Positions 1-34,083 of a stretch of DNA of 34,083 nucleotides are shown piece by piece (within the stretch, counting starts at the first letter, position 1; every line of letters starts with the position of its first letter). The position numbers were made by a program, and so were the translations under genes. Source of the stretch: an uncultured Monoglobus sp. GTDB taxonomy: Bacteria > Bacillota > Clostridia > Monoglobales > Monoglobaceae. The DNA lies in the NCBI GenBank assembly GCA_947624495.1, contig CANQKP010000006.1, forward strand, positions 1 through 34,083, in the 5' to 3' direction. A model generated the notes under the pieces. The model searched no databases. It was not told where the DNA came from and was given only the letters and a program-made list of their open reading frames with translations.

Positions 1-383
1 TGACCAAAGGCACAGTGGGCGTACTTCACGGCATGAAATCGATATTCCTTCAGGATAAGTCGGGAGGCATAATGCCGGTGTATTCGATCTCGGCAGGACT
101 CGACTATCCCGGCGTCGGACCGGAACACGCGGCGCTGCGCGACAGCGGCAGGGCGGAATACTATCCGATAACCGACAAAGAGGCGGTTGACGCGTTCCGC
201 TATCTGACCCGAATTGAAGGAATAATCCCGGCAATCGAAAGCTCGCACGCGGTGGCTCAGGCAATGAAAATAGTGCCTGAGATGGACAAGGACAAGATCG
301 TGGTGATCAACCTGTCCGGAAGAGGCGACAAGGATGTTTATTCGGTTGCGAGATATATGGGGGTGGAGATCAATGAAAAATAG
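1..383 (+). CDS. trpB: Tryptophan synthase beta subunit, C-terminal part (truncated by window edge)
   Basis: TrpB is the PLP enzyme that condenses indole with serine to make tryptophan. Only about the last 127 residues are present; the reading frame is open back to base 3, so the GTG at 15 in the ORF track is internal and not a start. Visible TrpB hallmarks are the GVLHGMKS stretch and the late LSGRGDKD motif, the Ser/Gly-rich region that lies near the PLP ring nitrogen and phosphate in this family. The PLP lysine lies upstream of the window. The stop codon overlaps the trpA start by 11 bases, the translational coupling usual for trpBA, whose products form an alpha2beta2 complex with an indole tunnel. 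The identification is firm. Confidence 0.96.
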
Positions 384-1170
384 AATAGACACAATGTTTG
401 AAGCTCTCAGAGAGAATAATAAAAAAGCGCTGATAACGTTCCTGACATTCGGCGACCCGGATATCGAGACCTCAAAAAAGCTGGTTCTGGCAATGGAAAA
501 CAGCGGAGCCGACCTGATAGAACTCGGAATTCCGTTTTCAGACCCGATGGCTGAGGGTCCCGTTATACAGGCGGCGAACGTCAGGGCGCTTAAGCATGAG
601 ATTGATCTTGATATAATATTCAAAGCCGTTTCCGAACTGCGTGAGGAAACTCAGGTCCCGTTTGTGTTTCTGATGTATTTTAATTCGGTCCTCAGCTATG
701 GTACCGAAGAATTTTTTGCACAGTGCAAAAAATCCGGAGTTGACGGCGTGATAATCCCTGATCTGCCGTTTGAGGAGAGCGGCGAGATTTACGACCTTAC
801 CCAAAAGTACGGGGTTTGGCAGATCTCGATGATTGCTCCCACATCATCGGAAGAGCGGTCAAAGGCGATATGCGAGCGCGCAAAGGGATTTTTGTACTGC
901 GTGTCCTCAATGGGCGTCACCGGTATGCGCGATGGTTTTTCAACCAATTTTGACGAAATGTTCGCCATGCTTAATAAGTATTCCGATATACCGAAATGTA
1001 TAGGCTTTGGAATTTCCAAGCCGGAGCATATAGCGGATTTGAAGAAGTACTGCGACGGACTGATAGTCGGCAGCGCCATAGTCAAGACGATAGCCGCGGG
1101 CGAAACAGCCGCCGACAAAATTTCCGCCGTAAGCGGGCTTACCTCCGCACTCAAAGCGCCGCTTATATAG
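373..1170 (+). CDS. trpA: Tryptophan synthase alpha subunit
   Basis: TrpA cleaves indole-3-glycerol phosphate to indole and glyceraldehyde 3-phosphate and passes indole to TrpB. I start it at the ATG at 373, preceded by GGTGGAG, not at the ATG at 334 in the track. This gives 265 residues, the normal family length. The TIM-barrel motif [16 protein letters not shown] is clear and carries the general acid/base Glu at residue 50 (E. coli Glu49). The second catalytic carboxylate, Asp60 in E. coli (ADGP), is a Glu here (AEGP, residue 61). The later [12 protein letters not shown] and GFGISKPEH stretches are also typical. It overlaps trpB and is the last gene of the operon, ending just before a terminator shared with the convergent pan operon. 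Confidence 0.96.
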
Positions 1171-1219
1171 GTGCGGAAGATGAGCCAAACAGAACCTTGC
1201 GGAAAAAAAGATATAATCC

Positions 1220-1248
1220 TTGACAAATTCGCATAAAAATGCTATAAT
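1220..1248 (+). promoter_or_regulatory. Orphan consensus SigA promoter pointing into a terminator
   Basis: TTGACA (1220-1225), a 17-base spacer and TATAAT (1243-1248) match the consensus at every position, and TGC before the -10 makes it an extended -10 as well. Initiation is expected near 1253-1255. The transcribed strand then runs at once into the bidirectional terminator hairpin at 1257-1282, and beyond it into the antisense strand of panD. No open reading frame follows on +. See the findings. Confidence 0.6.
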
Positions 1249-1256
1249 AAATATGC

Positions 1257-1282
1257 AAAAAGGAGCCGTGCGGCTCCTTTTT
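1257..1282. terminator. Bidirectional intrinsic terminator between trpA and panD
   Basis: AAAAAGGAGCCG-TG-CGGCTCCTTTTT is a perfect inverted repeat with A/T tracts on both sides, so it can terminate the trp operon on + and the pan operon on -. In RNA the loop is probably the four bases GTGC. The panD stop codon overlaps its right edge. Confidence 0.9.
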
Positions 1283-1619
1283 ATATACTGTTTTCTATAA
1301 ACTTGATTTTGGGCTTGTGGGTTTTTGCATCCTCGTAGTCCATCGAGGCGTAGGCGATAATGATCACCTTGTCTCCGACTTTCGCCTTGTGAGCCGCCGC
1401 GCCGTTTAAGCAGACCACTCCGCTGCCCCGCTCGCCGGGAATGGCGTAGGTTATAAGCCGCTCGCCGTTGTTTATGTTCACTATATGGACCTGCTGGTTC
1501 TCAAGTATTCCGACTTCGTCCATCCAGTCGCGGTCGATCGTGACCGAACCGATGTAGTTAAGGTTAGCGTCGGTGACAGTGGCTCTGTGTATCTTTGAGT
1601 TCATAACTTCTATGTTCAT
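1281..1619 (-). CDS. panD: Aspartate 1-decarboxylase (pyruvoyl enzyme)
   Basis: PanD decarboxylates L-aspartate to beta-alanine for pantothenate synthesis. The 112-residue protein has every hallmark: SKIHRATVT with Lys9, the self-cleavage site YIGS with Gly24-Ser25 (Ser25 becomes the pyruvoyl group after cleavage) and Tyr58 in the ITYAI segment. Numbering and length fit the family, so the zymogen should mature normally. The start ATG is two bases from the panC stop, and its ribosome site (AGGAGG) lies inside the end of panC, so translation is probably coupled. It is the last gene of panB-panC-panD, which encodes all three enzymes devoted to pantoate and beta-alanine supply and their joining, apart from ketopantoate reductase, which is not seen here. 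Confidence 0.96.
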
Positions 1620-1621
1620 GT

Positions 1622-2485
1622 CTATCCCTCCTGATTTGGGCTTACAATAATATTGTCGATCAGCCGTGTTGTTCCGAACCTGACCGCCAAAGCTATCAGT
1701 GTTTTCCGGTCAAGCTGTCCGCCGCAGGGCTCAAGCTCCGGGAATGTCACGCTCTCAACATACTCAATGTCCGCAAGAGGAGCCTCTGAAATTTTGTCTC
1801 TGATACCGCGCTTTATCTTGTCAAGGTTGGTCCTGCCGTTTTTGATCGCATCCTCGGCTTGTTTCAGAGCGGCGCTCAGGGAGAGCGCCTGGCTGCGTTC
1901 CTCCGCCGACAGGTATGTGTTGCGCGAACTCATAGCCAGACCGTCCGCCTCGCGGACTATGGGACAGGGTACTATCTCAATGTTCATATTAAGATCCGAC
2001 ACCATACGCATGATAACCGCAAGCTGCTGCGCGTCCTTCTGACCAAAGTATGCACGGTCAGCCATTGAAATGTTAAACAGCTTGGTGACGACCGTGGCGA
2101 CGCCCCGAAAGTGACCGGGTCTGGTTTTGCCGCACAGGATCTTGGTAATGCCGCTGTCAACGCTTACGTAGGTGCCGTAGCGCTTAGGGTACATATCCTC
2201 CGGCTCCGGATGAAAAATAACGTCCGCGCCGGCTTGCTCGGCGGCGGCTTTGTCACGCTCAAGGTCGCGCGGATAGGTTTCAAGATCCTCGGACGGTCCG
2301 AACTGGGTCGGGTTTACAAAAACGCTTACGATTGTAACATCGTTCTGCTCTGAGCTTTTCCTGATAAGCGATTTGTGTCCCTCGTGCAGGTACCCCATAG
2401 TGGGAACAAGTCCCACGGTCTTTCCTTCGGATTTAACTTTTGCTGCGTAAGCGTTAAGCTCCGCCGGCGTTTTTATTATTTGCAT
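1622..2485 (-). CDS. panC: Pantothenate synthetase (pantoate--beta-alanine ligase)
   Basis: PanC activates pantoate with ATP to pantoyl adenylate and joins it to beta-alanine, giving pantothenate. The 287 residues match the family length. It belongs to the nucleotidyltransferase fold with a HxGH motif, seen as HEGH at residues 34-37 after LVPTMGYL, and a KMSKS-like [10 protein letters not shown] segment further on. The Q-rich FGQKDAQQ motif that binds pantoate is also present. The ATG at 2485 follows a clear GGAGG. panB lies 127 bases upstream with a palindromic repeat remnant in the gap; panD follows after two bases. Confidence 0.96.
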
Positions 2486-2540
2486 TATGCTTCCTCCTAA
2501 CGTAGTGATTGGTAATTAGCAAGCAGTGAGCAGGAATACT

Positions 2541-2582
2541 TTCCCTCTCGGTCAGCTTTGCTGACAGCTCCTTTTTGTCGGA
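2541..2582. repeat. Palindromic repeat remnant between panB and panC
   Basis: GTCAGC-TTT-GCTGAC (2551-2565) is a perfect short hairpin flanked by CCCTCTCG and AGCTCC. The string resembles palindromic repeat units I recall as scattered through intergenic spacers of many gut Clostridia, in which a CTCCCT arm and a GTCAGC hairpin sit together; here the outer arm is degraded. There is only one copy in the window, so the repeat status is recognition and not proof. No U-run follows it on the pan strand, so it is not an obvious terminator. Confidence 0.4.
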
Positions 2583-2612
2583 AAAGAGCCTGATTTCTGC
2601 CGCCCGTCCGGG

Positions 2613-3401
2613 TCACTTCGCGGGGAAGCTTCCCTCTTTTACTTCTTTTATATAGTCCGTAACGCCTGCTGTTATCGTTTTGCCGACCTCGGCGAACCGC
2701 TTTACGAACGACGGTACATAATCATCAAACATTCCGAGCATATCATGCAGCACCAGTACCTGCCCGTCGCAGTCCGGTCCCGCGCCAATGCCGATCGTGG
2801 GTACAGCAAGGCTCTCGGTGACTTTTTTTGCAAGAGCGCGGGGTATACATTCAAGAACGACGGCAAACGCTCCCGCCTCCTCCACTGCTTTTGCGTCGCG
2901 AAGCAGCTTTTCCGCCGCCGCGTCGGTCTTTGCCTGAATTCCAAATCCGCCGAGCTGATTAACGCTCTGGGGCGTAAGTCCAAGGTGTCCCACGACAGGT
3001 ATGCCGGCGTCGGTTATCGCCCGGATAACGTCAGAGATCTCCTCGCCGCCCTCAATTTTGACCGCCGCCGCGTTCCCTTCGGCGATAAGCGCGCCTGCGT
3101 TTCTGACCGCCTCGTAAACACCGAGCCGGCAGGACAAAAACGGCATATCCGCCACGACCATTGCCCGCTCGGCTCCGCGGGATACCGCCTTGGTGTGGTG
3201 TATCATGTCGCTCATGGTGACATGGGTGGTGTTGTCAAATCCGAGCATAACGTTGCCCAGCGAGTCGCCTACCAGTATCATATCAATTCCCGCTCTGTCA
3301 ACCAATTTAGCCATTGAGTAATCATAAGCGGTCAGCATGGAGATCTTTTCGCCGCCCTTCATCGCTCTTATGGTTTTTGTGGTAATTTTTTTGTTTGCCA
3401 T
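2613..3401 (-). CDS. panB: 3-methyl-2-oxobutanoate hydroxymethyltransferase
   Basis: PanB transfers a hydroxymethyl group from 5,10-methylene-THF to 2-oxoisovalerate, giving ketopantoate, the first committed pantothenate step. At 262 residues it has the normal length. The N-terminal [17 protein letters not shown] and [12 protein letters not shown] segments carry the metal-binding Asp46, and VVADMPF carries Asp85, corresponding to the two Mg-binding aspartates of the family; VVLECIP contains the catalytic Glu region. The ATG at 3401 follows AAAGGAG at good spacing. It heads the pan operon. Upstream lie a weak promoter, an intrinsic terminator and a structured stretch that may be a regulatory leader. 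Confidence 0.96.
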
Positions 3402-3452
3402 TCTCTTTCTCCTTTACAAATTATTTATCCCGCGCACGAGTTTCTTCATTAT

Positions 3453-3481
3453 ATTATAGTGCATATAAAATCAAAACTACA
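3453..3481 (-). promoter_or_regulatory. Possible proximal promoter of the pan operon
   Basis: On the minus strand TATAAT (3458-3453) lies about 50 bases upstream of panB, with a poor -35 (TGTAGT) 17 bases further up. A second overlapping TATAAT-like box follows. The -10 is good but the -35 is weak, so this is tentative. If real, it would make transcripts that bypass the upstream terminator. Confidence 0.4.
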
Positions 3482-3494
3482 TATTGTTGTGCGT

Positions 3495-3677
3495 ATAAAA
3501 ACAGGATACCCAATATGCGGTATCCTTACAGAGAACACAGAACCGTGGGCGCGCCGCAAATCACGGCGCCGCGGACGCGGCTTATAAATTTTTTAAAAAA
3601 TTCAGTCTCTGTTGGGAACCCAATCAAAGCTTTTGTCGTCATATATAGTAGATGATGACACCCGCCGATGTATGACA
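3495..3677 (-). ncRNA. Candidate structured RNA / pan operon leader
   Basis: This stretch of about 180 bases lies between a minus-strand promoter (TTGCAA-17-TATACT) and the terminator at 3496-3525 and codes for nothing recognisable. It is rich in inverted repeats: TGTCGTCAT/ATGATGACA (3634-3660, one non-Watson-Crick pair), TTGGG-AA-CCCAA (3612-3623), ACAGAGA/TCTCTGT enclosing 3528-3612, a GCCGCG/CGCGGC hairpin and CCGTG/CACGG. The position upstream of panBCD suggests a cis-regulatory leader; an independent small RNA is the other option. Caution: at two places the pairing is G-U on the plus strand but A-C on the minus strand, so the strand is uncertain. Confidence 0.35.
3496..3525 (-). terminator. 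Minus-strand intrinsic terminator or attenuator upstream of panB
   Basis: Read on the minus strand, GGATACC, an eight-base loop and GGTATCC form a perfect 7-bp stem followed by TGTTTTTATA. It stands about 95 bases upstream of the panB start and about 150 bases downstream of a good minus-strand promoter. It would therefore either end a short non-coding RNA or act as an attenuator in a pan leader. Confidence 0.65.
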
Positions 3678-3683
3678 AAATAG

Positions 3684-3712
3684 AGTATAACACACATTGA
3701 AATAAATTGCAA
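3684..3712 (-). promoter_or_regulatory. Minus-strand promoter of the pan leader or small RNA
   Basis: Minus-strand TTGCAA (3712-3707), 17-base spacer and TATACT (3689-3684) make a good SigA promoter with a start near 3677. It reads toward the terminator at 3496-3525 and then panB. Confidence 0.6.
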
Positions 3713-3721
3713 CAGTTTTTT

Positions 3722-3759
3722 GTTACATAAAGTTGCGGACAAGGTTACAAACAGTTACA
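3722..3759. repeat. GTTACA direct repeats upstream of the pyrG promoter
   Basis: GTTACA occurs at 3722, 3744 and 3754, the last two exactly 10 bases apart (one helical turn), just upstream of the pyrG -35 box. Spacing and position would suit a regulator binding one face of the helix, but no regulator is identified and the A/T-rich context makes chance copies possible. Confidence 0.3.
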
Positions 3760-3786
3760 AAATTCAAACAATTTGGAGCAAACCCC

Positions 3787-3815
3787 TTGACATATGTCGT
3801 TTTAGGTATTAAAAT
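3787..3815 (+). promoter_or_regulatory. pyrG promoter
   Basis: TTGACA (3787-3792), 17-base spacer, TAAAAT (3810-3815), with a start near 3822 and a leader of about 50 bases. The leader has no GGGC start and no terminator, so the reiterative-transcription attenuation known for Bacillus pyrG is not evident here. Confidence 0.75.
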
Positions 3816-3871
3816 ACAATAGTTAAAGTGTGTGACAAGCTTTAAATATAACTTGAACAGGGGGAATTTTT

Positions 3872-5494
3872 GTGGCTGTCAAATATATTTTCGTGACAGG
3901 CGGCGTTGTATCGGGTATAGGCAAAGGCATCACTGCCGCATCTCTCGGCCGTCTGCTTAAGACCAGAGGCCTCAGGGTGACGATCCAGAAATTCGACCCC
4001 TACATTAATATAGATCCGGGTACAATGAGTCCGTACCAGCACGGTGAGGTGTTCGTGACGGACGACGGAGCCGAAACGGATCTGGACCTTGGTCATTATG
4101 AAAGGTTTATCGACGAGAGTCTGACAAAAAACAGCAATATCACAACCGGCAAGGTGTATCACTCGGTTATAACCAAGGAGCGCCAGGGCGCGTACTTGGG
4201 CGGCACCGTTCAGGTTATTCCGCATATCACCGACGAGATAAAGCAGAAGATCTATGACGTCGGCGACGAGGGCGAGTCGGACGTTGTCATCACCGAGATC
4301 GGCGGAACCGTGGGCGATATCGAAAGCCAGCCGTTTCTTGAGGCGATAAGGCAGGTGGCAGGCGACAAGGGCAGACAGAACGTCATGTATATACACGTTA
4401 CGCTGGTCCCGTACCTGCGCACATCGGGTGAGCTTAAGTCAAAGCCTACCCAGCACAGCGTTAAGGAGCTTTTGAGCATCGGTATACAGCCCGATATGCT
4501 CATCTGCCGAAGCGAGGTCCCTCTTGAGGACTCGCAGAGAGACAAGATCGCTCTGTTCTGCAACGTTGCCAAGGACTGCGTTTTCCAGAACCTTAACTGT
4601 GACACTATCTATGATGTGCCGATCATGCTTGAGAACCAGAACCTTTCCGGCAAGGTCTGTGAGAGATTGGGGCTTGAAGCCGGAGAGCCGGACCTCACCG
4701 AATGGAACGGCATCATAAATAAGATAAACAGCCTTGACAAAAAAGTCAGGATTGCTCTGGTCGGCAAGTACGTTGCGCTGCACGACGCGTACCTGAGCGT
4801 TGCGGAGGCGCTGAGACACGGCGGCTATGACTGCGGAGCCGAGGTTGAGATCGACTGGATCGACGCCGAGAGCGTGAGCGACGACAATGCGGAGACGCTG
4901 CTCAGCGGCGCGGACGGCATACTGGTCCCCGGCGGATTTGGAGATCGTGGGATTGACGGAAAGATCGCGGCGATCAAGTACGCACGCAGGAACAAAAAGC
5001 CGTTTCTCGGAATTTGCCTTGGTATGCAGCTGGCGGTCGTGGAGTTTGCCAGAAACGTCGCGGGACTCAAAGGGGCGCACAGCTCCGAGCTTGACCCCGA
5101 CACGCCTTACCCGGTGATCGACCTGATGCCGGAGCAGAAGAATATATCCGATATGGGCGGCACCATGAGACTGGGCGCGTATCCGTGTACAATAAGAGAG
5201 AACAGCAGGTTCGCTGCCGAAGCCTACGGCGGAACCGACAAGATAAAAGAAAGACACCGGCACAGATACGAGATGAATAATGATTTCATAAAAACTCTGA
5301 CCGATATGGGACTTGTGATAGCGGGAACCTCGCCTGACAACAGACTGGTGGAGATCGTTGAGGTGAAGGACCATCCGTGGTTCGTGGGGGTCCAGTTCCA
5401 CCCGGAATTTAAATCCAGACCCAACAAACCGCACCCGTTATTTAAGCAGTTTATATATAATTCGCTACTTTGTTCACAAAAAACCATTAAATAA
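3872..5494 (+). CDS. pyrG: CTP synthase
   Basis: PyrG makes CTP from UTP with ATP and glutamine. The 540-residue protein has both domains: an N-terminal synthetase domain with [12 protein letters not shown] (P-loop) and the [13 protein letters not shown] segment, and a C-terminal class I glutamine amidotransferase with the nucleophile Cys382 in FLGICLGMQ and the GVQFHPEF motif supplying His510 and Glu512. The start is GTG at 3872, eight bases after CAGGGGG; no better start exists. It has its own promoter and stands alone, followed by the separately promoted SLH gene. The identification is certain. Confidence 0.98.
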
Positions 5495-5507
5495 TTTGGT
5501 TATTTTG
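5480..5507 (+). terminator. Weak possible terminator at the pyrG end
   Basis: AACCA/TGGTT with an A/T-rich ten-base loop overlaps the pyrG stop and is followed by ATTTTGTT. The stem is short and weak, so termination here is uncertain and some readthrough into the SLH gene is likely. Confidence 0.3.
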
Positions 5508-5537
5508 TTACAATTGTGTGAAAAGACAAAATACTTA

Positions 5538-5567
5538 TTGACAATTTGCCCTATTTGGTGTTATAAT
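5538..5567 (+). promoter_or_regulatory. Strong promoter of the SLH surface-protein gene
   Basis: TTGACA (5538-5543), 18-base spacer, TATAAT (5562-5567); both boxes are perfect. Start expected near 5574, giving a 5' leader of about 117 bases with a stable hairpin at its 5' end. This fits a highly transcribed gene. Confidence 0.8.
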
Positions 5568-5576
5568 CTGTAGTAA

Positions 5577-5629
5577 GCTAAAGAAAAGTATGATAGGATA
5601 AAAGTGTTCTGCATACTTTTTGAAAGCTC
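5577..5629 (+). promoter_or_regulatory. 5' leader stem-loop of the SLH gene
   Basis: AAAAGTATG (5584-5592) pairs perfectly with CATACTTTT (5612-5620), and AGCT repeats outside can extend it across an internal loop. It begins within a few bases of the predicted transcript start. A 5'-terminal hairpin of this kind commonly protects long-lived surface-protein mRNAs; the single short T-run after it makes attenuation a less likely alternative. Confidence 0.55.
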
Positions 5630-5690
5630 AAGTAAATTAATTTTGTAAAAAAAATTAAAATTTTAATATTTTAAGGAGGATTTGAGACAT

Positions 5691-8600
5691 ATGAGAAATC
5701 TCAAAAAGGTGATCGCTTTAGTAGCAGTTTTTGCTATGCTCGTCAGCACAGTTGCTTTTGCGGCTACATTTGACGATGTTGCGGAGACTGACAACTACGC
5801 TACAGCGATCGAAACATTAAACCAGCTTGGCATTTTGACAGGCGACGACGAAAACAATGACGGCGTTATGAGTTTCCGTCCCAACGATACTATCACAAGA
5901 GCTGAGATCACAGCGATTGTTGCTAGAATTCAGGGCGTTACAGGCGCTGTTGGTCAGACCAATACAATCTTTACCGATGTTCCTTCAACACACTGGGCTT
6001 CCGGTTATATTGCGTCTGCTACACAGCAGGGCGTTGTTAACGGTTACGGAGACGGCACTTTCGGACCCGATGATAACGTACTGTATCAGGACGTTGTTAA
6101 GATGATCATGGAGACACTGGGTTACAAGAACTATGCTCTTGATAACGGCGGTTATCCTACAGGTTACATTCTCGCGGCTCAGAGACAGAACGTTCTTGTA
6201 GGCGTTCAGGGCGGCGCTGAAGGCACCGAGGCTACAAGAGGTCAGGTTGCTCAGATCACAAACAATGCGATCAAGGCTCCTATCATGGACAGACTTGCTT
6301 ACGGCGGCAATGGTCAGTATGTAATATATGACGGTACATGGCAGTCAAAGAAGACCTGCCTGAGCGAGTACCTCGGCATTACATACATGAGAGGCGACAT
6401 TATCGCTAACGCTGTAACAGACATGAGCGGTCCTCTTGCTATCGGCACAAAGAGAAACGACACAGTTAAGGTTGACATCGACGACCTTGACAACGTAATC
6501 AGCAATGTATATTATGAGGGCTACACATATGATCTGTATGTTGGCGACACAAACGCAGCTGATTATTTCGGATACAATGTTGATCTGTATGTAAGAAACG
6601 CAAATTCTGACACAGGCACAATCGTTTCTGTAGCTGAAGCAGCAGGCAGAAATACTACAATAAGCTTCACACTGGATCAGTACAGCTATTATGATCCTCA
6701 GTACGGCGATATCTACTATCAGAGATCAGAGACTGACAGAAGCGCTTCGAGACTCCGTCTCGCATCTGACTTCCTTACAGCATCAAACCCGAAGACTGTT
6801 GTTTATAACGGCATCGCAGGTTACTCTGTAGACGAGATCTTTGCTACAGAAGGCGCTAATGATAAGCCCGTATATCAGGATACAACAAACAGCGGTAGAG
6901 TTACACTTATCGACAACAACGAGCAGTCTGGTTACGACTTCGTAATCGTTGAGCTGGCTACAAGCGGTGTTGTTCAGGAGCTGTCTTCAAGAGGCGTTGT
7001 AAGCTTCAAGAACAATGTAGTAGGTGACAATCTTACACACAACAATATCAACAGAATTGAGTTTGCTTCATCGGATGTATATGTTAATATCACAAAGGAC
7101 GGTCAGCCCTATGATTACACTCAGCTCAAAGAGTGGGATGTTCTCTCAATCGTAGCTAACACAGACAATACACAGGTTTACAAGGTAGAAGTTCTTGACA
7201 GCGCTAACACAGCTATCACAGGCACAGTTTCGCGCAGAGCTACTTCCGCTACATCTTACAGCGGCAGCACTAACGCGTCAGGTTACGCTTACACGATCAA
7301 CGGTACAGAGTATGATCTGGCTTACGGCTGCTATCAGTACAACATGATCAACCCCGGCGTATCCGGCACATTCTATGTTGACCAGTTCGGTAAGATCGTT
7401 GCTTACAACAGAGACGGTTCTTCGAGCGGCACAAGTGATAACTACGCTTACATCCTGAACGTAAATGTTGACACATCAACATTCGGTGACACTGTTCCCA
7501 CAGTTCGTCTCCTGTTCAAGGACGGCACAGTTACAACAGCTCAGCTCGGAACAAGCGTAACAGTTTACAATCCGACAGTAGCAATGTCCGGAGACAATAC
7601 TCTTAAGGACTACATGACATTCCGTTATGATGATGCGAAATATGCTGACAATCTGCAGGATGTTCTGGTAGACGCTATGCTGGGCAGAGTTGTTACACTC
7701 AGCGCAAGCAACGGCATAATCAGATCAATGACGCTGCCTTACAACAACAACAAGATCGTTGACTCTTCAACAACTCTTGCTGAGTATGCAAACGGCACAG
7801 CTGATTATGACGAGGATACTCGCAGACTCAGCATCGCAGGCAAGCGCACATATGTTGATGATGATACACTCGTATTCTTCATCGGAGCGCCTGGCGACGA
7901 ATTCCAGTATGGTCAGGCAGCATCCGGTTCCAAGATGCCCGTTGAGGACTGCAAGGTTACAACCGGTGCTTCGCTCGCTACAATTTATCAGGTACCTTCG
8001 ATTGCTTACACAAACAACACAAACGACGGCAGTGCTGACGTAGTTGTTATGTATAACTCTGACATAGCTTCCAGCCCGAACACAGGCGTTGCGTTCATTA
8101 CATCTATCGGCGTATCGACTGTTAACGGCACAGACGTTCTGGCAGTTCAGTACTATCAGGACGGCGAGCTTAAGGACGCTGTAACAGATGACATCGTAGT
8201 AGGCGACCTCAACCAGAACACTCAGGTTGGTTCACTGTTCAAGTTCGGTATGACCGGTGACACTATTACATCGGCTACACCTTATCTGACATTTGACGGC
8301 GAGATCAGACCTCAGATCGCAAGAAACGGTCAGGACGTTCAGAAAGTCGGCGTTCCTTATGTAACATATATGCATACACCCAGAGAGAACAGCGGTGAGG
8401 ATGTATACTTCGGCGCAGTTCTGGCTAAGAACAACGGCAGACTGACAATCGCTCCTCTGGCTGTAAACAGCACAGTTCCGGATCTTGCGAACATCACTGA
8501 TGTAGCTCTGTCACGTGCTCAGGCTAACTACTATATCTATGATCCTACAAGAAGCAGCAGATCGAGATGCGGCATCGGTTCCTTCGGCGACATCATGGCT

Positions 8601-8777
8601 GACAACACTTTGACAGGCAATGGCGGTCAGGATACTGCTACAACCATTACCTTTAAAAACGGAACTTCAGCCGGTCTCACTCCTGCATGGGGTATGCTCG
8701 ACTATGTATTCGTAAGAATGTACGAGAACAAGGCTGATGTAGTTGACTACACAACTCAGCAGTATGATTATCGCTAA
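5691..8777 (+). CDS. Secreted S-layer homology (SLH) domain surface protein
   Basis: I start at the ATG at 5691, 11 bases after AAGGAGG; the TTG at 5682 in the track sits too close to that site. The 1028-residue product has a Sec signal peptide (about residues 1-24, cleavage near AFA-A), then three SLH units (about 26-82, 93-145 and 146-200, with FDDV, FTDV and TRAE/TRGQ hallmarks). SLH units bind secondary cell-wall polymer, so the protein is anchored non-covalently to the wall. The remaining 800 or so residues are Thr/Asn/Asp/Tyr-rich, without a domain I recognise and without a sortase motif or C-terminal membrane helix. Strong promoter, leader hairpin and biased codon use (ACA for Thr, AGA for Arg) suggest an abundant protein, perhaps the main S-layer subunit. 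A terminator follows. The glycosylation genes downstream may act on it. Confidence 0.9.
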   Translation: MRNLKKVIALVAVFAMLVSTVAFAATFDDVAETDNYATAIETLNQLGILTGDDENNDGVMSFRPNDTITRAEITAIVARIQGVTGAVGQTNTIFTDVPSTHWASGYIASATQQGVVNGYGDGTFGPDDNVLYQDVVKMIMETLGYKNYALDNGGYPTGYILAAQRQNVLVGVQGGAEGTEATRGQVAQITNNAIKAPIMDRLAYGGNGQYVIYDGTWQSKKTCLSEYLGITYMRGDIIANAVTDMSGPLAIGTKRNDTVKVDIDDLDNVISNVYYEGYTYDLYVGDTNAADYFGYNVDLYVRNANSDTGTIVSVAEAAGRNTTISFTLDQYSYYDPQYGDIYYQRSETDRSASRLRLASDFLTASNPKTVVYNGIAGYSVDEIFATEGANDKPVYQDTTNSGRVTLIDNNEQSGYDFVIVELATSGVVQELSSRGVVSFKNNVVGDNLTHNNINRIEFASSDVYVNITKDGQPYDYTQLKEWDVLSIVANTDNTQVYKVEVLDSANTAITGTVSRRATSATSYSGSTNASGYAYTINGTEYDLAYGCYQYNMINPGVSGTFYVDQFGKIVAYNRDGSSSGTSDNYAYILNVNVDTSTFGDTVPTVRLLFKDGTVTTAQLGTSVTVYNPTVAMSGDNTLKDYMTFRYDDAKYADNLQDVLVDAMLGRVVTLSASNGIIRSMTLPYNNNKIVDSSTTLAEYANGTADYDEDTRRLSIAGKRTYVDDDTLVFFIGAPGDEFQYGQAASGSKMPVEDCKVTTGASLATIYQVPSIAYTNNTNDGSADVVVMYNSDIASSPNTGVAFITSIGVSTVNGTDVLAVQYYQDGELKDAVTDDIVVGDLNQNTQVGSLFKFGMTGDTITSATPYLTFDGEIRPQIARNGQDVQKVGVPYVTYMHTPRENSGEDVYFGAVLAKNNGRLTIAPLAVNSTVPDLANITDVALSRAQANYYIYDPTRSSRSRCGIGSFGDIMADNTLTGNGGQDTATTITFKNGTSAGLTPAWGMLDYVFVRMYENKADVVDYTTQQYDYR

Positions 8778-8795
8778 GATTTAAATGTCTTAGTT

Positions 8796-8822
8796 AAAAA
8801 GAGCCCTTCGGGGCTCTTTTTG
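8796..8822. terminator. Strong terminator after the SLH gene
   Basis: AAAAAGAGCCC-TTCG-GGGCTCTTTTT is an 11-bp perfect inverted repeat with a UUCG tetraloop and a T-run, symmetrical enough to work on both strands. Confidence 0.92.
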
Positions 8823-8901
8823 TATTTCAAAATATTTTGCGCACTTACTTTCAGGATTTAATTAAGAAACATTGATAGGGCTAATAAATTTGCGTTTAAT
8901 A

Positions 8902-8930
8902 TTGACAAAATCAATAAAGAATAGTAAAAT
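8902..8930 (+). promoter_or_regulatory. Promoter of the glycosylation operon
   Basis: TTGACA (8902-8907), 17-base spacer, TAAAAT (8925-8930), start near 8937. The six large genes that follow are closely spaced on + up to the terminator at 19628 and are likely one long operon, although weak internal signals near 12960 are possible. Confidence 0.7.
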
Positions 8931-9010
8931 GTAAATAATGGTATTTTATCGATTAAATTAATTATAGACTTGGCAGCGATAAAGCAATAAATCAAGAGGT
9001 GATTGATAAT

Positions 9011-10918
9011 ATGTTTGGTATAATAATTTACGTTCTGTTTCTTGCTGTCGGATTTTTGTATGCCGACTTGTACTTTAAGGATAAGGACATATTTTTCCGC
9101 AGCTGGATGGGCGGAGTGTTCGGCAACGTTATCCTTATGATGGGCATTGTTATACCGGCTCTGATCTTTGATTTTACTGTAATCAGCCATATTGTTTTGC
9201 TGATTGTTTCTATCATTCCATACATTATAATTGTTTTAAGACGCAGACAGGACAAGCTTTATCGGATCGATATAAGATCCGGCGAAGCGTGTGTGGATTG
9301 GCGTGTGTTTTTGGCGTTGATATTGCCTATCTCAATCATAATATGGATACTGATGACAAATCATATTTTGGTTCCCACCGATAACGGCGGCTACGCTTCG
9401 GGTCAGTGTACCTACGGCGATCTTCAGATGCACCTGACTTTTATCACAAGTATAGCGGAGCAAAAGGCGTTCCCGCCGGAATACAGCCTGCTGTCGGGCA
9501 TGAATTTGAATTATCCCTTCTTTGTGGATATGCTTTCGTCCAGCCTCTATCTTTTCGGGACTCCGCTGCGCTGGGCGGTACTCATTCCGAGTTATGTTAT
9601 TTCATTTCTGCTGGTGTTGGGCTTTTATATCCTCGCGCTTTCGATAACAAACCGCAAGTCGTCAGCGATAATCGGCACGGTTCTGTTCTTTATCGGCGGC
9701 GGATTTGGCTTTGCGTACTTTTTTGAGGGCGCGAAGGCGGATCACTCGGTATTTACCGAAATATTTACCGGTTACTATCACACACCGACGAACTACAACG
9801 AACACAATATTCGCTGGTCCAACACGATCTGCGATATGATAATACCACAGCGCACCACAATGGCGGGCTGGCTTACGGTCATTCCTGCGCTGTGGCTGCT
9901 TCTTGACGGTTTAAAAAGCGGAAAACGCTCCCGCTTTATAGCTGTCGGACTGCTTGCGGGCTGTATGCCTATGATCCACACCCACTCGTTTTTGGCGCTG
10001 GGCATTATTTCCGCCGGTTTGTTGTTTGCCCATTTGTATAAGCAGGAAAACAAAAAGGACTACCTGATCAACTGGGCTATATTCGGCGGCATAACTATCC
10101 TGATGGCGTTTCCGCAGCTGTTTTACTGGACGTTTACTCAAACCTCCGGCAACAGCTCGTTCCTTAATTTTAAATTCAACTGGGTAAATGACAACGACCC
10201 GTATATCTGGTTCTATATTAAGAACTTTGGAATAATCGCGCTGTTTGCCGTTCCCGCGATACTTCATGCGTCAAGCGGCAACAAAAAGCTGCTGATCGGA
10301 TGCGCGCTTGTTATGGTCTTGGCTGAGACAATTCAGTTCCAGCAGAATGTATATGATAACAATAAGCTCATCTATGTAGCGTTTATGATACTGGTAATTC
10401 TTGTAGCGGACTGGCTCGTTTCCGCGTATGGCGCTCTTAAGAGCGTGCGCGGCAGAGTATTTCTCGCAGTGCTTGTCTTAATCGCCGGAAACCTGTCGGG
10501 CGCTCTGACTATCGGACGCGAATATTACAGCGGCGGTATGTACCAGACATTTTCAAGCAGTGATATAGCTATGGCGGATTATATTAAGGACAACACCGAC
10601 CCGAACGCAGTGTTCCTGACCGGAACTGAGCATCTCAATCCGGTGTGCACCCTTGCCGGACGAACAATATACTGCGGCTCGTCGCTCTATGTATACTTCC
10701 ACGGACTGACGGATGAATACGGCGAGCGCAGCAATGAGATCAAGAACGTATACAGCGGCTCGTATGAGAATTTGGTACGGTTCTGCCATGATAACAATAT
10801 TGAGTACGTGTATGTAGGTTCAAGCGAGAGCAATGACTTAAAGCCGAACCAGAGCGCGCTGTCCCGCCTCGAAAAGGTCCATTCGGAGGGCAGCAGCACC
10901 CTGTACAGAGTAAATTAG
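9011..10918 (+). CDS. Polytopic GT-C-like membrane glycosyltransferase
   Basis: Started at the ATG at 9011, eight bases after AAGAGGTGA; the GTG at 8999 overlaps that site. The 635-residue protein has roughly a dozen membrane helices and then a soluble C-terminal part of about 120 residues. The first long outer loop holds TYGDLQMHLTFITSIAE (Asp137), the position where GT-C enzymes carry their catalytic or metal-binding acidic residue. GT-C proteins transfer sugars from polyprenyl-phosphate carriers on the outer membrane face. I cannot name the family more closely. It heads the operon and is followed by two cytoplasmic GT2 enzymes that could make its lipid-linked donors. A transport-only role cannot be excluded. 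Confidence 0.7.
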   Translation: MFGIIIYVLFLAVGFLYADLYFKDKDIFFRSWMGGVFGNVILMMGIVIPALIFDFTVISHIVLLIVSIIPYIIIVLRRRQDKLYRIDIRSGEACVDWRVFLALILPISIIIWILMTNHILVPTDNGGYASGQCTYGDLQMHLTFITSIAEQKAFPPEYSLLSGMNLNYPFFVDMLSSSLYLFGTPLRWAVLIPSYVISFLLVLGFYILALSITNRKSSAIIGTVLFFIGGGFGFAYFFEGAKADHSVFTEIFTGYYHTPTNYNEHNIRWSNTICDMIIPQRTTMAGWLTVIPALWLLLDGLKSGKRSRFIAVGLLAGCMPMIHTHSFLALGIISAGLLFAHLYKQENKKDYLINWAIFGGITILMAFPQLFYWTFTQTSGNSSFLNFKFNWVNDNDPYIWFYIKNFGIIALFAVPAILHASSGNKKLLIGCALVMVLAETIQFQQNVYDNNKLIYVAFMILVILVADWLVSAYGALKSVRGRVFLAVLVLIAGNLSGALTIGREYYSGGMYQTFSSSDIAMADYIKDNTDPNAVFLTGTEHLNPVCTLAGRTIYCGSSLYVYFHGLTDEYGERSNEIKNVYSGSYENLVRFCHDNNIEYVYVGSSESNDLKPNQSALSRLEKVHSEGSSTLYRVN

Positions 10919-10939
10919 CGAATTCAGAGAGGTGAATTT

Positions 10940-11884
10940 ATGACCATGATCAGCGTTATTGTCCCCTGCTATAATGAGGAGCAGGCAATTCCGATTTTTT
11001 ATCGTGAGATAATAAAGACAGCTTCCGAAATGCCGAATGTCAGCTTTGAGTTTATTTTTGTCAACGACGGTTCAAAGGATGAAACAGAAAATGTAATACG
11101 CGCTCTTGCCGAAAATGATGATAGGGTAAAGTATATATCGTTTTCCCGTAATTTTGGCAAGGAGGGGGCGATGTATGCCGGAATGCAGCATTCTTCAGGT
11201 GATTTTATTGTAATTATGGATGTGGATCTGCAGGATCCGCCGGCGCTCATACCCAGGATGTATGACGATATTAAATCCGGGAACTATGACTGCATTGCTA
11301 CTCGCAGGGTAAACCGCAGTGGCGAGGCGCCGATACGCTCGGCTTTCGCGAGAGCGTTTTACAAGCTGATCAATCATATTTCTCAGACCGAGATCGTGGA
11401 CGGTGCGCGGGACTTCCGTATGATGTCAAGGCGTATGGCAGATAGTATACTCAGTATGTGCGAGTACAACAGGTTTTCAAAGGGCATTTTTTCATGGGTG
11501 GGCTTTAACACAAAATGGATAGGATATGAGAACATAAACCGCAGCGCGGGCGAGACAAAATGGTCGTTTTGGAAGCTTTTTAAGTACTCAATTGATGGAA
11601 TTGTCGGATTTTCAACCGTTCCTTTAGCTTTGTCGTCTCTGATGGGAATAATATTATTCTTTGTTTCGATAGTGGGAATAATTTTTATAATTGTCCGTCA
11701 GCTTTTATATGGAGGCAGCGCTTTTGGCTGGCCTTCAATGATTTGCGTTATTTTGCTTGTGGGCGGTTTGCAGCTGCTCTCAATAGGTATTTTGGGTCAG
11801 TATTTATCGAAAACTTACCTTGAGACAAAGCGCAGACCGCTGTATATAATAAAAGATACAAACATTCGGAAAGATGATAAATAG
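10940..11884 (+). CDS. GtrB/CsbB-like polyprenyl-phosphate glycosyltransferase (GT2)
   Basis: The 314-residue protein has a GT2 domain (about 1-225) and two C-terminal membrane helices. Motifs are VPCYNEE, VNDGS (Asp43), the DVDLQDP DxD at residues 94-96 and DGARDFRMMSR. This combination is that of the GtrB/CsbB/YkcC group, which loads a sugar from a nucleotide donor onto undecaprenyl phosphate at the inner membrane face. The sugar cannot be read from sequence. The ATG at 10940 follows GAGAGGTG; an ATG two codons later is an equally valid start. In Bacillus, CsbB works with YfhO to add GlcNAc to lipoteichoic acid, and a YfhO homologue lies two genes downstream here. Confidence 0.88.
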   Translation: MTMISVIVPCYNEEQAIPIFYREIIKTASEMPNVSFEFIFVNDGSKDETENVIRALAENDDRVKYISFSRNFGKEGAMYAGMQHSSGDFIVIMDVDLQDPPALIPRMYDDIKSGNYDCIATRRVNRSGEAPIRSAFARAFYKLINHISQTEIVDGARDFRMMSRRMADSILSMCEYNRFSKGIFSWVGFNTKWIGYENINRSAGETKWSFWKLFKYSIDGIVGFSTVPLALSSLMGIILFFVSIVGIIFIIVRQLLYGGSAFGWPSMICVILLVGGLQLLSIGILGQYLSKTYLETKRRPLYIIKDTNIRKDDK

Positions 11885-11899
11885 AGAAGGATATATGAA

Positions 11900-12850
11900 A
11901 TGGACAAAATAGCAGTTCTCATACCTTGTTATAATGAGGAAAGAACAATCGAAAAAGTTGTAAAAGACTTCAAACTGGCTCTCCCCGAGGCGGTTATATA
12001 TGTATATGACAACAACTCGACAGACGGCACGGCGGAAATTGCCGAAAAAGCCGGAGCTGTTGTCCGAAGTGAATGTACGCAGGGCAAAGGAAACGTCATA
12101 CGCCGTATGTTCCGGGAAATTGACGCCGAGTGTTATATCATGACAGACGGCGATGATACATATCCCGCGGAATATGCACGTAAAATGGCGGAGAAAGTGA
12201 TCGATAAAAAAGCGGATATGGTGGTCGGCGACCGCCTGTCGTCCACGTATTTTACCGAAAACAAGCGCCCGTTTCATAATTTTGGAAACACTGTCGTAAG
12301 AAGGAGTATAAACAAACTGTTTAAGACCGATATAAAGGACGTCATGACAGGGTACCGTGCCTTCAGCTATAATTTTGTAAAAACGTTTCCGGTGTTGTCT
12401 CAAGGTTTTGAAATTGAAACAGAAATGACGATCCATGCTGTTGATAAAAATATGCGCGTTGAGAATGTGGTGATCGATTACCGTGACCGTCCGCAGGGCA
12501 GCGAGTCAAAGCTCAGCACCTACTCGGACGGATTTAAGGTTCTTAAGACCATAGTCAGGCTCTATAAAAGTTATAAGCCGAGACAGTTTTTTTCGGTCTT
12601 ATCGCTTGCGCTGATCATAATTGCAGCAGCTTTCTTTGCTCCGGTTATGGCGGAATATATCAAAACCGGACTGGTGCCGAGAATTCCCACATTAATAGTT
12701 TGCGGATTTGCAGTTCTTTGTGCGGTTCAGTCATACTTTGCGGGATTGATTTTGTCTACAATCGTACGAAAGGATAAACATGACTTTGAATACCGTCTTA
12801 TAGAGACGGAGAGCAGATTTAAAATAGAGGAAAAATGTGTAAATAAATAA
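11900..12850 (+). CDS. DPM1-like membrane-anchored glycosyltransferase (GT2)
   Basis: The 316-residue protein has a GT2 domain with IPCYNEE, DNNSTDGT and a DGDDTYP acidic motif (residues 83-89), then two membrane helices (about 230-255 and 265-290). The acidic motif and MTGYRAFS segment resemble dolichol-phosphate-mannose-synthase-like bacterial enzymes, which also charge a polyprenyl phosphate with one sugar. It differs clearly from the preceding GtrB-like enzyme, so two different donors or two steps are likely. It begins 15 bases after its neighbour, with AGAGAAGGA as ribosome site. Confidence 0.85.
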   Translation: MDKIAVLIPCYNEERTIEKVVKDFKLALPEAVIYVYDNNSTDGTAEIAEKAGAVVRSECTQGKGNVIRRMFREIDAECYIMTDGDDTYPAEYARKMAEKVIDKKADMVVGDRLSSTYFTENKRPFHNFGNTVVRRSINKLFKTDIKDVMTGYRAFSYNFVKTFPVLSQGFEIETEMTIHAVDKNMRVENVVIDYRDRPQGSESKLSTYSDGFKVLKTIVRLYKSYKPRQFFSVLSLALIIIAAAFFAPVMAEYIKTGLVPRIPTLIVCGFAVLCAVQSYFAGLILSTIVRKDKHDFEYRLIETESRFKIEEKCVNK

Positions 12851-12870
12851 AAATAGCGGGAGCACCGGGA

Positions 12871-12957
12871 ATGATCGAACCGATCAGCAAGGTAAAGCTC
12901 AGAAAAAAGCTTCCTGACTATTGTTATGGTTTGCTTTGTGACCGCTCTGACAATTAA
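12871..12957 (+). other. Small ORF or gene remnant before yfhO
   Basis: In the 162-base gap between the GT2 gene and yfhO, an ATG at 12871 opens a 28-codon frame (MIEPISKVKLRKK...). A single frame change near 12925 would join it to the upstream extension of the yfhO frame and give a basic N-terminus followed by a hydrophobic segment (VCFVTALTINCINIFLDMI). It may be a decayed small membrane protein or mere chance. A TGATCG/CGATCA hairpin overlaps its start. Confidence 0.2.
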
Positions 12958-13012
12958 TTGTATTAATATATTCCTCGATATGATAAAATATATTTATGAA
13001 CGGAGAATTAAA

Positions 13013-15565
13013 ATGGATGTGGGTATGCTAAAAATCAAGGATAAGAAAAAGGCGGCGGTATACGCGCTGTCTTTCGCGCTGCCGTTTTTGTGCATGATAA
13101 TTATATATGCGATGTTTAAAATATATCCGTTCGGCGATAAGACCGTGCTGGTAATGGATATGGATGATCAGTACGGCGAGTTCTTCGCATATTTTCACAG
13201 AGTGCTTACCGGGCAGGACAGCCTTTTCTACTCATTCACCAAAGAGATGGGAGGAAATGTTTTCGGACTGTTTACCTACTATCTTTCAAGTCCGTTTTCC
13301 CTTCTTATGATTTTCTTTCCTCAGAATTTCATGCCAGTGGGCGTGGCGTTTATTACCGTACTCAAAATCGGTGCGTGCGGACTGACGTTTGCTGTCTTTT
13401 TGCGCAACGTGTTCAAAAGGTGTGATTTGTCGACCGTGCTGTTTTCCTGCTGCTATGCGCTCATGTCGTATTCAATGCTCTATGGTATGTGTGTTATGTG
13501 GCTTGATGCAGTGATCTGGCTGCCGATAGTGCTGCTGGGTATTGAGCGGGTGATAGATAACAAGTCTCCGCTGTTGTTTATAATCGCGTTTGCTCTAACG
13601 CTGTTTTCAAATTATTACACTGCGTATATGACGGCGCTGTTCACTGTGGTCTATTATATTTACAGATACGTTTCCGGCGGGCGGGACAAAAGCTTTAAGG
13701 ACTTTCTGAGAAAGACTCTGATTTTAATCGGTTCCGGCATAGTGTGCCTGCTGCTCTCATGCGTTGTGCTTCTGCCCACTTTCCTTGATATGCTGAGCGG
13801 AAAACTGGCGTCAAACAATTTTACCGCGGAGGGCTTTTGGAACAGAAATATTTTTGAAATTCCCCGCCGCCTGTTTATGGGTCAGTATGACAGCATAACA
13901 AACAAAGGGACTCCGAGTATATTCTGCGGTATGCTGAGCGGAGCTATGGTCGTCATATACTTCTTTAACAGCCGTATAAAGCTAAGGGCTAAAATTGCGT
14001 CGTTCTTCGTATTCGCGCTTTTGGTTGTCAGCTTTTTTATTAAGGATGTTGACATTGCGTGGCACGTGTTCAAATATCCCAATTGGTTTCCGTACAGATA
14101 TGCGTACGTGTTCTGTTTCTTTGCAGTCTTTACCGCCTACAGCGGCTTTGTTAAGCTGCGCGGTGCCAACCGCGCATTGATAACCGCCGGCGCAGCGCTG
14201 TATGCGATCATACTGATCGCTGTTTGGTTGTTTGACAAGGATGTTATAACCAATACAAAATGGGCGTATTTCAGCTTTATTCTGGCTGCTCTGTATATTT
14301 TCGGAATATTGGCAGTATGTTTCCGAGGCGGAAAACTGACGTCCTGTGCTTGCGCAGTGATGATTTTGTTCACTTGTTCGGAGCTTACGATAAACGGTTA
14401 CGCAACTGTTAAAGGACTTGACAGGGAGTTTGGATATACGACCTATTCCGAGTACCGCAAAGAAATCGACGGGATAGGTGAAGCGGCGGACTTTATAAAA
14501 GACCGTGATGATGGATTCTACCGTGCCGAGAAAACTTTTCTGCGCACCGATAACGACGGCATGAGTTTCGGTTTAAAGGGAATTACGCATTACAGTTCAA
14601 CTTATAACGATGCTGTGCTTAAGTTCAATTATAATATGGGAATGAGGCAGGAATACATCTGTTCCCGATATCAGGGTTCGACTATATTGACCGACTCGCT
14701 GCTTGGAATAAAGTATGTTATCTCAAAGGATAAGATCAATGACAGTTATAATCTGATTCAAAACTTTAGTGAAAACCGAGTTTATGAAAATCCGTATGCC
14801 ATGGAGATAGGCTATGCCGCAAAAAACAGTATCAGTGCCGAGCTTGCCGTCACCGGCAATGCCCTTGATAATCAAAATTATTTTTCATACAACGTGCTTG
14901 GTCAATGGATATTCAAAAATATAACCAAAGCAACAGCCGCGGACGGAGGACGCGCGGTAGAATTTACTGCGTCCGATACCGGTATGTACTATGTTGACTT
15001 TGACCATAACTATGACGGAATTCCGCGGATTTCGGTAAACGGAATAAACCGCGGTTACGTATACGATACAGGCATAGGAAAAAAGATTTTTTACATTGGC
15101 AGCTTCAATGCGGGCGACAAAGTAAAAATAAGCTTTACCGACAGTGCGCTGTCAACAAACGCGAGGGTCGCTAAGATCGATACAGATGTGCTGGAAGCGG
15201 CGCTTAGGAGAATACCGGAAAACAAGAGGTTTAACGTAAGCGGCTATGGAAGCACGTGGCTTGAGGGTGATATTACTCTGGGCGGTGATGAGCTGCTGTT
15301 TACCACAATTCCGTATGAGGACGGCTGGACCGCGTATGTGGACGGGAAGAAAATAGAGCCGATCCGCGCGCAGACCACTTTTATGGCGATACCTGCCGGC
15401 GAGGGAGAGCATCATATAAAGCTTAAGTACCATACTCCGGGACTCAGAATTTCGCTGACTGTCTCGCTGCTTACCTTGGCAGGAGTGCTGCTGTTTGCAC
15501 TGAAGCCGTCCGCGCTGAAAAATGCAGTAAACAGGCTGATTAGGAAATTGAAACGTGCCGAGTAA
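13013..15565 (+). CDS. yfhO: YfhO-family polytopic membrane protein (GT-C-type transferase)
   Basis: I start at the ATG at 13013 (GGAGAA five bases before), not at 12926. The 850-residue protein has about 12 membrane helices, an acidic first outer loop VMDMDDQYGEFF (Asp49, 51, 52), and a large outer C-terminal beta domain ending in the YfhO signature TTIPYEDGWTAYVDGKK, then a last helix and a basic tail. In Bacillus YfhO is paired with CsbB and is thought to transfer GlcNAc from undecaprenyl phosphate to lipoteichoic acid outside the cell. The same pairing with the GtrB-like gene suggests this protein is the outer transferase, though its acceptor here is unknown. The symbol reflects family membership, not proven function. 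Confidence 0.85.
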   Translation: MDVGMLKIKDKKKAAVYALSFALPFLCMIIIYAMFKIYPFGDKTVLVMDMDDQYGEFFAYFHRVLTGQDSLFYSFTKEMGGNVFGLFTYYLSSPFSLLMIFFPQNFMPVGVAFITVLKIGACGLTFAVFLRNVFKRCDLSTVLFSCCYALMSYSMLYGMCVMWLDAVIWLPIVLLGIERVIDNKSPLLFIIAFALTLFSNYYTAYMTALFTVVYYIYRYVSGGRDKSFKDFLRKTLILIGSGIVCLLLSCVVLLPTFLDMLSGKLASNNFTAEGFWNRNIFEIPRRLFMGQYDSITNKGTPSIFCGMLSGAMVVIYFFNSRIKLRAKIASFFVFALLVVSFFIKDVDIAWHVFKYPNWFPYRYAYVFCFFAVFTAYSGFVKLRGANRALITAGAALYAIILIAVWLFDKDVITNTKWAYFSFILAALYIFGILAVCFRGGKLTSCACAVMILFTCSELTINGYATVKGLDREFGYTTYSEYRKEIDGIGEAADFIKDRDDGFYRAEKTFLRTDNDGMSFGLKGITHYSSTYNDAVLKFNYNMGMRQEYICSRYQGSTILTDSLLGIKYVISKDKINDSYNLIQNFSENRVYENPYAMEIGYAAKNSISAELAVTGNALDNQNYFSYNVLGQWIFKNITKATAADGGRAVEFTASDTGMYYVDFDHNYDGIPRISVNGINRGYVYDTGIGKKIFYIGSFNAGDKVKISFTDSALSTNARVAKIDTDVLEAALRRIPENKRFNVSGYGSTWLEGDITLGGDELLFTTIPYEDGWTAYVDGKKIEPIRAQTTFMAIPAGEGEHHIKLKYHTPGLRISLTVSLLTLAGVLLFALKPSALKNAVNRLIRKLKRAE

Positions 15566-15580
15566 ATTATGGAGGAGTAT

Positions 15581-17845
15581 ATGAAAAATGAATTTAAAGC
15601 TTCTCTTGCAACAGGCAGGAGGACTGAAGAAGAATCAACAAAATTTCTTAAAAAACTTAATTTGTCAAAGAAAGGCTATATTGCGCTTATTTTCGGGCTG
15701 CTCATGATTGCCTTAACACTGTTTTCCGGTATTATGCCCGCAAATCAATGCGAATTTGAACTTAGCGAAGATGAGGCTAAGGATGGATATAACTATTATC
15801 TGCCTCGTTTTACTCTTCCAAAGGGTGAGTATAGTTTTGAACTGAGCGGTTCCGGTGGTTTGGGTAAAATAATCATTGAATCCGGAGACGGTGAAGTTGT
15901 TTTTGATGGTCAAATTTCCGACTTAAAAGCGAATGAAGTCAGCCTAAGCAAAGATTATACGGAGTTAGTCATTAAACAGCAGGACGGTGCGGAACTAAAA
16001 AGGCTTATCGTCAAGGGACATGGCGCTATTTTTAACGACAGATATTTTTTGGCGCTCGTACTGCTTTTTGCTCTGCTGTGGCTGTTATATGTTAAATATG
16101 GAAAACATAAGGACAATATAGATGCGTATATGCCTGTGTTTTTAGTATGCGTCGCCTTGACATCGTCGTATATGTTCTTCACGCACTATTTGTCATTCGG
16201 ACATGATACGCTGTTTCATCTTGAAAGGATCGAGGGTATTAAGGAAGGATTGCAGGCGGGTCAATTTCCGGTCAGAATTCAGCCGCGGCAGATCAACGGA
16301 TATGGATATTCGGTGAGTCTGTATTATCCGGATTTGTTTTTGTACTTTCCTGCCATTTTGAGATTGTGCGGCGTATCATTGGTTATGGCGTACCAGTCTT
16401 TGTGGGTTGCTGCGTCGATAGCCACCGCGCTGATTACATATTACAGTGTGAAAGGTATTACAAAATCAAGATATTCGGCGTCTGCCGCAGCGATAATATA
16501 TACCACCTGCACCTGGAGAATTTTTAATATTTGCATCCGCGGTGCTATGGGCGAAGGTCTTGCCATGGTGTTTTTCCCGCTGTTTATATACGGCGTCTAT
16601 GAAATTATTTGGGGTGACAAAAAATGGTGGATATTGGCATTAAGCGCTACATTTATTCTACAGTCTCATATAATCAGCACGGTAGTATGCGCCATATTCG
16701 GAATAATAATTTTTGCAGTCTTTGCCCGTCGACTCACTAAAGACAGAAGATGGGAGGCGCTGCTTAAAGCGTTTGGCATAATCTTGCTGCTTAACGCGTG
16801 GTTTCTTTTGGCGTTTGTCACAACTTACTGCGGTTTTGATATAAACAGCACATTTGATTTGTCTAAGGAAACGGAGTTTCCCGATCAATCAGTTCTTCCT
16901 GCGCAGCTGTTTAATATGCTGAACACATCAACGGCGATGGGAAAACCGTTCCTTGCCGGTGTCAGCGGCTCGCTGTCCCTTTCGCCCGGCATAGGCGTTT
17001 GCATTTGCTTAGCGATAAGCGCTGCGTATTTTTCTTTCCCGGCAGAGAAGAGGCGGACGAAAACTAATGGTTTTATGCCGGCGCTGTTTGTGATTGGGAT
17101 TATGTTTCTGGTTATGTCAACATCGCTGTTTCCGTGGCGGTGGCTTGCAAACAACATCGGCGCGTTAAATGCACTGGGTAATATAATTCAATTTCCCTGG
17201 AGATTTTTAGCAATAGCCTCGGCGATTATTTGCGTGGTTGGCGCATGGGTCATTGGTATGCATAGAAACGGAAAAGCGATGGTTTTTCTTGTGATCGTCT
17301 CTATGTTCTGCGCTTTGTCAGTCGTTATTACCGGGTCGGCAGCGCTAAGTAAGGGTATGGATCTTAAGAAGGGAACATATCCATTAAAAGAAGACAATGT
17401 GTTTGTGTCTTATGACTACATCCCTGCTGCATTAGACACCAATGCATCTTTTGACTGCAATGAATATAAAACATCAAGCGGCTCTTTCGGCGTTAAAGAG
17501 TATAAGAAAAGCGGGACAAATATCAGCGTAGAGCTGTCTAAAGCGCCCGGAAGTAATGATGCATGGATTGAGGTCCCTTTGATTTATTATTGGGGATATA
17601 AAGCGACAGACGGAGCGGGACAAAAGCTTAATGTGGTCCAGGGAGATAACGGTTTGGTAAAAATAATGCTGAAGCCGGACAGCGGCAGTGTGCGGCTTAA
17701 GTACTCAGGAACGTGGTTTTACCGTTTGGGTGATATTATTACTTTGATGACTTTATTGGGGCTTCTGGCGGTTATTATAATAAAACATTCAGAAGGAAAA
17801 GACCGGACATTCGCCGAAAACGCAAAAAGAAAAGATGAGGCATAA
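15581..17845 (+). CDS. PTPS-related/GT-C-like membrane protein with an extra outer domain
   Basis: The ATG at 15581 follows GGAGGAG; the track's ATG at 15569 lies before that site, so I trim to 754 residues. One helix (about 31-52) leads to an extracytoplasmic beta-rich segment of about 95 residues (FTLPKGEYSFELSG...), then a multi-helix core with LSFGHDTLFHLERIEGI (His208, Asp209, His213) and GYGYSVSLYYPDLFLYFPA. These are the marks of the membrane family labelled 6-pyruvoyl-tetrahydropterin synthase-related, a GT-C-like fold despite its name. A second outer domain sits near 600-720 before the last helix. Function is inferred from the fold and neighbours: sugar transfer or glycan handling on the outer face. 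Confidence 0.65.
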   Translation: MKNEFKASLATGRRTEEESTKFLKKLNLSKKGYIALIFGLLMIALTLFSGIMPANQCEFELSEDEAKDGYNYYLPRFTLPKGEYSFELSGSGGLGKIIIESGDGEVVFDGQISDLKANEVSLSKDYTELVIKQQDGAELKRLIVKGHGAIFNDRYFLALVLLFALLWLLYVKYGKHKDNIDAYMPVFLVCVALTSSYMFFTHYLSFGHDTLFHLERIEGIKEGLQAGQFPVRIQPRQINGYGYSVSLYYPDLFLYFPAILRLCGVSLVMAYQSLWVAASIATALITYYSVKGITKSRYSASAAAIIYTTCTWRIFNICIRGAMGEGLAMVFFPLFIYGVYEIIWGDKKWWILALSATFILQSHIISTVVCAIFGIIIFAVFARRLTKDRRWEALLKAFGIILLLNAWFLLAFVTTYCGFDINSTFDLSKETEFPDQSVLPAQLFNMLNTSTAMGKPFLAGVSGSLSLSPGIGVCICLAISAAYFSFPAEKRRTKTNGFMPALFVIGIMFLVMSTSLFPWRWLANNIGALNALGNIIQFPWRFLAIASAIICVVGAWVIGMHRNGKAMVFLVIVSMFCALSVVITGSAALSKGMDLKKGTYPLKEDNVFVSYDYIPAALDTNASFDCNEYKTSSGSFGVKEYKKSGTNISVELSKAPGSNDAWIEVPLIYYWGYKATDGAGQKLNVVQGDNGLVKIMLKPDSGSVRLKYSGTWFYRLGDIITLMTLLGLLAVIIIKHSEGKDRTFAENAKRKDEA

Positions 17846-17847
17846 GC

Positions 17848-19623
17848 ATGGAAATTAACATTGTTTTGAATAGGATAACAAAGTTTTTAAAATACACGTA
17901 TATCGCGCTGATTGTTGTTATTTTTGCAACTCCGGCGGATTGTGCGGACGGCGCGTATGTGTTTGCGGCTGTGCCGCTTGCTTTGGCTGCGCTGTTTATA
18001 TTCAGAGGATCGTGCGCCAAGTCACAGCATGATAAAAAATCTGTGACCATATCATTGGTATTGACAGCGCTGTTTTTATTTCAGTTGTCCTGTTCGCAGA
18101 TATTTGTTAATTTAAAAATTGAAAACGCAGCGGTCGGGTTATTGTTTCGTTCAATTTTTATGGTACTGCTTATTTCCGCGGTGTATATTGCTATAAGCAC
18201 AATGATCGGATATTTCATGACGGGAAAATCATTTGTCGACGATTCGGACAAAGAACTTCGCAAAGTTCCGTTCATAAAGCTGTATTATCTTTCGCTGCCG
18301 ATTGCGGTTGTTGTAGCCGCGTACGTTGCTGCGAGTTATCCGTCCTATACATACCCGGATATATACGGCGTGTGGCAATGGGTCACAAATAATGAGTGGT
18401 ATGAATGGCACACAATTGGTTTTCTGCTGTTTGTAAAAATATTTTCGCTCGGCGGAAGATGCCAATTTTTAACGCTGGTGTTCCAGGGCATCTTTCTGAT
18501 ATATATTTACAATTATGCGATATATGTACTGTATAATCTTTTTCGCTCAAAAAAGATTTGTGTGATTTACAGCGTTATGGCGGCGGTCATTTTCACACCG
18601 ATGCTCTATTGCGGAAATATGATAAAGGACACGGTTTATTGTATGTCTCAGTTCCTTTTTGTACTATGTCTGTTTGACTGCCTGAAAAATGGAAAGATTA
18701 CTTGGCGGAACGTGGCGATTTTAATAATATCGGGCATAGGCACAGCTATATTCCGGCACGGCGGTTGGGCAGGCGCCGTGTTTGCTTTGGCGGCGTTGGG
18801 TGTATACGGTTTTATTAAAAAACAAGGATTTATAAAGCCTCTGTGTGCGCTGCTGGCAATTGTCTTGGTCGGAATGACGTTTATAAATGTTATACTGCCG
18901 CGTCGTATACTGCACGTTAAGGAAGAAAATCCGGCGTATGTGAAATACACAATTCCGCTGTATTTGGTCGGCGCGGTATCAAACAAGGTGGAGGACATTC
19001 CGGATGAGGATGTCGCAGTAATGGAAAAAATCATGCCGAGGGAGCAGTGGAACAAAACATCTTTGGAAAACAAGTATTGGGCGGATAAAATATCAAGGAC
19101 TTATGGGGATATAGGCTATAATGTCGAAAAGTTGAACGACCCCACTTTGGGTGCGGAAATCCTTAAACTGAATTTCAAATGGCTTTTTAAGTATCCTGTG
19201 GAATATCTGAGTTCCGCGTTTGACATAACATCTTTGCTTTGGGAGATAGGCAGACCGTCAGACGGCGTCGAGTGGGCGCCGCTGGAGGGCGGAGAGATAG
19301 CCTTTGAGATAGGCGACAGCGGGCTTAAGCGCACTGTCAGCACTTCGGTCACAAGACCGATATCCGATATGACATTCAAAAATCAGCTGCTAAACCCTGT
19401 TTATTGGCGGGGCGGTTTATGGCTGTTTGCGCTTGTGTTTTCGGCGGTGGTGCTGCTGCTCAAAAGGCGGTATAAATATCTGATAACTCTGTCCGTGCCT
19501 TTGATCACTACGGCGCTGCTCTTCCTGAGTATTCCGGCTCAGGATCCGAGGTATATAATTTATCTTATAGAAGAAGTTTTATTTATACTCGTGTTTGCGT
19601 TTTTTGCGAAACGCGCAGAGTAG
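17848..19623 (+). CDS. DUF6020-like GT-C membrane protein
   Basis: The 591-residue protein starts two bases after the previous stop, a sign of coupled translation with a weak ribosome site. It has about 12 helices. The loop SYPDIYGVWQWVTNNEWYEWHTIGFLLF (quoted in part: YPDIYGVWQWV, WHTIGFLLFVK) supplies Asp171 and His188 in the place where GT-C enzymes carry their catalytic acid. The pattern resembles DUF6020 proteins, which are uncharacterised. A late outer loop (about 385-505) is soluble. It is the last gene of the operon and ends four bases before a terminator hairpin. The transferase role is inference. Confidence 0.6.
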   Translation: MEINIVLNRITKFLKYTYIALIVVIFATPADCADGAYVFAAVPLALAALFIFRGSCAKSQHDKKSVTISLVLTALFLFQLSCSQIFVNLKIENAAVGLLFRSIFMVLLISAVYIAISTMIGYFMTGKSFVDDSDKELRKVPFIKLYYLSLPIAVVVAAYVAASYPSYTYPDIYGVWQWVTNNEWYEWHTIGFLLFVKIFSLGGRCQFLTLVFQGIFLIYIYNYAIYVLYNLFRSKKICVIYSVMAAVIFTPMLYCGNMIKDTVYCMSQFLFVLCLFDCLKNGKITWRNVAILIISGIGTAIFRHGGWAGAVFALAALGVYGFIKKQGFIKPLCALLAIVLVGMTFINVILPRRILHVKEENPAYVKYTIPLYLVGAVSNKVEDIPDEDVAVMEKIMPREQWNKTSLENKYWADKISRTYGDIGYNVEKLNDPTLGAEILKLNFKWLFKYPVEYLSSAFDITSLLWEIGRPSDGVEWAPLEGGEIAFEIGDSGLKRTVSTSVTRPISDMTFKNQLLNPVYWRGGLWLFALVFSAVVLLLKRRYKYLITLSVPLITTALLFLSIPAQDPRYIIYLIEEVLFILVFAFFAKRAE

Positions 19624-19627
19624 TAAT

Positions 19628-19653
19628 AAAGGACCGCCGTTGCGGTCCTTTTT
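19628..19653. terminator. Bidirectional terminator between convergent glycosylation operons
   Basis: AAAGGACCGC-CGTT-GCGGTCCTTT plus further T residues is a perfect 10-bp stem with A and T tracts on either side, serving the + operon and the - operon that ends at 19667. Confidence 0.9.
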
Positions 19654-19666
19654 ATAATGCCGAAAC

Positions 19667-21211
19667 CTAATCTCTTATTTTATCTGCTTCATCAGTGTTT
19701 TCGATAATAGTTTCCGTATCTGAATTAACATTGTGAGATGTATTGCTTTTTGATTTTATAAAAGCCTGTATTCCCACAGCAGCACAGATAAATATCAGCG
19801 GCACGAAATTTGAAAAGTAGCGCTTGTTTGATTCCCAGAACAGCAGGAAGAACCATAGACCGAATACTGATAAATAAATCGGTAAAATTTGCCCGCTGAG
19901 AAATTCTTTTCTTTTGAAAACAAACAGCCATGCAAGGAACAACATGATTAAGATCATTGAAATGTGGACCGCAGTGGAATATGTCTCGTATATGCCAAAG
20001 TGTGCGGACTTGTCCACGACCCAATCCCTGAGCCATGTTTCGTTAAGCGGCGTATAATTGAATGTATCCGAAATTCCGTAGGTGCCATCACCCAAGTCTA
20101 TTATGCTTTTTGTGGTAAAAAGCTTAAAGGTGCCGGAAAGTCCCAAATCGGCAATACGTTTTTTAGTTTCTTCGATTGCCTTTTCCTGTCTTTCTTCCGG
20201 AGCGGTGTCGGCTATCAAGTCGGCATCCCGCTGATTATATCTTCCATCACCGCCAAATCCCATCATTACCCAGAACGAGTAAGGTTTGTTGACCCGATAT
20301 GCCTCATCTTTATCCAGGTGCCGGGCGTATATATAAGTGTTGAACGATGACATGAGGAGCACTGTTATCAACACGAAACATAGACCCGCTTTCCAGGAGT
20401 CTTTTCGGGTCTTCTTGTTTAAGAGCATATCGATCAGAACGGCTATTGCCATAATGAACACGGTGAACTTCAGCATACTTCCTACAGCGCAGACCAAACC
20501 CATTATAACATAAAGAATTATGCGGTCTTTCAGCCGTTCCTTTTCTTTTGACAGCAAGTAAAGGTAGAAAATGAGGACCGGAAAAAGCATTGTCATCGCA
20601 TCGGTGTATACGGCGGCGCCCATAACATAAAACGGGGCGCTCAGGGCAAACAAAATCAAAGCGAACACCGCGGATCTAATGCCGCTCAGTTTTTTGCAGA
20701 TAAGCGACACCAGAGCCATTGTACCCGAAAGCATCAGGCATAATACTGTTACTGTTACGGCGTAGTAATCGGTTATTCTGACAAGCGAAGCGGCTTTCAG
20801 GAAAATATACCAAAATGCCATTGGAGCGAGGTTGTTGGGGCAGAAATAGTAGTAATAGTAAAAGTTCTTAAACGTTCCGGTCTCGACCCATTCCCATGCG
20901 CCTTTGTTGATGTTGCCTATATCAAATATAAAGTCACTGCGCAGCGAAATTCCGGCAATCAGCTCAATTATGAACATTACGGCAAGAAATATGCCGAGGA
21001 TTAGTTTATAACGTTTCTCAAGAATACTGCTGCACCTGTCGAGCAGAATGTTGATCAGGAACAGAAGCGCCAATACACAAACAGTCGTTATAACAAGATT
21101 TGCCGTTCCGCATAAAGGGTTCCTGAATATAATATTCACAGCTACGTAAGTGAAACAAATCGCAAACAGCAAATAAAATAGTCTTATCAGTTTTACCGGT
21201 ATTTTTTCCAT
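19667..21211 (-). CDS. GT-C-like membrane glycosyltransferase
   Basis: I start at the ATG at 21211 (ninth Met codon of the track ORF), which follows AAAGGA at seven bases; the ATG at 21235 overlaps the acyltransferase stop and has no ribosome site. The 514-residue protein has about 12 helices, a first outer loop RSDFIFDIGNINKGAWEW with Asp93/Asp97 where GT39-type enzymes have their catalytic acid, a soluble loop at about 315-390 and a WESNKRYFSNF segment before the last helix. It resembles PMT/ArnT-like transferases in outline but not closely enough to assign a substrate. It ends the minus-strand surface operon. Confidence 0.65.
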   Translation of the reverse strand: MEKIPVKLIRLFYLLFAICFTYVAVNIIFRNPLCGTANLVITTVCVLALLFLINILLDRCSSILEKRYKLILGIFLAVMFIIELIAGISLRSDFIFDIGNINKGAWEWVETGTFKNFYYYYYFCPNNLAPMAFWYIFLKAASLVRITDYYAVTVTVLCLMLSGTMALVSLICKKLSGIRSAVFALILFALSAPFYVMGAAVYTDAMTMLFPVLIFYLYLLSKEKERLKDRIILYVIMGLVCAVGSMLKFTVFIMAIAVLIDMLLNKKTRKDSWKAGLCFVLITVLLMSSFNTYIYARHLDKDEAYRVNKPYSFWVMMGFGGDGRYNQRDADLIADTAPEERQEKAIEETKKRIADLGLSGTFKLFTTKSIIDLGDGTYGISDTFNYTPLNETWLRDWVVDKSAHFGIYETYSTAVHISMILIMLFLAWLFVFKRKEFLSGQILPIYLSVFGLWFFLLFWESNKRYFSNFVPLIFICAAVGIQAFIKSKSNTSHNVNSDTETIIENTDEADKIRD

Positions 21212-21227
21212 CCATTTATCCTTTCTT

Positions 21228-22481
21228 TTACGCATTTTTTAGTGCCGTTTTTATTTTGCCGGGTGCGGCTTTTATACCTTTTGCTATCCTTACAATATAA
21301 CCTTTAAATCCATATTTCGCGATCGGCATTTCAACCAGATATGTCGAAGCGGTCGCGATTGCCAATGAGGTAACGATTGTCAGAATAACAAATCCGTCCA
21401 TTGCCGCACGGTCATTCATGACCGGATTTGATGTGGTGTACGGGATATGGGATTCCTTGTAAAATATGTTAATATTCTGGTGCCACAGGAAGAAGCTGTA
21501 GGATATGGTTGACATAAACACAAAAAATTTGTTGCCCAAAATTCTTCTGCTCCACAAATCGATCGAGTATGCCGCGGAGAAAATAAAGACCGCAAACAAC
21601 AAGCATACAATTATGCGGAAGAACCAGCGGAAGTATGTAACTGAGTCAAACCCTGAGATATTGTTGACATTCATCCATTTTATGAAGTAATATACTCCGA
21701 ACAGGCACACTATGGAAACCGCGGTCATGAACCATTTCAGGCGGCTCATATCAAGCCTGTTTCTTGCCCACACCACTAAATAGGCGCTCATCATCCCCAC
21801 CCCGAATATATCAAGGTATGCAAGAGGAAACGCCTGATATGTGTTAGACGCGTCCGGAAAATAAAACGCACTTATCAGCCTGGCGCCCTGACCTATAATG
21901 AACATACCAAGCAGAGTCCATGCAGGCTTTTTCTTAAACAGCGACGCAATAAGCGGGAATACAACGTAAAATGCCGCTTCAATGCCCAAAGTCCATGCTG
22001 TGCCGATGACGGTCATTGTAGTGCTTTTATTGTATATATGCAGGAACAGAGCGTGCAGACCGTACTGTTTTATCATTTCACTCGCAGAATGGATATCAAA
22101 CGGATGATACGACAATATAGGGAAAATCAACAGTAAAATCAACATCAGATAGTATCCCGGAATAATTCTTCGTATACGCTTTAAATAAAAATTCTTCCAT
22201 GTGGTGAATTTTGACTCTCCGAACATGGCACGGGCGATCGGGTAGAACAGACAAAAACCGCTCAACACAAAAAAGGCGTCAATGGCTATATATCCGTATC
22301 GCTGAAAAAGCTCCAGATTAATCAGATATTTGTTGTTTGTAAGCTTTATCTGGTAGTATATCCATGATTGCTGCCAATTATGAAAAATGAATATCAATAT
22401 CAGTGAAACCGCACGAAGTCCGTCAAGAGCGTATATGTAGCCGGGTATTGAATCCGCTCTGCCCGAATTTTTATTTGCCAT
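21228..22481 (-). CDS. OafA/YrhL-type membrane acyltransferase (acyltransferase family 3)
   Basis: The 417-residue protein has about ten membrane helices and the family marks ALDGLRAVS with the following His34 in FIFHNW, FFVLSGFCLFYP, and KRIRRIIPGYY. These enzymes O-acylate sugars or wall polymers on the outer face, using a donor from the cytoplasm. The start overlaps the preceding small gene by 11 bases, and a GGAGG lies at good distance. Within this locus its most likely job is acetylation of the surface glycan made by the neighbouring transferases. The C-terminus is short and basic, without an SGNH domain. Confidence 0.88.
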   Translation of the reverse strand: MANKNSGRADSIPGYIYALDGLRAVSLILIFIFHNWQQSWIYYQIKLTNNKYLINLELFQRYGYIAIDAFFVLSGFCLFYPIARAMFGESKFTTWKNFYLKRIRRIIPGYYLMLILLLIFPILSYHPFDIHSASEMIKQYGLHALFLHIYNKSTTMTVIGTAWTLGIEAAFYVVFPLIASLFKKKPAWTLLGMFIIGQGARLISAFYFPDASNTYQAFPLAYLDIFGVGMMSAYLVVWARNRLDMSRLKWFMTAVSIVCLFGVYYFIKWMNVNNISGFDSVTYFRWFFRIIVCLLFAVFIFSAAYSIDLWSRRILGNKFFVFMSTISYSFFLWHQNINIFYKESHIPYTTSNPVMNDRAAMDGFVILTIVTSLAIATASTYLVEMPIAKYGFKGYIVRIAKGIKAAPGKIKTALKNA

Positions 22482-22776
22482 TGGGTTTGCCTCCTTTCGT
22501 CGTCGCTTCTTTTCCGTCCGCCTTGGCTGAAGCGGCAGGCTTGTCCGCGGCGGGATGTTTTTTGTCGGTAAGCTTATAGTAGGATATACTCGCGATGATA
22601 AGCAAGGCGATGATTATCAGACACACCTTAAGACCGGCGGGCATAGCGTGGTAGTTCGCTTTAAAAAAGTCCCAGCGTCCCGCAGGGTCGTCCGGCAGGG
22701 GATTGTCCGCCGCCAGTCCGGTCAGGGAAGCGCAGACGCCCGATAAAAACACTAAACAGGCAAAAAGTTTTTTCAT
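22471..22776 (-). CDS. Small exported single-helix membrane protein
   Basis: The ATG at 22776 follows GGAGG; the track's ATG at 22797 precedes that site. The 101-residue product has a signal peptide (MKKLFACLVFLSGVCASLTG, cleavage near GLA-AD), an outer segment of about 30 residues, one membrane helix (LKVCLIIIALLIIASISYY) and a cytoplasmic tail rich in Lys and Ala. I do not recognise the family. It leads the operon and overlaps the acyltransferase, so it may be a partner that scaffolds or regulates the membrane acyltransferase or the GT-C protein. Confidence 0.7.
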   Translation of the reverse strand: MKKLFACLVFLSGVCASLTGLAADNPLPDDPAGRWDFFKANYHAMPAGLKVCLIIIALLIIASISYYKLTDKKHPAADKPAASAKADGKEATTKGGKPNGK

Positions 22777-22809
22777 AATAACCTCCATTAAATTCATGTA
22801 TAATAAAAT

Positions 22810-22838
22810 ATTATATCATAATTATAAAATATTGTCTA
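22810..22838 (-). promoter_or_regulatory. Promoter of the minus-strand surface operon
   Basis: Minus-strand TAGACA (22838-22833), 17-base spacer, TATAAT (22815-22810), start near 22803, 27 bases before the first gene. It lies just after the dnaC-like stop with no terminator between, so readthrough from the replication operon is possible. Confidence 0.7.
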
Positions 22839-22860
22839 TATTTTACATGAAATTCTTGGC

Positions 22861-23835
22861 TTATTCAAATTTTTTGCGCCTCAAATCGCCGTCCGGCATG
22901 GTAATAACGGCGTATTCGCCGAGTATTCTTGAAGTCATGCGCGCGCTGTAGCGTTCATTCACGGCTTCGAAATCCAGGTTGGTCGAAATAACGGTCGCCT
23001 TGTTTTTCATAAGCCGCGTGTTGAACAAATCAAACAGAGCCGCAGCCGTGAACTGAGTCAGGAACTCGGTCCCCAAATCGTCAATGATAAGCAGATCGGC
23101 GTTCTCGGCATATTTTTTCTCACTCACAGCCTGCGCCGCATCCTCCGAGTCGTCGTCCTTAAATCTGACTTTTTCAAGGATCTCGCACAGCTTGTAGGCT
23201 GTCTGGTAGTAGACCGTCTTTCCGCGCTCAAGAACGCGGTTGCCTATGCAGCTTGAAAGGTAGGTCTTTCCGGTGCCGACGCTGCCGCGCAGCAGTATGT
23301 TGCCGCCTTGTTCAACGCTGTCCGCAAATCTTACCGCCTTGTCAAAGCCGGATCTCACGATATCCAGCTTCGACCTGCCCTTGGAGTCGGTGGAGGGTGA
23401 AAACAGCGAGAAGTCAAAGTTTTCAAACGTCTGAGCCTTCATAAGCTCGGTCATGTTGGAATTATACACGATGTATTTTGCGGTCAGCTCCTTAAGGCAG
23501 CGGCATTTCAAGCCGTTTTCGTCAAAGCCGGTGTCATGGCAGTTGCCGCAGTCGAATTTTTCATCGAGATAATCCTCCGGCAGATCAAGTCCTTTAAGCA
23601 CGCGTATCTTGTCGCGCTGCTTGCCCTGAATATATTCCTTTATGCTTTCAAAGTCGCGGCTGCCGTTTAAGACCGACCTCAAAAGCCTGTTGCCCGCCGC
23701 CTGCAAGTCCGCTTCAATTCCGGCGTACTCGGCAGAGCGCCTGCGGACCTCAGCCCGCCTGCGCTCCAGCTCCGTCCGGTGCGCTTCCCGTTTATTATTA
23801 AGCTCGTTTAAAGCCAATACCTGTGCCGATTGCAT
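22861..23835 (-). CDS. dnaI: Replicative helicase loader, DnaC/DnaI type
   Basis: The 324-residue AAA+ ATPase has a coiled N-terminal region, a zinc-binding cluster CGNCHDTG...KCRC (Cys96, 99, 111, 113), Walker A GSVGTGKT (184-191), Walker B LLIIDDLG and sensor I ISTN. This arrangement is that of the Bacillota DnaI/DnaC helicase loader, which loads the replicative helicase at the origin. It follows the DnaD-like gene by 24 bases with GGGGGCG as ribosome site and ends the dnaA operon. The Gram-positive loader is usually called DnaI, although clostridial annotation often says DnaC; the symbol carries that ambiguity. Confidence 0.88.
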   Translation of the reverse strand: MQSAQVLALNELNNKREAHRTELERRRAEVRRRSAEYAGIEADLQAAGNRLLRSVLNGSRDFESIKEYIQGKQRDKIRVLKGLDLPEDYLDEKFDCGNCHDTGFDENGLKCRCLKELTAKYIVYNSNMTELMKAQTFENFDFSLFSPSTDSKGRSKLDIVRSGFDKAVRFADSVEQGGNILLRGSVGTGKTYLSSCIGNRVLERGKTVYYQTAYKLCEILEKVRFKDDDSEDAAQAVSEKKYAENADLLIIDDLGTEFLTQFTAAALFDLFNTRLMKNKATVISTNLDFEAVNERYSARMTSRILGEYAVITMPDGDLRRKKFE

Positions 23836-23859
23836 AAGATCGCCCCCGTTTAAATCAAT

Positions 23860-24837
23860 TTAGTTATCCAGCATTAAGTCCAGCAGCTTTTCCTCAAGAG
23901 AGTTATAGTCCGTGCCGCTTTTGTCGGTAAAGTTGTTAAAGCCGGCAGCCTTGGGTTTTTTCGTATTCGCGCCTCCGCGTGCGGCATTCTCTCTCTCCAC
24001 GCCGGCAGCGTCCTTGATCCCGCTCTCCGACCAGCTCCGCAGGATCTTATTCATGTACGCCCACGACAGCTTGCCGGTGTTCTCGACCGTGCGGTCGTAA
24101 GCCAGCTCCACCAGCTCCGGCGCAACGTTCAGTTCCTCGGTCCAAGCCTTTATGTATTTCTTCTCGGTCTGTGTCAAAGCCCTGTCGTATATTCCCAAAA
24201 TTGAGCGTATCATATGCTCTTTGCTGTGTATCTCCTCAAGGTGCGATATGTACTCTTCCGCCTTGTCAAAGGTGTCGATACCCTTGTCCGCCCAGTCGAT
24301 CGCCACGGTCTCAAGATAGCGCTTTCCGGTCTTGCCGAGCTTCGCGGCGTAGCTTAACAGCATGACAATAACCTCGCACGGCAGACCAAGCCAGTCGTAG
24401 AACGAGTACAAAAGCTCCATTTCATTCCCGGACAAAAGGTGTCCCAAAATGCTCTCCGCCTGATAGAACATACCGGAAAGCACCTGATTTTTTTCCGTCG
24501 CCGCATCGATCTCCGAACTTTTGTAGGACGGGCGCATCTTCGCGCCGCCGCGCTTTCGGTTTTGCGCGGGCTTAACCGATGCCTCACCGCTGTCCGACGG
24601 GAACGAGTATTCGCCGTTCTCGTTCTTCAGAATCTCTCCGCGGCTTACCCAAAAACCTAAGATAAACTCTACCCTGTCCGGGGCGACGGAAAGCTCCTCA
24701 GCGATGGTTTCCGCCGAGGGCATAGCTCCGTTTTTTTCGCAAAGGTACGCTGTGTACAGATATACCTGAATGTACTGCGGGTTCGCGAAGCGTACATATT
24801 TTTCTATAAATTCTGTTTTAAGACTGATTTCACTCAT
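23860..24837 (-). CDS. dnaD: DnaD-domain replication initiation protein
   Basis: The 325-residue protein has an N-terminal winged-helix part (about 1-80, with AETIAEELSVAPDRVEFILGFW), a variable basic linker, and two C-terminal DnaD/DnaB-homology (DDBH2) repeats (about 125-195 and 205-275), the second with the family signature WAYMNKILRSWSESGI. In Bacillota such proteins remodel origin DNA and help bring in helicase and loader. Finding it directly upstream of the loader and downstream of dnaA and mnmE supports an initiation role. It could equally be named DnaB of the Gram-positive type, hence moderate confidence in the symbol. It starts nine bases after the mnmE stop with a weak ribosome site. 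Confidence 0.82.
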   Translation of the reverse strand: MSEISLKTEFIEKYVRFANPQYIQVYLYTAYLCEKNGAMPSAETIAEELSVAPDRVEFILGFWVSRGEILKNENGEYSFPSDSGEASVKPAQNRKRGGAKMRPSYKSSEIDAATEKNQVLSGMFYQAESILGHLLSGNEMELLYSFYDWLGLPCEVIVMLLSYAAKLGKTGKRYLETVAIDWADKGIDTFDKAEEYISHLEEIHSKEHMIRSILGIYDRALTQTEKKYIKAWTEELNVAPELVELAYDRTVENTGKLSWAYMNKILRSWSESGIKDAAGVERENAARGGANTKKPKAAGFNNFTDKSGTDYNSLEEKLLDLMLDN

Positions 24838-24846
24838 TTTTAAACT

Positions 24847-26241
24847 CTATTTCCCCACGCAAAAGCGTGAAAACACTCTGTCTACAATTTCCTCCTGCAC
24901 CGTCTGTCCCGTGACCTCTCCGAGAGCCGACAGTGCGTCTGTCAAATCGATGTACAGCAGATCAAACGGCATATCCGTTCCCTCAAGAGCAAGTTCAAGC
25001 GCGTCTCTCGCCTTGATCAGCGAGTCTCTCTGCCGAATATTTGAAATATACACATCGCCGCCGTTTATTTTGCCGAGGGCAAATTTTTCGGCAATGCGAT
25101 CCTCCAAGGCTTCGATGCCCGCCGCCTCGCCGTTTGCCGGAGTTGCCGTCTCGATTATGTCAAGCGGGTCAAGTCCGGTCTTTTCGGATATTTCCACAGC
25201 GGTAAGCTTTGCCGCGCGGTCTGTCTTGTTAAGGGCGCATATTGCAGTTCTGCCCTTTATGGCTTCGATTATCCGAAGGTCCTCTTCGGTCAGAGCCTCG
25301 CTGCTGTCCGCCACGAATATACAGAGGTCAGCCTGCTCAATGCACTTAAGCGCGCGGCTTATGCCTATCTGCTCTATTTTGTCATCCGTCTCGGACCGTA
25401 TGCCGGCGGTGTCCAGCAGACGCATTGACGCGCCTTTTATGTGTATCATGTCCTCCACAGTGTCGCGGGTGGTGCCGGGTATATCGGTAACGATTGCCCG
25501 TTCGCTGCGGCTCAGCGCGTTCATCAGCGAGGATTTTCCAACATTCGGCTTGCCCACGATCGCCGCGGCAATGCCGTCGCGCAGGATCTTTCCGGTTTCA
25601 AACCCGTCGATCAGGCGGTTTATCTCATCAAGAGCGCCTTTTATCCGCGCCTCGACATCATCCGCGGAAAGCGGCTCCACCTCGTCCGGATAGTCAGCCG
25701 CGGCTGAGATATTGGCGGTGATTTCCAGTATAAGCTCCCTGGCGGCATTGATCTTGGCGCTCAGCGCGCCCAGCCGTGACTTTGCCGCGTTGGAAAGACC
25801 AAGTTCGCTGCTTGAGTCGATTATGTCCATAACCGCCTCTGCGCCTATCATGTCGGTTTTCCCGTTTACGAACGCCCTGCGCGTAAACTCGCCGGGATCC
25901 GCCAGGCGCACCCCTAAGCTGAGCAGTTCCTTAAGTATCATGTCGGCAGCAAAATACCCGCCGTGGCAGTTGATCTCCACAACGGTCTCACCTGTGTAGG
26001 AACGGGGCGCGCGCATGACCGAGACCAGTGCCTCGTCAAGCGCGGCGTCTTTATCGTTTATCCTGTGTATATCAGAAAGATAAAGCCGATGACTTTCAAG
26101 CTCTGCGACCGGTTTGCCGCATTTCGGCGCCACTATCCGAGCCGCCGCGCTTTCTGCCATATCTCCGCTCATGCGCACGATAGCCACGCCGCCTGATCCT
26201 ACGGGCGTGGCTATCGCGGCTATTGTGTCAAACATTTTCAT
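24847..26241 (-). CDS. mnmE: tRNA modification GTPase MnmE
   Basis: MnmE works with MnmG to place carboxymethylaminomethyl (or aminomethyl) groups on wobble U34 of certain tRNAs. The 464 residues show an N-terminal folate-binding domain (TIAAIATPVGSGGVAIVR, SYTGETVVEINCHGG), a G domain with GKPNVGKSS (230-238), DTAG and NKTD, and the C-terminal CxGK in its form CVGK (Cys461). The third Met codon (MFDTIAAI) is another possible start. It begins three bases after the dnaA stop. In most Bacillota mnmE follows jag on the opposite side of the origin, so its place here in the dnaA operon is unusual; mnmG is not in the window. Confidence 0.96.
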   Translation of the reverse strand: MKMFDTIAAIATPVGSGGVAIVRMSGDMAESAAARIVAPKCGKPVAELESHRLYLSDIHRINDKDAALDEALVSVMRAPRSYTGETVVEINCHGGYFAADMILKELLSLGVRLADPGEFTRRAFVNGKTDMIGAEAVMDIIDSSSELGLSNAAKSRLGALSAKINAARELILEITANISAAADYPDEVEPLSADDVEARIKGALDEINRLIDGFETGKILRDGIAAAIVGKPNVGKSSLMNALSRSERAIVTDIPGTTRDTVEDMIHIKGASMRLLDTAGIRSETDDKIEQIGISRALKCIEQADLCIFVADSSEALTEEDLRIIEAIKGRTAICALNKTDRAAKLTAVEISEKTGLDPLDIIETATPANGEAAGIEALEDRIAEKFALGKINGGDVYISNIRQRDSLIKARDALELALEGTDMPFDLLYIDLTDALSALGEVTGQTVQEEIVDRVFSRFCVGK

Positions 26242-26244
26242 GAC

Positions 26245-27570
26245 CTAATCCCTCTTGATATTTGCTACAAGCTCGCTTATGCTTGCCTGCAGCTCCGGGT
26301 TTTCGGTAACCAGCTTCTTCATCTTCTTGACCGCGTTCATGACCGTGGAATGGTCGCGGCGGAAATCCTCGCCTATCTTGGCGTAGGACTCGTCCAGAAT
26401 AACGCGGGATATGTACATGGCAATATGCCGCGGATACGCGATATCGTTGGACCGCTTTTTTGTGATGAGCGAGCCTTTGGGCAGATGATAATACTTTTCC
26501 ACCTCGTCGATTATAACGGCGGTGGTTATGTTGCGCTGCGGGAGCGTTGAGAGAATTTCCTTCAGCGCTTTCTGAGCCAGCTCCATTGATATGGTGTTGG
26601 TGCGCTCAATTCCGGCATACGCCAGTATGCGCTTGAGCGCGCCCTCCAGATCTCTCACGTTTGAGGTTATATTGTTCGCGACATACTCCATGATCTCCTC
26701 GTCAAAGGTGAAGTATTCATTTTCTATCTTGCTTTTCAGTATAGCCAGACGCGTCTCGTAATCCGGTGGCTGAATGTCCGCCAGCAGCCCCATCTGGAAG
26801 CGGGTCTTGAGCCTGTCCGCCAGGTGCGGGGTCTCGGAAGGCAGCCTGTCCGATGTGAGCACGATCTGCTTTCCCGCCTCGTAGAGTGCGTTGAAGGTGT
26901 GGAAGAATTCCTCCTGCGCAAGCTCCTTTGTGGCAAGGAACTGCACATCGTCCATCAAAAGCAGGTCGACCGTGCGGTGCCTGTTCCGAAAGTCCTGGTT
27001 GGTCTTTTCGCGAATGGCGTTGACCAGCTCGTATGTAAACTTCTCACTGGTGGTGTAAAGCACCCTCCTGCCCGGATTGTGGGTCAGGTAGTAGTTGCCG
27101 ATAGCCTGAAGCAGATGTGTTTTTCCCAGTCCGCTGCCGCCGTAAATAAACAGCGGGTTATATTTGTGGGCGGGATTTTCGGCAACGGCGAGAGAAGCCG
27201 CCTGAGCCAGATTATTATTGTTGCCCACCACGAAGTTGTCAAACGTGTATTTATTGTTGAGCATCCCCTCAAAGGTTATCGGGTCGCCCGATTCACGAAC
27301 TTCGTCAAAGCATACGTCAAGCTCAATGTTCCTGCCTGTAATGCTCTTAAGTGAGCTTTCTATCAGTGAGCGGTACTTTGTCATTATCATGCTCTTGCCC
27401 AAGCTGCCCTTTTGCAGACCGCCGGGGACCCGAAGCTTGATTACGGCGCCGTCTATCCCGGCAGGAACTATAGGTTTTATCCATGTGTCAAACGCAACGG
27501 AAGACATCTCGTCCCGAAGCTGGTTCTTGACGTCCTCCCAGATACTATTAACATTTTCTTTTGTTTTCAA
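26245..27570 (-). CDS. dnaA: Chromosomal replication initiator DnaA
   Basis: DnaA is the AAA+ protein that binds and opens oriC. I start at the TTG at 27570, preceded by GAGGGG at proper distance, giving 441 residues; the track's extension to 27660 runs through leader sequence that contains hairpins. Domains: helicase-interaction domain I (SIWEDVKNQL...FDTWIKPI), short linker, AAA+ with Walker A GGSGLGKT (144-151), Walker B LLLMDDVQF, and domain IV with the DnaA signature YAKIGEDFRRDHSTVMNAV. The last has FRRDHST where FGGRDHST is usual. It is not followed by dnaN. Its leader has two mutually exclusive stems. Confidence 0.97.
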   Translation of the reverse strand: MKTKENVNSIWEDVKNQLRDEMSSVAFDTWIKPIVPAGIDGAVIKLRVPGGLQKGSLGKSMIMTKYRSLIESSLKSITGRNIELDVCFDEVRESGDPITFEGMLNNKYTFDNFVVGNNNNLAQAASLAVAENPAHKYNPLFIYGGSGLGKTHLLQAIGNYYLTHNPGRRVLYTTSEKFTYELVNAIREKTNQDFRNRHRTVDLLLMDDVQFLATKELAQEEFFHTFNALYEAGKQIVLTSDRLPSETPHLADRLKTRFQMGLLADIQPPDYETRLAILKSKIENEYFTFDEEIMEYVANNITSNVRDLEGALKRILAYAGIERTNTISMELAQKALKEILSTLPQRNITTAVIIDEVEKYYHLPKGSLITKKRSNDIAYPRHIAMYISRVILDESYAKIGEDFRRDHSTVMNAVKKMKKLVTENPELQASISELVANIKRD

Positions 27571-27605
27571 CTCTTTTACCCCTCTGACAAAATAAAGTAT
27601 ATAAG

Positions 27606-27649
27606 CGCGGAAAACCGCGTAAAATGCATAATCAAGCGCCCTTTTACGC
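27606..27649 (-). promoter_or_regulatory. Mutually exclusive stems in the dnaA leader
   Basis: On the dnaA transcript GCGTAAAA...TTTTACGC (27649-27642 with 27624-27617, 8 bp, 17-base loop) is followed by CGCGG-TTTT-CCGCG (27619-27615 with 27610-27606). The two share the bases 27617-27619, so only one can form fully. They lie between the predicted start and the dnaA ribosome site. The arrangement could set a switch in the leader or could be a DNA-level binding site; neither is shown. Confidence 0.4.
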
Positions 27650-27672
27650 CTTTGTAACAATTATGTAAATAT

Positions 27673-27701
27673 ATTTTAACAGAAAGAAAATGATTTTTCA
27701 A
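27673..27701 (-). promoter_or_regulatory. dnaA promoter
   Basis: Minus-strand TTGAAA (27701-27696), 17-base spacer, TAAAAT (27678-27673), start near 27666 and a leader of about 95 bases. It drives dnaA and probably the closely packed mnmE, dnaD and dnaI genes. Confidence 0.65.
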
Positions 27702-27858
27702 CACCCAAATAGCCAAAAAATTTTTCCGAAAAGGCGCTGAAAACTGTACTGCACAAAATGTAGTTGAGGGCAATTTTCAAAATAACAAGATATGCGAAAT
27801 TTTCAAGAATAAAATTTTTATAAAAAATTATTTTAATTTTTTTGTGTAAAATTATTAC

Positions 27859-27887
27859 TTGACAACCATATTAAGTCGTGGTACAAT
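27859..27887 (+). promoter_or_regulatory. rpmH promoter
   Basis: TTGACA (27859-27864), 17-base spacer, TACAAT (27882-27887), start near 27894. The leader of about 80 bases carries a GC-rich hairpin (GCGGC...GCCGC) at 27905-27928 before the AAGGAGGG ribosome site. Confidence 0.75.
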
Positions 27888-27975
27888 AGTATAGATTTTT
27901 TATGAGCGGCTGCAAAAACCGCGCCGCAGCGATGATTTGTAAATAATTAATCCTATGATATAAGGAGGGATATAG

Positions 27976-28110
27976 ATGCTTAGAACATATCAGCCCAAAA
28001 AGAGACACAGATCCAAGGTTCACGGCTTCAGAAAGAGAATGAGTACCAAAAACGGCCGTAAGGTTTTGGCGAGAAGAAGACTCAAGGGCAGAAAGAAGCT
28101 GTCTGCTTAG
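27976..28110 (+). CDS. rpmH: Ribosomal protein bL34
   Basis: Too short for the ORF track. The 44 codons encode [20 protein letters not shown]..., the highly conserved bL34 sequence, ending in GRKKLSA. It is a small basic protein of the large ribosomal subunit. AAGGAGGG stands at the right distance before the ATG. It is the first gene right of the candidate origin and is followed by its own intrinsic terminator before rnpA, which would let the ribosomal protein be made in excess over RNase P protein. Confidence 0.98.
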
Positions 28111-28129
28111 TTCTGTTCAGCGATGGAAT

Positions 28130-28154
28130 AGACGCCGCAAACGGCGTCTTTTTG
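28130..28154 (+). terminator. Intrinsic terminator between rpmH and rnpA
   Basis: AGACGCCG-CAAA-CGGCGTCT followed by TTTTTG is a perfect 8-bp GC-rich stem with a T-run, 20 bases after the rpmH stop and about 30 bases before rnpA. Some readthrough must occur if rnpA is served by the rpmH promoter. Confidence 0.88.
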
Positions 28155-28182
28155 TTTAATGGCGAAGCCGGGGAGCGGGAAT

Positions 28183-28542
28183 ATGAGCGGTTTGATCAGT
28201 ATAAAAAAGAATATTGATTTCAGGCGGATATATAAGCGCGGAAAATGCGGCGTAACACCGACGCTGGTGGTGTACGTCCTGCGCAACAGGAGGCTTGACC
28301 GCCTCGGCATCACCGCCGGCAAAAAGGTGGGCTGCGCAGCGAAACGCAACCGCGCCAAACGCCGTATCCGCGCCCTGTACCGGGAGCAGATCTTATCCGG
28401 CACGCTGCCTGAGAGCGGAGAAAAGCTTGATATGATAGTCGTGGCGAGAGCCGCCGCCGTCGACGCCGATTTTGACAGGCTGCGCCGTGATTTTAAGACC
28501 GCGGTCGGCAAAGCCGCCGCACAGCTTCAAAATAAACATTAA
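28183..28542 (+). CDS. rnpA: Ribonuclease P protein component
   Basis: RnpA is the protein partner of RNase P RNA in tRNA 5' maturation. I start at the ATG at 28183, preceded by GGGGAG, not at the ATG at 28159; this gives 119 residues, the usual size. The N-terminus (IKKNIDFRRIYKRGK) and the central RNR motif region KRNRAKRRIRALYRE, which contacts the RNA, are clear. It lies after a terminator, so it depends on readthrough or an unseen promoter. The stop is embedded in an A/T-rich inverted repeat. Confidence 0.95.
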   Translation: MSGLISIKKNIDFRRIYKRGKCGVTPTLVVYVLRNRRLDRLGITAGKKVGCAAKRNRAKRRIRALYREQILSGTLPESGEKLDMIVVARAAAVDADFDRLRRDFKTAVGKAAAQLQNKH

Positions 28543-28567
28543 ATTTACATTAAAATATGTAAATTTA
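28540..28567. repeat. Perfect A/T-rich inverted repeat after rnpA
   Basis: TAAATTTACAT-TAAAAT-ATGTAAATTTA is an 11-bp perfect inverted repeat starting at the rnpA stop codon. It lacks GC pairs and a T-run, so it is a poor terminator. It lies 13 bases upstream of a promoter -35 box and could be an operator or an mRNA 3' end stabiliser. Confidence 0.5.
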
Positions 28568-28580
28568 TAGAAAAATACGG

Positions 28581-28609
28581 TTGCAAAAAATTCCGTTTCA
28601 TGATATATT
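28581..28609 (+). promoter_or_regulatory. Promoter of the yidD-yidC-khpB-arg operon
   Basis: TTGCAA (28581-28586), 17-base spacer, TATATT (28604-28609) with TG one base before the -10 (extended type). Start near 28616 with a leader of about 55 bases. No later promoter is evident before argD, so this may serve yidD to asnS. Confidence 0.6.
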
Positions 28610-28670
28610 ATTAATCGGTTCGTTTTATCATGAACAGGATAAAAAGTTGATTTAAACAGCTTGTACCAAT

Positions 28671-28880
28671 ATGAAAAGATCATTGATTAAATTGATAAAA
28701 TTGTATCAGCGGTATATATCGCCGCTAAAGGGCAGACCCTCATGCAGGTTCTATCCCACCTGCTCGCAGTATGCCGTGCTGGCTATCGAGAAGTACGGCG
28801 CGCTGCGCGGCGGAATTAAGGCGCTTTGGCGGCTGCTTCGGTGCAACCCGCTGTCAAAGGGCGGCATAGATTATCCGTAA
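28671..28880 (+). CDS. yidD: Membrane protein insertion efficiency factor YidD
   Basis: The 69-residue protein has the conserved core [21 protein letters not shown] and ends [15 protein letters not shown], with the three family cysteines. YidD is an amphipathic membrane-associated protein that helps YidC-dependent insertion. It stands in its usual place between rnpA and yidC. The start has no convincing Shine-Dalgarno sequence (GTACCAAT precedes it), so it may be translated weakly or from a leader structure. Confidence 0.95.
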
Positions 28881-28916
28881 ATATACTTAAATAGCAGAAA
28901 GTAAGGAGTGCTGTAA

Positions 28917-29951
28917 TTGTCATATATAATGCTTGCGCTGGGCTGGGTCTTAAAGCTCATGTATACCATAACCAGCAACTATGGCGTGGCTATACTCTTG
29001 TTCACGCTTATCGTTAAATTAGTGCTGACGCCGCTTACGGTCAAGCAGCAGAAATCAATGCTAAAGACCCAAAAGCTTCAGCCGCTTCTTATGGAGATCC
29101 AGAAGAAGTACGCCAACGACAAGGAAAAGCTTAATCAGGAGACGATGAAGCTTTACCAGAAATATCAGATAAACCCGATGAGCGGCTGCCTGCCTATGTT
29201 TATCCAGCTGCCTATACTGTTCGCGCTCTATTATGTTGTGCGTCAGCCGATCATATACATCATGGGTGTTGACAGCTCGGATATATGGCGTATTGTCAGC
29301 GCGGTCGACGAATGGGGGCAGACTCATACCGACGCACTTAATCAGTTCTTGGCGGCGCTCAATATCGACTCGCTGAACATATTCCCGGAGAACGGGTTTA
29401 AAAACTTTGGTATGTATGAGATCCGTTTTGCCAAGCTGCTCTACGAATTTCCTGAAATAATGAACAGCAGTTTTATAACCGAGACCGGTGAAAGCTATGT
29501 GCTGATAGACTTTAACCTGCTTGGCATCGACCTGTCCCAGACTCCGAATTTAGGCAGTCTCCTGGGTCTTATTATGGGAAGAATACCCGACGGCGGTCTC
29601 ACGTGGGGAACCATAGGTCTGTGGCTTATCCCGCTGCTCGCCGGCGGAAGCTCGTACCTTACAAGCTACATCACTCAGAAAATGCAGCCGCCTCAGCCGG
29701 TGCAGAAGGATGAAAACGGCAACGAGAAACCCAACACAATGAAAACAATGATGATCATGATGCCGCTGTTCTCGATTTGGATAGCGTTCACACTTCCCGC
29801 AGCAATCGGTTTCTACTGGATCCTGAGCGGTATCATGCAGCTGCTTCAGCAGATTTTTATAAAAATGGTTGTTCATATCGATTTGACCGATGAGGAAGTA
29901 AAGGAGGAAATGGAAAATGCCGCGAAAAATAGAAAAAAACGCAAGAAGTAA
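28917..29951 (+). CDS. yidC: Membrane protein insertase YidC/Oxa1 family
   Basis: The 344-residue protein inserts and folds membrane proteins, alone or with SecYEG. The TTG at 28917 lies eight bases after AAGGAG and is a better start than the ATG at 28929. It lacks the lipoprotein signal common in Bacillus YidC and begins directly with a hydrophobic helix, as in many Clostridia. The conserved core is YGVAILLFTLIVKLVLTPLT, a basic coiled hairpin loop, and NPMSGCLPMFIQLPILFALYY. The groove residue that is Arg in Bacillus and E. coli appears to be Lys here. An insertion of about 75 residues lies between helices after residue 120. Its end overlaps khpB by 35 bases. Confidence 0.95.
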   Translation: MSYIMLALGWVLKLMYTITSNYGVAILLFTLIVKLVLTPLTVKQQKSMLKTQKLQPLLMEIQKKYANDKEKLNQETMKLYQKYQINPMSGCLPMFIQLPILFALYYVVRQPIIYIMGVDSSDIWRIVSAVDEWGQTHTDALNQFLAALNIDSLNIFPENGFKNFGMYEIRFAKLLYEFPEIMNSSFITETGESYVLIDFNLLGIDLSQTPNLGSLLGLIMGRIPDGGLTWGTIGLWLIPLLAGGSSYLTSYITQKMQPPQPVQKDENGNEKPNTMKTMMIMMPLFSIWIAFTLPAAIGFYWILSGIMQLLQQIFIKMVVHIDLTDEEVKEEMENAAKNRKKRKK

Positions 29952-30792
29952 AGAGGAGGCGCTTCGCCTCGCTGCGGAGGAGTTCGGAGTCCCGATTGAG
30001 GAGCTTTCGTTCACCGTGGAGCGGGAGATCGGAAAAGGAATTTTAGGAAAACTTCTCGGCAGAGAGGTTATTATCTCCGCATGGATCACCAAGGAGGCGG
30101 AAGAGGAAAAACGCCTGAGAGAGACCCGCGAACTGCGCCGCAAAAAGCTTGAGGAGCAGAGGACTGAGGTAAAGCCTGAGGCTCCTGCCCGCAAAACGGA
30201 TGGACCCAAGCCTCAGAAGCAGTCAAAGCCCGCGCCTGAGAAAAAGGATGAGCCTAAGGCGGACGCGCCCAAACCTGCGCAGCAGGCTCCGGCGGAGAAG
30301 GAGCTGTCTCCGGCTGAAGCAAAGCGCCGCGAGGTTACCGAGAAGTCGGTAAAGGACGCTCAGTACTTTGCCGAGAATGTTATACACATGATGGGGCTTG
30401 AGGACGCTGTTGTCGAGGCAAGAAACGCCGGTAAGTCGGTTGACGTTACCGTGTCGGGCGAGCGTATGGGTCTGCTTATCGGCAAGCGGGGCGATACCCT
30501 GGACGCTGTGCAGTATCTCACAAGTCTTTATGTCAATAAGGAAAAGAACTCATATATAAAGGTTAATATAGATACAGAGGGCTACCGCGCCAAGAGAGAG
30601 GAAACTCTTGTCAAGCTGGCAAAGAGCCTTGAGCGCAAAGCTGTGCGCGAGGGGCGTGACGTCACGCTTGAACCCATGTCTCCCAACGAGCGCAGAATTA
30701 TACACGCTGCGCTTCAGGGCAGCGACAGCGTCAGAACCTACAGCGTCGGCGAGGAGCCGAACCGCATGGTCGTTGTCGCGCTTAAGGATTGA
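29917..30792 (+). CDS. khpB: RNA-binding protein KhpB (Jag)
   Basis: The 291-residue protein has an N-terminal Jag-N domain (about 1-55, with the GKGILGKLLGRE segment), a charged Lys/Glu/Pro/Ala linker (about 60-140), a KH domain with GKRG at residues 189-192, and a C-terminal R3H domain (NERRIIHAAL). KhpB binds RNA with KhpA and affects cell division and elongation in streptococci. The start at 29917 follows AGGAGG by about ten bases and lies inside the yidC end, so the two are translationally coupled. Normally mnmE would follow; here the arginine cluster does. Confidence 0.94.
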   Translation: MPRKIEKNARSKEEALRLAAEEFGVPIEELSFTVEREIGKGILGKLLGREVIISAWITKEAEEEKRLRETRELRRKKLEEQRTEVKPEAPARKTDGPKPQKQSKPAPEKKDEPKADAPKPAQQAPAEKELSPAEAKRREVTEKSVKDAQYFAENVIHMMGLEDAVVEARNAGKSVDVTVSGERMGLLIGKRGDTLDAVQYLTSLYVNKEKNSYIKVNIDTEGYRAKREETLVKLAKSLERKAVREGRDVTLEPMSPNERRIIHAALQGSDSVRTYSVGEEPNRMVVVALKD

Positions 30793-30794
30793 TC

Positions 30795-32237
30795 ATGAGC
30801 TTCAGGTTTTTCGAGAACAGAGATTGCGAATACTATCCCTGTCACAAGGCGGAACGGATAAACTGTCTGTTCTGCTTTTGTCCTTTATATGACCGCGGCG
30901 GCTGCGGCGGTAATTACCGAATGATAAAGACGGAAAGCGGAGCGGTCAAGGATTGCTCTGACTGCATTCTGCCCCACTCCGAGGGCGGATATGAATACAT
31001 TATGAAAAAACTTAACAAACAGAAAGGAGTAAGCCGTATGAGTGAACATTTAAGCACCGAGCAGGTCAAGGCTCTTGACAAGCAATATTACATGAACACC
31101 TTCGGCGACCGTATCCCGGTTTCCTTTATCGAGGGAAACGGAATTGAGCTGAGGTCCGCAGAAGGCGATGTGTATAAAGACTTTTTCGCCGGTATAGCTG
31201 TGTCAGCCTTGGGGCATAATTATCAGAGACTTACGAGAGAGCTTCAGGACCAGGTTGGCAGACTGCTTCACACCTCAAGCGTGTACTATGTTGAAAACCA
31301 GGCAAAGCTGGCGCAAATGCTGGTCGAAAACAGCTGCGCCGACAGAGCGTTCTTTTGCAGTACGGGCGCCGAGGCGAACGAGGGGGCTGTTAAGCTTGCC
31401 AAAAAGTATCAGGTGGAAAAGGGCAGACCGGAGAAAATTGAGTTTATAACATTAAACAAGTCGTTCCACGGCAGAACGCTGGCTACGGTGGCGGCGACGG
31501 GTCAACCCAAGTACCAGGCGCCCTACGCCCCTTTGATTGAAAAGTTCATTCATGTTGACATAAACGATATTGACGGCTTAAGAGCCGCTGTCGGGGACAG
31601 AACAGCCGGAATTATGATAGAGCTTATCCAGGGCGAGAGCGGAGTTCATCCTGTCACGCAGGAATTCGCGGAGGAAGCCCGCAGGCTGTGCGATGAGTAT
31701 GACATAGCCTTTATTGTGGACGAAGTCCAGACCGGAATAGGCAGATGCGGAAAGCTGTTCGCTCATGAGCTGTACGGCGTTAAGCCAGATATATTCACGA
31801 TGGCAAAGGGTCTGGGCGGCGGCGTGCCGATTGGCGCGTTCTGCGCAAACGACAAGTTTGCGTCCGCGTTTAAGCCCGGCGACCACGGCACCACTTTCGG
31901 CGGCAATCCGCTGTCGACACGTGCGGGTCTGGTTGTGCTTGACGAGTTGCTGAACCACGGGGTCCTTGAGAACGCGGCTAAGGTTGGCGAATATATGGGC
32001 AAAGAGCTGAATAAGCTCAAAGAGGACTGCGGAGAAATAGCGGAAGTCCGCGGCGCGGGACTCATGCGCGGAGTGGAATTTAAATGCACGATAGCTAAAG
32101 ATATCGGCAATAAGCTGCTAAAGAAGAAGATACTGGTCGGCGTTGTGGGCGACAGCGTGCTGCGTATAGTGCCGCCGCTCATAGTCACCGAGCAGGATGT
32201 GGATATATTGATAAATGCGATCAAGGAGGTTTTATAA
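30795..32237 (+). CDS. Cys-rich small domain fused in frame to ArgD
   Basis: From the ATG at 30795 (AAGGA six bases before, two bases after the khpB stop) the frame stays open through argD, giving 480 residues. The first 81 form a small Cys-rich domain with eight cysteines (CEYYPC, CLFCFC, GGC, CSDC) that I recognise as the Cys-rich small domain otherwise found as a stand-alone protein of unknown role; it is a likely metal site. A linker MKKLNKQKGVSR leads into ArgD, whose own ribosome site and ATG lie inside the linker. Either a true fusion, two products from one frame, or a lost stop codon would explain this. Confidence 0.6.
   Translation: MSFRFFENRDCEYYPCHKAERINCLFCFCPLYDRGGCGGNYRMIKTESGAVKDCSDCILPHSEGGYEYIMKKLNKQKGVSRMSEHLSTEQVKALDKQYYMNTFGDRIPVSFIEGNGIELRSAEGDVYKDFFAGIAVSALGHNYQRLTRELQDQVGRLLHTSSVYYVENQAKLAQMLVENSCADRAFFCSTGAEANEGAVKLAKKYQVEKGRPEKIEFITLNKSFHGRTLATVAATGQPKYQAPYAPLIEKFIHVDINDIDGLRAAVGDRTAGIMIELIQGESGVHPVTQEFAEEARRLCDEYDIAFIVDEVQTGIGRCGKLFAHELYGVKPDIFTMAKGLGGGVPIGAFCANDKFASAFKPGDHGTTFGGNPLSTRAGLVVLDELLNHGVLENAAKVGEYMGKELNKLKEDCGEIAEVRGAGLMRGVEFKCTIAKDIGNKLLKKKILVGVVGDSVLRIVPPLIVTEQDVDILINAIKEVL
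31038..32237 (+). CDS. argD: Acetylornithine aminotransferase
   Basis: ArgD is a PLP enzyme that converts N-acetylglutamate 5-semialdehyde to N-acetylornithine in arginine synthesis, and may also serve lysine synthesis. From the ATG at 31038, seven or more bases after AAAGGAG, the product is 399 residues, the usual length. Class III aminotransferase marks are CSTGAEANEGAVKLAKKY, FHGRTLAT, VDEVQTGIGRCGKLFA with Asp228, and the PLP lysine Lys257 in MAKGLGGGVPIGAF. The frame is open upstream and joins a Cys-rich domain (separate entry). argF follows after one base. Confidence 0.93.
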   Translation: MSEHLSTEQVKALDKQYYMNTFGDRIPVSFIEGNGIELRSAEGDVYKDFFAGIAVSALGHNYQRLTRELQDQVGRLLHTSSVYYVENQAKLAQMLVENSCADRAFFCSTGAEANEGAVKLAKKYQVEKGRPEKIEFITLNKSFHGRTLATVAATGQPKYQAPYAPLIEKFIHVDINDIDGLRAAVGDRTAGIMIELIQGESGVHPVTQEFAEEARRLCDEYDIAFIVDEVQTGIGRCGKLFAHELYGVKPDIFTMAKGLGGGVPIGAFCANDKFASAFKPGDHGTTFGGNPLSTRAGLVVLDELLNHGVLENAAKVGEYMGKELNKLKEDCGEIAEVRGAGLMRGVEFKCTIAKDIGNKLLKKKILVGVVGDSVLRIVPPLIVTEQDVDILINAIKEVL

Positions 32238-32238
32238 C

Positions 32239-33174
32239 ATGAAACATTTTATAAGCATACACGACATAACTCACGAGGAGTTTAATCAGCTTCTGTCGCT
32301 CGCGGCAAAGCTTAAAAGGGAACAGAAGTCGGGCGTTACGCACCATATTCTGAAGGGCAAGACGCTGGCGATGATATTCACAAAATCGTCAACCAGGACC
32401 CGCGTTTCATTCGAGACGGGAATTTATCAACTGGGCGGTCAGGCGCTGTTTTTGAGCGCGAACGATATTCAGCTGGGCAGGGGCGAGACGATATACGACA
32501 CCGCCAAGGTAATGAGCCGGTTTGTTGACGGAATTATGATAAGAACTTTCGCGCATCAGGACGTCCTGGATCTTGCTGAGTACGGCTCGATCCCGATCAT
32601 CAACGGACTTACCGACCTTCTGCACCCGTGTCAGGCTTTAGCGGACCTTATGACTGTCAAGGAGCATAAGGGCAGACTGCGCGGACTTAAGCTCGCATAT
32701 ATCGGCGACGGCAACAATGTCGCACACTCGCTGCTCTACGCCTGCGCGAAAGCGGGCATGGACATCAGTGTGGCTTCGCCCAAGGGCTATGAATGCGACA
32801 GCGAGATAGTGAAAAACGCGAAGGAAGACGCCAAGGAACTCGGCTCTAAAATAATTATGACCAACGACCCGGTGGAGGCAATAACCGACGCCGACGTTGT
32901 TTATACCGACACATGGGCAAGCATGGGTCAGGAGAGCGAGAAGGAGGAGCGCGTGAAGGCGTTCCGCGGCTACCAGATCGACATGGAGCTGTTTGGCAAG
33001 TCAAAGCCCGACAGCATATTTATGCACTGCCTGCCGGCATACCGCGGCTTTGAGATGACTGCCGAAGTTATCGACGGCGAGCACAGCGTTGTGTTTGACG
33101 AGGCGGAAAACAGGCTCCACGCCCAGAAAGCTGTTATGGCAATGCTCATGGTGGGGGACAGCAAGAATGGATAA
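32239..33174 (+). CDS. argF: Ornithine carbamoyltransferase
   Basis: ArgF joins ornithine and carbamoyl phosphate to give citrulline. Starting at the ATG at 32239, after AAGGAGG, gives 311 residues; the track's earlier start lies inside argD. Carbamoyl-phosphate binding STRTR (51-55), HPCQ and the ornithine-site HCLPAYRG are all present, so it is a genuine ornithine enzyme of anabolic type. It is one base from argD, and its end overlaps the next gene by eight bases. The other arginine genes are not in the window. Confidence 0.95.
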   Translation: MKHFISIHDITHEEFNQLLSLAAKLKREQKSGVTHHILKGKTLAMIFTKSSTRTRVSFETGIYQLGGQALFLSANDIQLGRGETIYDTAKVMSRFVDGIMIRTFAHQDVLDLAEYGSIPIINGLTDLLHPCQALADLMTVKEHKGRLRGLKLAYIGDGNNVAHSLLYACAKAGMDISVASPKGYECDSEIVKNAKEDAKELGSKIIMTNDPVEAITDADVVYTDTWASMGQESEKEERVKAFRGYQIDMELFGKSKPDSIFMHCLPAYRGFEMTAEVIDGEHSVVFDEAENRLHAQKAVMAMLMVGDSKNG

Positions 33175-33676
33175 GCAGCTTTATGTGTTCGAGGTCAAAC
33201 GCGCCAGTAAGGACGATGTGCCGGCAATAAAAAAGATAACCAAGGACGCGTTCCTGAAATATTGCGAAATGGCGGATCTCGATTATGATATAGAGGCGCT
33301 GAACGAGACCAGCGAGGATGTTATCCACGACATTGAGACAAAAGAAGTTTACGTGGTGTTTATTGATGACGAGCCTGTCGGCGCGGTGCGTATTGAGCTG
33401 CTTGACAACAACGAGGCGTATCTCAGCCGTTTTGCTGTCAAATCGACCCAGCGCAACAACGGTATCGGAAAGATCCTGATGAGCGTGGTTGATAAGGTTA
33501 TGACCGAGAACAATGTCAGAATTCTCAGGCTCCATACCGGCTCTCATGTTACCCCGCTTATAAGGTTCTATTACGGCAGAGGTTTTTACATAAACTCGGT
33601 GGAGCACAGCAGGGGCTATCCCCGTGCCGAGCTGATCAAGGATTACAGCAAGAATAAGCACTTTTCGCTCGACTAA
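33167..33676 (+). CDS. GNAT-family N-acetyltransferase
   Basis: From the ATG at 33167, preceded by GGGGGA and overlapping the argF end by eight bases, the product is 169 residues. It has the GNAT fold marks: RASKDDVPAIKKIT at the N-terminus, VYVVFIDDEPVGAVRIEL, and the acetyl-CoA loop with QRNNGIGKILM, then FYYGRGFY. The substrate is unknown. Tight coupling to argD and argF hints at a role close to arginine metabolism, such as acetylating glutamate or an amine, but the protein lacks the kinase-like domain of classical ArgA and its sequence alone does not show it. Confidence 0.85.
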   Translation: MDKQLYVFEVKRASKDDVPAIKKITKDAFLKYCEMADLDYDIEALNETSEDVIHDIETKEVYVVFIDDEPVGAVRIELLDNNEAYLSRFAVKSTQRNNGIGKILMSVVDKVMTENNVRILRLHTGSHVTPLIRFYYGRGFYINSVEHSRGYPRAELIKDYSKNKHFSLD

Positions 33677-33708
33677 ACGCGCCGCCCAAACTATAAAAGG
33701 TGATACTG

Positions 33709-34083
33709 ATGAAAATTAAAGAATTGTTTTCCGGAGATTTCGGCGGCAGGGAAGTTACCGTCAGCGGCTGGGTGCGCACTGTCAGAGCGTCAAAAAATTT
33801 TGGATTTGTGGAGCTTAACGACGGTTCATGCTTTAAAAATCTCCAAGTAGTGATCGAGGAGGCGCGGCTGAGCAACTTTACCGAAATATCAAAGCTCAAT
33901 GTTGGCTCGGCGGTGACCGTCAGCGGCGTTTTGGAGCTGACCCCGGAGGCGAAGCAGCTTTTTGAGCTTAAGGCGGACAGCGCCGAGATCGAGGGCGCGA
34001 GCGCGCCTGAGTACCCGCTTCAGAAAAAGCGGCACACATTTGAATATCTCCGCACGATCCCGCACCTGCGTCCCAGGACCAAC
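33709..34083 (+). CDS. asnS: Asparaginyl-tRNA synthetase, N-terminal part (truncated by window edge)
   Basis: The ATG at 33709 follows AAAGGTGAT and opens a frame that runs off the window end (125 codons shown). The OB-fold anticodon-binding domain is plain: [28 protein letters not shown], and then [23 protein letters not shown], the linker into the class II catalytic core. The Asn-type enzyme is indicated by the [12 protein letters not shown] and YPLQKKRH pattern; an Asp-type enzyme would differ in this linker. It is 32 bases after the GNAT with no terminator, so it may share the operon. Confidence 0.93.

Follow-up and report, generated by a model that had tools for sequence, protein, structure and literature searches.

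The window, by which we mean the whole 34,083-nt stretch of uncultured Monoglobus sp. DNA that was analysed, carries a panBCD operon on its minus strand, and the spacer between panB and pyrG contains a further unit on that strand (Table 1). Within positions 3495–3712, a promoter is followed by a structured sequence of ∼180 nt and an intrinsic terminator, with ∼150 bases lying between promoter and terminator. The −35 element (TTGCAA, 3712–3707) and the −10 element (TATACT, 3689–3684) are separated by a 17-nt spacer, and a TG dinucleotide stands ahead of the −10 element. The terminator stem reads AGGATACC GCATATTG GGTATCCT (3526–3503) and runs into GTTTTTATAC, so that the unit ends at ∼3498, 96 nt upstream of the panB start (3401). 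This arrangement, which had been proposed in a preliminary description of the DNA, was confirmed: promoter, structured stretch and terminator are all present on the minus strand upstream of panB and are conserved in the genus. Downstream of pyrG, a large SLH-domain (S-layer type) protein is encoded at 5682–8777. In the phage collection searched, no DNA similar to the leader stretch was found.

Table 1. Features of the panBCD leader region and neighboring genes (positions in the window)
Feature	Position	Strand	Remarks
panD, aspartate decarboxylase	1281–1619	−	
panC, pantoate-beta-alanine ligase	1622–2485	−	
panB, ketopantoate hydroxymethyltransferase	2613–3401	−	
Block TATAATATAATGAAGAAACTC, possible second panB promoter	3438–3458	−	conserved; weak −35; putative promoter role
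Intrinsic terminator	3498–3526	−	stem, then U run; conserved
Anti-pan segment UCUCUGU	3528–3534	−	reverse complement of ACAGAGA in the pan 3′ strand
Core, one pan-motif hairpin	3604–3631	−	AGCUUUG(A)UUGG-GUUC-CCAACAGAG(A)CU
5′ hairpin P1	3637–3677	−	sequence variable; outer arm pairs with the conserved UAUGAC; distinct from pan hairpins
Promoter TTGCAA-17-TATACT	3684–3712	−	sigma-70-type; kept in 12/12 genus genomes
Tandem TGTAAC repeats	3722–3759	−	possible response-regulator sites; just upstream of promoter; genus-conserved; putative function
pyrG	3872–5494	+	runs opposite to panB

The genus set comprised 12 genomes of Monoglobus (Clostridia), which are gut bacteria. The stretch was matched in all of them, with the exact core occurring once per genome. 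The genus alignment shows almost no variation in the promoter, in the terminator and in a block, UAUGACGACAAAAGCUUUGAUUGGGUUCCCAACAGAGACU, and variable sequence between them; in P1, the shape is conserved but the sequence is not. The core, AGCUUUG-A-UUGG-N4-CCAACARAG-A-CU, also precedes panB, in the same direction as the gene, in two further genera of the family (genomes G015 and G017). With up to three mismatches allowed, the 28-base core was absent from the other sampled genomes of the order outside the genus, except G015; a search with the loop left free also recovered it in a third genus, in G017, where it reads AGCUUUGAUUGG-ACGU-CCAACAGAGACU. Among 38 genomes of the family, panB was found in 16 and the element in 14 of these 16. 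The two exceptions are G013 and G021, in which panB adjoins pyrG and the core is absent from the spacer. The element was not found in the 22 family genomes without a panB match, most of which are incomplete and some of which were covered by the loop-free search. The panB–pyrG spacers of G021 and G013 have features of their own, namely a TATACT promoter that is conserved and, ahead of panB, a stretch common to both, TTAGACTGTT...TGGATTTTGTTCC. Two further candidates were dismissed. A core match in G092, from another family, sits within a coding frame, and a 34-base sequence on contig 6 of G011 (102013–102046; TATGACGACAAAA...GTTCCCAA), which closely resembles part of the conserved block and is located directly upstream of a feoB-like gene, is without the GCUUUGAUUGG...CCAACAGAGAC of the core and is probably due to chance.

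Regarding the TGTAAC repeats, their arrangement resembles the WalR box, TGTWAH-N5-TGTWAH (PMC4168254). The repeats at the leader have spacers of 4 and 6 bases rather than 5, so the link to WalR is no more than a lead. In four Monoglobus genomes TGTAAC pairs, counted with spacers of 4–6 bases and nearly all with 5, are enriched (8–11 versus 0–3 for the reversed pattern). Several of these pairs are located near cell-wall genes (those for a D-Ala-D-Ala carboxypeptidase, a G5/3D protein and an SLH amidase), as in a WalR-like regulon.

The preliminary description had named two known RNAs as candidates for the structured stretch, 6S RNA, on account of size, and the pan motif. An Rfam scan of the window gave no family at its cut-off, and a scan of 3380–3900 at E-values up to 10 gave four weak, unrelated matches only. 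The 6S RNA of this genome (RF00013) was located on contig 17 (23236–23427, 72.4 bits), with no 6S match at the leader. 6S RNA is thus ruled out here, and it is hardly conceivable that the stretch is another known Rfam RNA, a reading for which length is the one argument. The pan motif (RF01749) is found in 5′ UTRs of pan operons, and most, but not all, of its members are tandem (Weinberg et al. 2010, PMC2864571). A direct Rfam scan, as had been proposed for it, gave no match in this genome at the cut-off, because the hairpin is divergent and single. Unlike the known members, the element scores below the gathering cut-off (36.2 bits) with the full pan model everywhere, as this two-hairpin model penalizes a single hairpin. 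A pan model run on G013 gave no match. In G007, however, the pan model produced a single match genome-wide, which at 22.6 bits was below the cut-off but was full-length and lay exactly on the element.

The core forms a hairpin of the type AG-CUUUG-(A)-UUGG-N4-CCAA-CARAG-(A)-CU, with one bulged A per side. Both bulged A's were in register with the Rfam consensus in the G007 alignment, and both occupy the same stem places in 30 known pan hairpins. A single-hairpin model was built from the aligned 3′ hairpins of these 30 known pan loci, none of them from Monoglobaceae. It scored the core at 14.3 bits, the best value in the intergenic stretch (the next site scored 5.4 bits), and it found the relatives in G007, G008, G010, G017 and G015 at 11.7–19.5 bits. 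In the whole 34-kb window the core ranked third; the two higher-scoring sites, at 25146–25167 and 29532–29557 on the minus strand, are taken as chance matches. A genome-wide search, in which 150 of 782 candidates were scored, did not list the core, and the model is too weak to rank sites at that scale.

The 30 known hairpins were then aligned jointly with six Monoglobaceae cores (36 sequences in total). In this alignment 93.4% of the cells are paired and both sides have changed in 8 of the 11 pairs, a result that was equalled in none of 500 shuffles. The six columns that are invariant in the known members (G3, C4, A9 and the GAC after the stem) stay invariant when the Monoglobaceae cores are added, and at columns 2, 11 and 12, where C-G pairs are common, these cores have A-U, U-A and G-C. 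Differences from the known motif are also apparent. The upper stem is UUGG/CCAA instead of UCC/GGA. There is one pan hairpin in place of the usual tandem pair, accompanied by the unrelated, variable P1, which is without the bulged-A pattern. The lack of the tandem arrangement is not strictly disqualifying, as the authors of the motif describe most, not all, members as tandem. The gene context agrees with that of pan RNAs, the element preceding panBCD in the window and panB in G015 and G017. The pan identity of the hairpin is therefore argued from score, conservation, bulged A's and gene context taken together, and, judged by these sequence comparisons, the element belongs to the pan RNAs as a divergent member with one hairpin.

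Conservation of the core could also have a coding origin. A leader peptide (AUG ACG ACA AAA GCU UUG AUU GGG UUC CCA ACA GAG ACU), the translation of which would control the terminator, might be read from an AUG that is conserved in the genus, and its frame is open across the core. This reading was rejected as very improbable: the AUG is without a ribosome-binding site and is missing from G015, no synonymous changes are seen over the core, and G017 changes all four loop bases but none of the stem bases.

The 183-nt stretch is more stable than its own shuffles on both strands (z = −2.94 for minus and −2.77 for plus), so the strand is undecided by folding energy alone. It was assigned on other grounds. 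Promoter, core and terminator line up on the minus strand in 12/12 genomes, and a U-G pair in the core stem, shared by 29 of the 36 aligned pan hairpins, would become A-C on the opposite strand. Thus, the strand, which had been left open in the preliminary description, is settled as minus by conservation and the core U-G pair.

The complementarity between the pan 3′ strand and the anti-pan segment just ahead of the terminator stem points to a function for the leader. UCUCUG is invariant in the genus alignment, and in G007 and G001 the interaction is predicted to extend to ten pairs, CCAACAGAGA with UCUCUG(n)UUGG, so that two bases at the start of the terminator stem are included. In nine homologues the pan-closed fold and the long-range fold differ by 0 to 1.8 kcal/mol, and opening the base of the terminator costs about 2 to 5.5 kcal/mol relative to the minimum. 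The lowest-energy folds retain the terminator in both states, which counts against attenuation. An interaction between the core and the terminator loop was likewise considered and discarded, as it is broken by the changed loop of G007 (UUGCGU).

The known pan loci have a similar organization. A terminator is often found close behind the motif, often within 30 nt, compared with ∼80–140 nt after the hairpin in the genus, and here too the 3′ strand can pair with sequence at the downstream terminator. Across 27 known pan loci, pairing of the nine 3′-terminal bases of the motif was stronger with the downstream sequence of the same locus than with that of other loci (mean −9.15 versus −7.66 kcal/mol). 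None of 20000 cross-locus permutations was as good, a statistic in which kinship among the loci remains. When loci were tested singly for duplex formation against shuffles, most results were not significant, and significance was reached only in the across-locus permutation. This matched pairing between 3′ end and terminator suggests that pan RNAs in general act by attenuation.

Based on these observations, the element is best read as a pan-type transcription attenuator of panBCD, with the minus-strand transcript from ∼3677 serving as the 5′ leader, and we assign this reading a probability of roughly 0.7. The attenuator leader and pan motif suggested earlier are thus supported, and of the readings considered this one agrees best with the tests run (bulged A's, invariant bases, paired changes and context). 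The 3′ strand of the hairpin, CCAACAGAGA, would have two partners, its own hairpin or UCUCUG together with the first G's at the foot of the terminator. If an effector (a protein or a pathway metabolite) held the pan hairpin closed, the terminator could form freely, transcription would stop before panB, and panBCD would be off. In the free hairpin, the 3′ strand would pair downstream and extend into the terminator stem by its first two or three bases, so that more polymerase would pass and panBCD would be on. In this way the leader probably decides whether transcription stops before panBCD; that the RNA is made and controls read-through, as well as the direction of the switch and the effector, we infer. 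In protein-dependent attenuators, such as the PyrR-regulated pyr leader, a bound hairpin excludes the antiterminator and the terminator is therefore allowed. The proposed working of the pan leader resembles this mechanism, the binding protein being hypothetical here.

Transcription of panB may also start closer to the gene. The TATAATATAATGAAGAAACTC block after the terminator, which contains TATAAT, is conserved, and G017 carries an equivalent. Were it a promoter, either panB would have two promoters or the upstream RNA would be a separate transcript. In the latter case the element would be a stand-alone small RNA of ∼180 nt, acting in trans or binding a protein, and panB would be transcribed from its own promoter at ∼3448–3453. 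Because panB may have such a promoter, this alternative keeps some probability, and it agrees with the complete transcription unit and with the stability of the terminator in all predicted states. We nevertheless consider it unlikely, as hairpins of the pan type, to which the core belongs, are known from the 5′ UTRs of pan operons, and within this family the core was found only before panB; moreover, the putative second promoter has a poor −35 element and was missed by the promoter scan.

In summary, the element extends the pan RNA family to a lineage that is missed by the standard model, and the comparison shows which parts of the hairpin can vary and which cannot. It is also conceivable, but quite doubtful, that the single 28-nt pan hairpin and the anti-pan segment make up, by themselves, a minimal switch with direct sensing of pantothenate, CoA or an intermediate of the pathway. 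According to riboswitch reviews no CoA-type riboswitch is known, and such a switch, if real, would fill this gap. For the attenuator reading, a control model of this kind for pan RNAs was not found in the sources consulted, the supplement of the 2010 pan paper being outside that coverage. The pairing by which the pan 3′ end is matched to its terminator region in known loci, and which takes a second form here, offers a concrete, testable model for the control of vitamin B5 synthesis by pan RNAs.
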